Origin: Extensimonas soli
Lineage (GTDB): Bacteria > Pseudomonadota > Gammaproteobacteria > Burkholderiales > Burkholderiaceae_C
Length of the DNA: 64,000 bases
Assembly (NCBI RefSeq): GCF_029211265.1
Contig: NZ_JARGEL010000031.1
Location: 48,860-112,859, forward strand
Direction of reading: 5' to 3'
The position numbers and the translations under genes are program-made. The notes under the pieces are model-generated. The model worked only from the letters and a program-made list of their open reading frames with translations. It did not search any database and had not been told where the DNA came from. How positions within the stretch are numbered: the stretch's first letter is position 1; every line of letters starts with the position of its first letter. Positions 1 to 64,000 of the stretch are shown one piece after another.

Positions 1-255
1 TGTGGCATTGCCGACGGGAATTGCCGCCCACGCACGCAACTGCTCGACCGTGGCGCGCGTGACCCAGGCCATATCGGGTGCGCCCACCAGCGTGATGGGA
101 CGACCGGCTTGCCGGGTGGCAGACTGGATCAGCAAGGCTCCGGTGATGAGGTAGGACGTGGACGCCACGGCGGGCGACCACGCGTGCTCATCACTCCACA
201 GCAAATCGTCAGGCAATGGCAAAGCCACCCCGGCATCGAGGTTCGTCAGTTGCAT
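1..255 (-). CDS. Phage tail-region protein, 3' part outside the window
   Basis: The first 85 codons of a leftward gene are visible; the rest lies beyond the left edge. The ATG at 255 is chosen because a Shine-Dalgarno AAGGA sits just upstream and overlaps the end of the tape measure gene. The visible N-terminus (MQLTNLDAGVALPLPDDL) is soluble, with no signal peptide or obvious motif. Its place directly after the tape measure gene suggests a tail-tip or minor tail protein, but no family is recognised from this fragment. Confidence 0.6.
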   Translation of the reverse strand, partial: MQLTNLDAGVALPLPDDLLWSDEHAWSPAVASTSYLITGALLIQSATRQAGRPITLVGAPDMAWVTRATVEQLRAWAAIPVGNAT

Positions 256-256
256 C

Positions 257-273
257 GGGAATCCTTCAGGCAG
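257..273 (-). promoter_or_regulatory. Stop/RBS junction sequence, copy 1
   Basis: A 17-base string, read leftward CTGCCTGAAGGATTCCC, contains the tape measure TGA and the Shine-Dalgarno AAGGA for the gene starting at 255. The identical 17 bases occur at 9962-9978 between portal and protease genes. Confidence 0.7.
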
Positions 274-3200
274 TGCGGGCGCGGGCAGCGTCCAGCAGTT
301 GCAGCAGACGAGACTCGTCTCGTGCGTCGACGGTGGCGTTCACCTTCTGCTGCCCCGAGGACAGTTCCACGCGCACCGTGCGGCTGGGCCCGGCATCGGC
401 CGCCAACACCGGTCGGGCCAACCGCGAGCCACTTGGCTGCACCAGCCCACCCGTGGCGAAGCCCTGGACGCCCGCGAGCGCCCGACCAGCCAGGGCTTGC
501 GCCGGGGCGGACAAGTTGTTGATCGCCTCGAAGAAGCCAGCGCCGTAGCGGGAAACGGCATCCTTGTTCACGACAAACTCGCCCGGCGTGAGCATCGCCG
601 GGACGGTGTCGGACTTGGCCATTCCGCCGCGCCGGTAGAACTCGCCCTGGTTCTGCTCCATGTAGTCGATCAGCTCGCGCTCCAGGTCTTTGCCCCAGAG
701 CAGCGGCTGGGCCATCGCCTGCCGCCACGTCTGCTTGATGCGCTCCAGGTTCTGGCGCTCGTTGCCGGTGAGCGTCTTGCGGCTGATGAAGCTCTCCAGC
801 GCCCGCCGATCCTGCTGGGCCTGCTTGCCGTAGTTCTCCATCGTCTTGCTGCGCATATCCAGACTGACCGATGCACCGTAGTTCCACTGGAGCCAGTTGG
901 TGTACTCGTTCATCCCCTGCAGGCCGAGATCGATCATCTTCATCGCCTCGACTGCTTCGCGGTTCTTTTTCGGGGTGCTGGGCTGGCCATCGGCGTTGCC
1001 AGACCCGGAACTGCCGCTGCCAGAAGTCAGCACGCGCCCGCCGACGGCGAATCGGGCGACACCGTTGGCCAGCCGCGAGAGCGCACCGCTGCCGTACTTC
1101 TGCACAGCAGCCTTGCGAATCACGAAGGCACCGGCATCCAAGGTGCGCGGCACGGTGTCGTGGTGGCCGGAGCCGGGAACCGAGCCGCCGCTCATTCGGG
1201 GAAAGGCCAGAGCCACCGCGCCACCGTCGGCGAAATGGCGCACGCCACCCCCGACCAGACCACCAGTGGCATTCGTTTCCACCTTGGTCACGTAGATCGT
1301 GTGCGTGCTCGAGGTATTGGCCCCGTTCAGGCTCAAGATCTCGGCACGTGCCGCTTCGGCATTGGTGCTGACCTGATGGCGGGACTCTGTCTGGATGCGA
1401 TCCAGCGCCTTGATCATCCCTTCGACGTTGGTGATCGCGGCCTGCGCCTTCTCGGTCGCCACCTTCAGTTCGAACTGTGAGTTCTGGTCGGCGTAGGTCT
1501 TGAGCTTGTCCAGCGCCTCCTTGGCCTTGGACACGTCGGCATCGACCGGCAGCGTCTTGCCCTCTTTGAGCAGCTGCTCGTACTGCTGCAGCTTCTTCTC
1601 GGCCTCCTGCAAGTCGGCCTGAATCTTGAGCAGGTACTCTTTTTCTGCCAGGGCCTTGTCGAGATCGGCGATGGCTTTGTCGAAGCGGGTCGTGTCGGCA
1701 TCCAGTGTGACCTTCAGACCGTCTTTCAGCTTGGCGGTGATCTGGTCGATCTGGGTTTCGGTCTGCGTGAGGGTCTGTTGGATCTGGTCGCGAGCGGTCA
1801 ATGCCGACTGCGCGGCGGTCTGGTGCGCCTTGGCTTCTGCATCCAGGGTCTTGTTGAGAATCTCTTCTGATTCCCGGATGCGCTGAATGGCTTGATTGAC
1901 GCCATCCTTGCCCTGGGCGATCTGGGTGTCTGCGTCTTTGGTCTTCTGGGCCAGCTCGGCGCGCAACGCGTCTGCTTGGCGCATCAGGGCTTCGGCTTGC
2001 GCATATTCCTGCTTGCGGTAGGCATCGCGGGACTGCGATTCCAGTTGGGTGACCTGCGAAACCGCCTGCTCGGACTGCTTGCGGGCATCCTCGCCGCGCT
2101 TGGCCTCGCTGGTTTGCGAGCTGGCCACCTGCGAGGCCAGATCCATCGCTTTCTGGGCGAGTTGCCGGGCCTGCTCGAACTCGCCATTGGCCAGCGCCTC
2201 GCGGGCCTTACCTTGGTACTCAGCGATCTGACGCTTGCGGTCTTCGGTCGCCTCGAAGTCGGTCATGCCCTGACGACGGATGTCGCGGACACGTTCCTCC
2301 GTCGTCATCGAGAGCTGGCGCTTCTCCTCCTCGATGCGTTTGATCTCGGCCAGATGCCGGTTGGCCTCGGCGTTGAGCGCGTCGATGTGCTGCCGGTACT
2401 CGGCCAGCGCCTGCGTCATCGTCTGGCGCTTGGTGGCCAGGATTTCGTTCTCGACACGGGTGACGTTGGCCGCACGTTCAGCCTCGGTCTGACCGTCACG
2501 GCGCGCCGCTTCAATCTTGCCCCGGGACTCGTCGTCGATCAGCTTCAATGCATCCGTCGTGGCCTGCCGCCGCAGCGTGGTCTGCTGGGTCAGCGCATCG
2601 GTCAGCAGCTGCGTCGACTTGGTGATCAGCGCGGCTTCGGACTGCTTCGAGAGTTCCAGCGCAGACTGCTCCTGCTGGTAGCGTGCCTTCACGGCCTCGA
2701 TCTGGCGCTGGAGGTTGGCCTCAACGATGGACGTCAGGCCCTTGTAGGCCTCGGCCATTTTGGCGGTTGCATCGTTGACCGTCTGATTGGCCTTGCCGAC
2801 AGCCTGCTCGACCTCACCGAGGCGGGATTTCAGCTTCTCCAGGGCGCTGTGGACGGCCTCGATGCCGCGACCGACGGCTTCCTGCGTGCCCTGGCGCACA
2901 GCCTCCAGACGCTTGGCGATCTCCTCGGCAGCCGTCGCGGCGGTGTTCATCGCGCCCTTGGCAGCATCCGCCCCCTTGGTCGCGTCGGCATACATCTGCG
3001 CGAAGATCTGGTTCATCTCCGCAAGCCGTGCCTCGTGGCGCTTGGTCGCCTCGGCAATCGTGTCCGAGGTGAAGATGGCGGCGAAGGCTTCCCAGCGGTA
3101 GCGCAGCTGCTCAACCGCCTTGACCAGCATCTCGACCATGAAGATGCCCGCCTTGCGGACGATCTCGAATTTCTCGGACAGCCAAGTCCCGATCTCCCAG

Positions 3201-4309
3201 CCGACCAGGAACGCGCCCAGCACAGCGAACGCCGTCTTGAGCACGCCGACGCTGGCCACGGCGGCCGACACCGACAGATTCGCCGTCGTCCAGGCGGCAG
3301 CGGTGGCGCTGGCGGCGGTGACGGCCGCCGCACCGGCGGTCTGCCACGCCGTAATCAGCGCCGGGATCAGGCGGTAGATCAGCACGGCCAGCCCGACTTC
3401 GGCGATGCGCTTGAGCCACTGCATCACCGTGTCGAGGTTGTTGGCGAGGAAGGTCAGCGCCTCGGCCAGCTTCTTGGTCAGGCCCGTCGATTCGTCGACC
3501 CGGTTGATCCACTGCCCGAAGGCATTGCGCAGGCGCTCGAAGGCCTGGCTCACCGTCTGCGGCAGTTGGGCGTATTCGCTGGCCAGCTTGTCCTTCTGGC
3601 TCATCAGCGCGTTGACCACCACGTCAGCAGTCAGCCGGCCTTCTTCGGCCAGCTTGCGCAGTCGCCCGATGGGCACGTTCAAGCCATCGGCCAGAGCCTG
3701 CGCCAGACGGGGACTGTTCTCGACGACGGAGTTGAATTCCTCGCCCCGCAGCACCCCTGAGGCGAGCGCCTGCCCGAACTGCAGCAGAGACGACTGCGCC
3801 TCGGTGGCCGATGCGCCTGACAGGCGCAGTGCCTGCGAAATGCTCTCGGTGATCGTGAGCGCATCCTTCTGCTCGCCACCCAGCATCCGCACGGCCTGCT
3901 GGAGCTTGCCGTACAGCGTGGCCGTTTCCTGAATCGGCACGCCAATGCGCTGGGCGATGTCGAACAGGGCCGCTTGCGCCGTGGTGAACTCACGCTGGCC
4001 CGCTGTCGCCAGCTTCAGGCGTGCCGACATCATGTTCCAGGCGTCGGCGATCTGGACGATTTCCTGCACCTTTCCTGCCGCCCAGTTGATCGACAGGAAG
4101 GCCAACAACTGCGTCTTGGCCGTTGCCACCTGATCGCCGAAGGCTGACATACCGGCCTTAACCTCGGCCATTCCGGCGGCGGCCTTGGCCCCGGCGGTCT
4201 TGGCGGTGGTCGACAGCTCACCGAGACTGCGCTCGGCAGACGTGATGGCGCGTTTGAGCCCCTCGTCGGCCCCTTCGAGCGCGACGAGGATGGAAATTCG
4301 CTTGGCCAT
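266..4309 (-). CDS. Tail tape measure protein
   Basis: At 1347 residues this is the longest gene in the morphogenesis block. Residues of about 60-280 look like the conserved tape-measure N-terminal domain (a GVPIQETATLYGKL-type segment followed by GEEFNSVVENSPRLAQALADG-type helices). Residues around 290-390 are hydrophobic and Ala-rich, consistent with a membrane-active segment. About 430-1000 is long, highly charged coiled coil rich in Gln, Lys, Glu and Ala. Gly-rich C-terminal segments follow. It sits downstream of the G/GT pair and a small tail gene, close to the lambda gpH position. If tape measure length sets tail length at about 0.15 nm per residue, the tail would be near 200 nm (inference). 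Confidence 0.93.
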   Translation of the reverse strand: MAKRISILVALEGADEGLKRAITSAERSLGELSTTAKTAGAKAAAGMAEVKAGMSAFGDQVATAKTQLLAFLSINWAAGKVQEIVQIADAWNMMSARLKLATAGQREFTTAQAALFDIAQRIGVPIQETATLYGKLQQAVRMLGGEQKDALTITESISQALRLSGASATEAQSSLLQFGQALASGVLRGEEFNSVVENSPRLAQALADGLNVPIGRLRKLAEEGRLTADVVVNALMSQKDKLASEYAQLPQTVSQAFERLRNAFGQWINRVDESTGLTKKLAEALTFLANNLDTVMQWLKRIAEVGLAVLIYRLIPALITAWQTAGAAAVTAASATAAAWTTANLSVSAAVASVGVLKTAFAVLGAFLVGWEIGTWLSEKFEIVRKAGIFMVEMLVKAVEQLRYRWEAFAAIFTSDTIAEATKRHEARLAEMNQIFAQMYADATKGADAAKGAMNTAATAAEEIAKRLEAVRQGTQEAVGRGIEAVHSALEKLKSRLGEVEQAVGKANQTVNDATAKMAEAYKGLTSIVEANLQRQIEAVKARYQQEQSALELSKQSEAALITKSTQLLTDALTQQTTLRRQATTDALKLIDDESRGKIEAARRDGQTEAERAANVTRVENEILATKRQTMTQALAEYRQHIDALNAEANRHLAEIKRIEEEKRQLSMTTEERVRDIRRQGMTDFEATEDRKRQIAEYQGKAREALANGEFEQARQLAQKAMDLASQVASSQTSEAKRGEDARKQSEQAVSQVTQLESQSRDAYRKQEYAQAEALMRQADALRAELAQKTKDADTQIAQGKDGVNQAIQRIRESEEILNKTLDAEAKAHQTAAQSALTARDQIQQTLTQTETQIDQITAKLKDGLKVTLDADTTRFDKAIADLDKALAEKEYLLKIQADLQEAEKKLQQYEQLLKEGKTLPVDADVSKAKEALDKLKTYADQNSQFELKVATEKAQAAITNVEGMIKALDRIQTESRHQVSTNAEAARAEILSLNGANTSSTHTIYVTKVETNATGGLVGGGVRHFADGGAVALAFPRMSGGSVPGSGHHDTVPRTLDAGAFVIRKAAVQKYGSGALSRLANGVARFAVGGRVLTSGSGSSGSGNADGQPSTPKKNREAVEAMKMIDLGLQGMNEYTNWLQWNYGASVSLDMRSKTMENYGKQAQQDRRALESFISRKTLTGNERQNLERIKQTWRQAMAQPLLWGKDLERELIDYMEQNQGEFYRRGGMAKSDTVPAMLTPGEFVVNKDAVSRYGAGFFEAINNLSAPAQALAGRALAGVQGFATGGLVQPSGSRLARPVLAADAGPSRTVRVELSSGQQKVNATVDARDESRLLQLLDAARARTA

Positions 4310-4326
4310 AAGTTTTTCTCAGCCCT

Positions 4327-4971
4327 TCAATCCACCGTGCTGATCTGCTTCTCGACCGCCGCCGCCAGACGCGGGATGCGACCCGCGACCAAGCGCTCGA
4401 CATCGAGGCGCTTCTTGAGCGCAACCTTCGGCACCAGAACGGCAATCGGGATGTCCACGCCACGTTTGAGGCGCTTGATACCCTCCGCCTTGCGGTAGCG
4501 GCGCTTGAAACCCGCCAGTGGCCGGTCGTGCTCTTTGATGTTCTCGGCCATCAAGACGATGTTTCCCTTCGCGTTCTTGATGAAATAGGCATTGCCTCCG
4601 CGCATCAGCTCGGCCACCTGCGCCTTGAAGCGCTTGCGGCCCACCCGACCGTTGAGCGGAATCAACATCCGCCCGGCAATCTGGCCGCCGGTCTCGTGCA
4701 TCCCCGACCACGGAATACGCGAGCCCACGTAGAGCGCGGGCAGACGGTTCGGGTCTTTGTCCAGCACCTTGGCGGTGAAGCCCTTGAGGAAAGACTTCTT
4801 GACCACGGCCATCTGGCTCGCGACGTGACCGCGCACGTCTTGCTTAATTTCGACCGCCTCGCTGGCGATGGCGCGTGCGACCGCCTTCTTGACCTTGTCG
4901 CGGAACTCACCGCCCCAGCGGCGCAACTGCGCCTGGGCTGCGGCGCTATTGATCTGGATGGAAATGCGCAT
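4327..4971 (-). CDS. Minor tail protein, DUF6441/gpZ-like
   Basis: 214 residues, basic, no membrane segment. It resembles DUF6441-type minor tail proteins: an amphipathic N-terminus (MRISIQINSAAAQAQLRRW), a central region with WSGMHETGGQ, and a basic C-terminus. In lambda the tail-completion gene Z lies upstream of U and V. Here a Z-like gene lies between the G/GT pair and the tape measure, so either the order is rearranged or this is a different tail component. The start is 5 bases past the stop of the frameshifted T reading frame. Family assignment is from memory of sequence style. Confidence 0.6.
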   Translation of the reverse strand: MRISIQINSAAAQAQLRRWGGEFRDKVKKAVARAIASEAVEIKQDVRGHVASQMAVVKKSFLKGFTAKVLDKDPNRLPALYVGSRIPWSGMHETGGQIAGRMLIPLNGRVGRKRFKAQVAELMRGGNAYFIKNAKGNIVLMAENIKEHDRPLAGFKRRYRKAEGIKRLKRGVDIPIAVLVPKVALKKRLDVERLVAGRIPRLAAAVEKQISTVD

Positions 4972-4976
4972 GGTCG

Positions 4977-5578
4977 TCAGGCACGGTCGGCGGCTTTGTC
5001 GGTGAGTCGGTCGAGGGTCTGGTCGAGGTGGCGGGCATCGCCGCGCGTACCGATGGCAATCACAGACAGCAACCGCGCATCGCGGGCCGCATCGGTGCGC
5101 GCCGTCGCTGCGACGAAGCCGCGCACCTGCGCCAGGGTGTAGTCGAGGATGTCTGGCAGGCGGTGGCCGTGCTCGATCAGGTGCTGGACGGCGTCGAACC
5201 AGCCGCCGCTTTCACGATGGGCGGCGGCTTCACTTGGCCGAACAGACCGTCGAGTTTCGGGATCACCGTCCGGGTAAAAAAATCGGCGTTCACCTCGATC
5301 ACTTTGGCCGCCAGCAGGATGGCCTCGTCGGCAGCCAGCTCATCGACCCAAGCCCGAGGTTTGCCGACGGCAATGGCAATGGCCGACAGCAGATCGTCGC
5401 CGCGCTCGCCGAACAGCGCCAGCCAGTCGATGTCGGAGGCAGTGAGCTGCTGCATCACCGGCGAGATCGCCCGCAAGAAACCGGGCATCTGCCCGACCTT
5501 CAGCGGTTTGATGGCCAGCGGCTCACCGTCGATCACCAATTCGACCGCCTGCGGAATCAGGGTGTCCAAGTCACTCAT
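4977..5578 (-). CDS. Tail assembly chaperone GT-type frameshift product
   Basis: This is a predicted -1 ribosomal frameshift fusion. The upstream frame (start 5578) reaches a run of seven T on the coding strand (5282-5276), placed as T TTT TTT in the zero frame (GAT TTT TTT ACC), a perfect X XXY YYZ slippery heptamer. Slipping by -1 bypasses the stop at 5177 and adds 99 codons ending at 4977, for a 200-residue product. The extension contains GGWFDAVQHLIEHG and a charged tail. Lambda gpG/gpGT and many siphoviruses use the same device, and position between tail tube and tape measure matches. No peptide evidence is available. Confidence 0.8.
5177..5578 (-). CDS. Tail assembly chaperone, G-type unshifted product
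   Basis: 133 residues. It probably coats the tape measure with its frameshifted partner and recruits tail tube subunits (known role of gpG/gpGT). The N-terminal domain has an acidic, hydrophobic pattern (ELVIDGEPLAIKPLKVGQ). Phe100-Phe101 are encoded by the slippery run at 5276-5282. Termination in the zero frame leaves a short low-complexity tail KAAAGSTPSST. The gene lies 12 bases downstream of the tail tube stop. Confidence 0.85.
   Translation of the reverse strand: MSDLDTLIPQAVELVIDGEPLAIKPLKVGQMPGFLRAISPVMQQLTASDIDWLALFGERGDDLLSAIAIAVGKPRAWVDELAADEAILLAAKVIEVNADFFTRTVIPKLDGLFGQVKPPPIVKAAAGSTPSST
5276..5282 (-). promoter_or_regulatory. -1 ribosomal frameshift slippery site T TTT TTT
   Basis: Seven consecutive T on the coding strand lie between GA and ACC in the zero frame, so both tRNA-Phe can re-pair perfectly after a -1 slip. 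The -1 frame is open from here to 4977 and upstream of the site. The +1 frame hits stops within about 15 codons, which excludes a +1 event. Confidence 0.8.
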
Positions 5579-5590
5579 GGCTCACTCCGA

Positions 5591-6343
5591 TCAGAGTTGC
5601 ACGATGCGGCCGAACTGGCCGAGCACCGCGTCGAATGGCTTGGTGGTGTCGGCCAGCAACGAGCCTTCCAGCTCGAACTTGTTGTACTCGTCCGAGATGA
5701 AAGAGATTTCCTTCAGCGGATCGAAGGCCACGCGGTAGAGCTCGACCAGCACCTTGGCATTGCCCTGGGCCGTGTTGATGCCTTCGAGCCGCAGGAAGCG
5801 CTCGGGCAGCGCCTGCGTGAAGATGCCGATCTCGGTGGCCACGCCGTAGGCGTAACTGGCCTTGAACGGCGCAGTGAAGCCGGTGGTATCCAGAAACTGG
5901 AGGGCACCGAAGTCAGGGTCAGCCGTGTAGTTCGTGCCCAAGGCCAGGGTCGCGGGTGTGCCCGCCGAATCCGTCACCACCAAGGACGACACCTTCGGGT
6001 GGGCCAGGAAGTAGCGGTCGCCCGCAATCGGCGCGGCACCGCCCACCGGCTCGCCGGTAACCGTGCCCGGCGTGCCGACGACGTGGTTGCCGTACAGGGC
6101 CAGCGCAAGGTTCTCCTTGGTGAATTCCTCGATGGTGAGGTTCACGGTGGCGGACTTCTGCTTGACCATTCGGTGATCGAGCGAGCGCTGGCCGGTCTGG
6201 CTCTCGTAGTGCTCCAGGACGTCGGTCTTGAGGGAGAGCTTCAGCTCGGCGACGTTGCCGGGCGAGCGCACTTCGATGGGAAGGCCGTCGGTGTCGCGCT
6301 TGCCGAGGAAGACGCGGCCTTGAAAACTGGCATAGGTGCTCAT
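5591..6343 (-). CDS. Major tail tube protein
   Basis: 250 residues, the expected analogue of lambda gpV. The sequence is beta-rich, with alternating polar and hydrophobic stretches (SATVNLTIEEFTKENLALALYG, FLRLEGINTAQGNAKVLVELY) typical of tail tube and Hcp folds. The VAFDPLKEISFISDEYNKFELEGSLL-like segment fits long-tailed phage tube proteins. The ATG at 6343 overlaps the stop of the upstream 67-codon gene by four bases (ATGA), indicating translational coupling. It is followed by the G/GT chaperone pair, the canonical neighbour. Confidence 0.88.
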   Translation of the reverse strand: MSTYASFQGRVFLGKRDTDGLPIEVRSPGNVAELKLSLKTDVLEHYESQTGQRSLDHRMVKQKSATVNLTIEEFTKENLALALYGNHVVGTPGTVTGEPVGGAAPIAGDRYFLAHPKVSSLVVTDSAGTPATLALGTNYTADPDFGALQFLDTTGFTAPFKASYAYGVATEIGIFTQALPERFLRLEGINTAQGNAKVLVELYRVAFDPLKEISFISDEYNKFELEGSLLADTTKPFDAVLGQFGRIVQL

Positions 6344-6543
6344 TGCTTGGGTTCCTTGCGTTGGATGGGTTTGGGTTCGGGGAAGGGTTCAGCAGTTGGG
6401 GCGGTCGGCTCCGGGGTGGCGATGTCGTGCGCGATCAACCAGTCGGCTGATTTCGCGTCGATCTCGATCCGGTCACCGACGCCATACTTCTTGCCAGCGT
6501 GGGTGTGCGGGCGCGTCAGGACAAGTTGGGTCATAGGTGTCAT
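6340..6543 (-). CDS. Small phage protein before the tail tube
   Basis: 67 residues. A short N-terminal domain (THAGKKYGVGDRIEIDAKSADWLIAHD) is followed by a Pro/Glu/Lys-rich tail. Similar small proteins precede tail tube genes in many siphoviruses; their function is unknown. Overlapping starts and stops on both sides (6540-6543 and 6340-6343) show a tightly coupled late transcript. An in-frame ATG three codons later is an alternative start. Confidence 0.65.
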   Translation of the reverse strand: MTPMTQLVLTRPHTHAGKKYGVGDRIEIDAKSADWLIAHDIATPEPTAPTAEPFPEPKPIQRKEPKQ

Positions 6544-6986
6544 CCAAGGGTTGAAAGGTCATTGGCCAGCGTCCGGTACGTGATGCGGTAACGCGCAGGG
6601 AGGGCCACGGCCACCGCATCGGCGTCCTCAACCTCCCACTCGCTTTCTTGCTCACGGATGCCCAGCGCCAACCCACCAAACGTGCCGTCCGCGAACAAGG
6701 CGGCGTGCGCGGCGGTAAGCAGGCGATCGGCCTCGGTTTCGGGAGAAGCAGGTGGTACCGCCCGCGCGAGCGCGACGACGCGGACAGTGAGTTCGCGCGT
6801 GACGCGGTCATTCGCGCGTTCGGTGACGGACTCCGACTCGGGAAACACCGCCAGCGCCGGACAAAGATCGCGGCTGATCGCCACCGTGGGCGAACGGTGC
6901 AAAGTGGCCCCGAGACCTTCGACTGCCGGACGGACAGCCGCCATCACCGCCAGCAGAATCTGCTCGCGGATCGAGTTATCTGCCAT
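6540..6986 (-). CDS. Tail terminator-like protein (lambda gpU position)
   Basis: 148 residues starting MADNSIREQILLAVMAAV. A longer reading frame exists upstream, but it would overlap the preceding gene by more than 100 bases, so the ATG at 6986 is preferred despite a weak Shine-Dalgarno. The pattern of an N-terminal helix, then LCPALAVFPESESV, long strands and YRITYRTLAND fits minor tail U/terminator proteins that cap the tube and join it to the connector. Position between the connector protein and tail tube agrees. Assignment is by style and synteny. Confidence 0.65.
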   Translation of the reverse strand: MADNSIREQILLAVMAAVRPAVEGLGATLHRSPTVAISRDLCPALAVFPESESVTERANDRVTRELTVRVVALARAVPPASPETEADRLLTAAHAALFADGTFGGLALGIREQESEWEVEDADAVAVALPARYRITYRTLANDLSTLG

Positions 6987-6990
6987 GGGT

Positions 6991-7293
6991 TTACAGCCGG
7001 GTGAGCTTGGCGCGGATCTCAGAGCCGTCGCCCACGGCACGGATGTCTCGCACCTGGAAGGACGTGCCACCGATTTCGACAACTTCGCGGACTGCAAGAC
7101 CCCCGAATGCCGTGACCGGGTAGGTCATCTCGTAATCGGTGCTCAAAGTCAGACCATCGAGGAGGGATTCATCCGGCGCGGTAAAGCCGACCTGATGCCG
7201 TTGCGATGGCGCACCGTTCGACGGATACCAAAGGCACTCCTTCAGCAGCCCAGCGTTCGCGGCCGACTCATAGATCTGGGCGACCAAACTCAT
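6991..7293 (-). CDS. Head-tail joining protein (lambda FII-like position)
   Basis: 100 residues from MSLVAQIYESAANAG. A frame extension upstream to 7341 overlaps the capsid gene and is rejected. The ATG at 7293 overlaps the capsid stop (ATGA), indicating coupling. Strand-rich sequence with HQVGFTAPDESLLDG and GTSFQVRDIRAVGDGSE resembles gpFII-type head-tail connector proteins of the lambda class. Position after major capsid and before the tail terminator supports this. Confidence 0.65.
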   Translation of the reverse strand: MSLVAQIYESAANAGLLKECLWYPSNGAPSQRHQVGFTAPDESLLDGLTLSTDYEMTYPVTAFGGLAVREVVEIGGTSFQVRDIRAVGDGSEIRAKLTRL

Positions 7294-8309
7294 ACGCCGC
7301 CGCCCATAACGAGCCTGACCAGAACCCCGGGACGATGGCACATCGGTAGCGGGTTGGCCTGCGTATGCAGATCAGTGCCCCGATCGAATTTGCGCGGTTC
7401 CTGCTTCGCATAAAGCGGCTGGCCCATCGTGTTGACAGTCTCGTTGAAGTCGGCCGGAGCGAAGTAAGTTCCGAAGGTATCGATGGTGCCCAGAGGGAAC
7501 GCATGTGCTTCGCCAGCTGCGATGAAGCGCCGGACCGTCTTGTTGACATCTGTCGCCTTGCCTCGGTACTCCTCAAAAGTGATGCCGCCAAAGGTGAAGC
7601 CACGGCGAACATCATTGATAAGGACGGCGCCTTGCTGCCAGTTCGTGAAGGCAGTCTTGACATCCTTGTGGCCGGTCAATGCCTTGAAGAACTCTGGAGA
7701 GCACAAGCAGTGGACTCCCGTCATGAACTCGCCGAGTAGGGCTTCTTCGATGATGCCCAGGACATCAGTGCATTTGCCCTTGACGTCAGTGCCAGTAGTT
7801 GGGCTGCTGATTTCGAAGTCCACGCTCTGTTGATCGATGCCAAACTCGTCAAACAGGTTGTAGATCCGGCTGCCGTCGGCGTCGAGGATCTCACCTTTCA
7901 ATGCCCCCATACGCAAGTGCTCTAGGGTGATGGCGTGCTTGTTGCGCATCGTCTCGAGGTGTTGGGCCAGCACTCCGGCAATCGACTCCATTTCGGTTTC
8001 GCTGCCAAATGCGCGTAGTCCTTGAACCTCCTCGGGCAACACAACGTCGTCGTGCGGGATGTGCGGAACGACGAAGGACCTGACGGTTCGCTTGCCACGC
8101 ACATTCACTGTTCCCGGAGAGCCTGGCGGCTGGGTCGGAAGGAGGTTCAGGACACCGGCGCGTTCTTCGACAATCACCTGGCGCGTTCGAACCGGCTTGG
8201 GCGGGAACAGATTCAACTCCTCCAGGCGTCCGTAACGGTTGGGGATCAAGTTGATGGCTGCAGTCATTGATGCCATCGAAAATGCCGGACTGATGAATGG
8301 GTTTTGCAT
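7290..8309 (-). CDS. Major capsid protein, phage E family
   Basis: 339 residues from MQNPFISPAFSMASMTAAIN, with a good Shine-Dalgarno (AAGGAG) upstream of 8309. It matches lambda gpE-type capsid proteins: an N-terminal NRYGRLEELNLFPPKPVRTRQV-type arm, central EALLGEFMTGVHCLCSPEFF, and a C-terminal FGTYFAPADFNETVNTMGQPLYAKQEPRKF segment typical of the family. It forms the capsid shell with the decoration protein encoded just upstream. Base composition appears lower in GC than its neighbours, hinting at mosaic exchange. Confidence 0.9.
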   Translation of the reverse strand: MQNPFISPAFSMASMTAAINLIPNRYGRLEELNLFPPKPVRTRQVIVEERAGVLNLLPTQPPGSPGTVNVRGKRTVRSFVVPHIPHDDVVLPEEVQGLRAFGSETEMESIAGVLAQHLETMRNKHAITLEHLRMGALKGEILDADGSRIYNLFDEFGIDQQSVDFEISSPTTGTDVKGKCTDVLGIIEEALLGEFMTGVHCLCSPEFFKALTGHKDVKTAFTNWQQGAVLINDVRRGFTFGGITFEEYRGKATDVNKTVRRFIAAGEAHAFPLGTIDTFGTYFAPADFNETVNTMGQPLYAKQEPRKFDRGTDLHTQANPLPMCHRPGVLVRLVMGGGV

Positions 8310-8326
8310 ATTGAGTCTCCTTGGCG

Positions 8327-8704
8327 TTAGGCGCCGATACGCACCAGGACGCCCAGTGCTTTGAGTTGTTGGATCGCTGCTTGCTGCTCCGCAGTCGTGA
8401 TGCCGGTGGGCCAATGCAGTGCGTGGTCTGACACGATGGCGTGACGCGCCACCATCAGCCCGTCGTTGCGGTCGGCGAGAGCAGCATCGGCGTCCTGCAT
8501 AAGCACACCAGCGGAGTACTGGCTGCCATCGGTGGCCGACGGGTCGATCTGCTTGACCTTGCCCGTCGCCGTGATCTGCCCGAGCACCGTACCCAGCGGC
8601 AAGGTCTGGCCAGCTGCCACGGTCACGCGGTCGCGCGAATAGAGATTGGGCGCCTCGTACTTCAGGAGGTCGCCGAGGTTGATTGGTTCTTGCATTGCGG
8701 GCAC
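8327..8704 (-). CDS. Head decoration protein, lambda D-like
   Basis: 125 residues. It stabilises the expanded capsid (known role of gpD). Features include SRDRVTVAAGQTLPLGTVLGQIT, a typical D-protein beta tadpole segment, and SAGVLMQDADAA. The GTG at 8704 is chosen because AAGGAG sits six bases upstream; an ATG three codons on is possible. It lies between scaffold/protease and major capsid genes, as in lambda (C-Nu3-D-E). Confidence 0.88.
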   Translation of the reverse strand: MPAMQEPINLGDLLKYEAPNLYSRDRVTVAAGQTLPLGTVLGQITATGKVKQIDPSATDGSQYSAGVLMQDADAALADRNDGLMVARHAIVSDHALHWPTGITTAEQQAAIQQLKALGVLVRIGA

Positions 8705-8722
8705 GGGATGCTCCTTTTTGGG

Positions 8723-9073
8723 TTACTTGGTGCCCAGGCGACTTTTGACGGCCTGGATCAGAGGGTTGTGGGGAGAGGCGGGATGGCCAGTGCTACTTGC
8801 CGACATGGCCGACTGCGGGTCGATACGGCTGACGATTTCGGGACTGGCTTCGGCCTGGGTGGCCAGCAACTGGCTGCGCACCTTGGCGGGCGATGCCTTC
8901 GATTCGAGGAAGCCCGCGATCAGGTCGGTGCGCCCGGCCAGGGTGCAGGTCTGGGCGACCTCAATCGCGTCGGCCACGGTCATGGCGGTGGCGGCGGCGG
9001 CCGGTTGAGAAAGACTGCCAGCAGGATCAGCAGCAAGCCGATCAGGAGCAGCGGGGTCGGTTCGATCATTCAT
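8723..9073 (-). CDS. Nested scaffolding protein (lambda Nu3-like internal start)
   Basis: An in-frame internal start within the protease gene gives a 116-residue scaffold-only product beginning MNDRTDPAAPDRLAAD. GGAG lies six bases before the ATG at 9073. Lambda makes Nu3 from within C in the same way. The product is alanine- and glutamine-rich with predicted helices (ADAIEVAQTCTLAGR) and ends SRLGTK. This is inferred from the RBS and the lambda precedent. Confidence 0.6.
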   Translation of the reverse strand: MNDRTDPAAPDRLAADPAGSLSQPAAAATAMTVADAIEVAQTCTLAGRTDLIAGFLESKASPAKVRSQLLATQAEASPEIVSRIDPQSAMSASSTGHPASPHNPLIQAVKSRLGTK

Positions 9074-9961
9074 GGAAGACTCCATCTGGAGGTTGCTAAA
9101 AAGTCCCGCGTGGCTTGCCGCCAACTTCGGGAGTGGGGAAACGGATTCGCAGAGCTGCGCAAGGGCGTCGTCAAAGGTGCCGATGGCGTCGGCCAGCCCG
9201 ATGGCAACGGCGGCTTGCCCGAAGAACAGCCCAGCCTCGGTGTCACGCACCGCAGATGCCTCGATGCCACGGTTGCGGGCCACCGTCTCGACGAACAGGC
9301 CGTAGACGCGATTCACCTCGCCCTTGAGAAAGGCGTGGGCTTCGCTGGAAATCGGCTCGTGGGGGTTGAGATCGTTCTTGCGGTCGCCCGCGAAGACCGC
9401 CGTGTAGCGAACGCCGTCTTGAGCATCCTTCTCCGACTGGTCGACGTGCATCGCAATGACGCCAATCGAGCCGACGCCGCCGGTGCGCGAGACGAACACC
9501 TTGCTCGCCGCAGATGCCAGGGCGTAGGCCGCCGAGAACGCCATGTCATTGGCCACCGCCCAGACTGGCTTGATGCTGGACGCCGCACGGATGCGGTCGG
9601 CCAGATCGAACACGCCGCCCGACTCGCCACCCGGCGAGTCAACGTCGAGCAGGATGGCGGCGACATCGGGGCTGGCCAGCGCGGCGTCCAACTGCGCGGT
9701 CAGCCCTGCGTAGCTGGTCAATCCGGATTCGGCTTCCAGGCCCACGGTGCGTCGCACCAGCGTGCCGTGGATGGGGATGACTGCGACCTTCGTCGTCTGA
9801 GTGGATGCGGGACGTGCGGGCGGCGTGAAGCCCGAAGGCGCAGCCAGATCAGCCAAGCCGATCCGGGGGCCGAGCACGGCCAGGATCACGTCAAGTTTGG
9901 GGCGATGGATCGCCAGCGGCACACCGTAGAGGCGTGCCGCCAAATGGGGCAACAGGGTCAT
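8723..9961 (-). CDS. Capsid maturation protease, S49 family, with C-terminal scaffold
   Basis: 412 residues, lambda gpC type. Residues of about 57-280 form the S49/ClpP-like protease: VAVIPIHGTLV, LLDVDSPGGE, then MAFSAAYALAS with probable nucleophile Ser143 and general base Lys195 in GDRKNDLNP, a spacing like bacterial SppA. The C-terminal ~115 residues are Ala/Gln-rich and probably act as scaffold. An internal in-frame ATG at 9073 has its own Shine-Dalgarno. The start at 9961 follows the portal stop by nine bases, with RBS AAGGA. It cleaves scaffold and possibly portal during head maturation. Confidence 0.9.
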   Translation of the reverse strand: MTLLPHLAARLYGVPLAIHRPKLDVILAVLGPRIGLADLAAPSGFTPPARPASTQTTKVAVIPIHGTLVRRTVGLEAESGLTSYAGLTAQLDAALASPDVAAILLDVDSPGGESGGVFDLADRIRAASSIKPVWAVANDMAFSAAYALASAASKVFVSRTGGVGSIGVIAMHVDQSEKDAQDGVRYTAVFAGDRKNDLNPHEPISSEAHAFLKGEVNRVYGLFVETVARNRGIEASAVRDTEAGLFFGQAAVAIGLADAIGTFDDALAQLCESVSPLPKLAASHAGLFSNLQMESSMNDRTDPAAPDRLAADPAGSLSQPAAAATAMTVADAIEVAQTCTLAGRTDLIAGFLESKASPAKVRSQLLATQAEASPEIVSRIDPQSAMSASSTGHPASPHNPLIQAVKSRLGTK

Positions 9962-9978
9962 GGGAATCCTTCAGGCAG
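9962..9978 (-). promoter_or_regulatory. Stop/RBS junction sequence, copy 2
   Basis: Same 17 bases as at 257-273 (leftward CTGCCTGAAGGATTCCC). It includes the portal gene TGA at 9971-9973 and the RBS for the protease start at 9961. Confidence 0.7.
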
Positions 9979-11482
9979 ACGGTGAGTCGCCGGTTTGCGT
10001 GGTGTCTGCAGCGTTCTTGTTCGGCTCCGCGCTCCCGCCGTCCTTGGACGTGCGGCGCGGGTCGGAGTCGAAGATCAACCCGAGGTCGTCGGCGCGCTGG
10101 TTGTCGGCGGCGATCTCGCGGTCAACGTCCTCGGCGTCGTAGCCAAAAGCGGAAATGGCTTCCGAGCGGCTCATCAGCCCGGCGCGGATGGCCAGCAGCA
10201 TTGCCTTGAACTCCTTCTCGGGGTCGACCCACTGCCAGCCCTGGGGAATCCACTTCACCTGCAGGTACTGGCGGCGACGGGCTGGGCCGCCACGCGCGAA
10301 GCCGGGGGCTTCGATGGCACCGGCGAGCACGGCCTGCTTCATCCACGCGGCCCACACCGGACGGCACATCTGATGCACGAGCACACCGTGCTGCACCATC
10401 TCGCAGCGACGCCGGAACTCGAGCATCCCGGCGCGAATGGACGAGTAGTTCACGCCTGTCAGGTCGCCGGTCAACTGCTCGTAGGTGACGCCGATGGCAG
10501 CGGCGACCGCGCGGAACTGCGTGCGCAGGAACTCGCCATACGAGCCACCGACGTCGGCTGGGTCAGAGAACTTGATGTCCTCTCCAGGCTCCAGAATCTG
10601 CAAGGTGCCCGGCTCCAGACCGGCCAGCGCGATGCCATCGCCATCGGCAGCACCTTCGCCCATCAGGTTGTCCTCCGGGTTCTGCCGGGTCACGAACCCC
10701 GCGAACATCGCGGCGGTCTTCTTGCGCACCAGTTCGGCGTCGTCGTACTGGTCGAGTTCGTTGAGCTTGACCAGGGCCCGCGACAACCACGGCTCGCCCC
10801 GGATCTGGCCGGGACGCAGGACGCGGAACAGGTGGATGATTTCTTTCGCATCGATGCGCACCGTGTCCATCCCGCCCTGGCCCGACATCGGAGCCAGCCG
10901 ACCGTCTTCGGGGTGCGAGCGGTACAGGTGGTAAGCGACGCGCCGCCCGAGGCTGTCGAATTCGATGCCAGAGCGCACCACGTTGCCCGAAGGCAGATCG
11001 AGGTTGAGGCTAATCGGCAGATGCTCGGGCTCCAGCAACTGAAGCTGCAGAGGAACAACCAGTCCGTCCTCCGGACGACGCGGGCGCAGCCGGATCAGGC
11101 ATTCACCGCCTTCGAGCATCGCGCGGCAGGCCAGCGCCTGCAGGCCATAGAAGTCGGTCTGACCTGCAGCGTCGGCTTCCTCCGTCCAGTCACGCCACAG
11201 CGCCTGGACGTCGGTCTTAAAACGTTCGTCTGCTGCCAAACTCTGCGGCTTGATGCCAGTGCCGACCGCGTTGGACACGAAAGCCTCAATCCCGGCCTGC
11301 GCCCAGGCATTGCGGCGCACAAGGTCTCGGCTCTTGATGCGCAGCTCGGTGTTGGTCGCCAACATCGCGGCGACCGCGCCGGGGTTGCCGGGCATCCACG
11401 CCAGCGAACGGCGGCCACGGCCAGCCGCTTCGTGGACGGGTGGCTGGCCGAACAGGCTTCGGATCTTCGAATACCAGGCCAT
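9971..11482 (-). CDS. Portal protein, lambda B family
   Basis: 503 residues from MAWYSKIRSLFGQPP, with start and gpW stop sharing TGATG at 11484-11480. It forms the dodecameric head vertex for DNA passage. Family features are the conserved N-terminal RRSLAWMPGNPGAVAAM region, RNAWAQAGIEAFVSNAVGTGIKP, HLFRVLRPGQIRGEPWLSRAL and GVTYEQLTGDLTGVNYSSIRAG, all diagnostic of lambda-type portals. The acidic, disordered C-terminus (RRTSKDGGSAEPNKNAADTT) may be trimmed. It precedes the S49 protease gene as in lambda. Confidence 0.94.
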   Translation of the reverse strand: MAWYSKIRSLFGQPPVHEAAGRGRRSLAWMPGNPGAVAAMLATNTELRIKSRDLVRRNAWAQAGIEAFVSNAVGTGIKPQSLAADERFKTDVQALWRDWTEEADAAGQTDFYGLQALACRAMLEGGECLIRLRPRRPEDGLVVPLQLQLLEPEHLPISLNLDLPSGNVVRSGIEFDSLGRRVAYHLYRSHPEDGRLAPMSGQGGMDTVRIDAKEIIHLFRVLRPGQIRGEPWLSRALVKLNELDQYDDAELVRKKTAAMFAGFVTRQNPEDNLMGEGAADGDGIALAGLEPGTLQILEPGEDIKFSDPADVGGSYGEFLRTQFRAVAAAIGVTYEQLTGDLTGVNYSSIRAGMLEFRRRCEMVQHGVLVHQMCRPVWAAWMKQAVLAGAIEAPGFARGGPARRRQYLQVKWIPQGWQWVDPEKEFKAMLLAIRAGLMSRSEAISAFGYDAEDVDREIAADNQRADDLGLIFDSDPRRTSKDGGSAEPNKNAADTTQTGDSPSA

Positions 11483-11703
11483 CAGAACCCCTTCGAGGTC
11501 GTGACCCGGATCTGGCGCGGCGCACCCGGCCATAGACCGGTGGCGGCTGCCTGTTCCAGGATGCCGCGCTTGACCTCGCGGATCGCGGCCTTCAGTTCAT
11601 CGACCGAGCGGTACTCGACGGTCTTGTCGCCGAAGCTGACGCGGCGTTCGCCCTTGGCGAGCGCGGTCTCCAATGCCTGGAGTTGGACTTCTGTGTAGGC
11701 CAT
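11482..11703 (-). CDS. Head completion protein, gpW family
   Basis: 73 residues, the size of lambda gpW (68). It stabilises packaged DNA and forms the site for FII and the tail. MAYTEVQLQALETALAKGERRVSFGDKTVEYRS shows the gpW helix plus beta-hairpin (residues ~20-33), and RSVDELKAAIREVKRGI the second helix. It lies directly before portal, the lambda order (A-W-B), with overlapping TGATG junctions on both sides. Confidence 0.9.
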   Translation of the reverse strand: MAYTEVQLQALETALAKGERRVSFGDKTVEYRSVDELKAAIREVKRGILEQAAATGLWPGAPRQIRVTTSKGF

Positions 11704-12095
11704 CAGCGGTACACCACGAGGTTGATTTCAGAGGAGTCGTCAAATGACGCCGCAGCCGTCGCACAGGAGATGTCGACGTACTGCGCGGTCTTGAGGTCGG
11801 AGCTGGCGCGCACGATGGCAACGCGCTGCTGGCCGGTGTTGGTGCTGCTACGGGCGAGTGCCGTCCAGCAGTAATTCGCATCCGGCATCGCTACCGCGAA
11901 ATGCACGCGGTAACGGCCAGCCGCCGTGCGCACCACGCTGGCGACGTTGAGCGCGCTGGCAATCACGACCTGACCGCCCACGTAGCCGAAGCTGACCCAT
12001 ACCCGGGCAACGCCGGGATGGGTGGCGTCGATCTTGGTCTTGACCTCGAAGCCAATGCGCGCAGCCAAGGCGGCGATGCTGGACGCAAGACTCAT
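11703..12095 (-). CDS. Virion-associated protein between terminase and gpW, unknown function
   Basis: 130 residues beginning MSLASSIAALAARIGFEVK. A short amphipathic N-terminal helix precedes a beta-rich domain (VWVSFGYVGGQVVIASALNVASV, YRVHFAVAMPDANYCWTALAR). That alternating pattern resembles C-terminal receptor- or fibre-type domains of tail fibres. The N-terminus is clearly related to that of the next upstream gene (MSLATRIESL), so the two probably share an attachment peptide. The stop overlaps the gpW start. Function is not established. Confidence 0.6.
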   Translation of the reverse strand: MSLASSIAALAARIGFEVKTKIDATHPGVARVWVSFGYVGGQVVIASALNVASVVRTAAGRYRVHFAVAMPDANYCWTALARSSTNTGQQRVAIVRASSDLKTAQYVDISCATAAASFDDSSEINLVVYR

Positions 12096-12586
12096 CAGGC
12101 CAGCGCCCCATCGAAGATCACGACGAAGTCGGTATCGGTGTTGCCAACGTCGCTGGCCGCGACCGCCCCGATGTTGGTACGGGCCTGCAGCTGCTCGGCT
12201 ACGGTCAAGGTCTGCGCCGCGTCGAAGCGAACACGGAGATTGACCGCAGCCAGAATCGCATCCAGACCGCTGGTGCCGTTCTGCAGCGCCTGCTGAATTT
12301 CCACCAGGGTGTCGTAGGCGGCGTCGGCACCACCCAGAATGTCGGCCTTGAGCGCGTCCAGCAGCGACACGATCTTGTTCGACGAATAGGTGCTGGTGGT
12401 GGCGATCTGGTTGTCATCGATGGCCATCGCGGACAGAACCGCCGCCTTGAGCTCGTTGATGGCGGCGACCAGACTCGACTTGTCGTTGGTGGACAGGCTG
12501 GCCAGACTGCCTGCCGTCGCACGGACGTCGTTGAACTCCTGAGCAACTCGGATGACCAGGCTCTCGATACGGGTGGCAAGACTCAT
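12095..12586 (-). CDS. Fibre- or whisker-like phage protein, unknown function
   Basis: 163 residues, mostly predicted helical coiled coil (LASLSTNDKSSLVAAINELK, LVEIQQALQNGTSGLDAILA), ending VGNTDTDFVVIFDGALA. The NDKSSLVAAINELK segment is a motif common in phage fibres and whiskers. Shine-Dalgarno AGAGGAG precedes the ATG at 12586. It lies directly downstream of the terminase and upstream of a protein sharing its N-terminus; together they could form a head or neck fibre. This is inference from composition and position. Confidence 0.6.
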   Translation of the reverse strand: MSLATRIESLVIRVAQEFNDVRATAGSLASLSTNDKSSLVAAINELKAAVLSAMAIDDNQIATTSTYSSNKIVSLLDALKADILGGADAAYDTLVEIQQALQNGTSGLDAILAAVNLRVRFDAAQTLTVAEQLQARTNIGAVAASDVGNTDTDFVVIFDGALA

Positions 12587-12603
12587 GAAAACTCCTCTGA
12601 AAA

Positions 12604-14571
12604 TCAGGACAACCAGCGGCTCTTGATGACGCGCCGCCGTGATGGGGTTGCAGAAACAGAAAGGCCACCTCGTTGGGTGGCCTCGTCTGGGTCGAATGTT
12701 TGAATCGGGGGCGGCTCATCCGGTGGCCGTTCCATCCCGAGTTGCCGCTCCAGTTCTCGCCAGTGGCGTTCCTCGAAGCGATCCAGGCCCGCCGCCGATG
12801 CGGCCGCGCGGGCGTACACGTAGCAATCGAGCGCTTCATTGCGCTCGCGCATCTTTTGCCACTCGCGCACCGGGAAGCCGTTGCGGTCGCGGCGGGTAAT
12901 CAACTGTTCGGCGCAGAGCTGCTGGATGAACTCCGCGTCGATCTTGGGCAGGTGGACGAACCCAGTCGGGTAGACGGTGGTCACGCCGTCGTCGCTGACG
13001 TCCGTGCCCTTGCGCAGGTTGTTGTAGAACTCCAGCTTGGCGATGCCGACCGCCACCGTGAACACCTTGATGCCCCGGCGCAGCTTCTTGCCGCCTTGCG
13101 AAACATCGATGGCCGTCGGCGTGCCGATCAGTGCCGCCCCTCGCGGTACGCCCTTGACAGGCATCACGCGCGGGTCACGGCAGGCCCGCACGAAGGCGTA
13201 GGCCTCTTGCGTCGCAAAGCCGGTATCCAGGGCGAAACGGGCCAGCGGCATCGCCGCGCCCGAGGTGTGTGTCCAGTTTTCCGCAAGCAACTCGGCGAGT
13301 CGCTTCCACACCGCGTCGCGGGCGGTGTCGCCCATCAGCACGCGGTGTTCGACCAGCCAGGATTCCTTGCCACGTCCGAAGGCCCAGATGGATGCCTCGA
13401 TGCGATCCTTCTGCACGTCGGCAGCGCCCACCAGGAGCAATCCGCCCGTTGGCACCGTGCCGATCCGGTATTCCTCGCGGCGCTCTACCAGCCGTTGCCA
13501 GTCGGGCGCTTCGCCTTCCTCGACCCAGGTTTCGCCCAGCTCGGTGTTCTTGAAGGTCTTGATGGCGGCCGCCGACCCCGATTCCTTGTTCACCGAGCTT
13601 TCCCACGCGGCGGCAATGTCGCGCCAACCGCGCCAACCGACCGGGCTGTAAAGCGACGACAGGTGAAACCCCGCCGTCTTGCCGGTGCCGTCGCTGATCA
13701 TCGCGCGCCATTCGCCGTGCTCCAGCATCCAGGTCTTGTGGTGCTCGGCAATCGACTCGTCGCACGATTCGCAGATGTACGCCGCAGTGTCCGGTTGACC
13801 CTTCTCCCATCGCAACTGCTCGAAGCGCAGCCACTGGCGATGCGAGCAATGCGGGCACGGCACGAAGTAGCGGCGCTGATCACTGGCTTCGTACTCGCGC
13901 TCGATGGCGCTCGCCCCCGAGATCGTCGGGGTTGAAACGATGAAGATCTTGCGCCGAGCGAAGGTTCGCGTGCGCGCCTCCGCCAGCGAGATCGCATCGC
14001 CTTCGCCCTCGACGTCCAGTGGATAGCCGTCTACCTCGTCGAGGAACAGATACCGCACCGGCATCGAGCGCAGTCCGACCGCGCTGTTGGCCCCGGTCAT
14101 CACCAGAACACCGCCCCGGAACTCCTTGGCCAGGATGGTGTTGCCCGAGTCGCGTGACCGTGCCGGGGAGATCAGTTCGCTCAGCGCCGCCGACTCCTCG
14201 ATCAACGGATCGATCCGCTGCTTGGAATTGCGCTTGGCCATATCCACCGTCGGCCATACCGCCATCATCGGCCCCGGCGCGTGGTGGATCACGTAGCCGA
14301 TCCAGTTCGAGCCCATCTCGGTCGCACCGAGCTGTGCGGCTTTCATGAACACCACGCGCTCGACCGGCGAAGTCGGTGACAGGCAGTCCATGATCGCCTT
14401 CAGGTACGGCGTGCGGCTGGTGCGCCAGCGTCCTGGCTCGGCGGATGCCTTGCTGGAGAGCATCCGGTGGCGGTCCGACCATTCGGACACCGAGAGCAGA
14501 GGATCGGGCGTAAGCCCTTCACGCCACGCGCGCTCGATTTCGGCAGCGCCTTCGTATTCAACATCCAGCAT
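12604..14571 (-). CDS. Terminase large subunit, GpA family
   Basis: 655 residues. ATP-driven DNA packaging motor and nuclease. The N-terminal ATPase has a Walker-A-like segment KAAQLGATE near residues 77-85 and a Walker B segment LFLDEVDGYP. A zinc-ribbon-like Cys set (VPCPHCSHRQW and YICESCDESI) lies near residues 235-285. The C-terminal nuclease half includes FALDTGFATQEAY and a GIKVFTVAVGIAK segment. GpA-type terminases typically cut at cos sites, so this phage probably packages from cos. Start and terminase small-subunit stop share TGATG at 14573-14569. Confidence 0.95.
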   Translation of the reverse strand: MLDVEYEGAAEIERAWREGLTPDPLLSVSEWSDRHRMLSSKASAEPGRWRTSRTPYLKAIMDCLSPTSPVERVVFMKAAQLGATEMGSNWIGYVIHHAPGPMMAVWPTVDMAKRNSKQRIDPLIEESAALSELISPARSRDSGNTILAKEFRGGVLVMTGANSAVGLRSMPVRYLFLDEVDGYPLDVEGEGDAISLAEARTRTFARRKIFIVSTPTISGASAIEREYEASDQRRYFVPCPHCSHRQWLRFEQLRWEKGQPDTAAYICESCDESIAEHHKTWMLEHGEWRAMISDGTGKTAGFHLSSLYSPVGWRGWRDIAAAWESSVNKESGSAAAIKTFKNTELGETWVEEGEAPDWQRLVERREEYRIGTVPTGGLLLVGAADVQKDRIEASIWAFGRGKESWLVEHRVLMGDTARDAVWKRLAELLAENWTHTSGAAMPLARFALDTGFATQEAYAFVRACRDPRVMPVKGVPRGAALIGTPTAIDVSQGGKKLRRGIKVFTVAVGIAKLEFYNNLRKGTDVSDDGVTTVYPTGFVHLPKIDAEFIQQLCAEQLITRRDRNGFPVREWQKMRERNEALDCYVYARAAASAAGLDRFEERHWRELERQLGMERPPDEPPPIQTFDPDEATQRGGLSVSATPSRRRVIKSRWLS

Positions 14572-15110
14572 CAGTCCACCCGGGGCCGCAGTTCGCCCAG
14601 TTCCTGCAGGTGCTCACGTACCGCCGCCTCCAGGGCGACGTGCATCGTGTGCGGATCGATATTGAGCTTGGCCGCCATCTGCGCCGAGATGCGCGCTGGC
14701 CAGTTCAGCCACGCATCGCGCTCGGAGCGCGCCAGCTTGAAAACGTGGGCGATGGCCTGCGGCCGATCCACCAACTCGCCCTTCAGCCGGGCCAGACGCA
14801 CCTTGTTGGTCTGCGCCTTGACGACCTCATTGACCGTGCGCGCCTGAAGCAGGGACGCGCCGCCAGTGGGTAGGGCCGCAGGCCCATCACCGCCAACACC
14901 GGTACCGCCTTCCGGCACGGCGACCTTTGCGGCCTTGGCCCGCGTACCGGTCTTCGGCACATCGGAGTTGCGAGCCCACTCGCGATCAGCACGGTCGGCA
15001 TCAATGGTGCCGTCAGTCTCCGGCGTGATCCGACCTGCGCGAATTGCCTTGTGAACAGCGGTGTCGGTCACACCACGGTGACGGGCGTAAGCGCGAATCG
15101 AAATGCCCAT
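14571..15110 (-). CDS. Terminase small subunit-like DNA-binding protein
   Basis: About 179 residues. The N-terminal helix-turn-helix (MGISIRAYARHRGVTDTAVHKAIRAGRI) is the Nu1/MerR-like type that binds cos DNA. A Pro/Gly-rich linker follows, then a helical domain with QTNKVRLARLKGELVDRPQA typical of phage DNA-packaging Nu1-like proteins. The ATG at 15110 is preferred. An upstream in-frame TTG at 15134 lacks an RBS, although the best purine run (AAGGGG) lies unusually far from the ATG, so the start is uncertain. Confidence 0.8.
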   Translation of the reverse strand: MGISIRAYARHRGVTDTAVHKAIRAGRITPETDGTIDADRADREWARNSDVPKTGTRAKAAKVAVPEGGTGVGGDGPAALPTGGASLLQARTVNEVVKAQTNKVRLARLKGELVDRPQAIAHVFKLARSERDAWLNWPARISAQMAAKLNIDPHTMHVALEAAVREHLQELGELRPRVD

Positions 15111-15162
15111 TTTGAGAACCGGTTGCCCCTTCAATCATTAGTTCGTCATTCACTCGAAATCA

Positions 15163-15193
15163 GCTTGGCTTCTCTCTGGAACAGCGCGTTCAT
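15163..15193 (+). repeat. Upstream element copy 1 (GCTTGGCTTC ... GAACAGCGCGTTCAT)
   Basis: First of three matching elements, each ending 37-39 bases before a start codon. This copy has GCTTGGCTTC (15163-15172) and GGAACAGCGCGTTCAT but lacks the left hairpin arm seen in copies 2 and 3. It lies in the divergent gap between terminase and the DUF6900 gene. Confidence 0.7.
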
Positions 15194-15227
15194 ACGGACG
15201 TCATCAACACCATCAAAGGACGCAGCA

Positions 15228-15425
15228 ATGAGCAAGCTCGAACAACTCCTGACCCAGATCGCGCAAAGCAAGCTGGGCATCGAAACCCTGGAAACCCGCA
15301 AGTCGGACAGCCTCGACTTCCACGACGTGGCGGTTTGGTGCCTGCGCGACGCCCTTGAAGCCGCGTTCAACGCAGGCGTCGAACAGGGCCGCAAGGCGGC
15401 GAAGTCGGACAAGGCCAACAACTGA
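15228..15425 (+). CDS. DUF6900 family protein
   Basis: 65 residues beginning MSKLEQLLTQIAQSKLGIE. The motif LETRKSDSLDFHDVAVW with a following helix LRDALEAAFNAGVEQGRKA is characteristic of the DUF6900 family, found on phages, plasmids and integrative elements; its biochemical role is unknown. ATG at 15228 has RBS AAAGGA upstream. The gene opens a rightward cassette opposed to the rest of the prophage and is preceded by upstream element copy 1. Confidence 0.8.
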   Translation: MSKLEQLLTQIAQSKLGIETLETRKSDSLDFHDVAVWCLRDALEAAFNAGVEQGRKAAKSDKANN

Positions 15426-15437
15426 TCAAGAACCGTC

Positions 15438-15485
15438 GAAGCCAAGCAGAAAGCGCTTGGCTTCACTCCCGAACAGCGCGTTCAT
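15438..15485 (+). repeat. Upstream element copy 2 with hairpin
   Basis: GAAGCCAAGC (15438-15447) pairs with GCTTGGCTTC (15455-15464), forming a 10-bp stem with a seven-base loop. It is followed by GAACAGCGCGTTCATCAC. It could serve as terminator or processing hairpin for the preceding gene and as promoter/leader for the next. Spacing from GCGCGTT to the next ATG (15522) is 39 bases. Confidence 0.75.
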
Positions 15486-15521
15486 CACGTCACCCCATCA
15501 ACCCCTCCGAAGGAGAAGCAA

Positions 15522-16046
15522 ATGACCACCACCCAACTGACCCCGGCGCAGCACGCGATCCTGGCCTACGCCCTCGAACACACCGACGGCAAGATCGACT
15601 GGTTCCCCGAAAACATCAAAGGCGGGGCACGCAAGAAGGTGCTCGATGGCCTTTTCAACCGCGCGCTGATCACCTCCGACGGCACCCACTGGTTCGTTGC
15701 AGCCGAGGGCTACGACGCGATGGGGCGCGCCCGGCCTGCGCCTGCGCCAGTGACCGCCGACTCCGAACTCGACGCAGCCGTGACGGCAGCCGAGGCCACG
15801 TGGGCGCAAGAAAAGGCGGCCGCCAAACCTCGCACCCGCGAGAACAGCAAGCAGGCCACCGTGATCCAGATGCTGCGGCGCCCCGAAGGGGCAACGGTGC
15901 AGCAGATCTGCGAGACCACCGGCTGGCAGGCGCACACGGTGCGCGGCACCTTTGCCGGAGCCTTCAAGAAGAAGCTTGGCCTGACCATCGTCTCGGACAA
16001 GGCCCAAGGTGGCGAGCGGGTCTACCGGATCGCCGCAGAAGCCTGA
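15522..16046 (+). CDS. DUF3489 family protein
   Basis: 174 residues. Residues 5-65 (LTPAQHAILAYALEHTDG, WFPENIKGGARKKVLDGL) and 105-172 (SKQATVIQMLRRPEGATVQQI, GWQAHTVRGTFAGAFKKKLG) are two winged-helix-like halves joined by an Ala/Pro linker; the second half is the DUF3489 signature. Such proteins occur across proteobacterial mobile elements and probably bind DNA, but no role is proven. Strong RBS (AAGGAG) precedes the ATG. It is followed 29 bases later by a gene without its own upstream element, so the two are likely co-transcribed. Confidence 0.85.
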   Translation: MTTTQLTPAQHAILAYALEHTDGKIDWFPENIKGGARKKVLDGLFNRALITSDGTHWFVAAEGYDAMGRARPAPAPVTADSELDAAVTAAEATWAQEKAAAKPRTRENSKQATVIQMLRRPEGATVQQICETTGWQAHTVRGTFAGAFKKKLGLTIVSDKAQGGERVYRIAAEA

Positions 16047-16075
16047 TCGCCACGCCAACACCCAGGAGAACATCC

Positions 16076-16435
16076 ATGAGCACCATGACCATCACCATCG
16101 AACGCACGCCTCGCACCCTTCAGTTTGGCGACACCACCTTGCAGGTCGAGGAGTTGAGCGTCCGATTGCCGTTTGCCCGCAAGCCTGCCGACTTGGACGA
16201 AGTTGGCGGCCAGGGTCAGACCAAGGTCTACGTCACCGAGACGAAGGAACTCACCGTCGACGAGTTCGATGCCTTTGCCCGCAGCCTGTTGGTATCGCGC
16301 GACTGGCTGCGTGGCAAAGGTGGCGGCACTTGTGACGGCTATCTTTGCGTCGAGGTCACCGCACCGGGTCGCCCCTACCTTTACGTGAATCCAGAGGGCG
16401 GCGACTACGCACGCTACGTGGCCCGTCTCGGGTGA
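16076..16435 (+). CDS. Hypothetical protein, accessory cassette
   Basis: 119 residues beginning MSTMTITIERTPRTLQFG. Probably alpha/beta and soluble, with no membrane segment or recognised motif. The segment VDEFDAFARSLLVSRDWLRGKGGG precedes a strand-rich end (DGYLCVEVTAPGRPYLYVNPEG). RBS CAGGAG lies upstream of the ATG at 16076. The short gap from the DUF3489 gene suggests the same transcript. I do not recognise the family. Confidence 0.7.
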   Translation: MSTMTITIERTPRTLQFGDTTLQVEELSVRLPFARKPADLDEVGGQGQTKVYVTETKELTVDEFDAFARSLLVSRDWLRGKGGGTCDGYLCVEVTAPGRPYLYVNPEGGDYARYVARLG

Positions 16436-16453
16436 TCGAAATAGATTGAGAAA

Positions 16454-16496
16454 GAAGCCAAGAACAGCTTGGCTTCTCAATCGAACAGCGCGTTAC
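16454..16496 (+). repeat. Upstream element copy 3 with hairpin
   Basis: GAAGCCAAG (16454-16462) pairs with CTTGGCTTC (16468-16476), and outer bases GAGA/TCTC-like extend the stem. TCGAACAGCGCGTTAC follows. Distance to the ATG at 16534 is 39 bases, the same as in copy 2. A partial fourth copy (TCGAACAGCGCG, 16906-16917) follows the last gene of the cassette. Confidence 0.75.
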
Positions 16497-16533
16497 TACG
16501 GGTGTCGCAACGATCAACCCCAAGGAGCCAGAG

Positions 16534-16902
16534 ATGAACACCAACCAACAGATCCCCGCCACCCAGAACGAAGCCTGGGGCTTCTGGGGCACGATGAACG
16601 AACACGCCAGCACCGCGTGGCCCCTGGCGATGAGGGCCATCTCGGACGCCACCAGCCAGCCCCTCGAATCAGTCCAGGTCTTCCTCGACAGCCGCCACGG
16701 ACGCCACTTTGCGGACGATGTGCAAAACGGGCTGTACCAGGGCCAGACCCTAGCGGACGCGATCAACGCCGCCACCCAACAGTGGATGGGCTGGACGATT
16801 GGCCGCCAGACCAGCAAGCAGTACGGCATCCCGCGCGGCCTGCCTTACCTGACGGGCTTTGTGATTCACTGCGAGATCAACGAGGAGTCGCTCGCCGCCT
16901 GA
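16534..16902 (+). CDS. Hypothetical protein, accessory cassette
   Basis: 122 residues. It is acidic to neutral with a hydrophobic core pattern (WGFWGTMNEHASTAWPLAMRAISDAT, HFADDVQNGLYQGQTLADAIN, GLPYLTGFVIHCEI). RBS AAGGAG lies nine bases before the ATG. Similar proteins accompany DUF6900/DUF3489 genes on mobile elements in my recollection, with no known function. Its last 37 bases overlap the end of the convergent methyltransferase gene. Confidence 0.75.
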   Translation: MNTNQQIPATQNEAWGFWGTMNEHASTAWPLAMRAISDATSQPLESVQVFLDSRHGRHFADDVQNGLYQGQTLADAINAATQQWMGWTIGRQTSKQYGIPRGLPYLTGFVIHCEINEESLAA

Positions 16903-18137
16903 TCATCGAACAGCGCGCCATCCGACTCGCGGGTGGCTTGCTTGCCAGCCCATTCCTGCCAGCGCCGCACGATCACGTCCACGTACTTAGGGTCGAGTTC
17001 GATCAGCCGTGCCAGCCGCCCTGACTTTTCGGCGGCGATCAGCGTCGTGCCGGAGCCCCCGAACGGGTCGAGCACCACGTTGCCCGGTCGGCTCGAATTG
17101 CGTATCGCGCGCTCGACCAACTCCACCGGCTTCATCGTCGGATGCAGGTCGTTCTTCTGCGGCTTCTTGATGTTCCAGACGTCACCCTGGTCGCGGTCGC
17201 CGCACCAGTGACGCTGCGCGCCCTCGGGCCATCCGTACAAGATTGGCTCGTACTGGCGCTGGTAGTCGGCCCGGCCCAGCGTGAAGGTGTTCTTGGCCCA
17301 GATGATGAACGTCGACCACTTTCCACCGGCGGCACGGAACGCTGCCTGCAGCACATCCAGTTCGCTGGACGACATCGCCACGTAGATGCCGCCCCGGCAG
17401 TTCCCGATGGTCGGCGTCAACGCCGCCAGCAGGAAGTCGTAGAAGCCGTCGCCGAGGTTGTCGTTCAGGATCGCGCGATCCTTGCCGCGCATCTTGTCCT
17501 TGGCGCTGTTGGCGTAGTTCACGTTGTACGGCGGGTCGGTGAAGACCATATCCACCGGCTCGCCATCGAGAACCCGGTCGTAGCTCTCAGCCACAGTGGA
17601 GTCGCCACACAGCAGACGGTGGCCACCGAGCAGCCAGACATCGCCCGGGCGCGAGACGGGTGTCTCTGACACCTCGGGCACCGCATCGTCATCGGTTTCG
17701 CCTTCGCCATCCGGCTCGTCGCCCGCCATCAATTCCGCAAGTGCATCGGCATCGAAGCCGGTCAGCGACACGTCGAAGTCGTCATCCTGAAGGGACGCGA
17801 TCTCGATGCGCAGCATCGCGTCGTCCCAGCCCGCGTTCTCGGCGATGCGGTTGTCCGCGATCACCAGGGCCCGGCGCTGCGTCGCGCTCAGATGATCGAG
17901 CACCACCACCGGCACCACCGCCAGCCCGAGCTTCTGCGCAGCAGCAAGCCGTCCGTGCCCGGCCACGATGACACCATCGCTACCGGCGAGGATCGGATTG
18001 GTGAATCCGAACTCGGCAATCGAGGCAGCGATCTGCGCCACCTGATCGTCCGAGTGGGTGCGCGCATTGCGGGCGTAGGGCAGCAGTTTGGCGGTCGGCC
18101 ACTGCTCGATCTTGTCGGCAAACCACGAGGCGGTCAT
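16866..18137 (-). CDS. ParB-domain/DNA methyltransferase fusion, DPPY type
   Basis: 423 residues. Residues 10-110 form a ParB/sulfiredoxin-like domain (LLPYARNARTHSDDQVAQIAASI, VIVAGHGRLAAAQKLG). Residues ~160-405 form an amino-methyltransferase with motif IV FTDPPYN near residue 205 and the SAM site DPFGGSGTT near 365, an order fitting beta-class enzymes. The DPPY motif usually marks N6-adenine methylation. With no partner endonuclease, it is probably a phage orphan methylase protecting against host restriction. Start overlaps the stop of the paralogue upstream (ATGA). Confidence 0.9.
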   Translation of the reverse strand: MTASWFADKIEQWPTAKLLPYARNARTHSDDQVAQIAASIAEFGFTNPILAGSDGVIVAGHGRLAAAQKLGLAVVPVVVLDHLSATQRRALVIADNRIAENAGWDDAMLRIEIASLQDDDFDVSLTGFDADALAELMAGDEPDGEGETDDDAVPEVSETPVSRPGDVWLLGGHRLLCGDSTVAESYDRVLDGEPVDMVFTDPPYNVNYANSAKDKMRGKDRAILNDNLGDGFYDFLLAALTPTIGNCRGGIYVAMSSSELDVLQAAFRAAGGKWSTFIIWAKNTFTLGRADYQRQYEPILYGWPEGAQRHWCGDRDQGDVWNIKKPQKNDLHPTMKPVELVERAIRNSSRPGNVVLDPFGGSGTTLIAAEKSGRLARLIELDPKYVDVIVRRWQEWAGKQATRESDGALFDDQAASDSSLISQ

Positions 18138-19639
18138 TGCGCTACCTCCGTGGTGGCCAGACGTTCACTGGCGACGTCATCGAAGGATTGGCCGGTGGCC
18201 AGCAACGTGACGGGCACGCCGGAGTGGTTCTGCTGGAAGCGCTTGATGGCGACGTCCACGTACTCCGGCGCGATCTCAACGCTGCGACACACACGACCGG
18301 TGCGCTGCGCGGCCAGCATCGTCGTGCCGCTGCCGCCAAAAGGTTCGAACACGATGTCGCCTGCGTCCGTGTAGGCCTCGATCACGAACTCCGGCAACGC
18401 CACCGGGAACACAGCCGGGTGGTCGATGTCCTGACCGATCTTGCCCTTGTGACGCATCACGCGGATCACCGAGTCGGGAATCCGGGTGTCCTGCGTCGGC
18501 TGCCCCTTGTGCGTCCAGCCGCCGACCTCGCCGTCCTTGCCGCGCATCGCCGTGGACGAGCCATCGGCACGCAGGTGCGACTCCTGGCCCGCGTGCTTGC
18601 AGGGCACGATCTTGTTGGGCTTGCGGCTGGCGCGGTTGAAGTGAAATACGAACTCGAAACTCGGCGCAAAGCGACCAGCCCAGTCTCCGGGCATCCCCGG
18701 TCCTTGATCCCAGACGTACCACGCGAAGCGCCGCCAACCCTGCGTGCGCATCCAGCCAAGCCACGCATCCCAATACGGGATGACTTCGTTGTCGCGGTGG
18801 ATCAACCCGAGGTTGACCAGCACCTGGCCGTCGTCGGCCGTTGGCACGTTGGCAAACACGCCGCGCATCAGGCCATCCCAATCCTTGACACCGCCGCTGG
18901 TGTAGTCACGCTGGTTGCCGTAAGGCGGTGAGGTGAAGCACAGCCGGGCCGCATCGCCCTGCATCAGCGTGGCGACTGCTGTCGGGTCGGTGGCATCGCC
19001 ACAGATCAGACGGTGGGAGCCGATGGCCCAGACATCGCCGGTGCGGGACACCGGCACCACAGGGGCATCCGGCACATCATCAGCAGCGTCCGGTTCGTCG
19101 GCATCTGCCTCCTGGTCGGCGTCATCGGTTTCCACCTCGTCAGCGAGCAAGGCCTCGATCTCAGCATCCTCGAAACCGGTCAACGCAAGGTCGTACCCGG
19201 CCTCGGACAGCTCGGCCATCTCCAGCGCCAGCATCTCCTCGTTCCAACCGGCGTCGAGCGCCAGCCGGTTGTCAGAGATGACGTAGGCACGCTTCTGCGT
19301 GGGCGAGAGGTGCGCCAGTTCTATGACCGGCACCTGATCCAGCCCGAGCTTGCGCGCGGCGGCCAGACGACCGTGGCCCGCGATGATCCCGTTGTCGCCG
19401 TCCACCAGAACCGGATTCGTCCAGCCGTACTCGACGATGCTGGCGGCGATCTTGGCCACCTGCTCATCCGTGTGCGTGCGTGGATTACGGGCGTAGGGGA
19501 TCAGCGCCTCGACCTTGCGGTACTCGACGTTGAGCGTGTTCAGAATCGGTTCCTCAAAAGGAAAGCCCGCCGACGGAAAACCGTGGGCGGGCTCGTGATG
19601 GGTGCGGACTGGTGCGGGTGCAAACTGCAAACCCTGCAA
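18134..19639 (-). CDS. ParB-domain/DNA methyltransferase fusion, SPPY type
   Basis: Up to 501 residues; the same architecture as its neighbour. The ParB-like domain (ALIPYARNPRTHTDEQVAKIAASI, GIIAGHGRLAAARKLG) is followed by an acidic linker and a methyltransferase with FTSPPYGNQ and EPFGGSGTT. The SPPY signature suggests N4-cytosine (or N6-adenine) specificity different from the DPPY paralogue. The 5' end is uncertain. The frame is open to a TTG at 19639, but alignment with the paralogue suggests the protein starts near 19540, where no ATG is seen and a non-ATG codon after GAGG may serve. Confidence 0.85.
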   Translation of the reverse strand: MQGLQFAPAPVRTHHEPAHGFPSAGFPFEEPILNTLNVEYRKVEALIPYARNPRTHTDEQVAKIAASIVEYGWTNPVLVDGDNGIIAGHGRLAAARKLGLDQVPVIELAHLSPTQKRAYVISDNRLALDAGWNEEMLALEMAELSEAGYDLALTGFEDAEIEALLADEVETDDADQEADADEPDAADDVPDAPVVPVSRTGDVWAIGSHRLICGDATDPTAVATLMQGDAARLCFTSPPYGNQRDYTSGGVKDWDGLMRGVFANVPTADDGQVLVNLGLIHRDNEVIPYWDAWLGWMRTQGWRRFAWYVWDQGPGMPGDWAGRFAPSFEFVFHFNRASRKPNKIVPCKHAGQESHLRADGSSTAMRGKDGEVGGWTHKGQPTQDTRIPDSVIRVMRHKGKIGQDIDHPAVFPVALPEFVIEAYTDAGDIVFEPFGGSGTTMLAAQRTGRVCRSVEIAPEYVDVAIKRFQQNHSGVPVTLLATGQSFDDVASERLATTEVAQ

Positions 19640-19653
19640 ACCTTGGTTTGCAG
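19622..19653. promoter_or_regulatory. Clustered TGCAAAC repeats, possible operator
   Basis: Read rightward: three near-consecutive copies of (C)TGCAAAC(C), the last forming a perfect 9-bp inverted repeat CTGCAAACC-TT-GGTTTGCAG (19634-19653). It lies just before the probable start region of the SPPY methyltransferase, in a stretch (19640-19871) where I see no gene, and could bind a repressor. Function is inferred from structure only. Confidence 0.5.
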
Positions 19654-19871
19654 TCGGACGCTAGACGACTGCCGCGCTCGCGCCCCCCGCATTGGATTTT
19701 CGGAAGGAAGGACCCCTTTTGCCTCAGGCCACTCGCCGAACCGTCACCGCTGTCCAGAAGATAGCTGAAATACTACCCCTGATCGGCCTGCTTTGTTGCA
19801 GGGGCAAAAGCCGCAGTTGGTAGCTGATGGCAGCGCATGACAGCCTATCCGCGCTCATTCGCGTTCAAAGA

Positions 19872-20273
19872 CTATCTCGCGACGAGGCAGTCGTTGAGCT
19901 GGTCAGCCACCGTCTGCAATGCCTTCTGCCACCGCCGCCACGCCGTCGTCCGGTCGCAAGCAAAGCGAATCGTGACGTCTCGCCAGCCGTAGCGCTTGGC
20001 GCGCATCCACACAAGGTGGCGCTGTTCGACCTCCAGCCACTGCACCCACTGCATCGTCTCCAGCATCCGGTCGATGGCGTCCGGTGCGGGCGGGAATGGG
20101 CGGTAGACCTTCTCGTCGGCAGCGAACGTCTCCCACTCCCGGCGCACGATGGCGGGCCAGCAGTTGAAGTGGCCCTGCACCCGCACGGGTGGCAGGCGTC
20201 GGGAGGTAGCGGCGGCTTCCTCGAAGCGGGCGGCCACGTCCTCAATCGTCCAAGCCGTGTAACGGTCAGTCAT
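19872..20273 (-). CDS. DUF6362 family protein
   Basis: 133 residues from MTDRYTAWTIEDVAARFEEA. The order PPVRVQGHFNCWPAIV, APDAIDRMLETMQWVQWLE and WRDVTIRFACDRTTAWRRWQKAL matches DUF6362 phage proteins, with a C-terminal helix-turn-helix-like segment suggesting DNA binding. A longer frame upstream is rejected because it overlaps the preceding gene in another frame. The start at 20273 overlaps the upstream stop by eight bases. Function is unknown. Confidence 0.75.
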   Translation of the reverse strand: MTDRYTAWTIEDVAARFEEAAATSRRLPPVRVQGHFNCWPAIVRREWETFAADEKVYRPFPPAPDAIDRMLETMQWVQWLEVEQRHLVWMRAKRYGWRDVTIRFACDRTTAWRRWQKALQTVADQLNDCLVAR

Positions 20274-20475
20274 GGCGTCGTCCTCCCGCGCCGTAGAGGC
20301 GCTCGCCGATCTGGCGTACCAGTTCGCGCTCCATCCAGTCGAGCCGTTCATCGTCGGGTGAGACGACCAGAATGCGCTGGTCGCGCCAGCCACGTTGCTT
20401 GATGGCGTCCACGTCCTGGACGTCGGGCCGGAATCGCCCGAGCGGGCAGCGGTATTGGGGTGTCGGAATCTTCAT
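20266..20475 (-). CDS. Small hypothetical phage protein
   Basis: 69 residues from MKIPTPQYRCPLGRFRPD, with strong RBS GGGAGG upstream. The segment RGWRDQRILVVSPDDERLDWMERELVRQIGERLYG is strand-turn-helix and charged. Overlapping stop and start show coupling to the DUF6362 gene. No family is recognised. Confidence 0.65.
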   Translation of the reverse strand: MKIPTPQYRCPLGRFRPDVQDVDAIKQRGWRDQRILVVSPDDERLDWMERELVRQIGERLYGAGGRRHD

Positions 20476-20476
20476 C

Positions 20477-20953
20477 TCACACCTCCCGTTCCAGTGCGTG
20501 CTGTTCGATAGCCCAGTGCAGCAGTGCCAGAGCGTCGGCTTCGTTGTCATCGACCGGGGCATGACCGCGTGCCCGGATGGCGGCGATCACATCCTCCTTG
20601 CCCGCGTTGCCTTTGCCGGTGGCGTGCTTTTTGATCGTGCCGACCGGCACGCCCTGATACGGGATCTGGTGGTGCTCGCACCACGCGGTGAGCGTGGCGA
20701 GGAATCCGCCGTAGGCGTGCGCCGCGTCGGTCGAGACGTGGCGGCGGACTTCCTCGAAGTGCAGGCAGTCGATGCCGTCACAGGATTGCTTGATCTCGGT
20801 GAGCCAGCGCTTGAAGCGCAAGAAGCGCATTCCGCCGCCTTCGAAGCGCTGCGGACGAAAGCTCTCGGAACCGCTGGTGATGTGGCGGTCGCTGCCCCGC
20901 AGCGCCCAGCCGGTGGTCGTGCCCAGATCGAGGGCGAGGATGGTGGTAGTCAT
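20477..20953 (-). CDS. RuvC-like Holliday junction resolvase
   Basis: 158 residues from MTTTILALDLGTTTGWAL. LDLGTTTGWA gives the first catalytic Asp of the RNase H fold, LHFEEV the acidic residue of the second strand, and VDDNEADALALLHWA the C-terminal acidic pair typical of RuvC-like phage resolvases. The KKHATGKGNAGKEDVIAAI segment is characteristic. It probably debranches recombination or replication intermediates before packaging. The frame continues upstream, but those codons cover a palindromic region, so the ATG at 20953 is preferred. Confidence 0.88.
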   Translation of the reverse strand: MTTTILALDLGTTTGWALRGSDRHITSGSESFRPQRFEGGGMRFLRFKRWLTEIKQSCDGIDCLHFEEVRRHVSTDAAHAYGGFLATLTAWCEHHQIPYQGVPVGTIKKHATGKGNAGKEDVIAAIRARGHAPVDDNEADALALLHWAIEQHALEREV

Positions 20954-20977
20954 GGTGTCAGTCCTTGTCCGGTGCAG

Positions 20978-21074
20978 GTCTGACGCAGCTGACACGGAAT
21001 ACCGAAACTCTCCGTGAGGCGCACGCGCGCACGCGTATAGAGAGTTACGTGCAAATGCGTCAGCTGCGTCAGAC
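20978..21074. repeat. 97-bp nested interrupted palindrome, possible origin or regulatory site
   Basis: A perfect 16-bp inverted repeat GTCTGACGCAGCTGAC (20978-20993) and its complement (21059-21074) encloses a second inverted repeat AACTCTC (21006-21012)/GAGAGTT (21040-21046) around an alternating purine-pyrimidine core (GCACGCGCGCACGCG). It occupies the whole gap between the primase-helicase and the RuvC gene. Confidence 0.7.
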
Positions 21075-21093
21075 GACGTGGTTTTCATGGGAG

Positions 21094-23385
21094 TCAGTTG
21101 TCCGCGTAGGGGGTGTAGGCGGGCATCGGCGGGTGCTTGAGGCCAATGCCCTGGAACCCGCGCACGCCCATGCCGTTGCGCCACTTCTCGATCCCGCGCG
21201 TGATCAGCAGATCGGAGAAGCGTCGTTGCGCGCCGATGAACTCCCCGGCGGCCTCAGCCCACTGCTTCCAGTCGGTGAACAGTTCGGCGGTCAGCGATTT
21301 GGCGTTGGGCGCGCGCACGCAGCGTTCATCGAGCCAGCGGCCCAGCGCATCCTCGGACTCGAAATACTCCTCGGTCGCCGACACCACGCTGGCGGGCGGC
21401 TTCAAGCCTTCGCGCTGCCACGCAAGGCATCCGGCCACGGCCCACGCCAGAATCCCGTCGCGTTCGGCCAGCAGCTTCTCGGTCAGACGGCCATCGCGCC
21501 GCTCGGGCGGAATCGTCACCGTGAAGGGGATCATGTGCATCCGCCGCTTCATCGCTTCGTCGATGTTGCGGATAGCGGGCTTGTGGTTGCCGACGATGAC
21601 CGGCTTGAACTGCGGCGTGTACTCGAAGAAGTCCTGGCGCATGAAGCGCGCGGAGATCTTGTCGCCTCCGGTGATGGCCTTGACCTTGGACTCGTTCAGG
21701 CGCCGTCCTTGCTCGGTTTCGATGGCCGTCACGAAGCGCGCGCCACGCAGGCCCGCCAGATCGGTCGGATGGCGGTCGCCACGCGTCTCGACGAAGGTGT
21801 CCATCGACGCGGTGGCGGCGTAGTCACCGAGGATGGTGCTGATGACGTTGGCGAACACGCTCTTGCCGTTGGCACCCGTGCCGTACAGGAAGAACAGCGC
21901 GTGGGCGCTGGTCACGCCGGTGAGGCAATAGCCGACCATCCGCTGCAGGTAGGCCTGCAGGTCAACATCGCCGCCCGCGATGTCGGACAGGAATGCCATC
22001 CATTGCGGGCAGTCGCCACCCGGCGTGGCGGTAGTGATCTTGGTCATCCGATCGGCGCGGTCGTTCGCGCGCTTGCGACCGGTCTTGAGATCGACCACGC
22101 CACCGGGTGTGTTGAGCAGCCACGGATCGGCGTCCCACTCGTCGGTGGTGGCCGCGTGCCTGCGGTCTGCCCGCGCCAGCCGTTCCACACCCCCGACCGT
22201 GCTGGCGCTGGCGAGCTTCGCCGCGACCTTGGGGTTGTCGGCGCGCACGGCGGTCTGGCGGCAGACGCTGCGGATCAGGTCGGTCGCGGCCAGCGTGTCC
22301 TCGGTGCGCCAGCGTTGCCCATCCCACACCAGCCACCGACCCCAGGCCGCCACGTAGCGCCAGTCGCGGTGGTAGCGGCGGGTGAAAGACAGCGCCAGCG
22401 CGTCCTCGGTACCCCAGACGGATTCGTCGCTGCTGACCACCGGATCGACGTCATCGGCCACGTCGTGCATCTGCAGGCGCGGGCCGTGGGTAAGGAAGGT
22501 GGCGACGTCGAAGCCCTCGGCGATGGCGTCCGCCACGTCCCAGCCCTCGGCAGCCTCCTCAGGCGGATAGAGGATGTGGCAGGATTTCGCACCCGCCGAC
22601 AGGATGGCCTGTGCTGCCTGCGTCGCGTACTCCCAGCCCGGTTTGTCGCGGTCAGGCCAGATCAGCACGGCCTTGCCGGACAGCGGCGACCAGTCGGTCT
22701 TATCGACCGGAGCGTTGGCACCGTGCATCGCCGTGGTGGCCACGATGCCCGCGTCGATCAAGGCCTGCGCGCATTTTTCGCCCTCGACCAACACCACCTG
22801 CGCGGCGCTGGTCATCCCCGGCTGGTTGTAGAGCGGACGCGGGTCTGGCGGTGCCATCTTGCGCCGCTTCGCATCCCAGGGCCGGAACTGCTTTTTCTGC
22901 CCGGGCGGGTCGTAGCGGTAGACGACCGCGATCAGATGGCCAGCCGCATCGAGGTAGTCCCACTTGGCGGTGGCGGGACCGAGTTCGTCGACCGGCACGT
23001 CCTTCTTGCTGGCCTTGCGCGAAGGTAGAGAACGCGAGCGTCCGAGCAGATCGGCAGCGGCGTCGAGCACACGCGGAAAGTCGTTCAGCACGTCGATGCC
23101 GAGGTGCGCACCGATCAGCGCGTAGATGTCGCCGCCGTCACCGGTGGCACGATCCGTCCACAGTCCGGCCTTCTCGCCATCGAGCACCACTTCGAGGCTG
23201 TCGCCGGGACTGCCCAGCACGTCGCCGATCAGGAACTTGCCACGGCGCTTCTTGCCTGCCGGAAACAGCGTGGCCAGCACCGAGGAAAGACCCGCGATCA
23301 GTCCGGCACGCAGCTCCTCACGTTGGTGGTCGTCAAGGATGCGCTTGGGCTCGACGGGTTTTTGGGTGTCGTTGAAGTCAATCAT
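21094..23385 (-). CDS. Toprim primase-D5/SF3 helicase fusion
   Basis: 763 residues; phage DNA replication initiator. An N-terminal region of about 130 residues precedes a Toprim-like part with VVLVEGEKCAQAL (Glu of the first motif) and LIWPDRDKPGWEYA (Asp pair) around residues 190-260. The D5_N and SF3 helicase follow, with Walker A LYGTGANGKSVFAN near residue 515 and FKPVIVGNHKPAIRN sensor near 600. A winged-helix C-terminus ends the protein. ATG at 23385 is chosen because GGAGG lies eight bases before it. The start overlaps the sigma-like gene end. Confidence 0.92.
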   Translation of the reverse strand: MIDFNDTQKPVEPKRILDDHQREELRAGLIAGLSSVLATLFPAGKKRRGKFLIGDVLGSPGDSLEVVLDGEKAGLWTDRATGDGGDIYALIGAHLGIDVLNDFPRVLDAAADLLGRSRSLPSRKASKKDVPVDELGPATAKWDYLDAAGHLIAVVYRYDPPGQKKQFRPWDAKRRKMAPPDPRPLYNQPGMTSAAQVVLVEGEKCAQALIDAGIVATTAMHGANAPVDKTDWSPLSGKAVLIWPDRDKPGWEYATQAAQAILSAGAKSCHILYPPEEAAEGWDVADAIAEGFDVATFLTHGPRLQMHDVADDVDPVVSSDESVWGTEDALALSFTRRYHRDWRYVAAWGRWLVWDGQRWRTEDTLAATDLIRSVCRQTAVRADNPKVAAKLASASTVGGVERLARADRRHAATTDEWDADPWLLNTPGGVVDLKTGRKRANDRADRMTKITTATPGGDCPQWMAFLSDIAGGDVDLQAYLQRMVGYCLTGVTSAHALFFLYGTGANGKSVFANVISTILGDYAATASMDTFVETRGDRHPTDLAGLRGARFVTAIETEQGRRLNESKVKAITGGDKISARFMRQDFFEYTPQFKPVIVGNHKPAIRNIDEAMKRRMHMIPFTVTIPPERRDGRLTEKLLAERDGILAWAVAGCLAWQREGLKPPASVVSATEEYFESEDALGRWLDERCVRAPNAKSLTAELFTDWKQWAEAAGEFIGAQRRFSDLLITRGIEKWRNGMGVRGFQGIGLKHPPMPAYTPYADN

Positions 23386-23974
23386 CTGCGCCACCTCCGA
23401 TCACATCGGCGATACCGGCCAGCTCCTGCGGGATACGAGATTCGTGGCGCAACTTGCGCAGGGCCTTCCCCTCGATTTGGCGGACGCGCTCGCGCGTGAC
23501 CTCCATCTTCTCGGCGATCTCGTCGAGTGACGAGCCGACAAAGAAGCGCTCGCGGATCACGTCCGCCTCACGCGGCGTCAGCGAATCGAGCGCATCCTGG
23601 ATGATGCGGCCTGCCTGCGCGTGGCAGGCCAACCGCAGTGGGTCTGCAGACGCCGTTCTACAGGCTAGGGCTTGCACGCTGTCTGCATCCAGATCGATGC
23701 TGGAATGGTTCGTTTCCAGCGGCTGGAGCTGGGCATCCGACCACAGGTCTGAGGGTGATGCGTTCAGGAAGTCGCACAGGTTCCACGCGCATTCCCGCAG
23801 CAAACCATCCGGCGTCAGCGGCGACCGAGTGAGGTTGATGTAGGGTAACAGCGCCCCGTAGTAGCTGATGCCGGCGGCGGCAGCGAACGGTGCGCCCGGC
23901 CTGTGCCCCGCCCGCTCGATGGCACGCAGCAGCCGGGCATTGCGCACGGAAATACGAACACGGTAGTCACTCAT
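23378..23974 (-). CDS. Sigma-70 region-4-like regulator with XRE-like N-terminus
   Basis: 198 residues from MSDYRVRISVRNARLLRAI. Residues ~5-55 look like an XRE-type helix-turn-helix (RPGAPFAAAAGISYYGALLPYIN). Residues ~140-185 are a near-copy of sigma-70 region 4: LTPREADVIRERFF, SLDEIAEKMEVTRERVRQIE and GKALRKLRHESR. Regions 1-3 of sigma factors are absent, so it is unlikely to be a full sigma factor. It may act as an anti-sigma/co-activator type regulator that engages the -35 element or RNAP beta-flap. It is the second gene upstream in the replication operon. Confidence 0.82.
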   Translation of the reverse strand: MSDYRVRISVRNARLLRAIERAGHRPGAPFAAAAGISYYGALLPYINLTRSPLTPDGLLRECAWNLCDFLNASPSDLWSDAQLQPLETNHSSIDLDADSVQALACRTASADPLRLACHAQAGRIIQDALDSLTPREADVIRERFFVGSSLDEIAEKMEVTRERVRQIEGKALRKLRHESRIPQELAGIADVIGGGADD

Positions 23975-24179
23975 GTGTGCCTCCTTGCGTGACTGCCCAT
24001 GCCCTGAGCTCCGAGATCCGGAAGCGAACCATCTGGCCAACCCGGTAGTGCGGAATGCGCTTCGAGACGCGGCAACGAGGCTTGGTGAAGTAGTACGACG
24101 GAAGATTCAGCTGTTGGGCAGCGTGGCGTGCCCCCACCATCGGTTCCGCCGCTGGTGCTTGTGATTGGATATGGCTCAT
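23967..24179 (-). CDS. Small DNA-binding, excisionase-like protein
   Basis: 70 residues from MSHIQSQAPAAEPMVGARH. VGARHAAQQLNLPSYYFTKPRCRVSKRIPHYRVGQMVRFRISELRAW has the layout of a winged-helix excisionase/MerR-like domain (helix, turn, helix, wing ending in RFRISEL). GGAGG lies five bases before the ATG. Overlaps at both ends couple it to its neighbours. It could be a regulator or recombination directionality factor; the distance from the recombinase gene favours a regulator. Confidence 0.7.
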   Translation of the reverse strand: MSHIQSQAPAAEPMVGARHAAQQLNLPSYYFTKPRCRVSKRIPHYRVGQMVRFRISELRAWAVTQGGTHE

Positions 24180-24910
24180 TGCATCCTCCAGCAGCGGTCT
24201 TGCCATGCGCACATCCGGCATTCGAAATGGGTCGAGTCGTGGAAGGCGCGTGGCAGAAGCTCGCCAGCCTCGGTCGCCGTGATGACCTTCACCGCTCGAT
24301 CCGACATGCGCTGGGCAAGCGCCGCGTCAAATGGCACAAGCTCGGTGTAGATATCCATCGTGTCGGCGTTGAGCGCCGTGAAGATCGCCGGGTGCTCGTG
24401 CAGTTCGAGATAGGCTTGGTAAATCGCCACTTGCGCGGCGTAGATGGGCTTGGAGATGGCCAAGCCCTTTTTCTCCAGGTCGCTCCAGGACTTGTTGCCC
24501 AGGCACTTGCACTCCCAGAGCGCGGGATAGGCGAAACCCTCGGGGCCGCCGACGATGACGCCGTCGACGTGTCCCTGCAGGCGACCATCGGCCACCGAGA
24601 ATCCGAACTGCTCGCCATCGGCCTTTCGGGTGCGCAAGTCAAAGCCTGCGTCCCGCAGCCACGCGACCATGCAGTCCTCCATGACATGGCCACGCTCGAA
24701 GATGCGCAGCATCCGGCCCGGGGTGTCCCGCCCGTGGTCGATGGGAGCCTTTGCGTACTCGAACTGCAGCGCGCGCTCGCAGGCCACCCCGAGGCGCGAG
24801 GCCCCGAGGTACTGGCGCTCAGACTGGCGGGCGCGGGCCTGCTGCAACCCGGCGTCGACCAGGGCGGTGACCTGGCCCGCGATGCTCGATGAGGAATTGA
24901 AGTCCATCAT
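24176..24910 (-). CDS. PD-(D/E)XK nuclease with Cys cluster, Cas4/AddB-like
   Basis: 244 residues. The nuclease core shows GHVDGVIVG (metal-binding Asp) and ALWECKCL (E-x-K) near residues 125-155. Cys residues flank the core: one near residue 40 (GVACERALQFEY) and a C-terminal set (FECRMCAWQDRCW), the arrangement of Fe-S cluster nucleases such as Cas4 and AddB. It probably processes DNA ends for phage recombination together with the Sak4-like ATPase encoded upstream. Tandem ATGATG at 24910-24905 leaves the exact start ambiguous by one codon. Confidence 0.85.
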   Translation of the reverse strand: MMDFNSSSSIAGQVTALVDAGLQQARARQSERQYLGASRLGVACERALQFEYAKAPIDHGRDTPGRMLRIFERGHVMEDCMVAWLRDAGFDLRTRKADGEQFGFSVADGRLQGHVDGVIVGGPEGFAYPALWECKCLGNKSWSDLEKKGLAISKPIYAAQVAIYQAYLELHEHPAIFTALNADTMDIYTELVPFDAALAQRMSDRAVKVITATEAGELLPRAFHDSTHFECRMCAWQDRCWRMQ

Positions 24911-25407
24911 GGCCTCTTCCCCTTCGGTTCTTCCCAGGGCAGGTCGTCCTCCAGATCTGCGAACGGATTGGCAGCATCGGGTGCGAGCGGATCGGGCGTG
25001 GGCGGCAAGCCCCGCACGGGCGGAAACTTGCTGGACTCGTGGTGCGCGACCATTGCGTCCGACCAGCAAGTGACGATGGCGTCGATTACGCGCAGGGCCT
25101 CGGCTTCGGAGTAATCGCCTAGGGGCTTGGTGAAGCCGATCTCGCCCGCTGCCTCGCCGAAAGCCTTGAGGCAATGACGCATTGCGGCCAGTTCGACATC
25201 AGACGGATCAATCATGGCGACCTCCGTCTTGTCGATGCGACCTTCCTTGGCCCGCTGCCAGTTGCCGTACAGCGCGTGAAATGCGTCCTGGCAGCGACGG
25301 GAACAGAACACCCAGTCGATGGGGTAGCGCCGGGGATCGCCCACGCCGTGGCGGTTGTCGGTGTGGCCGTAGCCCCGGGCCTGTCGTTTGCAAACCCAGC
25401 ATTTCAC
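24907..25407 (-). CDS. DUF6511-like zinc-binding protein
   Basis: 166 residues. GTG start at 25407 has a strong GGAGGGGG RBS and overlaps the upstream TGA (GTGA). N-terminal CWVCKRQARGYGHTD and DWVFCSRRCQDAFH give a four-Cys zinc-finger pattern like that of DUF6511 phage proteins. The C-terminal half is acidic and Pro-rich (LPPTPDPLAPDAANPFADLEDDLPWEE), a profile reminiscent of a protein-interaction tail. Role unknown; in the recombination operon it may accompany the nuclease. Confidence 0.72.
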   Translation of the reverse strand: MKCWVCKRQARGYGHTDNRHGVGDPRRYPIDWVFCSRRCQDAFHALYGNWQRAKEGRIDKTEVAMIDPSDVELAAMRHCLKAFGEAAGEIGFTKPLGDYSEAEALRVIDAIVTCWSDAMVAHHESSKFPPVRGLPPTPDPLAPDAANPFADLEDDLPWEEPKGKRP

Positions 25408-26258
25408 GCCCCCTCCTCGAGTTCATCGAGCAGCAGGCCCAACTGCAGGGCAGCGCCAGCGAAGGCGGCTTCGCAGCGGCGCTTGAAGTCGGGGTAGCTC
25501 ATCGAGCTGCGCGCAATCGCGGTGACCGCGTGAATCTGCGATTCCAGATGCGCGAGCCCCTGATCGGACAGCCACTGGTGGTGCTTCTGCGAGATGCCCT
25601 TGCGATTGCGAATCTCGCCCAGCAAGTCCTGCGGGAGCACCGGCCCATAGACCCAGCGCAGCGTGATCTGACCGACGACGTGCGGAGGGTTCTGGTCGTG
25701 GCCCTGGTACTTCCAGCCGAACAACCGATAGATGGCGCGGTAGTAGTCCGGGTGGAAGCGGCGCTCCCACGATGCGCAGGACTGGCGCAGCAACTTGGAG
25801 ATCAGTTCCTGCAGTGCGTCCGGTGCGCGGTGGTGCTGGTAGCCGGTGGCCTCGTCGATCAGTGCGACCTCGCCGGTGGTGGCCAGCGCCCGCATGATCG
25901 TCAGGCAGTTACCGACGATGCCCTGCCGAGCGCGGTGCAGCGTGCCCGCGATGGCCGCGTCCACCACGGATGTGGCCACGTCCGCGATGATGCCTGCGGG
26001 GAAGAACTGGGTCTGACGTCCAGATGGCAGCAAAATCGGCCCAGATGATTTTTCCAATAAAGACAATGAGTTAGGCGCAATTTCGGCCAGAAAACGGACG
26101 AAACGGCCACCCTTGTGCGATTCGTGGAAACCAAGGAGCTTGGCCAGCTCCTTGCGGACGTAGCCGCGCTCGCCGGTGGTGAGCACGACCGCCTCGCAGT
26201 CGAGATCGCCGAAATGCACGACGCCGTAGTGGCTGGCAGTGAGCATGGATGCGTTCAT
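25404..26258 (-). CDS. P63C domain protein
   Basis: 284 residues from MNASMLTASHYGVVHFG. The N-terminal CEAVVLTTGERGYVRKELAKLLGFHESHKGG resembles the region found with P63C proteins, and the C-terminal FHPDYYRAIYRLFGWKYQGHDQNPPHVVGQITLRWVYGPV is the P63C domain itself, ending with a helical tail. P63C proteins are common in phages and plasmids and may bind nucleic acid; the function is unproven. GGGAGG lies six bases before the ATG at 26258. A longer upstream frame is rejected because it runs through the next gene. Confidence 0.85.
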   Translation of the reverse strand: MNASMLTASHYGVVHFGDLDCEAVVLTTGERGYVRKELAKLLGFHESHKGGRFVRFLAEIAPNSLSLLEKSSGPILLPSGRQTQFFPAGIIADVATSVVDAAIAGTLHRARQGIVGNCLTIMRALATTGEVALIDEATGYQHHRAPDALQELISKLLRQSCASWERRFHPDYYRAIYRLFGWKYQGHDQNPPHVVGQITLRWVYGPVLPQDLLGEIRNRKGISQKHHQWLSDQGLAHLESQIHAVTAIARSSMSYPDFKRRCEAAFAGAALQLGLLLDELEEGA

Positions 26259-26269
26259 GGCAGCCTCCC

Positions 26270-26911
26270 TCACTGCGCCCACGACGGTTTGCCCGTCACG
26301 GGTGCGCGTTGTGGAGCCGGTGTCTGATACGCGGGCGCGGCCTGCGCCGGAGCGCCGGACGTGCCGCCGCCCGACGCCTTGGGCGGCACGCCCATCAACT
26401 TGGCGTAGTCGGGGTGATCCGGTTCGACCGCCACCTTCACCACGTTGCGATCCTGGCCCTTGCCGTCCTTCTCGATGTCGACGCGGGCAAGGAACTCCAG
26501 GCCATCCAGTTCGTGGAAGCCTTGGATGCGGCGCGCAGACGAAGCCTGTGGGCTGTTGTCCTGCGGATGGACGTTGCGTGCGCTGTTCAGCGCGGCACGG
26601 ATGAAGCTGCGCCCCATCTGGCCCCAGGTCGGCCCCTTCTTGGAGTGCAGCCCGATGTTCGACCACATCTTGCGTTTGGCATGGTCGCCAGCGGTGACCA
26701 CGAATTCGGCTGCGAGATAGATCGAGCCGGTCTCGAAAGACTCGGTGGCGTAGCCGCCGCCCCAGCCCTGTGACGGGTCGTCATAGCCACCGGGCTTGAG
26801 GGTCATGCGCACCGGTACAACGGTTCCCTTGGGGATGAGATCGAAGCCGGACTGCTGCGATTCGGCGTCGTTGAAGTCGTTCCAGTTGTTGCTGGTGAAT
26901 TGGCTGGTCAT
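26270..26911 (-). CDS. Possible phage single-strand DNA-binding protein
   Basis: 213 residues from MTSQFTSNNWNDFNDAESQ. A beta-rich N-terminal two-thirds (PKGTVVPVRMTLKPGGYDD, GSIYLAAEFVVTAGDHAKRKMW, DGLEFLARVDIEKDG) precedes a disordered Gly/Ala/Pro/Gln tail (TSGAPAQAAPAYQTPAPQRAP). That is the overall shape of SSB-like proteins. It lies between the Sak4-like ATPase and the nuclease, where phages often encode an SSB. No diagnostic OB-fold motif can be pointed to by eye, so the role is inferred from context. Confidence 0.6.
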   Translation of the reverse strand: MTSQFTSNNWNDFNDAESQQSGFDLIPKGTVVPVRMTLKPGGYDDPSQGWGGGYATESFETGSIYLAAEFVVTAGDHAKRKMWSNIGLHSKKGPTWGQMGRSFIRAALNSARNVHPQDNSPQASSARRIQGFHELDGLEFLARVDIEKDGKGQDRNVVKVAVEPDHPDYAKLMGVPPKASGGGTSGAPAQAAPAYQTPAPQRAPVTGKPSWAQ

Positions 26912-26916
26912 GGCGA

Positions 26917-27765
26917 TTACTCCTTGGATTCGGTGGTGTTCGGGGTGACGGCGCTGGCGGGCCCGGCGGATGCGCCTGCACACTTGGCGATCAGCGCGCC
27001 GAGATGCGGCGGCTCCAGCAGGTCGAGGCGACCGCTGCGGTCTTTGGCCGGGAAACCGTAGGGATTGACGGTGTGGGTGACGAAGGCGCGGTAGGTACTG
27101 CCGTCCTCGGCCTTGATCTCGGCCAGCGTCACGACCTCGTCGACGATGCCGGGCAGCTCCAGGCTGGTTTTGCTGCCTTCGATCTGCGGGACGAATACCT
27201 TGCGGTTGTAGTCATCGAGCCGCTCGTCGAGGATCGCCACGAACACCACGTTCTTGCCGCGCGCGTGCTGCAGGTGGGTTAAGGCACTGACCATTTCCTG
27301 GCCCAGCAGGCCGTAGGCACCGCGCAGATCAGGCTTGCCGGAGCGGTCGCTGGTTGCACCGGGCTGTGTCTTGCACCACGCGAAGCACTGGCGGGACAGC
27401 TGGGTGATCGAATCGAGGAAGAAGGTCTGGTAGCGGTCGAGTTGCGCCGGGTCGCCAAACTTCTCGATGACGTGGTCGTAGTGAGCCTGCGAGAAGGCGC
27501 TCTCAGGCGGCAGCGACTTGTCCGGGCCCGCGAGGAAAACGAAGAAGTCGCGGCTCTCCGGCCACGAAGCCGGACGGATGGTGTCGCCCGGCCAGTCGGC
27601 CACTGCCAAGTCACCGGCCTCGATGTCGAGGAACAGCGTGGTGGCCGGGTCGAGGTCTTTGAGCCGCGTGGTTTTGCCGATGCCGGACTTGCCCAGCATC
27701 AGCAACTTCACGCCCTTGCGCTCGGCCATCCGCTCGATGGCGGACACGATGGGGAGCTTTTTCAT
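26917..27765 (-). CDS. Sak4-like RecA-fold ATPase (recombination)
   Basis: 282 residues. Walker A is LMLGKSGIGKTTRL at about residues 21-34, and TTLFLDIEAGDLAV is an early strand typical of phage AAA_24/Sak4 proteins. Walker B-like TFFLDSITQLSRQ follows near residue 115, and the later VVFVAILDERLDDYNR fits a sensor strand. Sak4 proteins act with a phage SSB in single-strand annealing; a possible SSB is encoded immediately downstream. Start overlaps the upstream stop (ATGA). Confidence 0.85.
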   Translation of the reverse strand: MKKLPIVSAIERMAERKGVKLLMLGKSGIGKTTRLKDLDPATTLFLDIEAGDLAVADWPGDTIRPASWPESRDFFVFLAGPDKSLPPESAFSQAHYDHVIEKFGDPAQLDRYQTFFLDSITQLSRQCFAWCKTQPGATSDRSGKPDLRGAYGLLGQEMVSALTHLQHARGKNVVFVAILDERLDDYNRKVFVPQIEGSKTSLELPGIVDEVVTLAEIKAEDGSTYRAFVTHTVNPYGFPAKDRSGRLDLLEPPHLGALIAKCAGASAGPASAVTPNTTESKE

Positions 27766-28244
27766 GCGGCACCCCCATCGAGCGTCAGGGTGATGGTCGG
27801 CTTGCCTTCTTCGACCGTGCGCGCAGCCGCAAACTGCTCCTGCAGGGCCGTGGGCCAGTTGGTGTAGCGGGACTCGGACACCGACAACTTGACGTCGATG
27901 TAGTCCTCCACCTTGTCGCCCGAGGCGACGATGCGCTCGGCCATCTCCTTGAGGATGGTCTGGCTCCAGGTCACCTTTTTGGGGAGCTCGTACTTGACGT
28001 GCAGCGCGCCGTCGTTGACGTGGGCGGTGCCGAAGTCGCGGCCGGAGTCACGCAGCGCGGCGCGCGCCTGCTCACCGAAACGCTGCAACTTGGCGGCGTC
28101 CAGCTTGGCGCGCAGTGGCTTGAGAAACGCGATGGCCTCGTCGACATTGCGCTCGGCGTCCAACAAATCCTGGATCGGCGCGGCCGCCAGTTGAGCGACG
28201 GTCATGCTCGCGAGGTCGGCCGGGTAGAGAGTCAGTTCTTTCAT
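27762..28244 (-). CDS. Hypothetical phage protein upstream of Sak4
   Basis: 160 residues from MKELTLYPADLASMTVAQ, with RBS GGAGAG upstream. The N-terminal half is helical (IQDLLDAERNVDEAIAFLKPLRAKLDAAKLQRFG); the C-terminal half has LPKKVTWSQTILKEMAERI and ends in strands. Comparable proteins accompany Sak4-type ATPases in phage recombination operons, with no assigned role. Stop overlaps the Sak4-like start, showing coupling. Confidence 0.7.
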   Translation of the reverse strand: MKELTLYPADLASMTVAQLAAAPIQDLLDAERNVDEAIAFLKPLRAKLDAAKLQRFGEQARAALRDSGRDFGTAHVNDGALHVKYELPKKVTWSQTILKEMAERIVASGDKVEDYIDVKLSVSESRYTNWPTALQEQFAAARTVEEGKPTITLTLDGGAA

Positions 28245-28255
28245 GGCTGCTCTCC

Positions 28256-28567
28256 TCACACCGGTACACGTTCGGACGTCGAGGCATAGACGTGACGCTT
28301 CTCGTAATCGAGCACACCGTTCTCGCCATCGAGGGGATAAGCCACCTTCTTCGAAAACTTGTTGAAGACAGGGCCCCGACCCATGCCGCGCCAGCGCGTG
28401 AGCGTCTTCGGGGACATTCCCCAGCGGTTGGCGAGCTCGACCTCGCTGAGGAATCGCCGCTGGGATAGCGCTGCGGATTCAGTGGTGGGCGTCGAACTGA
28501 ATCCGACGCCGGAATTGAGGCCCGGTGTGCCACCGAAGCCTCCTGACAGTGCCATTGAATAGGCCAT
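28256..28567 (-). CDS. Helix-turn-helix DNA-binding protein
   Basis: 103 residues. A low-complexity Gly/Ser N-terminus precedes a MerR/excisionase-type fold: RFLSEVELANRWGMSPKTLTRWRGMGRGPVF, then a wing KKVAYPLDGENGVLDYEKRHVY. It is the first gene of the leftward replication operon and sits downstream of a gap containing paired GGCGTAGC repeats, so it may be an early regulator. The precise role (repressor, activator or directionality factor) cannot be decided from the sequence. Confidence 0.75.
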   Translation of the reverse strand: MAYSMALSGGFGGTPGLNSGVGFSSTPTTESAALSQRRFLSEVELANRWGMSPKTLTRWRGMGRGPVFNKFSKKVAYPLDGENGVLDYEKRHVYASTSERVPV

Positions 28568-28670
28568 TGCCGTGCTCCTTCCCGTTCAGGGATTGGGGCG
28601 CGACCGGTGGCCAGTCCTGTACTGACCGTTGATGCCGGTTCACGCCTTCATCGGGGAAGGCGCTACATCC

Positions 28671-28699
28671 GGCGTAGCAACAGCTATTTTTGGCGTAGC
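28671..28699. promoter_or_regulatory. Paired GGCGTAGC repeats, candidate operator
   Basis: Two direct GGCGTAGC octamers (28671-28678 and 28692-28699) start 21 bases apart, two helical turns, with AT-rich flanks (TATTTTT and AAAATATT). They lie in the 158-base gap between the HTH gene and the recombinase-associated genes. A dimeric regulator could bind them on one face; promoter elements are not clear. Confidence 0.45.
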
Positions 28700-28725
28700 C
28701 GGAAAATATTTCTGCGAGACCCTCG

Positions 28726-29202
28726 CTACCCGAAGGACGCGATCAACTGGCGTTGCTCATTCCAGTCCAACGGCACCTTGGCCCGCAGGATGGCCTCCAG
28801 AGACACTGCCCGAGGCAGCCGTCCTTCGTAGGCGGCCTGGATGATGTCGGGGGCGAGAAGTGCCAGCCGCAGCAGATCGTTGACCGTGGAACGGTGGATG
28901 CACTCCCGTTCAGCGATCTCGGTGCCGCTGGCCACCGTCCCGTTGTCGATCAACTGCTGCCAGTAGATGCCTCGCCCCAGTGCCTTGAGCAGCGGGCGAT
29001 CCTGTTCGGGGGTGAGCACCGGGGTATCGGTGACGGCAATCGGCTGGCTGACGCCTTCCGGGGCGACAATCACCTTCTTGATGCCGCGCTTCTTGAAATG
29101 GAAGGGCACGAAAGTCGTGATCCGGACACCGCCGCCTTCCAGCGGGTGGCGGCGCTCGTGGGGTTTGCCATCGCCGACCAGCTTCTTTGAAGAGCGGTTC
29201 AT
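28726..29202 (-). CDS. Recombinase-associated HTH protein
   Basis: 158 residues. The C-terminal half contains a KorB-like helix-turn-helix (NGTVASGTEIAERECIHRSTVNDLLRLALLAPDII), and the N-terminal basic half has HFKKRGIKKVIVAPEG. Proteins of this type regularly follow this class of large serine recombinase in proteobacteria, in my recollection. They may be directionality factors or regulators. Start overlaps the recombinase stop by four bases (ATGA), so the two are co-translated. Confidence 0.75.
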   Translation of the reverse strand: MNRSSKKLVGDGKPHERRHPLEGGGVRITTFVPFHFKKRGIKKVIVAPEGVSQPIAVTDTPVLTPEQDRPLLKALGRGIYWQQLIDNGTVASGTEIAERECIHRSTVNDLLRLALLAPDIIQAAYEGRLPRAVSLEAILRAKVPLDWNEQRQLIASFG

Positions 29203-30566
29203 GGGGCCACCTCCATTTCCAGCAGCTCGCCCCCAATGCTGTCCGCCTGCAACTCACCGGCCAGCTCCCGCCATCCCGACTCGCGCCAAACGATGTCGAC
29301 GCCATCGGAGAGGAGCTGGACGCGCTCGATCAGCAGGTTGACCAGCCGCACCTGCTCAGCGGGGAACAACTGCTTCCAGACCTCGCCGAGGCGGCGCATG
29401 GCCAACACGGTGGTTGGCTCGTCGATCTCTGGGTAGTTGATGCGAACCGTGTTCCAGACCCCTTGGATGCTTTCGGGCGACTGGAGCGCGCCCACCAGCA
29501 GGTTCACCACCACTTCCTCGATCTGGTCGGCCGGGATCATCCCGGTGGCGCTGCTGCGGTAGCCGTAGCGGCTGTCCGCCTTGGGGATGTAGTAGCGGTA
29601 CTTCTTGCCCGAGGGCTTCTTGCTGTAGGTGATGTGGTACTTGCCTCCATCAGGGCCGTACATCAGTCCGCGCAACAACGCATCGGTCTTGTGCTGGGTT
29701 TGGGTCTTGCCCATGCGCTGGTGAGCATCCTCGGCGAGGATGGCTTGCACGCGATCCCAAAGCTGGCGGGTGATGATCGGCTCGTGCTGTCCAGCAAACA
29801 CCTCCCCTTTATGGCGGATCTCGCCAACGTAGATTGGATTGCGCAGTACCTTGGAGATGTACTTCTTGTCCATTGGCGTGCCATTGCGCACGCGGCCATC
29901 CTTCAGGCGGTTGGGCTTGGTAGTGATTCCCTCCAGGGCCATCTCGCGGACGATATCCGTGATGCAGCGCGTTTCGGTGAAGCGCGTGAAAATGCGCCGG
30001 ATGGTTTCGGCATCCCTCTCCTCGATGACCAGCTTGCGGTCTTTGACCTCGTAGCCCAGCGGGGTGTAACCGCCCATCCACAGGCCCTTGCGCTTGCTGG
30101 CGGCGATTTTGTCGCGGATGCGCTCGCCGGTGACTTCACGCTCAAACTGCGCGAAGGACAGCAGGATGTTCAACATCAGCCGTCCCATCGACGTGGTGGT
30201 GTTGAATTGCTGGGTAACCGAAACGAACGACACCTTGTGGCGCTCGAACACCTCCACAAGTTTGGCGAAGTCGGTCAGGCTGCGCGTCAGGCGGTCAATC
30301 TTGTAGACCACCACGATGTCGATCTGGTCGGCAATGATGTCGGCCATCAGTCGCTTCAAGGCCGGGCGCTCCATGTTGCCGCCCGAGTAGCCGCCGTCGT
30401 CGTAGTCGTCGGCCACCGGCAACCAGCCCTCGGCACGCTGGCTCACGATGTAGGCTTGGCCCGCTTCGCGCTGGGCGTCGAGGGAATTGAAGGATTGGTC
30501 GAGGCGTTCGTCCGTGGATACGCGGGTGTAGACGGCGCAGCGCTTCTTGGTTACGACAGTGTTCAC
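29199..30566 (-). CDS. Large serine recombinase (phage integrase)
   Basis: 455 residues. GTG start at 30566 overlaps the upstream TGA (GTGA), with GAGG six bases before it. The resolvase-type catalytic domain has CAVYTRVSTDERLDQSFNSL with nucleophile Ser near residue 16, conserved RLTRSLTDF and GRLMLNILLSFAQFERE, then the long E helix. A recombinase domain follows (GYTPLGYEVKDRKLVI, ISKVLRNPIYVGEI). The usual zinc-ribbon segment is present, but its Cys pairs are missing (GLMYGPDGGKYHITYSKK). It integrates the prophage by strand exchange at short att sites. Confidence 0.93.
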   Translation of the reverse strand: MNTVVTKKRCAVYTRVSTDERLDQSFNSLDAQREAGQAYIVSQRAEGWLPVADDYDDGGYSGGNMERPALKRLMADIIADQIDIVVVYKIDRLTRSLTDFAKLVEVFERHKVSFVSVTQQFNTTTSMGRLMLNILLSFAQFEREVTGERIRDKIAASKRKGLWMGGYTPLGYEVKDRKLVIEERDAETIRRIFTRFTETRCITDIVREMALEGITTKPNRLKDGRVRNGTPMDKKYISKVLRNPIYVGEIRHKGEVFAGQHEPIITRQLWDRVQAILAEDAHQRMGKTQTQHKTDALLRGLMYGPDGGKYHITYSKKPSGKKYRYYIPKADSRYGYRSSATGMIPADQIEEVVVNLLVGALQSPESIQGVWNTVRINYPEIDEPTTVLAMRRLGEVWKQLFPAEQVRLVNLLIERVQLLSDGVDIVWRESGWRELAGELQADSIGGELLEMEVAP

Positions 30567-31024
30567 TTGGTGCCTCGCTTCTGCTTGTTCTTGGTGATTC
30601 CGAAAAACAGCGGCCCTGACCACTGCGTGCCGGTGATGTGGCGGGCGACTCCCGACAAGCTCTTGAAGCGACGGCCTTCGTATTCAAAAGTGCCGTCCGC
30701 CTGCGCGGTGACGCGGTGTTCGCGGTTGTCGAATTCCCGTACCAGAACGGTGCCGGGAACGACCTGGACTTCGACGCCACGCTGCGTCTTGATGTTGGAT
30801 TGAGCTTCGCCGATCCGTGCCAGTTGCGTCTTCACGAGCAGGGTGGTGCCCAGCGCCTCCTCCTGCATCTTGTAGGCGACACGGCCTTCGACATAGGCCC
30901 GGTTGTGGTGTGGTGGTCGCTGCGGGAAATACTTGTCCCAAAGCGCCCACAAGTCTTTCATGGACAGCTTTGGCAAATTGGCGATTTGCACCGCCAGAGA
31001 CGGTGGTGTCTTTGGTGCGTTCAC
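30563..31024 (-). CDS. DUF2924 protein
   Basis: 153 residues. LSMKDLWALWDKYFPQRPPHHNRAYVEGRVAYKMQEEALG is the DUF2924 signature, and the C-terminal RRFKSLSGVARHITGTQWSGPLFFGI resembles a short recombinase-accessory or nucleic-acid-binding fold. DUF2924 genes sit beside serine recombinases in many proteobacterial elements and probably assist or regulate recombination (inference from neighbourhood). Stop overlaps the recombinase GTG; start overlaps the upstream small gene. Confidence 0.88.
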   Translation of the reverse strand: MNAPKTPPSLAVQIANLPKLSMKDLWALWDKYFPQRPPHHNRAYVEGRVAYKMQEEALGTTLLVKTQLARIGEAQSNIKTQRGVEVQVVPGTVLVREFDNREHRVTAQADGTFEYEGRRFKSLSGVARHITGTQWSGPLFFGITKNKQKRGTK

Positions 31025-31209
31025 TTGAAAACTCCTTCTGTAGAGGGGTTTGTATGAACGCGCTCGGGTGCCGAGAAGCCAAGTGGAATATCGCTTTCCT
31101 GCGGACGCGTGGAATGCAAGCGCGCGATCGCAATCGCGATGATTTCTGCGGCCTCGCGTGCCCGTTGACGAGGGGACATCAATTCAGGGAGTGTTGGTTC
31201 GACGGTCAT
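31021..31209 (-). CDS. Small hypothetical protein of the recombinase operon
   Basis: 62 residues from MTVEPTLPELMSPRQRAREAAEIIAIAIARLHSTRP. It is a short helical peptide of the kind that often precedes DUF2924 genes. RBS is weak; start at 31209 is preferred over an upstream in-frame codon at 31254. Stop overlaps the DUF2924 start (ATGA). It is the first gene of the recombinase operon, transcribed divergently from the thermonuclease gene. Confidence 0.65.
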   Translation of the reverse strand: MTVEPTLPELMSPRQRAREAAEIIAIAIARLHSTRPQESDIPLGFSAPERVHTNPSTEGVFK

Positions 31210-31315
31210 TTCGGTAGCCAGTAAAGTTGTCAGACCGTTACGAAGAATATGCACACAGGGCGGTCGGGGTATCCCGTTTCAGCGTGCATCAGATGGGGAG
31301 AGCGAGATTTCGAGG

Positions 31316-31870
31316 ATGTTTTTCTGGGCGGCGTTGATCGCCTTGACTGCTTGCAGTGCCAGCGCGGAGACCATCACGGGTCGAGTGATTGGCGTGGCCG
31401 ACGGTGACACGGTCACCGTCCTCGATGCGGATAGGACACAGCACAAGATCCGGGTGGCGGGGATCGATGCGCCTGAGAAGAAGCAGCCGTTCGGACAGCG
31501 ATCCAAGGCGTCGATGTCCAACCTCGTGTTCGGCAAAGACGTCGTCGTGATGGGCAGCAAGCGCGACCGCTACGGGCGACTCGTTGGCAAGGTGCTGGTC
31601 GCCGACCCCTCCTGCACCGCACGCACCTGTCCGAAGACACTGGACGCAAGGCTGGCACAGATCACAACCGGGATGGCTTGGTGGTACCGCCAGTATGCAC
31701 GGAAGCAGTCCGCCGAGGATGCTGGTACCTACGAGCTCGCCGAGCAGGAGGCGCGCGACCGCCACGTCGGGCTGTGGCGTGATGTCGCCCCGATCCCCCC
31801 TTGGGAGTGGCGTCGCGCCACGCACCCGCAGTCAGGCCAGAGATTTTCCGCGCTGGGTCGCCTCCATTGA
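31316..31870 (+). CDS. Thermonuclease (SNase)-like protein with signal peptide
   Basis: 184 residues. The N-terminal MFFWAALIALTACSASA is a Sec signal peptide with cleavage after ASA (a lipobox-like LTAC also occurs). The mature part is a staphylococcal-nuclease-like OB fold: RVIGVADGDTVTVLDADRTQHKIRVAGIDAPE with the metal Asp residues, then SKRDRYGRLVGKVLV with catalytic-type Arg, and AWWYRQYARKQSAEDAGTY. It probably degrades nucleic acid in the periplasm or outside the cell. It is transcribed away from the recombinase operon. Similar genes occur on conjugative and integrated elements. Confidence 0.85.
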   Translation: MFFWAALIALTACSASAETITGRVIGVADGDTVTVLDADRTQHKIRVAGIDAPEKKQPFGQRSKASMSNLVFGKDVVVMGSKRDRYGRLVGKVLVADPSCTARTCPKTLDARLAQITTGMAWWYRQYARKQSAEDAGTYELAEQEARDRHVGLWRDVAPIPPWEWRRATHPQSGQRFSALGRLH

Positions 31871-31898
31871 CCTGATTTTCGTCTGGTCATATATTATG
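31867..31898 (+). promoter_or_regulatory. Sigma-70 promoter of the LexA-like/QueC-like operon
   Basis: TTGACC (31867-31872), a 17-base spacer and TATATT (31890-31895) form a near-consensus promoter 25 bases before the ATG at 31921. The -10 lies inside CATATATTATG (31888-31898), which has CATA/TATG half-sites around TAT and could be an operator for the first gene product. It overlaps the last codons of the nuclease gene. Confidence 0.65.
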
Positions 31899-31920
31899 CA
31901 AATCGGCAAGGAGCAATGCC

Positions 31921-32154
31921 ATGAGCAAGCGAAAGACCGAAGGCATTACTAAGCCGCAGACCAGAACGCTGAGGGCGATTTGCCAAATCTTCGACAGCAC
32001 AGGCCTGCCGCCTACCGTCAAGGAATTGGCCGATGTGCTGGGCATCAGCCACGCCAGCGCTCACGAACAAATCGCGCAGCTGGTACGCAAGGGGTACTTG
32101 AGAAAAGAGGAAAAAAAGGCCCGGAGTATCGTGATCGCGAAACGGCACGAGTGA
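31921..32154 (+). CDS. Stand-alone LexA-type winged-helix protein
   Basis: 77 residues, consisting only of a LexA N-terminal-like DNA-binding domain: KPQTRTLRAICQIFDSTGLPPTVKELADVLGISHASAHEQIAQLVRKGYLRKEEKKARSI, where LPPTVKELADVLG and the recognition helix SHASAHEQIAQL match LexA. No autoprotease domain follows, so it cannot be cleaved like LexA. RBS AAGGAG lies before the ATG. As the first gene after a strong promoter, it probably autoregulates the operon containing the next two genes. Confidence 0.85.
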   Translation: MSKRKTEGITKPQTRTLRAICQIFDSTGLPPTVKELADVLGISHASAHEQIAQLVRKGYLRKEEKKARSIVIAKRHE

Positions 32155-32189
32155 TCGCGATGCTTTGATCTGAACAAAGGGAGTCCTGG

Positions 32190-32981
32190 ATGGGGCACGT
32201 TCGGCTCGGAGTACTGCCAAGAACGAAGGCGTGGAAGGAGGTCGTCGGCCTGATCGCCGCCGGCGCAAACGTCTCCCAAATTGCGAATGCCACCATCACG
32301 GCGGCCGAAAAGGCCTTCTCCTTCGTGATGAACGATGTGGGTTACACCGAGGCTGTTTGGCTGATGACCCAGATGGCGATTGCCGCCAAGAAGCCCGACA
32401 TCCACCAGCACCTCGCTGCTGCGGGCATCCATCTCCCCGCCGATCCCTCGCTCGTCGATGTGACCACGGCAATCACCGAAGCGCTGGACCGGCGCGTGGA
32501 AGGCACCGGCAAGCGCTCCGATCTCGGCATGCTCGCCAACCGGGCCATCGTTGGCGCCGTCAACGATGTACTGGCCCCCAAGCTCCATTCGCTGTTTTCT
32601 TCCGATCCGGACACGATGCGGGCGGCCCTCGCGGATTTGGGCAAGCCCCGTGGGTTCGGTGAATTCTCCAGGCACTTCTTCGCCCGGCTCGCCAACGAGG
32701 GCCTGCAGTATTTCTTGAGCAAAGTCATCAACACGCAGCTCGGCGAAGGGATGCGTTTTGCAACGATGAATCAGGCGGCCGAGTTCAGCCTCGCGCTGCA
32801 AACCCACACCCGTGAGGCGTCGCTCATCGTCGAGCAGTTTTCGAGTGAATGGTTTTCAAAGCACCGCTATCACGAAGGCGGCGACATCTCCAGAAAGTCA
32901 TCGGACGGGTTCGCGGGCTACGCGCTGAAAAAGATAAGGGATGAGTTGAAGGTGGGAGCGAGTAGCGGCGATGCAAGATAA
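32190..32981 (+). CDS. Met-Gly-starting protein of the QueC-like operon, unknown function
   Basis: 263 residues with RBS GGGAG six bases before the ATG. It begins MGHVRLGVLPRTKAWKEVVGLI, then IANATITAAEKAFSFVMNDVGYTEAVWLMTQMAIAAKKPDI, LPADPSLVDVTTAITEALDRRV, RHFFARLANEGLQYFLSKVI and a basic end. It is mainly helical, with no membrane segment and no catalytic motif seen. Its last 11 bases overlap the QueC-like gene, indicating a functional pair. The residue after Met is Gly, so the mature N-terminus is probably Gly. In size and pairing it recalls QatB of QatABCD systems, but homology is unproven. Confidence 0.75.
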   Translation: MGHVRLGVLPRTKAWKEVVGLIAAGANVSQIANATITAAEKAFSFVMNDVGYTEAVWLMTQMAIAAKKPDIHQHLAAAGIHLPADPSLVDVTTAITEALDRRVEGTGKRSDLGMLANRAIVGAVNDVLAPKLHSLFSSDPDTMRAALADLGKPRGFGEFSRHFFARLANEGLQYFLSKVINTQLGEGMRFATMNQAAEFSLALQTHTREASLIVEQFSSEWFSKHRYHEGGDISRKSSDGFAGYALKKIRDELKVGASSGDAR

Positions 32982-35085
32982 GCGCTACATCCTTTGCGGC
33001 AACGTATCCGCCAAGGGCATCAGTGAAGACCCCGCATGCGACCTGCGCTTGCGGCTCTCGGGCAGGGCCGGGCACGGGAACATCACCCTGCGGATCGAAG
33101 ACGTTCACACCAAAATGTTTCGTGGTGTGCCGCCACTGTTTCACGACCTGTTGGAAATCGCCGCCTACGTCTACAGCGCCGATCAGGTGGTCAAACGCGG
33201 CGCGGACGATGTCGATACCTTTGGTGATGGCTGGCGGCGCGACCTGCACTTTGTAGTGCCGGTGCGTAACCCTGACTTCTGGAACAGCAGGGACGTACAG
33301 GAGGCGCTGTGCTCGACGCTGGGGTTCCTGTCCGACGACCAATACCAGTTCGACTTCGTCAGGCTAGACCAAGATCATCAGTTCCAGGAGTACCTCGAGT
33401 TCAACGACACCCAGCAGATGTACGGGATGCCGGAGCAGGTGGTCATGTTCTCCGGAGGACTGGACTCCCTAGCCGGTGCCATTGATGAGGTTGTAAACCA
33501 GAGGCGGCGCGTGGTCCTGGTCACTCACAAGTCGACCTCCAAGCTCAACAAACGTCACCGTGTTCTCGAAGAGATGCTGGCCGCGAAATCAGGCGACAAC
33601 GTGCCGCACCGCATTACCGTTCGCGTCCACAAGACCAAAGGGCTGAACCACGAGTACACCCAGCGTAGCCGGTCGTTCCTGTACGTCTCCATCGGCGCGA
33701 CGATTGCTAGGATGCTGGGCCTCAAGAGCGTGCGCTTCTACGAGAACGGCGTGATCAGCCTGAACCTGCCGATATGCGCCCAGGTGGTCGGCGGCCGCGC
33801 CACGCGCACGACGCACCCCAGGGTGATGAAAGGCTTTCAGGACATCATCACCTTGGTGGCCGGCGAGCCCTTTACCGTCGAGAACCCGTACATCTGGAAA
33901 ACCAAGGCCGATGTCGTCAAGATCATCACCGACGCGGGTTGCCACGATCTAATCAAGCATTCGATGACCTGCACGCACACCTGGGAGATGAGCAACCTGC
34001 ACACCCATTGCGGCGGCTGCTCGCAGTGCATCGACCGGCGTTTCGCCGTCCTCGCCGCCAAAGCTGATCAGCACGATCCGGTGGAGCACTACAAGGTCGA
34101 CGTGTTCACCCAGAGCAGGAAGAGGGACGAGGACAAGATCATGGCGGCCGCTTATCTGGAGCGGGCCAACCAGGTGAAAAACCTGACAGGCGTGGCCGAC
34201 TTTATCAGCAGCTATCCCGATGCCTGCCGCGTATTCCAGTATTTGAACACCAGTGCCGGGCAGGCAGCGCAGCGGGTATTCGACCTCTACAAGCGGCACG
34301 CCGAGGAAGTAACCGGTGCTGTCGACGAACTCGGGCGGCGTTACTTCACCCAGATCCGGGAACGCTCTTTGCCCGGCGACTGCTTGCTGCGGACGGTCTA
34401 CGAGTCCGCTTCGGTAAATTCGGTTCCCGCCGTGGTGTCGGTGGAGAAACAGCCGGAGAACTTCTTCCGCAAGCGCGGGGCAGTTTGGGAAGTGCGATTC
34501 CAGGGACGCAACACCATCTGCCTGCTCAATGTCGACAAGGGCGCGGAGTACATCAACCTCCTGCTGGCGTTTCCAGAACGGGAAATGTCGGTTTACGAAA
34601 TCGCCTGTGGAAGCGCCGCCAACGCCGTCGATCTGCCTGCCAATGCCGTGGTTGCGCCTGAAGAGATCGAGGATGGCTTTCAGATCGTCACCGGTGCGCC
34701 GCTGACCGACGCGGGCGATGTTGCAGATCGGCGAGCCCTCCGAGAGTGGCAGCAACGTGCCCGTGAACTTCTCGGCGAAATTGGCGAGGCGCGTGACGCA
34801 GGGGATCACACTCGAGTCGAGGAGATCGAAGAGGAGATGGCGTTCCTGACCAAAGCGCTGGAGGGAGGAAAGGGGCTCGGCGGGAGACAACGCAAGGCCG
34901 GAGACAAGCGTAAGAACGTCCGGGACGCCTTTCGCAATGCCGTAGACCGAGCCATCAAACAGATCGAGAAGTACGACAAACCCTTGGCGGAACACCTGAA
35001 GGCCAGCATCAAGCACGGCAACGAGGTCGTCTACCGGCCCGGGATGCCGATTACCTGGGAGGTCCGGCCCATCGTAAACACATAG
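32971..35085 (+). CDS. QueC-like PP-loop ATPase with C-terminal regulatory-type module
   Basis: 704 residues, about three times QueC. Residues 1-155 are a strand-rich N-terminal domain of unknown type. Residues 156-370 form the QueC-like core: VVMFSGGLDSLAGA (PP-loop 161-166) and the zinc site Cys334, Cys347, Cys350, Cys353 (HCGGCSQC). Residues ~490-548 look winged-helix-like (FFRKRGAVWEVRFQGR, EYINLLLAFPEREMSVYEI); 588-632 are coiled coil. Residues 640-697 (RKNVRDAFRNAVDRAIKQIEK, VYRPGMPITWEV) resemble the C-terminal module of large actinobacterial/myxobacterial regulators. QueC homologues make deazaguanine nitriles; related proteins occur in Qat and type IV CBASS defence. It overlaps the preceding gene by 11 bases. 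Confidence 0.85.
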   Translation: MQDKRYILCGNVSAKGISEDPACDLRLRLSGRAGHGNITLRIEDVHTKMFRGVPPLFHDLLEIAAYVYSADQVVKRGADDVDTFGDGWRRDLHFVVPVRNPDFWNSRDVQEALCSTLGFLSDDQYQFDFVRLDQDHQFQEYLEFNDTQQMYGMPEQVVMFSGGLDSLAGAIDEVVNQRRRVVLVTHKSTSKLNKRHRVLEEMLAAKSGDNVPHRITVRVHKTKGLNHEYTQRSRSFLYVSIGATIARMLGLKSVRFYENGVISLNLPICAQVVGGRATRTTHPRVMKGFQDIITLVAGEPFTVENPYIWKTKADVVKIITDAGCHDLIKHSMTCTHTWEMSNLHTHCGGCSQCIDRRFAVLAAKADQHDPVEHYKVDVFTQSRKRDEDKIMAAAYLERANQVKNLTGVADFISSYPDACRVFQYLNTSAGQAAQRVFDLYKRHAEEVTGAVDELGRRYFTQIRERSLPGDCLLRTVYESASVNSVPAVVSVEKQPENFFRKRGAVWEVRFQGRNTICLLNVDKGAEYINLLLAFPEREMSVYEIACGSAANAVDLPANAVVAPEEIEDGFQIVTGAPLTDAGDVADRRALREWQQRARELLGEIGEARDAGDHTRVEEIEEEMAFLTKALEGGKGLGGRQRKAGDKRKNVRDAFRNAVDRAIKQIEKYDKPLAEHLKASIKHGNEVVYRPGMPITWEVRPIVNT

Positions 35086-35302
35086 GCCAGTTCCGGGGCC
35101 GGGTCGCCCGCGTGAACGCGGTTTCCATGACGAACAAGCAGCCGAAAACCCCCGCCGTTGCTGGCGAGAGCGCGGCGGCGTCCTTCGCAGAAACAGAGAA
35201 CAGGCGGGAACAGAGAACGGAATACAGCCAGAAACCCGACCGCGCTGGGCAGCGGCGTCCGTCGCAGCAAGGCCGGAACCCGCGCCAATACTGGGCGTGC
35301 GC

Positions 35303-35338
35303 CCAAAAAAGAAAGGGGGACAGAGCGAGTCTGTCCCC
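35303..35338 (-). terminator. Rho-independent terminator of ssrA
   Basis: Read leftward: GGGGACAGA (35338-35330), loop CTCGC, TCTGTCCCC (35324-35316), then CCTTTCTTTTTT. It begins seven bases after the tmRNA 3' end. The same hairpin could also terminate rightward transcription from the QueC-like operon, though the T-run favours the leftward direction. The rest of 35086-35302 shows no convincing gene. Confidence 0.85.
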
Positions 35339-35344
35339 TGTGAT

Positions 35345-35731
35345 TGGTGGAGCTGGCGGGAGTTGAACCCGCGTCCGCAAGCCTTCTTCGAGCAGATCTA
35401 CATGTTTAGCGCGCTGTTTTAGGTCTCGCCACCGGTATCGCGCAGGCGCACGCTACACCGGTTGCCAGTACCCTTGTTTCTCGTTGCGGCCCAAGGTACC
35501 CGGGGCGCAACCAGCCTATGTGAATGCCCTTGCAGCCTGGAGGCACCGAGTGTTCAGTGCCCCCTTGCCCAGCCCATAGGCCAACTGTTGCAAGGCTCGC
35601 TGGCAATTAAGCAGCGAGTGCGAAACGTTCGTCGTTTGCAGTTACTTTGTTGAATCGAGATTTACGAGCGTGACCCAAGCTCGACATGCACCGCACCGAT
35701 TCCGAACCCGCGTCGAAACCAGGACAGCCCC
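35345..35731 (-). ncRNA. ssrA: tmRNA
   Basis: A 387-nt one-piece tmRNA read leftward. The 5' end GGGGCTGTCCTGGTTTCGAC and the 3' end with GGTTCAACTCCCGCCAGCTCCACCA-type T-arm and CCA form the tRNA-like half. The tag reading frame at 35639-35607 encodes ANDERFALAA followed by TAA, with the resume codon GCA. It rescues stalled ribosomes with SmpB. The 3' end faces the prophage side, and ssrA is a classic integration hotspot. Confidence 0.97.
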
Positions 35732-35744
35732 TAAACACGCTATT

Positions 35745-36410
35745 TTAGGCTGGTACCAGCCATTGCAAGAGCTCGGTGGGAAAATTTATCTGCGCGTGTG
35801 CGCCCCATTGCTGCAGGTCTGCCTGGGCACCTAGGTAGCCGTAGCGGGCTGCGACGGTGCCCATGCCGGCGGCGTGGCCGGCGGCGATGTCGCGCGCGTC
35901 GTCGCCCACGTAGAGGCACTGCGCTGGCGCAATGCGCAGCCTGGTGGCAGCTGCTAGCAGCGGTGCAGGGTGTGGCTTGGCATGGGGGGTGGTGTCGCCG
36001 CTGACGATGGCGCCGGCGCTTGCGAACAGGGGCAGGGCGCGGGTCAGCGGTTCGGTGAAGCGGGCAATCTTGTTCGTGACCACGCCCCAGGCGAGTCCGC
36101 GCTGGCGTAGCTCGTCGATCAGTTCGGGCACGCCGGCAAAGACTTCGGTGTGGTGGTTCAGGCAGGCCTCGTAGGCACAGAAGAATTCTTCGCGCAGTTT
36201 GTCGAAGTCCGGGTGCTCCGGGCCTATGCCGAAGGCCTCGCCGAGCATGCCGCGCGCGCCTGCGCCCGCCAGGGGGCGGTAGCGTGCGAGCGGCAGCGCG
36301 GGCAGGCCGCGCCGGGTGCGCATTTGGTTGGCGGCGGCGCCGAGGTCGGGGGCGCTGTCGATCAGGGTGCCGTCGAGGTCGAACAGGACGGCGCGGACGT
36401 TGCGGAACAT
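35745..36410 (-). CDS. gph: Phosphoglycolate phosphatase
   Basis: 221 residues from MFRNVRAVLFDLDGTLIDSAPD. HAD superfamily: nucleophile Asp in LFDLDGTLID (residues ~8-17), GVVTNK as motif II, then KPHPAPLLAAA (motif III Lys) and YVGDDARDIAAGHAAGM (motif IV acidic pair). It dephosphorylates 2-phosphoglycolate arising from DNA repair or oxygenation. It follows ubiG on the same strand, a pairing conserved in Burkholderiales. RBS is weak; a longer in-frame start upstream to 36494 is less likely because it runs into ubiG. Confidence 0.9.
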   Translation of the reverse strand: MFRNVRAVLFDLDGTLIDSAPDLGAAANQMRTRRGLPALPLARYRPLAGAGARGMLGEAFGIGPEHPDFDKLREEFFCAYEACLNHHTEVFAGVPELIDELRQRGLAWGVVTNKIARFTEPLTRALPLFASAGAIVSGDTTPHAKPHPAPLLAAATRLRIAPAQCLYVGDDARDIAAGHAAGMGTVAARYGYLGAQADLQQWGAHAQINFPTELLQWLVPA

Positions 36411-36441
36411 GGGCGTGAGTGGGGGCACGGGCAAAAGCGCG

Positions 36442-37158
36442 TCAAGCACCCAGGCCGCGCCGTGTAGCCATGAGGTAGTTGACGCTGGTGTCATGGCTCA
36501 GGCGGTAGCGGTGCGCGAGCGGGTTGTATTCGAGCCCGCGCTCTTGCACAACTTCAAGGCCAGCGGTACGGGCGAAGGCGGCGAGCTCGCTCGGGCGGAT
36601 GAAGCGGGCGTATTCGTGGGTGCCGCGCGGCAGCAGCTTGAGCAGGTATTCGGCGCCCAAAATGGCAAATAAAAAAGCCTTGGGATTGCGGTGGATGGTG
36701 GAAAAGAACACCCAGCCGCCCGGGCGTACGAGCGTGGCGCAGGCGCGTACAACCGAGGCTGGGTTGGGCACGTGCTCGAGCATTTCCATGCAGGTCACGA
36801 TGTCGAAGCTCTCGGGCTGCTCTTGTGCGAGCGCCTCGGCGCTGACTTCGCGGTAGCGGATGTTGGGTGTGTTAGCTTCGAGCGCGTGCAGTTGCGCCAC
36901 GCGCAGGGCCTTGGTGGAAAGGTCTATGCCGGTGACCTGCGCGCCCTTGCGCGCCATGGCGTCCGCGAGGATGCCGCCGCCACAGCCGACATCGAGCACG
37001 CGCTGGTCTTGCAACCGGGCCAGGCTGTCTATCCACCCGAGGCGCAGGGGGTTGATCTGGTGCAGCGGGCGAAACTCGCTCTCAGTGTCCCACCAGCGGT
37101 GGGCCAGTTCGGAAAACTTGGCCAACTCGGCCGGGTCGGCGTTCACGGTGGTGTTCAT
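36442..37158 (-). CDS. ubiG: Ubiquinone O-methyltransferase
   Basis: 238 residues from [19 protein letters not shown]. Class I SAM-dependent fold: [19 protein letters not shown] (motif I), [26 protein letters not shown] and [14 protein letters not shown], all diagnostic of Ubi[22 protein letters not shown] is the conserved N-terminus. It catalyses both O-methylation steps of ubiquinone synthesis. ATG at 37158 is chosen over the in-frame codon at 37221 because family members begin with a short lead before FSELAHRWW. Confidence 0.95.
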
Positions 37159-37317
37159 GGGGGAAAAGACAAAAACTGCGCAAGAATGCCGCGAATGGTA
37201 CCGCCTGTTTGCGTCTTTCATGCTGCGCTTGCCGCGGCAGCTTGCATCCGTCTTCTTTGCCCATGCCCTTTAGCTGAGGGCGGATACTTGAAAATCAGCT
37301 CTTAGCTGCCGGGTCTA

Positions 37318-37530
37318 TAACGAACAATCTGGGTTGAACCCAGATTGTCCATTAGGCGGTGCTTCGCACCTACGCGGGTGCTGGCGGATGTCTGCCGGTC
37401 ATTTTGGCCGCTGCTTCGTCGTTCGTGGCACCACCACGAGCTCCTGAGCCGCGACCAAACTGCCTCGCCAGCCGCCTCGCCAGCCGCCTCGCCATGATCC
37501 CGCGTCCTAACGAACAATCTGGGTTGAACC
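37318..37530. repeat. Intergenic repeat region: 23-bp direct repeats, palindrome, 12-bp tandem
   Basis: The gap 37159-37530 has no supported gene. Identical 23-bp repeats at 37318-37340 and 37508-37530 (core GAACAATCTGGGTTGAACC) lie 190 bases apart; the second abuts the acyl-CoA dehydrogenase ATG. The first is part of a perfect palindrome at 37325-37347 (11-bp arms CAATCTGGGTT, one central base). GGTGC-TTC-GCACC forms a hairpin near 37358. GCCTCGCCAGCC repeats about 2.7 times at 37462-37493. Confidence 0.75.
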
Positions 37531-39372
37531 ATGAACCACCGCCAGACCCTCGAATTCCTTCTCTACGACTGGCTGCAGGCCGAGTCGCTGAACGCCCGCC
37601 CGCGTTTTGCCGAGCACGCGCGCGCGACTTTCGACGCCGTGCTCGACACCTGCGAGCGCATCGCGCGTGAGAAGTACGCGCCGTTCAACCGCCTCGTCGA
37701 TGCCGAGGAGCCGCGCTTCGACGGCGAAAAGGTCATCCTGCCGCAAGCCACGCACGAGGCTTACCGCGCCTATGCGGAGTCGGGCATGCTGAGCGCCGCG
37801 CAGGACTACGACATCGGCGGCATGCAGCTGCCCTACACCGTGGAGGCCGCGGCGAACAGCTTTTTTGCGCTCGCCTCGATCAGCATCAACCCCGCACTGC
37901 TTACTGTGGGCAACGCGAACCTGCTCATGGCGCACGGCAGCGCGTTGCAGCAAAAGGTGTTTGCGCTCAACGAATTCAGCGGGCGCTTTTCGGGCACCAT
38001 GTGCCTGAGCGAGCCGCAGGCGGGCTCGTCGCTGAGCGACATCGCCACGCGCGCCGTGCCCGACGCGCAGGACGATCCTTCGTGGGAGCAGGACCCGCTC
38101 GGGCCGCGCTACCGCCTCACGGGGCACAAGATGTGGATCTCGGCGGGCGAGCACGAGCTCAGCGAGAACATCATCCACCTCGTGCTCGCCAAAATCCCCG
38201 GCCCCGACGGCAAGCTGGTGCCGGGCACCAAGGGAATCTCGCTGTTCATCGTGCCGAAGAAGCTCGTCGATACCGAAGGGCGCCTCACGGGCGAGCGCAA
38301 CGACGTAGCGCTCGCGGGCCTGAACCACAAGCTCGGCTGGCGCGGCACGAGCAACACCTTGCTGAACTTCGGTGAGGGCAAATACCCGGTCGCGGGCCGC
38401 GCCGGTGCCATCGGCTACCGTGTGGGCGAGCCCGGGCGCGGGCTTTCGTATATGTTCCACATGATGAACGAGGCGCGCATCGCGATCGGCATGGCCGCGA
38501 CCATGCTGGGCCTGGCCGGCTACTACGCAAGCCTGGACTACGCGAAGAACCGCCCGCAAGGCCGCCCCGTAGGGGAGGGCGGCAAGGACGCTGCCAAGCC
38601 GCCGGTGCGCATCATCGAGCACGCGGACGTGCGGCGCATGCTGCTGGCGCAAAAAGCCTATGGCGAAGGCGCACTCGCGCTGAACCTGCTGTGCGCGCGC
38701 CTCGTCGATGAGCGCTACACCGGCACGCCCGAGTCCGCCGAAGAAGCGCGCCTGCTGCTCGAAGTGCTCACGCCGATCGCCAAGAGCTGGCCCAGCGAAA
38801 ACTGCCTCGAAGCCAACAGCCTCGCGATCCAGGTCCACGGCGGCTACGGCTACACGCGCGACTTTCCCGTCGAGCAATACTGGCGCGACAACCGCCTGAA
38901 CATGATCCACGAGGGCACGCACGGCATCCAGGCCACGGACTTGCTGGGCCGCAAGGTACTCATGGAAGGCAGCCGCGGCCTCACGCTGCTGGCCGAGCGC
39001 ATGCGCGCAAGCGCCACACGCGCACAGGCCGAGCCTGCGCTGCGCGAGCAGGCGCAGGCGCTGGCACTCGCGCTCGCGCAAATCGGCCAGGCCACGCAGG
39101 AGGCCTGGGCCACGGGCCAGCCGAGCGAGGCGCTCGCCAACGCCGTGCCCTACATGCAGGCTTTCGGCCACACCGTGCTCGCGTGGGTCTGGCTCGACGT
39201 GGCGCTCGCGACGCTGCGCGCCGACGCTACGCTTTCAAAAGCGCAAAGCGCAGGCAGAATGGGCGCGATGCAGTATTTTTATCACTATGAGCTGCCCAAG
39301 ATCGGCGCCTGGCTGCAGGTCGTGCGCCAGCGCGACATGACCTGCGCGAACCTGCCTGAAGAAGCATTCTGA
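37531..39372 (+). CDS. Acyl-CoA dehydrogenase
   Basis: 613 residues, the long (~600) ACAD type. The N-terminal helical domain is followed by FSGTMCLSEPQAGSSLSDIATRA (FAD/substrate strand domain, residues ~150-175), KMWISAGEHELSENIIHLVLA, the C-terminal domain with LAGYYASLDYAKNRPQGRPV, and CLEANSLAIQVHGGYGYTRDFPVEQYWRDNRLNMIHEGTHGIQATDLLGRK, the typical active-site/FAD region. It oxidises an acyl-CoA, passing electrons to ETF; chain length is not predictable. No convincing Shine-Dalgarno: the 23-bp repeat ends right at the ATG. Confidence 0.9.
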   Translation: MNHRQTLEFLLYDWLQAESLNARPRFAEHARATFDAVLDTCERIAREKYAPFNRLVDAEEPRFDGEKVILPQATHEAYRAYAESGMLSAAQDYDIGGMQLPYTVEAAANSFFALASISINPALLTVGNANLLMAHGSALQQKVFALNEFSGRFSGTMCLSEPQAGSSLSDIATRAVPDAQDDPSWEQDPLGPRYRLTGHKMWISAGEHELSENIIHLVLAKIPGPDGKLVPGTKGISLFIVPKKLVDTEGRLTGERNDVALAGLNHKLGWRGTSNTLLNFGEGKYPVAGRAGAIGYRVGEPGRGLSYMFHMMNEARIAIGMAATMLGLAGYYASLDYAKNRPQGRPVGEGGKDAAKPPVRIIEHADVRRMLLAQKAYGEGALALNLLCARLVDERYTGTPESAEEARLLLEVLTPIAKSWPSENCLEANSLAIQVHGGYGYTRDFPVEQYWRDNRLNMIHEGTHGIQATDLLGRKVLMEGSRGLTLLAERMRASATRAQAEPALREQAQALALALAQIGQATQEAWATGQPSEALANAVPYMQAFGHTVLAWVWLDVALATLRADATLSKAQSAGRMGAMQYFYHYELPKIGAWLQVVRQRDMTCANLPEEAF

Positions 39373-39448
39373 GCACAATTGCTATCGTAAAGATAGCTTC
39401 TTGCCATTGATATGCAAGGACTTTAGGCAGATTTGACTTAAAACTCGT

Positions 39449-40438
39449 ATGTTGCCCCCGAACCCACCCGCGCCACCCCACCATGCGCCCGACGGTCGCT
39501 TTCGCAACCTGCCCATGGCTGCGCCGCTGCCCGCGCACCGGCTGTCCCTGCTCAAGGCGCTGCGCTGGCTCGTCGCCGGCATTGCGCCCGATCCAGGTTT
39601 CGACGCGCACGTGCCGGCGGATTTCGTCTATCCGAATCCGCGCACGCCGCTCGATGCCGCGCGCCCGCACGCGACCTGGATCGGGCACGACAGTTTTTTG
39701 CTGCAGCTCGCGGGCCTGCGCATCCTCACCGACCCGGTTTTTGGCGACTACGCCGCACCCGTGCCCTGGCCTGCAATGCGCCGGCTGCGCCCGCCGAGCC
39801 TGGCGCTCGAACAGATCGGGCCCGTGGACGCGGTGCTGCTGTCACACAACCACTACGACCACCTCGAAGCGGCCACCGTGCGCGCGCTGGGTGCGCGTGC
39901 GCACTGGTTCGTGCCGCTCGGGCTCAAGGCCTGGTTTGCGCGCCGCGGCGTGCAGCGCGTGACCGAGCTCGACTGGTGGCAGAGCGCGGAATTGGCGGGT
40001 CGCGTGCAGCTCACCTTCACGCCGGCGCAGCACTTTTCGGCGCGCGGGCTGTTCGACCGCAACCGCAGCCTCTGGGGCGGCTGGGCCGTGCAGGGCGCGC
40101 AGCGGCGCGTGTATTTCGCCGGCGACACGGGCTACCACGACCGCATCTTTCGCGACATCGGCGCGCGCCTGGGCCCGCCCGATCTGGCGCTGCTGCCCAT
40201 CGGCAGCTACGAGCCGCGCAGCTTCATGCAGTCCATGCACGTCGATCCGGCCGACGCGGTGCAAATCCACCGCGATCTCGGCAGCCGCCTGAGCGTGGGC
40301 ATGCACTGGGGCAGCTTTCGCCTCTCGGCCGAGCCGCCGCAGCACCCGCCCTGGCGCCTGTTCCAGGCGCTGCAGGCCGCGGGCGAAGCGCCCGAAAATT
40401 TCCGCGTGCTCGAGCACGGGCAGGCGCTGAATTTTTGA
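39449..40438 (+). CDS. MBL-fold hydrolase, NAPE-PLD-like
   Basis: 329 residues. Metallo-beta-lactamase fold: ATWIGHDSFLLQLAGLRILTDPVF, then the metal motif SHNHYDHLEAATV (H-x-H-x-D-H), FTPAQHFSARGLFDRN, VYFAGDTGYHDRIF and GMHWGSFRLS. This order, with an N-terminal extension, matches NAPE-phospholipase-D-like/UlaG-like hydrolases of bacteria. Probable cytoplasmic hydrolase of a phosphodiester or lipid substrate; true substrate unknown. An alternative start at MAAPLPAHRL (22 residues later) is possible. Confidence 0.85.
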   Translation: MLPPNPPAPPHHAPDGRFRNLPMAAPLPAHRLSLLKALRWLVAGIAPDPGFDAHVPADFVYPNPRTPLDAARPHATWIGHDSFLLQLAGLRILTDPVFGDYAAPVPWPAMRRLRPPSLALEQIGPVDAVLLSHNHYDHLEAATVRALGARAHWFVPLGLKAWFARRGVQRVTELDWWQSAELAGRVQLTFTPAQHFSARGLFDRNRSLWGGWAVQGAQRRVYFAGDTGYHDRIFRDIGARLGPPDLALLPIGSYEPRSFMQSMHVDPADAVQIHRDLGSRLSVGMHWGSFRLSAEPPQHPPWRLFQALQAAGEAPENFRVLEHGQALNF

Positions 40439-40557
40439 ACCCGCCAGCGTTGGGCGGGTGCAAAATCTTTACGGCGCCGCGCCATAGCCACCACAGTGAT
40501 GCACCCCGGCTGCCACGGCAGTGGTGGCCGGTGGGCCCACAAAAATCATGAGGAGAC

Positions 40558-42018
40558 ATGCAGATCATGCCCACGACAGTTCCATCCCCACGGGTGCCGG
40601 CAGCGGCCGCTGCTGCCTCTGATCCCATCCCCGATGCCGGCACGATCTCGGCGCGCCTCGACCGGCTTCCGGCCACGCGCACGGTATGGCGCCTCGTCGT
40701 GCTGCTGAGTCTGGGCATGTTTTTCGAAATTTACGATCTGCTCTATAGCGCCTATGTGGCGCCCGGTCTCGTGAAGAGCGGCATCCTGACCCTGTCCACG
40801 CCGGGCTTGTTCGGCACGACGGGCGTGGCCAGCTTCATTGCGGCCTTGTTTGCGGGTTTGTTTCTCGGCACCATTGCCTGCGGGTTTCTTGCCGACCGCT
40901 TCGGGCGGCGTGCGATCTTCACGTACTCCTTGCTGTGGTACACGGTTGCGAACGTGGTGATGGCGTTCCAGGAAACGGCCTGGGGGCTGAATTTCTGGCG
41001 CTTTCTCGTGGGTCTTGGGCTCGGCGTCGAGATGGTCACCATAGGCACCTACGTTTCGGAGCTCGTGCCCAAGCAGATTCGAGGCCGTGCTTTCGCGTGC
41101 AACCAGGCGATCGGCTTTGCCGCGGTGCCGGTGGTCGCGTTCCTTTCCTACCTGTTCGTGCCCCATGCGCCGCTGGGGCTCGATGGCTGGCGCTGGGTCG
41201 TGCTCATCGGCGCGCACGGCGCGCTGTTCGTGTGGTGGATACGCCGTGAGCTGCCAGAGAGCCCGCGCTGGCTCGCGCAGCACGGGCGCCTGCAAGAGGC
41301 CGACCGCGTGGTGCGCGCGCTCGAAGCCAAGGTCGAGGCCGAATACGGCCGCCCCTTGCCGCCGCCCGTGCCCGCTGCGCCGCTGGTGCAAGCCGAGGCA
41401 GTGCCCGCGCGCGGCCGCTTTCGGGACATGTGGGTGGCGCCATACCGCAGTCGCACCTTGATGATGGCGGTGTTCAACATGTTCCAGACCGTGGGCTACT
41501 ACGGCTTTGCCAACTGGGTTCCCACGCTGTTGGTCAAGCAGGGCATCACGGTCACGACGAGCCTGCTGTATTCGAGCATCATCGCGCTGGCGGCGCCGCT
41601 CGGGCCTTTGCTGGGCCTGGCAATCGCCGACCGTTTCGAGCGCAAGACGGTGATCGTCGCGATGGCGGGTTTGACGGTGGTCCTGGGCCTGCTGTTCAGC
41701 CAGACCGCCGTGCCGCTGCTGTTGATCGTGCTCAGCGTCGGCTTCACACTCAGCAACAACATCATGTCGTACAGCTTCCACGGCTACCAAGCCGAGCTGT
41801 TCCCAACCACGATCCGCGCCCGCGCGGTCGGCTTCGTCTATGCCTGGAGCCGGTTTTCCGCGATCTTCACCGCGTTCATGATCGCGGCGGTGCTGCAGCG
41901 CTTCGGCACCACGGGCGTGTTCGTGTTCGTCGCGGCCGCCATGGCCGTGGCGATGGCGGCGGTGGGGTTTTTCGGCCCGCGCACCAAGGGCATTGCGCTC
42001 GAAGCCATTGCGCAGTGA
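40558..42018 (+). CDS. MFS transporter
   Basis: 486 residues, 12 predicted membrane segments beginning WRLVVLLSLGMFFEIYDLLYSAYVAPGL. The MFS loop 2-3 signature is GFLADRFGRRAIF, and helix 5/6 has GLGLGVEMVTIGTYVSELVP with RGRAFACNQAIGF, typical of the sugar/aromatic-acid:H+ symporter branch. A cytoplasmic loop (~residues 235-290) is Pro/Ala/Arg rich. A helix-1 acidic residue (FEIYDLL) is common in AAHS and metabolite transporters. Substrate unknown. RBS GAGGAG lies five bases before the ATG at 40558. Confidence 0.88.
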   Translation: MQIMPTTVPSPRVPAAAAAASDPIPDAGTISARLDRLPATRTVWRLVVLLSLGMFFEIYDLLYSAYVAPGLVKSGILTLSTPGLFGTTGVASFIAALFAGLFLGTIACGFLADRFGRRAIFTYSLLWYTVANVVMAFQETAWGLNFWRFLVGLGLGVEMVTIGTYVSELVPKQIRGRAFACNQAIGFAAVPVVAFLSYLFVPHAPLGLDGWRWVVLIGAHGALFVWWIRRELPESPRWLAQHGRLQEADRVVRALEAKVEAEYGRPLPPPVPAAPLVQAEAVPARGRFRDMWVAPYRSRTLMMAVFNMFQTVGYYGFANWVPTLLVKQGITVTTSLLYSSIIALAAPLGPLLGLAIADRFERKTVIVAMAGLTVVLGLLFSQTAVPLLLIVLSVGFTLSNNIMSYSFHGYQAELFPTTIRARAVGFVYAWSRFSAIFTAFMIAAVLQRFGTTGVFVFVAAAMAVAMAAVGFFGPRTKGIALEAIAQ

Positions 42019-42166
42019 CCAACTGCGGCGTGCGCAGCCAGGCGCGGCCCAATCGCTCAGGCGACAACGGCCGCGCGGTGTTGGCTGCACAATGGCAAGG
42101 GCTCGAGGCGAGCGCTGCGCCAGCCGCTTTTTCTTCCTCTGGTTTTCGATCTTCAGGAGACACCCC

Positions 42167-42958
42167 ATGACCCGTACCGTGCAACAACTGTTCGACCTCA
42201 CCGGCAAGACCGCGCTGGTCACCGGCGGCTCGCGTGGCCTGGGCCTGCAAATGGCCCACGCGCTGGGCGAGGCCGGGGCGCGCATCATGCTCACCTCGCG
42301 CAAGGCGTCCGAACTCGAACAAGCCGCGGCCGAACTGCAAGACGCCGGCATCGACGCACGCTGGATCGCCGCCGACTGCGCGCAGGAGTCCGACATCCAG
42401 CGCCTCGTCGATGAAACCCTGCAGCGCGTGGGCGACGTGCACATCCTCGTGAACAACGCGGGCGCCACCTGGGGCACACCGGCCGAGGAGCACACGCTCG
42501 AAGCCTGGGACAAGGTCATGAACCTCAACGTGCGCGGCTACTTCATCCTGAGCCAGCTCATCGCCAACCGCAGCATGATCCCGCAGCGCGGTGGCCGCAT
42601 CATCAACATCGCCTCGATCGCAGGCCTGGGCGGCAATCCGCCCGACATGAAGACGATCGCCTACAACACGTCCAAGGGCGCGGTGATCAACTTCACGCGC
42701 GCGCTGGCGGCCGAGTGGGGACGCTTCAACATCACGGTGAACGCGATCTGCCCGGGCTTTTTCAAAACAAAGATGGCACGCGGCCTGATCGAGATCATGG
42801 GCGAGGAAAAACTGCGCGAAAACTGCCCGCTGCGCCGCCTGGGCGACGACGAAGACCTCAAGGGCCTCACGGTGCTCTACGCGAGTGACGCGGGCAAGCA
42901 CATCACGGGCCAGTGGCTTGCCGTCGATGGCGGTGTGAGCGCGGTGATCAACGGCTGA
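42167..42958 (+). CDS. SDR family oxidoreductase
   Basis: 263 residues from MTRTVQQLFDLTGKTALVTGG. Classical short-chain dehydrogenase: TGGSRGLGLQMA (cofactor loop), NNAGATWG, catalytic Ser in IINIASIAG, YNTSKGA (Tyr-x3-Lys) and CPGFFKTKMARG. NADP preference is plausible from the Arg after the Gly motif (SRG). RBS AGGAG seven bases before the ATG. It lies between a transporter gene and a thioesterase gene, suggesting a role in lipid or CoA-linked metabolism. Confidence 0.9.
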   Translation: MTRTVQQLFDLTGKTALVTGGSRGLGLQMAHALGEAGARIMLTSRKASELEQAAAELQDAGIDARWIAADCAQESDIQRLVDETLQRVGDVHILVNNAGATWGTPAEEHTLEAWDKVMNLNVRGYFILSQLIANRSMIPQRGGRIINIASIAGLGGNPPDMKTIAYNTSKGAVINFTRALAAEWGRFNITVNAICPGFFKTKMARGLIEIMGEEKLRENCPLRRLGDDEDLKGLTVLYASDAGKHITGQWLAVDGGVSAVING

Positions 42959-43061
42959 GCGCTGCTGCGATCGCGCCGTTTTTTCCGCATTTTTTCAGCA
43001 TTGTTCTGCCTGCCGCGCCCTCTGTCGTGGCGCGGCAGGGCTCGCTTTGAAGGAGTTTTTT

Positions 43062-43490
43062 GTGTCTGGTATTCCAGTGGATGTGCCTTTCGTGCAGCAC
43101 CTTGGCTTCGTCGTGCGCCGTATGGAAAACGGTGAGTCCGAGGTGTATTTCGACGTGCGCCCCGAGCACATGAACTCCTTTGCGGTGGCCCATGGTGGCG
43201 CCACCATGACCTTGCTCGACGTGGCCATGGCCACGGCTGCGCGCAGCCAGACGCCCGAGCTCGGCGTGGTCACCATCGAGATGAAAACGAGCTTCATGCA
43301 GGCCGGGCGCGGCGCGCTGCTGGCCAAGGGCCGCGTGCTGCACCGCACCGCGCGCATGGCCTTCGTCGAAGGCACGGTCTATGACGCCACGGGGCGCGCG
43401 TGCAGCCATGCCACGGGCACCTTCAAATTCGTGCCGCGCCAGCCGCCCGCGGGCGAGCAGAGCGCGCAACCCGTGATCTACACCGATTGA
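43062..43490 (+). CDS. PaaI-type hotdog thioesterase
   Basis: 142 residues. The GTG at 43062 is chosen because AAGGAG lies six bases before it; an upstream in-frame TTG at 43047 precedes that RBS and is rejected. Hotdog fold: VRPEHMNSFAVAHGGATMTLLDVAMATAARSQ (the HGG-x5-D signature helix), then VVTIEMKTSFMQAGRGALLAKGRVLHRT and ACSHATGTFKFVP. It hydrolyses an acyl- or aryl-CoA thioester (family knowledge). Confidence 0.9.
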   Translation: MSGIPVDVPFVQHLGFVVRRMENGESEVYFDVRPEHMNSFAVAHGGATMTLLDVAMATAARSQTPELGVVTIEMKTSFMQAGRGALLAKGRVLHRTARMAFVEGTVYDATGRACSHATGTFKFVPRQPPAGEQSAQPVIYTD

Positions 43491-43578
43491 GGCCCGAGAA
43501 ATTTAGATAAAAAAGCCGCTTTGCGCAGGACAAGCAAGCGCGAGCAGCTATTCAAATAATAGTCATCAGGAGTACGTC

Positions 43579-44760
43579 ATGCCACGCAACACGCAAATCC
43601 TGCTCGCGAGCCGCCCGCAAGGCGAAGCCACGGTGGACAACTTCCAGCTCGTCGTCAGCGAAACTCCGCCGCTGCAAGAAGGGCAGGTGCTCGTGCGCCA
43701 CCACTACCTGAGCCTGGACCCGTACATGCGCGGGCGCATGAACGCGGGCAAGAGCTACGCGCCGCCGCAGCCGCTGGGTGAGGTCATGATCGGCGCCACC
43801 GTGGGCGAAGTGGTCGAAAGCCGCCACCCTGACTATGCCGTGGGCGACCAGGTGGTGGGCATGGGCGGCTGGCAGGAATACAGCGTGGTCGATGCGCGCC
43901 AGCCCGGCGTGCTGCGCAAGGTCGATACGCGAGGAGCCTGTCAGACTTTGGGCGTCGAAAGCGAGAATGTGCCCCAGCGAGGCCAGTTTTTGTCGGATTC
44001 GCAGTCCCATAGTGGTGCTATGGGGCAAGAAGCCGGCAAAAAATGGGCCGCTGCGGCGCATTCGCAGCCGACGACTCCAAAGTCCGACAGGCTCCAAGTT
44101 CCGCTGTCGTACTACCTCGGCGCCGTGGGCATGCCGGGCGTCACGGCCTGGTACGGTCTCGTGAAGATCATCGCGCCCAAGGCCGGCGACACGCTGGTGG
44201 TCAGCGCCGCCACGGGCGCCGTGGGCAGCGCCTTTGCCGCGCTTGCCAAGGCGCGCGGCTGCCGCGTCGTGGGCATTGCGGGCGGCAGCGAGAAATGTCG
44301 CTACGCGCTGGACGAGCTGGGCTTCGACGCCTGCATAGACTACAAACTCCACCAAGGCGACACGCAATCGCTCGCGCGCGCCCTGCAGCAGGACTGCCCG
44401 CAGGGCATAGACGGCTACTTCGAGAACGTGGGCGGCTGGATCATGGACGCGGTGATGCTGCGCATGAACGCCTTCAGCCGCATGGCCCTGTGCGGCATGA
44501 TCGCGGGCTACGACGGCCAGCCGCTGCCCATGCGCTACCCCGCGCTGATCCTCACGCAGCGCATGCGCCTCGAGGGCTTCATCGTGAGCGAGCACACGGA
44601 CGTGTGGCCGCAGGCGCTGCAAGAGCTCGCCGGCCTGGTCGCGAGCGGCAAGCTACGCCCGCGCGAAACCATCGCGCAAGGTATCGCGGCCGCGCCCGAG
44701 GCATTTTTGGGCATGCTCAAGGGCAAGAACCTGGGCAAGCAGCTCGTCAAACTGTTCTGA
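43579..44760 (+). CDS. CurA-like NADP-dependent oxidoreductase with in-frame MITE insertion
   Basis: 393 residues; relatives are about 335-345. It is a zinc-independent MDR enzyme: YLSLDPYMRGRM, DTLVVSAATGAVGSA (NADPH site), GSEKCRYALDELGFDACIDYK and DGYFENVGGWIMDAVM are all typical of CurA/leukotriene-B4 12-hydroxydehydrogenase-like reductases that reduce enones. Residues 118-172 do not belong to the family. They are encoded by a 161-bp repeat plus a 4-bp target copy (43930-44094), inserted exactly in frame between Thr117 and Gln173. Whether the protein still folds is unknown; the rest is intact. Confidence 0.9.
   Translation: MPRNTQILLASRPQGEATVDNFQLVVSETPPLQEGQVLVRHHYLSLDPYMRGRMNAGKSYAPPQPLGEVMIGATVGEVVESRHPDYAVGDQVVGMGGWQEYSVVDARQPGVLRKVDTRGACQTLGVESENVPQRGQFLSDSQSHSGAMGQEAGKKWAAAAHSQPTTPKSDRLQVPLSYYLGAVGMPGVTAWYGLVKIIAPKAGDTLVVSAATGAVGSAFAALAKARGCRVVGIAGGSEKCRYALDELGFDACIDYKLHQGDTQSLARALQQDCPQGIDGYFENVGGWIMDAVMLRMNAFSRMALCGMIAGYDGQPLPMRYPALILTQRMRLEGFIVSEHTDVWPQALQELAGLVASGKLRPRETIAQGIAAAPEAFLGMLKGKNLGKQLVKLF
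43934..44094 (+). mobile_element. 161-bp MITE copy 1, in frame in CurA-like gene
   Basis: Terminal inverted repeats AGCCTGTCAGACTTTGG (43935 on) and CCAAAGTCCGACAGGCT (ending 44093) differ at one position. Flanking tetramers CGAG (43930-43933) and CAAG (44095-44098) are a probable degenerate target duplication. It has no transposase. The interior includes a smaller imperfect palindrome around CCCATAGTGGTGCTATGGG. Element plus duplication is 165 bp, so it adds 55 codons without a stop. Confidence 0.88.
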
Positions 44761-44776
44761 TGCAGGGGCAGATGCC

Positions 44777-45682
44777 ATGATCGAGAACTTTCAAGGCAAG
44801 ACCGCCGTGCTCACAGGCGCGGGTTCGGGCTTCGGGCGTGAGTGCGCACGCCTGGGCGCGCGATTGGGCATGCAGCTCGTGCTCGTTGACGTGCAGCAGG
44901 ACGCGCTCGACGCCGCCGCCGCCGAGGCGCAGGCCGCGGGCGTGCCGGTGCTCGCGCGGTGCGTCGATGTGTCCGACGCGGCGCAGATGCAGGCGCTTGC
45001 CGACGCCGTGGCCGAGCGCTTTGGCGCGCCGCATTTCGTCTTCAACAACGCGGGCGTGGCTACGGCGGGGCTGGTGTGGGAAAGCACCGTGCAGGACTGG
45101 GAGTGGGTGCTTGGCGTGAACCTCTGGGGCGTGATCCACGGCGTGCGTCTGTTCACGCCCATGATGCTGGCCGCGGCGCGCCAGGATGCCGCCTGGCGCG
45201 GCCACATCGTCAACACCGCGAGCATGGCCGGGCTGCTCACGCCGCCGAACATGGGCATTTACAACGTCAGCAAGCACGCCGTGGTGGCGCTCACCGAAAC
45301 GCTATACCAGGACTTGCGCCTGGTCACCGACCAGGTCAGCGCGAGCGTGCTGTGCCCATATTACGTCGCCACCGGCATAGGCCAGAGCGAGCGCAACCGC
45401 CCCCAAGACCTGCCCGGCGCCGCGCCCACGGCGAGCCAGCGCATAGGCCAGGCCATGACCGACAAGGCCGTGCGCGGCGGCAAAGTCTCGGCCGCCGAAG
45501 TTGCACAAAAGGTGTTCGACGCTGTGACCCAAGACCAGTTCTACATCTACAGCCACCCGCACGCACTCGGCGGCGTGCGCAACCGCATGGAAGACATCCT
45601 GCTGGCGCGCAACCCCACCGACCCGTTTGCCGAGCGCCCCGAGATCAGAGCGCAACTGCGCGCGGCGCTGCGCGGCGGGTGA
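44777..45682 (+). CDS. SDR family oxidoreductase
   Basis: 301 residues. TGAGSGFGRECARLGA (NAD(P) loop), NNAGVATAGLVWE, catalytic Ser in IVNTASMAG, YNVSKHAVVAL (Tyr-x3-Lys), and CPYYVATGIGQSE. The long C-terminal extension (VSAAEVAQKVFDAVTQDQFYIYSHPHALGGVRNRMEDIL) is typical of a subgroup of SDRs near acyl-CoA genes. It starts 17 bases after the CurA-like gene, so the two are probably co-transcribed. Substrate unknown. Confidence 0.9.
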   Translation: MIENFQGKTAVLTGAGSGFGRECARLGARLGMQLVLVDVQQDALDAAAAEAQAAGVPVLARCVDVSDAAQMQALADAVAERFGAPHFVFNNAGVATAGLVWESTVQDWEWVLGVNLWGVIHGVRLFTPMMLAAARQDAAWRGHIVNTASMAGLLTPPNMGIYNVSKHAVVALTETLYQDLRLVTDQVSASVLCPYYVATGIGQSERNRPQDLPGAAPTASQRIGQAMTDKAVRGGKVSAAEVAQKVFDAVTQDQFYIYSHPHALGGVRNRMEDILLARNPTDPFAERPEIRAQLRAALRGG

Positions 45683-46256
45683 GCGAATGCCTTGTCTCAC
45701 AACATCATCCGTCTCCGCGAGAATTTATTTGCTGCCGTACAGCACTGAATAGCGCCCGCCAAACGCGCAATGGCAGGATGCCTGCGATGAGGCGGCGGTC
45801 ATGCTGGAGCGGAGCAAAAAAGTTGATGCCGCTACGAAAGCCCGCGGGAGGGCAAGAAAAAGTGGCCAGCCCTGAGAGCTAACGTCCGTGACGACTTTTG
45901 GGTATGAGCCGAACGCCCCCATGCACAGGCCACTTTGCAATATATCAAACCAAAATGCACGTTGGGGAGTTGCGCGCGCATGGACTGGCAGCAAAGAGGT
46001 GCACGCAACTGGCGGGTGAGCTGCGACTGGGGCTGGACTCGAACCGGCATCATCATCCTGTACGGACTGCCCTTACCCATCGGCGTACATCATGCCGCAG
46101 CCAACTCGACTATAAGCAAGCCGGTTGGTACAACATCCCTTCTGTAAATTCGTAGCCTGCTGGTTCTGCAGTGCTTCGCCGGTCGCAGCGATGAGGGCGG
46201 GTTGCGCCCAAAGAGCGGAGGATGGCAAGGCACCGCGGTGCGACCCGGGCAGGCCA
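45683..46256. other. Gene-poor stretch
   Basis: About 570 bases. No reading frame here has recognisable motifs, a good RBS and length together. Its last part runs into the chrA remnant. It looks like eroded DNA between the SDR gene and the mobile-element-disrupted region. Confidence 0.5.
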
Positions 46257-46503
46257 CATCCGCAGGCGATTTTTGCGCCCAGATTTTTGCTGGTGCTCGG
46301 AGCGCTTCCGTTTTGGGAGCTACTAAGGCAAGATACACGGGCGCGAAAGGCACTTTTTGGTATCAATGCCGCGGTGGTGGGGCTGCTGCTCGCCGCGCTC
46401 TACACGCCCGTCTGGACGAGCGCCATCCACGCACCACGGGATTTTGGCCTGGCCTTGCTCGCGCTGGTGGCCTTGCTGTTAGGTGCCGCCCTGCTTGGTG
46501 GTG
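46257..46503 (+). pseudogene. chrA remnant (chromate transporter C-terminal fragment)
   Basis: The rightward frame encodes IFAPRFLLVLGALPFWELLRQ, KALFGINAAVVGLLLAALYTPVWTSAI and DFGLALLALVALLLGAALL, which I recognise as the C-terminal end of a CHR-family chromate transporter. The N-terminal ~350 residues are absent, and the 3' end runs into MITE copy 2. The upstream 130 bases of open frame are unrelated. Non-functional. Confidence 0.7.
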
Positions 46504-46507
46504 CTAG

Positions 46508-46668
46508 CAGCCTGTCGGACTTTGGAATCGTCGGCTGCGAATGCGCCGCAGCGGCCCATTTTTTACCGTCTTCTTGCCCCATAGTCCCGCTATGGGGCTG
46601 CGAATACGGCAAAAACTGGCCTCGCTGGGGCCCATTCTCGCTATCGACGCCCAAAGTCCGACAGGCTG
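46508..46668 (-). mobile_element. 161-bp MITE copy 2, inverted, next to chrA remnant
   Basis: Same length as copy 1 and, read leftward, highly similar across its whole length. Inverted ends are CAGCCTGTCGGACTTTGG (46508 on) and its perfect complement ending 46668. Flanking target duplication CTAG occurs at 46504-46507 and 46669-46672. No coding capacity of its own. Confidence 0.9.
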
Positions 46669-46743
46669 CTAGGCAGCGGCTTGCTTGGGAGTCTGGTGCA
46701 GGCTTGGGGGCCTTGGATGCTGCCCCCGCTCTGACGCTTCGAA

Positions 46744-47940
46744 TCAAACCACCTTGGCGATCGCCTGGCAGACGTAGTCCACGTTCTTGCTGTTGAGCGC
46801 GGCCACGCACATGCGGCCTGTGTCGGTGCCATAGACGCCGAACTCGCTGCGCAGGCGCTGCATTTGCTCTGTGCTCAGGCCCGAGTAGCTGAACATGCCG
46901 ACCTGGCGCGTGATGAAGTCCATGTCTTGCGGCACGCCCGCGGCCCGCAGGCCTTCGACGAGTTTTTGCCGCATGAGCTTGATGCGGCTGCGCATGGCGC
47001 CGAGTTCCTGCTCCCACTGCGCGCGCAGGCTGGCGTCGCCGAGCACCTTGGCCACCACCGCGCCGCCGTGCGTGGGCGGGTTGGAGTAGTTGGTGCGGAT
47101 CACGATCTTGAGCTGGCTCAGCACGCGCGCGGCTTCGTCCGGGTCTGCGCAGACGACCGAGAGCGCGCCGACGCGCTCGCCGTACAGGCTGAAGCTTTTG
47201 CTGAACGAGGTGGCCACGAAGCACTGCAGCCCGGCGGCCACGAACTTGCCCACCACGGCGCCGTCTTCGGCGATGCCCTGCGCAAAGCCCTGATAGGCCA
47301 TGTCGAGAAAGGGCACGAGGCCGCGCGCCTGCACGGTCGCGACCACCTGGCTCCACTGCGCGGCGTCGAGGTCGTAGCCCGTGGGGTTGTGGCAGCAGGC
47401 GTGCAGCACGACGATGGTGCCCGGCGCAGCGGCCTTCAGGTCGGCCAGCATGCCTTCGAAGTTCAAGCTGCGCGTGGTGGCGTCGTAGTAGCGGTAGGTG
47501 CCGACCTCAAAGCCGGCCTGGGTGAACAGCGCGCGGTGGTTTTCCCAGCTCGGGTCGGAAATCAGCACCTTGGCGCCGGGGTTGAGTTTTTTCAGAAAAT
47601 CCGCGCCGATCTTGAGCCCGCCCGTGCCACCCAGCGCCTGCACCGTGGCCACGCGGCCCGACTGCAGGGGCTCAGAGCCCGCGCCGAAAACAAGATTCTT
47701 CACGCCGGCGTTGTAGGCCGGGATGCCGTCTATGGGCAGGTAGCCGCGCGGCGTGGGCTGCTCCATCAGCGCTTTTTCGGCGCTTTGCACGCATTGCAGC
47801 AGCGGCAGCTTGCCGTTGTCGTCGAAATAAACGCCCACGCCGAGGTTGACCTTGTGCGGGTTGGGGTCGGCGGCGAACTGTTCGTTCAGACCCAGAATCG
47901 GGTCGCGGGGGGCCATGGTGACGGCGGAAAACAAAGACAT
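46744..47940 (-). CDS. tyrB: Aromatic/aspartate aminotransferase
   Basis: 398 residues, PLP fold type I, subgroup I-alpha. DPILGLNEQFAADPNPHKVNLGVGVYFDDNGK is the conserved N-terminus; SDPSWENHRALF, HACCHNPTGYDL, DMAYQGFAQG and the PLP-lysine segment SFSKSFSLYGERVGAL follow, with TGRMCVAALNSKN near the end binding substrate carboxylate. It transaminates aromatic amino acids and aspartate with 2-oxoglutarate. tyrB versus aspC cannot be separated by eye. It faces away from uvrB; the divergent gap 47941-48070 holds their promoters. Confidence 0.9.
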   Translation of the reverse strand: MSLFSAVTMAPRDPILGLNEQFAADPNPHKVNLGVGVYFDDNGKLPLLQCVQSAEKALMEQPTPRGYLPIDGIPAYNAGVKNLVFGAGSEPLQSGRVATVQALGGTGGLKIGADFLKKLNPGAKVLISDPSWENHRALFTQAGFEVGTYRYYDATTRSLNFEGMLADLKAAAPGTIVVLHACCHNPTGYDLDAAQWSQVVATVQARGLVPFLDMAYQGFAQGIAEDGAVVGKFVAAGLQCFVATSFSKSFSLYGERVGALSVVCADPDEAARVLSQLKIVIRTNYSNPPTHGGAVVAKVLGDASLRAQWEQELGAMRSRIKLMRQKLVEGLRAAGVPQDMDFITRQVGMFSYSGLSTEQMQRLRSEFGVYGTDTGRMCVAALNSKNVDYVCQAIAKVV

Positions 47941-48070
47941 GGTGAGTCCTCAGGCGCAGTGCGGGTGGTAAAAAGCGTCGCTTGGGTGGAAATCCCGTGC
48001 CTTGCCCTCAGTTGAGGGGGCTCTGCAAGAGCTTCCATCCAAGCAAACCGCGAATTTTAGCTACGCCACC

Positions 48071-50167
48071 ATGCACGCTGTACCCGCTGCCCCCCATCCC
48101 GACCGGCTTGCGCAAGGGGAGTTCGTCCATTTTCCGGACTCGCCCTTTGCGCTTTTTCAGCCTTATCCGCCCGCGGGCGATCAACCCGCGGCGATCGAGC
48201 AGCTCGTGCAGGGCGTGCGCGACGGCGAGGTGTTCCAGACCCTGCTGGGCGTGACCGGCTCGGGCAAGACCTTCACCATGGCGAACGTGATCGCCCGCCT
48301 GGGCCGCCCGGCCATCGTGTTTGCGCCCAACAAGACGCTCGCGGCGCAGCTCTATAGCGAGTTTCGCGAGTTCTTCCCCAAGAACGCGGTTGAATACTTC
48401 GTGAGCTATTACGACTATTACCAGCCCGAAGCCTACGTGCCGCAGCGCGACCTGTTCATCGAAAAAGACAGCGCGATCAACGAGCACATCGAGCAGATGC
48501 GCCTGTCGTGCACCAAGAGCCTGATGGAGCGGCGCGACGTGGTCATCGTGGCCACCGTGTCGGCCATCTACGGCATCGGCGACCCGCAAAGCTACCACCA
48601 GATGGTCATGACGCTGCGCGTGGGCGACCAGGTGGGCCAGCGCGACGTGATCGCGCAGCTCATCCGTATGCAGTACCAGCGCAACGAGCAGGACTTCCAG
48701 CGCGGCAAGTTCCGTGTGCGCGGCGACACCATAGACGTGTTTCCGGCCGAGCACTCCGAACTCGCGCTGCGCATCGAGCTGTTTGACGACGAGGTCGAGA
48801 GTCTGCTGCTGTTCGATCCGCTCACGGGCCGCATCCAGCAAAAAATTCCGCGCTTCACGGTCTATCCGAGCAGCCATTACGTCACGCCGCGCGCGCAGGT
48901 GCTGCAGGCCGTCGAAAGCATCAAGATCGAGCTGGCCGAGCGGCTGCAGGAGCTGCTCGCGCAGGGCAAGCTCGTGGAGGCGCAGCGGCTCGAGCAGCGC
49001 ACGCGCTTCGACCTCGAGATGCTCAGCGAAGTCGGGCACTGCAAGGGCATCGAAAACTACACGCGCCATCTTTCGGGTGCGGCGCCGGGCGAGCCGCCGA
49101 GCACGCTGGTGGACTACCTGTCCAAGGATGCGCTCATGTTCCTCGACGAGAGCCACCAGATGATCGGCCAGCTCAACGCCATGTTCAACGGCGACCGTGC
49201 GCGCAAGACCACGCTGGTCGAATACGGCTTTCGCCTGCCCTCGGCGCTCGACAACCGGCCGCTGAAGTTCGCGGAGTTCGAGCAGCGCATGCGCCAGGTG
49301 GTCTTCGTCTCGGCTACGCCCGCCGACTATGAGCTCAGCCATTCGGGCCAGGTGGTCGAGCAGCTCGTGCGGCCCACGGGCCTGGTCGATCCCGAGGTCG
49401 AGGTGCGCCCCGCGACGCACCAGGTCGACGACGTGCTGCAGGAAATCCGCCTGCGCGTGCAAAAAGACGAGCGTGTGCTCATCACCACGCTGACCAAGCG
49501 CATGGCCGAGCAGCTGACCGACTACCTCAGCGACAACGGCGTGAAGGTGCGCTATCTGCACTCCGACGTGGACACCGTGGAGCGCGTGGAAATCATCCGT
49601 GATCTGCGCCTGGGCGCCTTCGACGTGCTCGTGGGCATCAACCTGCTGCGCGAGGGGCTGGACATTCCCGAGGTGTCGCTCGTGGCCATTCTGGACGCCG
49701 ACAAAGAGGGCTTTTTGCGCGCCGAACGCAGCCTGATCCAGACCATAGGCCGCGCCGCGCGCAACGCCCACGGCAAAGCGATCCTGTACGCCGACACCAT
49801 CACCGCGTCCATGCGCAAAGCCATCAGCGAAACCGAGCGCCGGCGCGCCAGGCAGATTGCCCACAACCAGGCGCACGGCATCACGCCGCGCAGCATCGTC
49901 AAACAGGTGCGCGACCTGATCGACGGCGTCTATAGCGAAAAATCGGCGCGCGCGGCCGAGCAGCTCGCGCAGGAGGCGCTCGCACGCGCGCAGGCCGAGG
50001 CGCTGTCCGAAAAAGACCTCGCGCGCGAGATCAAGCGGCTCGAAAAGCAGATGCTCGAGCATGCGCGCAACCTCGAGTTCGAGCAGGCCGCGCGCGTGCG
50101 CGACCAGCTCGCGCGCCTCAAGGACGCGGCTTTCGGCGCGCATGGCGAAGACAGCGTGCCGGTCTGA
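48071..50167 (+). CDS. uvrB: Excinuclease ABC subunit B
   Basis: 698 residues from [19 protein letters not shown]. Helicase motif [14 protein letters not shown], the beta-hairpin region [25 protein letters not shown]-like [17 protein letters not shown], motif [11 protein letters not shown] and a C-terminal UVR motif ([27 protein letters not shown]) are all present. It loads with UvrA on damaged DNA and prepares incision with UvrC. A frame extension upstream lacks conservation and is ignored. Confidence 0.98.
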
Positions 50168-50377
50168 CAGGCAACGGGGGCTTGCCCGCAATCCCGACAA
50201 ATTTAATTGGGAATTGTGCTAGAATCTGGGCCATTACGAAGAAAACAGCCCGAGATACACAGGGCTTCGTCGCGGCAGGTTTTATCCGCAGCCAAGGCGA
50301 AGAAAAGGGTGGGGACGGAGCCTGCACATTGCAGCAGGCAGTTTTTGACAACCAAAGAGCCTTACCAGGAGCTTGCC

Positions 50378-50914
50378 ATGCGTCTCACAACCAAAGGTCG
50401 TTTTGCAGTCACCGCCATGATCGATCTGGCCCTGCGCCAGAACAATGGCCCCGTCACCCTCGCGGCCATCAGCCAGCGCCAGCATATTTCGCTCTCTTAT
50501 CTGGAGCAGCTTTTCGGCAAGCTGCGCCGCAACGAGCTCGTCGAGTCCACGCGCGGCCCTGGCGGCGGCTACACGCTTGCGCGCAAGCCTGAAGAAATCA
50601 CCGTGGCCGACATCATCCTCTCGGTCGATGAGCCGATCGACGCCACGCAGTGCGGCGGCAAGGAAAATTGCCTGGGTGATTCGGGCCGCTGCATGACGCA
50701 CGAACTGTGGTCGGCGCTGAACCAGCGCATGGTCGAGTTCCTCGACTCGGTCACGCTGCAAAAGCTCGTCGATGATCAGCTCGCCAAGGGCGTCGAGGTG
50801 GAAGCCAAGCCCGCCGCGCGCCGCGCGATCTCGACCACGCCCGTGGTCAAGCCGATCCGTGTGAACGCGCCCAATTCGGTGTTCGCGCTGGGCAACGCTT
50901 TCGCCAAATCCTGA
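50378..50914 (+). CDS. iscR: Iron-sulfur cluster regulator IscR
   Basis: 178 residues from MRLTTKGRFAVTAMIDLAL. Rrf2 winged helix (TLAAISQRQHISLSYLEQLFGKLRRNELVESTRGPGGGY), then CGGKENCLGDSGRC, the three cysteines that hold the [2Fe-2S] cluster, and THELWSALNQRMVEFLDS. It represses the isc operon when loaded with cluster. It is the first gene of a seven-gene isc locus. RBS AGGAG lies nine bases before the ATG. Promoter is presumably in 50168-50377, where TAGAAT at 50221-50226 is a possible -10. Confidence 0.97.
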   Translation: MRLTTKGRFAVTAMIDLALRQNNGPVTLAAISQRQHISLSYLEQLFGKLRRNELVESTRGPGGGYTLARKPEEITVADIILSVDEPIDATQCGGKENCLGDSGRCMTHELWSALNQRMVEFLDSVTLQKLVDDQLAKGVEVEAKPAARRAISTTPVVKPIRVNAPNSVFALGNAFAKS

Positions 50915-51045
50915 GGTAGCCGCAGCTGCTGCGCGCGCCTTTTTGCTTTGCATGGGGCGCGACGCGACGGTGCGCAGGGCAGTCCGCCCGGCAGCGCCGT
51001 GCGCGTGGCAGCATGAATCTTCCCTGAGTCTTTACCGAGCCGACC

Positions 51046-52266
51046 ATGGACACGAAAAAGCAACTCCCCATTTACCTCGACTATGCGGCCACGACGCCCG
51101 TCGATCCGCGCGTGGTCGAGGCCATGATTCCCTGGTTGCACGAGCACTTCGGCAACCCCGCCTCGCGCAGCCACGCCTGGGGCTGGGAGGCTGAAGAGGC
51201 CGTGGAAAAGGCGCGGGTACAGGTGGCCGACCTGATCGGCGCCGACCCGCGCGAAATCGTCTGGACCAGCGGCGCGACCGAATCCAACAACCTCGCGCTC
51301 AAGGGCGCGGCGCATTTTTACCAAGGCAAGGGCAAGCACCTCGTCACCGTCAAGACCGAGCACAAGGCCGTGCTCGACACCATGCGCGAGCTCGAGCGCC
51401 AGGGCTTCGAGGTGACCTATCTCGACGTGCAGGAAAACGGCCTGCTCGACCTCGACCGCTTCAGGGATGCGCTGCGCCCCGACACCATCCTCGCGAGCGT
51501 GATGCTCGTGAACAATGAAATCGGCGTGATCCAGGACATCGCCACCATTGGCGCGCTGTGCCGCGAAAAGGGCATCGTGTTTCACGTCGATGCCGCGCAG
51601 GCGACGGGCAAGGTTGAGATCGACCTGCGCACGCTGCCCGTCGATTTGCTGAGCCTGGCCTCGCACAAGACCTACGGCCCCAAGGGCATAGGCGCGCTGT
51701 ACCTGCGGCGCAAGCCGCGCGTGCGCATCGAGGCGCAGATGCACGGCGGCGGCCACGAGCGCGGCCTGCGTTCGGGCACGCTGCCCACGCACCAGATCGT
51801 CGGCATGGGCGAGGCCTACCGCATTGCGCGTGCCGAAATGGCGCAAGACCTGGCCAAGGCGCGCGCGCTGCAAAAGCGCCTGCTCGACGGCCTGCTGCAG
51901 ATCGAACAGGCGTTCGTCAACGGCGACCTGCAGCAGCGCGTGCCGCACAACCTGAACATCAGCTTCAATTTCGTCGAGGGTGAGTCGCTGATCATGGGCA
52001 TCAAAAACCTGGCCGTGTCCTCGGGCTCGGCCTGCACCTCGGCGAGCCTCGAGCCCAGCTACGTGCTGCGCGCGCTGGGCCGCAGCGACGAGCTCGCGCA
52101 CAGCAGCCTGCGCCTGAGCATTGGGCGCTTTACCACCGAAGCCGACATCGACACCGCCGTGCAGGCCATTCGCGACAACGTGGCCCGCCTGCGCGAACTC
52201 AGCCCCTTGTGGGAGATGTACCAAGAGGGCGTGGACCTCAACACCATCCAGTGGGCCGCGCACTGA
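51046..52266 (+). CDS. iscS: Cysteine desulfurase IscS
   Basis: 406 residues. [46 protein letters not shown]-lysine segment [17 protein letters not shown], and the sulfur-carrying Cys loop [21 protein letters not shown]. It supplies persulfide sulfur to IscU. It follows iscR by 131 bases and precedes iscU by 34. Confidence 0.98.
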
Positions 52267-52300
52267 CGCCATTGCTTATTCAGAAAAAGGAGGTTTCACC

Positions 52301-52699
52301 ATGGCTTATTCGCAAAAAGTGGTTGAACACTACGAAAACCCGCGCAACGTGGGCTCGTTCGACAAGGGCGACGACACTGTGGGCACGGGCATGGTCGGCG
52401 CACCCGCGTGCGGCGACGTCATGAAGCTGCAGATCAAGGTCAATCCGCAGACCGGCGTGATCGAAGACGCGCGCTTCAAGACCTACGGCTGCGGCTCGGC
52501 CATCGCCTCGTCTTCGCTCGTGACCGAATGGGTCAAGGGCAAGACGCTGGACGAGGCCACGTCCATCAAAAACAGCCAGATCGCCGAAGAGCTGGCCCTG
52601 CCGCCCGTGAAAATTCATTGCTCCATCCTGGCCGAAGACGCGATCAAGGCCGCGGTGGACGACTACAAGCAAAAACATGCTGTCCCCACAGGCGCCTGA
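52301..52699 (+). CDS. iscU: Iron-sulfur cluster scaffold IscU
   Basis: 132 residues from [21 protein letters not shown]. Three ligand cysteines are in [27 protein letters not shown] and [11 protein letters not shown]; the HscA-binding motif LPPVK is just before the third. Strong RBS AGGAGG seven bases before ATG. Assembles nascent [2Fe-2S] clusters with IscS. Confidence 0.98.
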
Positions 52700-52700
52700 G

Positions 52701-53024
52701 ATGGCCATCACGCTGACCGAAGCTGCGGCGCGGCACGTGCGCCGCTACCTCGAGCGCCGGGGCAAGGGCCTGGGCGTGCGCCTGGGCGTCAAGACCACGG
52801 GCTGCTCGGGCCTGGCCTACAAACTCGAGTACGTGGACGACTTGCAGCCCGAAGACGTGGTCTTCGAGAGCCACGGCGTGAAGGTGCTGACCGACCCCAA
52901 GAGCCTGGCCTACATCGACGGCACCGAGCTCGACTACGTGCGCGAAGGGCTCAACGAAGGCTTCAAGTTCCACAACCCGAACGAGCGCGACCGCTGCGGC
53001 TGCGGCGAGAGCTTTCGCGTCTGA
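52701..53024 (+). CDS. iscA: Iron-sulfur assembly protein IscA
   Basis: 107 residues from [22 protein letters not shown]-type carrier cysteines are in [14 protein letters not shown] and the C-terminal DRCGCGESF. Start is two bases after the iscU stop; translation is coupled. It delivers clusters or iron to target apoproteins. Confidence 0.97.
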
Positions 53025-53057
53025 TAAGCTTCCCAGCATCGCTACGCGCATAGCCCG

Positions 53058-53081
53058 ACCGCCAGCCGCTGGCGGTTTTTT
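53058..53081 (+). terminator. Intrinsic terminator-like hairpin between iscA and hscB
   Basis: ACCGCCAG-CCG-CTGGCGGT (53058-53076) forms an 8-bp GC-rich stem, followed by a T6 run to 53081. The run ends six bases before the hscB ATG and occupies the place where an RBS would be. Confidence 0.7.
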
Positions 53082-53087
53082 GTTGCC

Positions 53088-53606
53088 ATGAACCTTCAAT
53101 CCGACGACTTTGAACTGTTCGGCGTGCCACGCTGTTTCGCGCAAGAGCGCGCGCAGCTCGACGCGCGCTGGAAAGAGCTTCAGCGCGAGGCGCACCCCGA
53201 CCGCTTTGCCGCGCAAGGCCCCGCCGCCCAACGCGCGGCCATGCAGTGGTCGGTGCGCATCAACGAGGCCTACCAGCGCCTCAAAGACCCGTTGCGCCGC
53301 GCTGCCTACCTGTGCGAATTGCACGGCGTGCCGCTGCGCGCCGAGGACAACACGGCCATGCCGGCGCAGTTTCTGCTGCAGCAGATGCAGTGGCGCGAGG
53401 CGCTCGAAGAAGCGCGCAGCGCCGCCGAGGTCGAAGCGCTGGAGCGCAGCGTGCAGCAAGCCTGGCAAGACACGCTTGCGCGCTGTGCCGAATTGCTCGA
53501 TCTGCAACAGGACTGGGCCGCAGCCGCGCAGGAGGTCAGAGCCCTCATGTTTCTTGGGCGCTTTGCCGAGGACGTGGAACGCCGGCGCGAGGCCTTGGGA
53601 GAATAA
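53088..53606 (+). CDS. hscB: Fe-S co-chaperone HscB
   Basis: 172 residues. N-terminal J domain with the HPD tripeptide in LQREAHPDRFAAQGPA, then a C-terminal helical IscU-binding domain (MPAQFLLQQMQWREALEEARSAAEVEAL). It stimulates HscA ATPase and delivers IscU. No clear Shine-Dalgarno: the region before the ATG is the terminator-like T-run, so expression may be limited or coupled differently. Confidence 0.95.
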   Translation: MNLQSDDFELFGVPRCFAQERAQLDARWKELQREAHPDRFAAQGPAAQRAAMQWSVRINEAYQRLKDPLRRAAYLCELHGVPLRAEDNTAMPAQFLLQQMQWREALEEARSAAEVEALERSVQQAWQDTLARCAELLDLQQDWAAAAQEVRALMFLGRFAEDVERRREALGE

Positions 53607-53697
53607 GTCCACCTGTGCGCGTCGCGTGCGCTTTTTGAATGAAATCCGCCTTCAGCCAAGGCAGGACCTGCGCAAGCAGCTCTTTTTTTGATACTCC

Positions 53698-55596
<1,899 letters not shown>

Positions 55597-55630
55597 ACAT
55601 CTCTTCCCTCGACCATTTTTCGAGCCCCGC

Positions 55631-55969
55631 ATGCCCGTCATCAAAATCCTGCCCCACCCTGAATACTGCCCGGCCGGCGCCGAGATCAGCGCGAGCGCGG
55701 GCACCTCGATCTGCGAGGCGCTGCTCGAACACGACATCCCCATAGAGCACGCCTGCGAGATGAGCTGCGCCTGCACCACCTGCCACGTGATCGTGCGTGA
55801 AGGCTACGATTCGTTGAACCTGGCCGACGAAGACGAAGAAGACCTGCTCGACCGCGCCTGGGGCCTCACGCCGCAATCGCGCCTGTCGTGCCAGGCCATC
55901 GTCGGGGCGCGTGATTTGACGGTGGAAATCCCCAAGTATTCGATCAACCACGCCAAGGAAAAACACTGA
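55631..55969 (+). CDS. fdx: [2Fe-2S] ferredoxin of the isc operon
   Basis: 112 residues. Adrenodoxin-type: EHACEMSCACTTCHVIV (Cys-x5-Cys-x2-Cys) plus the fourth ligand in LSCQAIVG, and DEDEEDLLDRAWG acidic helix. Electron donor in cluster assembly. Last gene of the isc cluster here. Confidence 0.96.
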   Translation: MPVIKILPHPEYCPAGAEISASAGTSICEALLEHDIPIEHACEMSCACTTCHVIVREGYDSLNLADEDEEDLLDRAWGLTPQSRLSCQAIVGARDLTVEIPKYSINHAKEKH

Positions 55970-55972
55970 CAC

Positions 55973-56049
55973 GACTTACGCAAATCGGGATCAGGCAAGG
56001 CGCTCGCCCCAAGGCAAAACACTTTCCTGCATCCTTGTTTGCGTAAGTC
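55973..56049. repeat. 77-bp element with GACTTACGCAAA inverted ends
   Basis: Perfect 12-bp inverted repeats GACTTACGCAAA (55973-55984) and TTTGCGTAAGTC (56038-56049) bound a GC-rich interior with no gene. The size and ends are those of a small non-autonomous element or REP-like repeat. It lies three bases after the fdx stop. Confidence 0.7.
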
Positions 56050-56074
56050 CAGACGGAGTCCCCGGGCCACTGCC

Positions 56075-56779
56075 ATGACGCGCCAGATCGTTCTCGACAC
56101 CGAAACCACGGGTCTTTCCGCCGAAGGCGGCGACCGCATCATTGAAATCGGCTGCGTGGAGCTGTTCGCGCGCAAGCTCACGGGCAACAACAAGCACTTT
56201 TACCTGAACCCCGAGCGCGAAAGCCACGAGGACGCGCTCAAGGTGCACGGCATCAGCAATGAATTTTTGCTCGACAAGCCCAAGTTCGCGGCCGTGGCGC
56301 CGGAGTTGATCGAATACCTGCGCGATGCCGAAATCATCATCCACAACGCCGCCTTCGACGTGGGCTTTCTGAACAAGGAGCTGGAGCTTGCGGGCCACCC
56401 GCCGCTGCAGCACTTCGTTGCGTGCGTCACCGACACGCTGGCCATGGCCAAGGAGCTGTTTCCGGGCAAGCGCAACTCGCTCGATGCGCTGTGCGACCGT
56501 CTGGGCGTGGACAACTCCAGCCGCACGCTGCACGGCGCGCTGCTCGATGCTGAGCTGCTGGCCGATGTCTATATTTATCTCACGCGCGGGCAGGACGCGC
56601 TGCTGGTGCTCGATGATGTGCAGGAGGGCGCCAGCACGGGCGGTGCACGCATCGATCTGCGCGGCTTTGAGCTACCCGTGCTGCGCGCAAGCGAGCAGGA
56701 ACTCGCGGCGCACGCAGAAATCCTCGCGCAGATCGACAAGGCCAGCGGCGGAAAGACCGTGTGGCGCACGTTGCAGTGA
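56075..56779 (+). CDS. dnaQ: DNA polymerase III epsilon subunit (3'-5' exonuclease)
   Basis: 234 residues from MTRQIVLDTETTGLSAEGGDR. DEDDh exonuclease: ExoI LDTETTGL, ExoII HNAAFDVGFLNKEL, ExoIII with LHGALLDAELLADVYIYLT carrying His and Asp. The C-terminal tail after ~190 contains the region that binds the alpha subunit. It proofreads replication. ATG at 56075 is chosen from family length; a longer frame upstream overlaps the 77-bp repeat. Confidence 0.95.
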   Translation: MTRQIVLDTETTGLSAEGGDRIIEIGCVELFARKLTGNNKHFYLNPERESHEDALKVHGISNEFLLDKPKFAAVAPELIEYLRDAEIIIHNAAFDVGFLNKELELAGHPPLQHFVACVTDTLAMAKELFPGKRNSLDALCDRLGVDNSSRTLHGALLDAELLADVYIYLTRGQDALLVLDDVQEGASTGGARIDLRGFELPVLRASEQELAAHAEILAQIDKASGGKTVWRTLQ

Positions 56780-56827
56780 AATTTGCTGCGCGCCTTGTGC
56801 CATAATTGCGGGCTCAGCGCAGCACCC

Positions 56828-56902
56828 GGGTGATTAGCTCAGCGGTAGAGCACTGCCTTCACACGGCAGGGGTCACATGTTCGATCCATGTATCACCCAC
56901 CA
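56828..56902 (+). tRNA. tRNA-Val(CAC) copy 1
   Basis: 75 nt with encoded CCA. Acceptor GGGTGAT/ATCACCC, D-arm AGCTCAGCGGTAGAGC, anticodon stem CTGCC/GGCAG with loop TTCACAC (anticodon CAC), T-arm ACATG/CATGT with TTCGATC. Reads GUG codons. Confidence 0.97.
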
Positions 56903-56989
56903 ATTTTGCGCTGCGTGCACTTCGGCTTTCGATGTTTTCGCCAAGGCCGAGCGTGGCGCAGGCAGATGGGTGCTTCGGTAGATGCGTTT

Positions 56990-57064
56990 GGGTGATTAGC
57001 TCAGCGGTAGAGCACTGCCTTCACACGGCAGGGGTCACATGTTCGATCCATGTATCACCCACCA
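56990..57064 (+). tRNA. tRNA-Val(CAC) copy 2
   Basis: Identical to copy 1 over all 75 bases including CCA; an 87-bp spacer separates them. Probably one transcript from the promoter before copy 1. No gene is recognised in the following 57065-57265, where TAGAAT near 57182 may be the rfbB promoter -10. Confidence 0.97.
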
Positions 57065-57265
57065 AGTCGCACCGCCATAAGTCCCACACTCTTGCTTAGC
57101 CCTTTCAAAGACAGCTTGCCCTGTCCATTCGGGCTATGTCTTCGTGCCCGATGACGGGGCGCGAGCGCCTGGGGCACCGGTAGAATCTTCGCGATTCCTT
57201 GCTATCGGCTTGGTGGCAAGCGCCGTGGGTGCATCGGCACGGCGCTTTCCTAAGCCCCATCCCCC

Positions 57266-58384
57266 ATGACCCTCCTCGTCACCGGCGGCGCCGGCTTCAT
57301 CGGCAGCAACTTCGTGCTCGACTGGCTTGCGCACAGCGCCGAACCCATCGTCAACCTCGACAAACTCACCTACGCAGGCAACCTGCAAAACCTGGCCAGC
57401 CTGCAAGGCGACGCGCGCCACACCTTCGTGCACGGCGACATCGGCGACCGCGAGCTGCTAGGCCGCCTGCTTGCGCAGCACCGCCCGCGCGCCGTGCTGC
57501 ACTTTGCCGCCGAAAGCCACGTCGACCGCAGCATCCACGGGCCCGAGGACTTCATCGACACGAACGTGCTCGGCACCTTCAGGCTTTTGGAGGCTGCAAG
57601 GCAATACTGGCAAGCGCTAGAAGCTCCTGAAAAAGAAGCGTTTCGCTTCCTGCACGTGAGCACCGACGAAGTCTATGGCTCGCTAGACGCAGACGCCCCA
57701 GCGTTCACCGAGCAGCACCGCTACGAGCCCAACAGCCCCTACAGCGCGAGCAAAGCCGCCAGCGACCACCTCGTGCGCGCCTGGCACCACACCTACGGCC
57801 TGCCCGTGCTTACCACCAATTGCAGCAACAACTACGGGCCCTACCACTTCCCTGAAAAGCTCATCCCGCTGTGCATCCACAACGCGCTTGCGGGCAAACC
57901 CCTGCCCATTTACGGCGACGGCCGGCAAATCCGCGACTGGCTCTACGTGCAAGACCACTGCAGCGCCATCCGCCGCGTGCTCGCCGCAGGCCGTGTGGGC
58001 GAGACCTACAACGTCGGCGGCTGGAACGAAAAAACCAACCTCGAAGTCGTGCAAACCCTGTGCGCCATCCTCGACGAGCTTGCGCCGCGCGCCGACGGCC
58101 AGTCTTATGCGCAGCAAATCACCTTCGTGCAAGACCGCCCCGGCCACGACCGCCGCTACGCCATAGACGCCAGCAAGCTCGAGCGCGAACTCGGCTGGAA
58201 GCCCGCCGAAACCTTCGAAAGCGGCATACGCAAAACCGTGCAGTGGTACCTGGCCCACCAGGACTGGGTGCGCGGCGTGACCAGCGGCGCCTACCGCCAG
58301 TGGATCGACCTGCAGTACGCCGACGCCAACGCCGACACCCACACCGAAGCCAGCACCAGCAGCACCACCAAGGAGCCCGCATGA
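57266..58384 (+). CDS. rfbB: dTDP-glucose 4,6-dehydratase
   Basis: 372 residues. Extended [21 protein letters not shown], catalytic [25 protein letters not shown] (Tyr-x3-Lys), [14 protein letters not shown] and [15 protein letters not shown]. Converts dTDP-glucose to the 4-keto-6-deoxy sugar for rhamnose synthesis. Stop overlaps the rfbA ATG by four bases. Confidence 0.97.
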
Positions 58385-59262
58385 GCCCGCGCAAAGGCAT
58401 CATCCTCGCCGGCGGCTCGGGCACGCGCCTGTACCCCGTCACACAGGCGGTCTCCAAGCAGCTCATGCCCGTGTACGACAAGCCCATGATCTACTACCCG
58501 CTGAGCACGCTCATGCTCGCGGGCATCCGCGAGGTGCTCGTCATCAGCACCCCGCACGACACGCCGCGTTTTGCCGAGCTGCTGGGCGACGGCAGCCAGT
58601 GGGGTATGCAGCTGCAATACGCCGTGCAACCCAGCCCCGACGGGCTCGCGCAGGCTTTTTTGATTGGGGAAGCCTTCATCGGCAAGGACCCCTGCGCGCT
58701 CGTGCTCGGCGACAACATCTTCTATGGCCATGACCTCGTCAAGCTGCTGCAAAGTGCGAATGCACGCACCGCGGGTGCCACGGTCTTTGCCTATCACGTG
58801 CAAGACCCCGAGCGCTACGGCGTGGCCGAGTTCGACGCCCAAGGCCGGGTGTTGTCTTTGGAAGAAAAGCCCCCGCAGCCCAAGTCCCACTACGCCGTCA
58901 CCGGGCTCTACTTCTACGACGCGCAAGTGGTCGGGCTGGCCAAAACCCTCAAGCCCTCGGCGCGCGGAGAGCTAGAAATCACCGACCTCAACCGGCTGTA
59001 CCTGCAACAAGGGCAGCTGAGCGTCGAAATCATGGGCCGCGGCTATGCGTGGCTGGATACCGGCACGCACGACAGTCTGCTCGACGCCGCGAGCTTCATC
59101 GCCACCTTGCAAAAACGCCAGGGTCAGATGGTCGCCTGCCCCGAAGAAATCGCCTTCATGCAAGGCTGGATAGACGCCGCGCAATTGCAGGCGCTCGCGG
59201 CGCCGCTGCGCAAGAACGGGTATGGACAGTATTTGCTGGGCTTGTTGAGCCCAAGCCACTGA
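58381..59262 (+). CDS. rfbA: Glucose-1-phosphate thymidylyltransferase
   Basis: 293 residues from [21 protein letters not shown] (nucleotidyltransferase signature). [56 protein letters not shown] and [19 protein letters not shown] are family-specific. First step of dTDP-L-rhamnose synthesis. ATGA overlap couples it to rfbB. Confidence 0.97.
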
Positions 59263-59307
59263 AGCGCCCCAAGGAACGCCGGACGAAACGCCAGATAAAA
59301 ACGCCCC

Positions 59308-59859
59308 ATGCCCTACCAAGTCACCCCCACCGCCTTGCCCGAAGTGCTGATCCTCGAGCCCAAAGTGTTCGGCGACGAGCGCGGCTTCTTTTTTGAAAGC
59401 TACAACCAGCGCGACTTCGCCCAGGCCACGGGGCTGCAGACCGCATTTGTGCAGGACAACCACAGCCGCAGCGCCAGGAACGTGCTGCGCGGCCTGCACT
59501 ACCAAGTCCAGCAGCCACAAGGCAAGCTCGTGCGCGTGGTGCAGGGCGAGGTGTACGACGTGGCCGTCGATGTGCGCAAAAGCTCGGCGCACTTCGGCCG
59601 CTGGGTCGGCGTGCACCTGAGCGCCGAGAACAAGCGCCAGCTGTGGATTCCCGCCGGGTTTGCGCATGGCTTCGTCGTGCTCAGCGACACGGCCGAGTTT
59701 CTCTACAAAACCACCGACTACTACGCCCCCGCGCACGAGCGTTGCATCCGCTGGGACGACCCGGCCATAGGCATACGCTGGCCCATTGCCGCGCCGCCCC
59801 TTCTTGCCGCCAAGGACGCGGCGGGCAAGCTGCTCGCCGAGGCGGAGGTGTTTGCCTGA
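59308..59859 (+). CDS. rfbC: dTDP-4-dehydrorhamnose 3,5-epimerase
   Basis: 183 residues, cupin fold. LILEPKVFGDERGFFFESYNQRDF, FVQDNHSRSARNVLRGLHYQ (catalytic His in LRGLHYQ), DVAVDVRKSSAHFGRWVGVHLS, WIPAGFAHGFVVLSD and YKTTDYYAPAHERCIRWDDP are typical. Follows rfbA by 45 bases. rfbD is not seen in this window. Confidence 0.97.
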   Translation: MPYQVTPTALPEVLILEPKVFGDERGFFFESYNQRDFAQATGLQTAFVQDNHSRSARNVLRGLHYQVQQPQGKLVRVVQGEVYDVAVDVRKSSAHFGRWVGVHLSAENKRQLWIPAGFAHGFVVLSDTAEFLYKTTDYYAPAHERCIRWDDPAIGIRWPIAAPPLLAAKDAAGKLLAEAEVFA

Positions 59860-59886
59860 ACCACGTGACGGCAGGAGCACGGAACC

Positions 59887-61029
59887 GTGGCCCATTCCGT
59901 CGATAGCGCCGACTGCGTCGTCATCGGCGCGGGCGTGGTCGGGCTCGCGGTGGCGCGGGCCCTGGCCCTGCAGGGGCGCGAGGTGCTGGTACTCGAGGCG
60001 CAGGGCGCGATCGGCACGGGCACGAGCGCGCGCAACAGCGAGGTGATCCACGCGGGCTTGTATTACGCGCCAGATTCACTCAAAGCGCGGTTGTGTGTGC
60101 GCGGGCGAGAATTGCTCTACGCCTATTGCGCGGCGCGTGGCGTGCCGCATCGGCGCTGCGGCAAGCTCATCGTGGCGACGGCGCCGCACGAACTGGAGCG
60201 GCTAGAGGCCCTGGCGCAGCGCGCGGCCACGAACGGCGTGCACGATGTGCAGTGGTTGGACGCCGCCGCGGCGCGTGCGCTCGAGCCGGCGCTCGCCTGC
60301 GTCGCGGCGCTGCATTCGCCCAGCACCGGCATCATCGACAGCCACGCGCTCATGCTGGCCTTGCAGGCCGACCTCGAACTCGCGGGCGGCATGGTCGTTT
60401 TGCATTCCAAGGTCCAATCGGCCAAAGTGCTTGATGGACGTGCGCAAGCAGCTATTCTTTTGGAAGTCAACGAGGGCGAATGGTTGCAGGCGCGCACGGT
60501 AGTCAACGCCGCCGGGCTGCAGGCTTGCGCGCTGGCGCGGCGCTTTGCCGGGCTGGACGCGCGCCACGTGCCCACGCCGTGCTTTGCCAAGGGCAACTAC
60601 TTCACGCTCATGGGCAGGGCGCCGTTTCGCCACCTGATTTACCCCGTGCCGCAAGTGGGCGGCCTGGGCGTGCACCTGACGCTAGACCTGGCCGGGCAGG
60701 CCAAGTTCGGGCCGGACGTGCAGTGGCTCGATGCGGACGATGGCTTCGATGCGCCCGACGACTTCTCGGTGGATGCCACGCGCGCCGCGGCGTTCTATGG
60801 CGCGGTGCGTCAATACTGGCCCGATCTGCCCGACGGCGCGCTGGCCCCTGGATATGCGGGCATTCGCCCCAAGATACAAATAAGTGGTGCCATCGCGGAC
60901 GACTTCTGCATTTCCAGTCCCGCGCAGCATGGCGTGCCGGGATTGGTCAACCTGTTCGGCATCGAATCGCCGGGTTTGACCAGCGCAGTGGCCATCGCCG
61001 AGCGAGTGTTGCAAAGTCTCGTGAGCTAA
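59887..61029 (+). CDS. LhgO-like FAD-dependent oxidoreductase
   Basis: 380 residues from a GTG with RBS GGAG upstream. DAO fold: [18 protein letters not shown] (FAD), [18 protein letters not shown], which is characteristic of L-2-hydroxyglutarate dehydrogenase/oxidase and relatives, [32 protein letters not shown] and a C-terminal [15 protein letters not shown]. Probable membrane-associated oxidation of a 2-hydroxy acid, perhaps L-2-hydroxyglutarate. Its tight spacing to rfbC may be chance. Confidence 0.85.
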
Positions 61030-61159
61030 CTCACCGCGCCGGTCTTGACTTGTATCATGGAAGGGCTTTGCGCCCAACGGCTAAGATGCTTGTGACCGTG
61101 CGAGGCTTGGTCTGTGCGGCCCGGTTGCTATTTTGTTTTCACTCCACTGAAAGGCTTGT

Positions 61160-61459
61160 ATGACGATCTCCATCAACTCCACCCAGGCAGAACTCGAAAA
61201 ACTGGTCGCCGACCTGCGCGGCTTGATCGCAAGCAAAGACCTCGACGCCGTGCCCGAGATCAAAGTGCTGCGCCAGCGTATCGACGACGGTATGCACTCG
61301 GTGCGCGAGGCCACCGTGCGCGCCGCCCACGAGGCTGCACGCCAGGCCAAGGACGCCGCGCAGGCCGCCGACCGTTATGCGCACGATGAGCCCTGGCGTC
61401 TGGCCGGTGCCGCACTGGCCGTTGGCGCGCTCGTGGGTTTCGTGCTGGGTCGCCGCTGA
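61160..61459 (+). CDS. DUF883/ElaB-YqjD-like membrane protein
   Basis: 99 residues. Amphipathic helical N-terminus (AELEKLVADLRGLIASK), long helix with Arg/Ala pattern, then DEPWRLAGAALAVGALVGFVLGRR, the C-terminal anchor with the LGRR end diagnostic of the family. Tail-anchored inner-membrane, linked in E. coli to stationary-phase ribosome inactivation. First of a three-gene set. Confidence 0.9.
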   Translation: MTISINSTQAELEKLVADLRGLIASKDLDAVPEIKVLRQRIDDGMHSVREATVRAAHEAARQAKDAAQAADRYAHDEPWRLAGAALAVGALVGFVLGRR

Positions 61460-61501
61460 TCGGCGCGGCATTTCGATGCTCCCGCTTTCCTGGGCCGCCG
61501 C

Positions 61502-61897
61502 ATGAACTGGCTTTCGCTGCTCGGGCTCGATGAATGGTTGGCACGCTGGCATACCTCGCTGCGCGAAGGGGCCGTCGCCGCCGAAGACCGCTTCGAGCTC
61601 GCACACCTTGAATGGCAGCAGCTCAAGCGCCACGGATTCACGCTGCTGCTGTTGGGCGCGGTGCTGCTCGTGCTCACGGTGGTGGCGTTCCTGAGCCTGT
61701 CGGCGGCCGTGCTGCTGCAGTTCTGGGACAGCCCACAGCGCGCGCTCGTCGCGTGGCTCGTGGCGCTCGCATGGCTGCTGCTGTGGGTGGGCGCTGCGGC
61801 CTGGGGATGGTCGCTGGTGCAGCGCTGCAGCAACGCCTTCGCCCTCACACAGCGCGAATTGGCGCAAGACTGGCGTGAACTCAAGGAGCGTTTGTGA
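61502..61897 (+). CDS. YqjE-like membrane protein
   Basis: 131 residues. Two hydrophobic segments (FTLLLLGAVLLVLTVVAFLSLSAAVLL and ALVAWLVALAWLLLWVGAAAWGW) between amphipathic helices, the layout of YqjE/phage-holin-III-like proteins. Located between ElaB-like and YqjK-like genes, as in the yqjD-yqjE-yqjK order of enterobacteria. Role unknown. Confidence 0.85.
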   Translation: MNWLSLLGLDEWLARWHTSLREGAVAAEDRFELAHLEWQQLKRHGFTLLLLGAVLLVLTVVAFLSLSAAVLLQFWDSPQRALVAWLVALAWLLLWVGAAAWGWSLVQRCSNAFALTQRELAQDWRELKERL

Positions 61898-62253
61898 TGT
61901 GCGCCGACAAGTCCGCCCCAGCAACTCTGGATGCCACGCCAGCGCAGCAGCGCGTGCTCGAGCGCATCGCCGTGCAACGCGAACGCCTGCGCGCACGCCA
62001 CACCGCACGGCGGCAGGCGCAAGTACGCACACACGAGGCTGCAAGCGCCGCGGCTGCGGCCGATGGCGCTGCACCGGGGGGCTTGTATCCGCCCGACGCT
62101 CCGTTTGCCGAGCGCCTGGCCTTGTTCGCGCGCGCACACCCGGCCGTCGCGGGCGCAGTGGCGGCGGCCCTCATCGCCGCCGCGGGCCCGCGCCGCGTGC
62201 TGCGCTGGGCGACGGTCGCGTTGCCGTGGGTTTTGCGGCTGCGTAGTAGGTGA
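61897..62253 (+). CDS. YqjK-like protein
   Basis: 118 residues; start TGATG overlap with the preceding stop (a GTG one codon upstream is the alternative). Very basic: long Arg/Gln helix (RVLERIAVQRERLRARHTARRQAQVRTH), an Ala linker, then a hydrophobic stretch AVAGAVAAALIAAAGPRRVLRW. Family of unknown function always found with YqjE. Confidence 0.75.
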   Translation: MCADKSAPATLDATPAQQRVLERIAVQRERLRARHTARRQAQVRTHEAASAAAAADGAAPGGLYPPDAPFAERLALFARAHPAVAGAVAAALIAAAGPRRVLRWATVALPWVLRLRSR

Positions 62254-62284
62254 GGGCAGGGCATTGCCCCCAAGCCCTGATTTC

Positions 62285-63349
62285 TTACCGCATCCCTTGG
62301 ATCGCCCGCGCGGCCTGCGTCACCAGCGCAGGGCCGCGGTAGATCAGGCCGGTGTAGATCTGCACCGCGTCGGCGCCCGCGCGGATTTTGTTTTGCGCGT
62401 CTTGCGCGCTCAGGATGCCGCCCACGCCGATGATGGGAAAGCGGCTGCCCAGCGCCGCACGCAGCTGGCGGATCACCTGGTTGCTTTGCTCGAGCAGCGG
62501 CGCGCCGCTGAGGCCCCCGGCTTCGTCGGCGTGGGGCAGCCCTTGCACCGCGTCGCGGCGGATCGTGGTGTTGGTGGCGATGACGCCGTCCATGCCGTGG
62601 CGCTGCAGCGCGGCGGCGATCACGGCGACTTGCGCCTCGTCGAGGTCGGGCGCGATCTTGAGGAAGATGGGCACGCGCCGGGCTTTGCCGCTAGCGTCGC
62701 GTTGCTGCTGCGCGAGCACCTCGCGCCGCTCGGCGAGCGCGGACAGCAGCGCGTCGAGCGCGGCGTCGCTTTGCAGCGAGCGCAGGTTTTGTGTGTTCGG
62801 CGAGCTGATGTTCACGGTGACGTAGTCGGCGTATGGGTACACGCCTTCGAGGCCGATGAGATAGTCGCGCGTGGCGTCCTCGATGGGGGTGCTGGCGTTC
62901 TTGCCGATGTTGAGCCCGAGCAGCAGCGTGCCGGGCGCGCGGCGCAGGCGCGAGCGCTGCACGTTGCGCACGAAGGCAGCGAGCCCCTCGTTGTTGAAGC
63001 CGAGCCGGTTGATCAGCGCCTGCGCCTCGGGCAGGCGGAACATGCGCGGCTTGGGGTTGCCGGGCTGCGGCTTGGGCGTGACGGTGCCGACTTCGACGAA
63101 GCCAAAGCCCATGCGGCCCAGCGCGTCTATGCAGCGCGCGTTTTTGTCCAGCCCTGCGGCCAGGCCCACGCGGTTCGGAAAGCGCAGGCCCGCGAGCTCT
63201 ATCGGGTCCTGCACGGTTTCGCTGCACCAGGCCCACTGCAGTGGCGTGTGCTGGCCGCTTTCGAGCAGCGCGAGCGTGTGTTCGTGGGCGGTTTCGGCGT
63301 CCATGCGAAACAGCACGGCGCGGGCGAGGGCGTAGGGGAGCAAGGACAT
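62285..63349 (-). CDS. pyrD: Dihydroorotate dehydrogenase (quinone), class 2
   Basis: 354 residues from [19 protein letters not shown], the membrane-associating N-terminus of class 2 enzymes. [52 protein letters not shown] with the catalytic Ser, [13 protein letters not shown] and [15 protein letters not shown]. Oxidises dihydroorotate with FMN and ubiquinone in pyrimidine synthesis. An upstream in-frame start at 63373 is possible. Confidence 0.97.
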
Positions 63350-63418
63350 GAAGCGTAGAAAAGGATAATGCAAGGTTTGCGCGATTTTCTCCTACGAATC
63401 CTCTCCAATAAGCAAGCC

Positions 63419-64000
63419 ATGACTTCCTCGACTTCCACATCCCCTTTCGCCCCGACCCAGGACGAGCTCAAGGCCCTCGTGGGGCGGGCGGCCTTGCAGT
63501 ATGTAGATCCGGGCAGCATCGTCGGCGTGGGCACGGGCTCCACGGTGAACAAGTTCATTGACGCGCTCGCCGGCGTCAAAGAGCGTATCCGCGGCGCGGT
63601 GTCCAGCTCCGAGGCCAGCACGGCGCGGCTGCGCGCCCTGGGCATCGCGGTGTTCGACGCGAACGAGGTCGATGCGCTCGCGGTGTATATCGACGGCGCC
63701 GACGAGATCGACGCGCGCGGCTACATGATCAAAGGCGGCGGCGCGGCGCTCACGCGCGAAAAAATCGTGGCCGCTATGGCCAGCCGTTTTATCTGCATTG
63801 CCGATGCGTCCAAGCAGGTCGAGGTGTTAGGGCGCTATCCATTGCCGGTGGAGGTGATCCCTATGGCTGCGCGCCAGATCGCGCGCCGCTTCGCCGCATT
63901 GGGCGGGGAGGCACGTCTGCGTCTGCAGGGCGACGAGCCGCTCGTGACCGACAACGGCCAGCACCTGCTCGACGTGCATGGTTTGCACATCGAAGCGCCG
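63419..64000 (+). CDS. rpiA: Ribose-5-phosphate isomerase A, 3' end outside the window
   Basis: 194 residues visible. [15 protein letters not shown] (phosphate loop), [42 protein letters not shown] (active-site Asp and Lys) and [22 protein letters not shown] are invariant RpiA features. Interconverts ribose-5- and ribulose-5-phosphate. It diverges from pyrD across a 69-bp gap. Confidence 0.97.

What the first reader, a model, noticed from the sequence alone, without database searches (positions are those of the whole stretch)
31867..35085. Compact QueC-like operon beside ssrA: candidate undescribed defence or modification system
Seen: a near-consensus promoter, then a free LexA-type winged helix, a 263-residue Met-Gly protein and a 704-residue QueC-like PP-loop protein with intact SGGLDS and a four-Cys zinc site; the last two overlap by 11 bases. 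Known: QueC-like proteins are recruited to anti-phage systems (QatC in QatABCD, the QueC-like protein in type IV CBASS). Here there is no QatA ATPase, no TatD nuclease, no CD-NTase and no other queuosine gene nearby, so a two-component (plus regulator) variant is plausible. It sits at the recombinase-ssrA edge, a usual cargo position.
Basis: partly seen in the sequence, partly recalled or inferred. Interest (0 to 1): 0.87.

Follow-up and report, generated by a model that had tools for sequence, protein, structure and literature searches.

The report
Prophage-borne two-gene Qat-type defence module
A dormant virus in this bacterial genome carries a compact, self-regulated pair of genes that is a distant, stripped-down relative of the Qat anti-phage system, with an extra domain fused to its enzyme that may do the work of the two Qat proteins it lacks.

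Summary
The cassette is R (77-aa LexA-type winged helix), B (263 aa) and C (704 aa), behind a near-consensus promoter, between a serine recombinase and ssrA at the edge of a tailed-phage prophage.

C is not merely QueC-like. Its residues 3-473 match the whole of QatC (Z 31.4, 400 residues), with the QatC active-site threonines. B matches no sequence family, but its predicted fold matches QatB, QatC's partner (Z 14.3 over 209 residues; next unrelated match 6.6). All 54 distinct B proteins begin Met-Gly-His; QatB's essential N-terminus is Met-Gly-Thr-Ser. So this is a highly diverged natural QatBC pair without QatA or QatD. The pair recurs, nearly always adjacent, in at least five phyla. Its C proteins form a clade separate from qatABCD QatC.

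New features: (1) a C-terminal module fused to C, replaced in relatives by a PhoB-like winged helix or a DpnII/MboI-type nuclease; (2) a conserved palindrome between the -35 and -10 boxes of R, found in 2.9 million viral contigs only there (30 of 30); (3) a fixed position at the prophage edge.

Anti-phage function, N-terminal glycine modification and the tail's role are inferred. Verdict: a new variant of a known kind.

The parts
31867..31895 (+). sigma70-type promoter TTGACC-17-TATATT of the cassette
   Evidence: scan, 10 of 12 matches; the same boxes are conserved upstream of R in relatives
31868..31889 (+). palindromic operator TGACCTGAT-N4-ATCAGGTCA (window copy TGACCTGATTTTCGTCTGGTCA, 2 mismatches) lying between the -35 and -10 boxes; inferred binding site of R
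   Evidence: only match in the window with up to 3 mismatches, 0 expected; 30 of 30 exact matches in viral contigs lie 51-54 bases upstream of R; 0-1 mismatches in 27 genome loci
31921..32154 (+). R: 77-aa free LexA-type winged helix, inferred autoregulator
   Evidence: PF01726 48 bits; precedes B in Proteobacteria and Desulfobacterota copies with the window-type tail, absent in Planctomycetota and Verrucomicrobiota copies
32190..32981 (+). B: QatB-fold protein with invariant Met-Gly-His N-terminus, inferred substrate of C
   Evidence: model pLDDT 78.6; QatB 9y01_A Z 14.3 over 209 residues, next unrelated 6.6; MGH in 54 of 54 distinct homologues
32971..35085 (+). C: QatC-like PP-loop ATPase with fused C-terminal module; QatC part is residues 3-473
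   Evidence: PADLOC QatC 8e-58; NCBIfam QatC 219 bits, below its 280 cut-off; QatC 9y01_B Z 31.4 over 400 residues
34390..35082 (+). C-terminal module of C (residues 474-704): beta-beta-beta-helix-helix, winged-helix-like, then coiled coil
   Evidence: model secondary structure; related to the C-terminal ends of alphaproteobacterial TPR proteins and Streptomyces STAND-type ATPases; replaced by other domains in relatives
29199..30623 (-). large serine recombinase of the carrier prophage, not part of the module itself
   Evidence: PF00239, PF07508, PF13408; phrog_95 integrase; beside the cassette in relatives
35345..35731 (-). ssrA (tmRNA), attachment-site gene at the prophage edge, not part of the module
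   Evidence: ARAGORN; same edge is tmRNA or tRNA-Ala in relatives

Best explanation
The cassette is a naturally minimal QatBC-type anti-phage module carried as cargo by a temperate tailed-phage prophage integrated at ssrA. Proposed working: C binds B, and after removal of the start Met the free N-terminal glycine of B enters C's PP-loop active site, where C uses ATP to attach a small molecule to it (shown for Cap9 in type IV CBASS, proposed for QatC). The modified BC complex then acts against incoming phage. QatA (a DNA-binding ATPase) and QatD (a predicted nuclease) are absent; the module fused to the C-terminus of C takes over nucleic-acid binding, or in a Leptospira relative DNA cutting. 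R binds the palindrome between the -35 and -10 boxes and represses the operon until infection or induction relieves it. Shown here: gene order, QatB and QatC folds (predicted models), catalytic and zinc motifs, invariant Gly2, conserved operator, absence of QatA/QatD, tail swapping, prophage location. Inferred: anti-phage activity (about 0.75), glycine modification (about 0.6), DNA binding by the tail (about 0.5), tail standing in for QatA/QatD (about 0.35), repression by R (about 0.75).
For: C: QatC profile hits, sequence match to QatC structures 9vlk and 9zee, whole-length structural match Z 31.4 against 13.1 for QueC and 12.5 for Cap9. QatC-type motifs are kept: SGG-DS, Thr278/Arg279/Thr280 in TRTTHP, ENG, P-x4-TK, CG-C-x2-C-x2-RR. 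B: QatB fold Z 14.3, MGH in 54 of 54, N-terminal 15 residues 10/15 identical to the Leptospira homologue whose remainder is 19% identical. QatBC alone defends against lambda, and QatB Gly2, QatC SGG-DS and Thr278/Thr280 are required (PMC13279940). Non-prophage copies sit beside HmaABC, type I restriction genes and an NsnB-like ATPase. Operator. No QatA or QatD near any copy. Tail swapping.
Against: No phage phenotype was tested. Sequence profiles of B and QatB do not align (hhalign probability 1.6%), so B's kinship rests on a predicted fold and on its partner. C misses the NCBIfam QatC cut-off. B lacks the 30-90-residue disordered N-terminal tail of QatB: its first helix begins at residue 13, so how Gly2 would reach the active site of C is unclear. 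The chemistry of QatC itself is unresolved. The tail could be a regulatory or dimerisation part. Defence-gene neighbourhood was not compared with a random background.
Confidence: 0.68

Rival explanations
1. It is a prophage-maintenance or lysogeny-control module: R, B and C regulate integration, excision or prophage gene expression, and the winged-helix tail of C acts at prophage or host promoters. Any effect on other phages is secondary.
For: Fixed position next to the serine recombinase and the attachment-site gene in over 30 elements; dedicated autoregulated promoter; tails are mostly DNA-binding winged helices. Even distant copies in Planctomycetota lie near a serine recombinase.
Against: B-C also occurs without this recombinase next to HmaABC, type I restriction genes and NsnB and on a Leptospira plasmid; the QatBC core is a proven defence unit (PMC13279940); the nuclease-tailed relative fits defence better than lysogeny control.
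Confidence: 0.15
2. It is a toxin-antitoxin-like addiction unit: one of B or C is toxic when modified or unmodified, R autoregulates the operon, and loss of the element kills the cell.
For: Compact autoregulated operon with a small DNA-binding first gene and overlapping B and C genes; one genome copy has a broken B with C intact (L098).
Against: R is absent in Planctomycetota and Verrucomicrobiota copies, so it is not an obligate antitoxin; no known toxin domain in B, and C resembles a modifying enzyme.
Confidence: 0.1
3. C is a metabolic QueC paralogue making preQ0 or a related base for tRNA or phage DNA modification.
For: PF06508 hit over its cut-off and intact PP-loop and zinc site.
Against: Full-length QatC match with QatC-type threonines replacing the Tyr/Asp pair that binds the deazaguanine substrate (PMC13279940); the genome has its own QueC elsewhere; QatC does not complement queC (PMC13329287).
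Confidence: 0.02
4. The window copy is a decaying relic, since one operator half-site has drifted.
For: Window operator has 2 mismatches against 0-1 in relatives.
Against: All three reading frames are intact, the C motifs and Gly2 are kept, and a near relative (L067, 96-98% identical in all three proteins) is intact too.
Confidence: 0.05

Closest known systems
qatABCD anti-phage system (QatB and QatC; structures 9y01, 9y02, 9vlk, 9zee)
   Same: Complete QatC architecture including N- and C-terminal extensions; QatC-type active site; QatB fold; Met-Gly start with Pro and Trp shortly after; B gene directly before C gene with overlap. QatBC alone is enough for defence against some phages (PMC13279940).
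   Different: No QatA, no QatD; B undetectable by QatB models; N-terminus MGH rather than MGTS and no long disordered tail; extra 230-residue module on C; own regulator and operator; prophage cargo; C proteins form a separate clade (97/94 support).
Type IV CBASS (Cap9 with CD-NTase CdnD; N-terminal deazaguanylation)
   Same: QueC-fold enzyme beside a protein with a conserved Met-Gly start; works-like analogy: ligation of a small molecule to an N-terminal glycine.
   Different: No CD-NTase, no Cap10, no CBASS effector; Cap9 is the bare QueC core and keeps Tyr/Asp where C has Thr/Thr.
Canonical QueC (PF06508 cluster 1)
   Same: PP-loop, zinc site, core fold (Z 13.1).
   Different: C is three times longer, lacks the QueC substrate motifs, has no linkage to queD or queE.

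Membership tests
Qat system, QatC component | QueC core with QatC-specific N- and C-terminal extensions | tested here: met
   9y01_B aligned over 400 of 428 residues, Z 31.4, on a predicted model
Qat system, QatC component | QatC active-site signature: SGG-DS, invariant Thr pair in TRTTHP, E-x-G, P-x4-TK, four-Cys zinc site | tested here: met
   Thr278 and Thr280 kept; Thr278 is Ser in the Leptospira copy
Qat system, QatC component | score above NCBIfam QatC equivalog cut-off (NF041925, 280 bits) | tested here: not met
   219 bits; PADLOC QatC E 8e-58
Qat system, QatB component | QatB all-helical fold | tested here: met
   9y01_A Z 14.3, 209 of 215 residues, 8% identity, on a predicted model
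Qat system, QatB component | sequence similarity to QatB | tested here: not met
   no PADLOC QatB hit, while the canonical QatB of L121 is found; hhalign probability 1.6%
Qat system, QatB component | N-terminal glycine motif (MGTS) on a long disordered tail | tested here: inconclusive
   Gly2 invariant in 54 of 54, but MGH and no long tail
Qat system | QatA ATPase and QatD TatD nuclease in the operon | tested here: not met
   none in window or in flanks of any B-C locus; positive control found. So it is filed as a variant of the Qat kind, not as a qatABCD system
Qat system | anti-phage activity | not testable with these tools
   needs plaque assays
Type IV CBASS | CD-NTase plus Cap9 and Cap10 | tested here: not met
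   no CD-NTase hit among B, C, R or the neighbouring genes scanned; active site of QatC type
Canonical QueC | QueC length, substrate motifs, que gene linkage | tested here: not met
   704 aa, Thr/Thr instead of Tyr/Asp, QueC/QueD/QueE-like genes on other contigs

The most novel reading that the evidence does not exclude
A separate branch of Qat immunity in which the two accessory proteins are replaced by exchangeable modules fused to the modifying enzyme: a DNA-binding winged helix in most lineages and a restriction-type nuclease in one. The modified BC complex would itself find or cut phage DNA, so the fused domain would reveal what QatB modification is for.
Probability: 0.35. Interest if true: 0.8.

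Novelty: new variant of a known kind. Interest (0 to 1): 0.64.

Why it matters
What QatC attaches to QatB, and how that stops a phage, is an open question (PMC13279940). A natural two-gene Qat with the enzyme fused to DNA-binding or nuclease domains gives a compact system in which to test it, and points to DNA as the site of action. It also shows that Qat detection tools miss a branch found in at least five phyla because its QatB is invisible to sequence models, and that temperate phages carry Qat as a dedicated, self-regulated cargo.

Tried and rejected
Sequence search of B in PDB, Pfam, NCBIfam and PADLOC gave nothing; B was placed only by fold. Profile comparison of B with nine canonical QatB proteins found no alignment. 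Foldseek alone ranked QatB eighth with E 0.45 for B; the second look by VIA-align separated it clearly. The type 1 tail profile found no PDB relative, and the L119 and L064 tails none either, although Pfam Trans_reg_C hits L097 and L102 over cut-off. A long attachment-site repeat was sought and not found: the 91-bp ssrA end is unique in the genome, as expected for a serine recombinase with a short core. The SNase gene upstream was rejected as part of the module because several copies lack it. A housekeeping-QueC reading was rejected. The host QueC row in A6 was read in a wrong frame and was not used.
Full report
CHECK OF THE OBSERVATION. The promoter TTGACC-17-TATATT begins at 31867. R (31921-32154) is a 77-residue LexA-type winged helix without a protease domain. 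B (32190-32981) is 263 residues and starts Met-Gly. C (32971-35085) is 704 residues with SGGLDS and four zinc cysteines. B and C overlap by 11 bases. ssrA is at 35345-35731 on the minus strand. The window lies in a 3.4-Mb genome whose own QueC, QueD and a QueE-like protein are encoded on other contigs.

C IS A COMPLETE QATC PLUS AN EXTRA MODULE. PADLOC and NCBIfam both name residues 58-395 as QatC (E 8e-58; 219 bits, cut-off 280), and the only strong PDB sequence matches are QatC entries 9vlk and 9zee. The predicted model (mean pLDDT 77) matches the QatC of 9y01 over residues 3-473 with Z 31.4 and 400 aligned residues, against 13.1 for QueC and 12.5 for Cap9. The pair of threonines that replaces the deazaguanine-binding Tyr/Asp of QueC and Cap9 in QatC (PMC13279940) is present as Thr278 and Thr280 in the motif TRTTHP; Thr280 is invariant in the family and Thr278 nearly so. 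The zinc cysteines are 334, 347, 350 and 353. Residues 474-704 have no counterpart in QatC.

B IS A QATB BY FOLD. No sequence library searched knows B, and a profile comparison with nine canonical QatB proteins fails. The predicted model (mean pLDDT 78.6, eleven helices) nevertheless matches QatB (9y01_A) with Z 14.3 over 209 of QatB's 215 ordered residues; the best unrelated chain has Z 6.6. The match to the known partner of QatC, next to a QatC, makes a chance helical-bundle match unlikely. All 54 distinct B proteins start Met-Gly-His, whereas Gly follows Met in 15 of 128 background reading frames. In the Leptospira homologue 10 of the first 15 residues are identical to B but only 19% of the rest. 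QatB has an essential MGTS start with conserved Pro16 and Trp18, and a Gly2 change abolishes defence (PMC13279940); B has invariant Gly2, Pro10 and Trp15. Unlike QatB, B has no long disordered tail.

THE PAIR IS REAL AND WIDESPREAD. Searches of viral contigs with C and with B gave 27 and 32 loci; all 27 have B, and 31 of 32 have C, the exception being a contig end. Of 36 genome loci found with B, 34 have C next to it; one exception is a contig end and one a truncated copy. Hosts span Pseudomonadota, Desulfobacterota, Planctomycetota and Verrucomicrobiota, plus a Leptospira plasmid. Two further copies turned up in a sample of the phylum. It is uncommon: 3 of 398 genomes of the phylum sample, the window's own included. 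On a maximum-likelihood tree, 22 C proteins of this type form one clade (97/94) apart from 13 qatABCD QatC. No QatA or QatD lies in the flanks of any copy, while the same search finds both in a control operon.

THE FUSED MODULE IS SWAPPED. In the window and its nearest relatives the tail is a 230-residue module: a beta-rich winged-helix-like part and a coiled coil. It also ends unrelated proteins: alphaproteobacterial TPR proteins and a Streptomyces STAND-type ATPase. It has no Pfam model above cut-off. Two Phycisphaerae copies carry a PhoB-like Trans_reg_C domain instead; similar signatures appear by eye, below Pfam cut-off, in the Rhodobacteraceae copy and in G705 and G736. The Leptospira copy carries a DpnII-MboI nuclease domain, 38 bits against a cut-off of 27. 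One verrucomicrobial tail is unassigned. In qatABCD, QatA binds DNA and QatD is a predicted nuclease (PMC13279940), so it is tempting that fused DNA-binding and nuclease modules stand in for them. That is inference.

A DEDICATED OPERATOR. Upstream of R the spacer between -35 and -10 is a palindrome, TGACCTGAT-N4-ATCAGGTCA, conserved from Burkholderiales to Desulfobacterota. All 30 exact occurrences in 2.9 million viral contigs lie 51-54 bases upstream of R. The window copy has two mismatches and is still the only match in 64 kb. Autorepression by R is the natural reading, not shown. Planctomycetota and Verrucomicrobiota copies lack R.

CARRIER. The window's left half encodes tape measure, major capsid, head protease, portal, terminase, primase, Sak4-like and Cas4-type exonuclease proteins: a tailed-phage prophage whose left end lies outside the window. 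In relatives the recombinase, DUF2924 and ParB-like genes are beside the cassette and the element ends at tmRNA or tRNA-Ala, typically about 260 bases after C. Copies outside this prophage family lie next to HmaABC, type I restriction genes, an NsnB-like ATPase and other PADLOC families. No random background was computed for this.

MECHANISM AND CONFIDENCE. Most likely C binds B and conjugates a small molecule to B's N-terminal glycine, as shown for Cap9 on its CD-NTase and proposed for QatC on QatB; the BC complex then acts on invading phage, with the tail providing nucleic-acid contact or cutting. The prophage benefits by excluding competitors. Homology to QatBC is near certain (about 0.95); defence about 0.75; glycine modification about 0.6; the tail as a stand-in for QatA and QatD about 0.35.

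NOVELTY. The held literature describes qatABCD, the sufficiency of QatBC in truncated operons (PMC13279940) and the fact that only about a third of QatC-cluster genes have qatA or qatD nearby (PMC13329287). I found in it no description of natural QatBC-only systems, fused tails, this operator or prophage carriage. Most preprints and subscription papers were not searchable. I rate it a new variant of a known kind.

Noticed in passing
window 34453-35082; L103, L127, L128, L129: The C-terminal module of C is a recurrent, apparently unnamed domain that also ends alphaproteobacterial TPR proteins and Streptomyces STAND-type ATPases; no Pfam model covers it above cut-off.
   Followed up: partly
window 35345; L009, L028, L029, L067, L072, L073, L077, L079, L082-L084: Related serine-recombinase prophages integrate at the 3' end of either ssrA or a tRNA-Ala gene, which share the GGTGGAG start on this strand.
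   Followed up: partly
window 16866-19639: Two tandem prophage genes each join a ParB-like nuclease domain to a DNA methyltransferase domain (phrog_498).
   Followed up: no
window 31316-31870: A staphylococcal-nuclease-like gene lies between recombinase and R; it is missing or broken in several relatives, so it is not part of the core cassette.
   Followed up: partly
L066 5324-7278: Agrobacterium plasmid with a 192-aa gene of unknown family overlapping a QatC-like gene, no QatA or QatD annotated beside it: possibly a further QatC branch, on a very long tree branch.
   Followed up: partly
L064 8730-11272: Rhodobacteraceae plasmid copy of C with a PhoB-like tail, cut at its N-terminal end next to IS3 genes, B lost.
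   Followed up: no
L098 9001-11522: Comamonas granuli copy has a broken B gene but an intact C gene.
   Followed up: no
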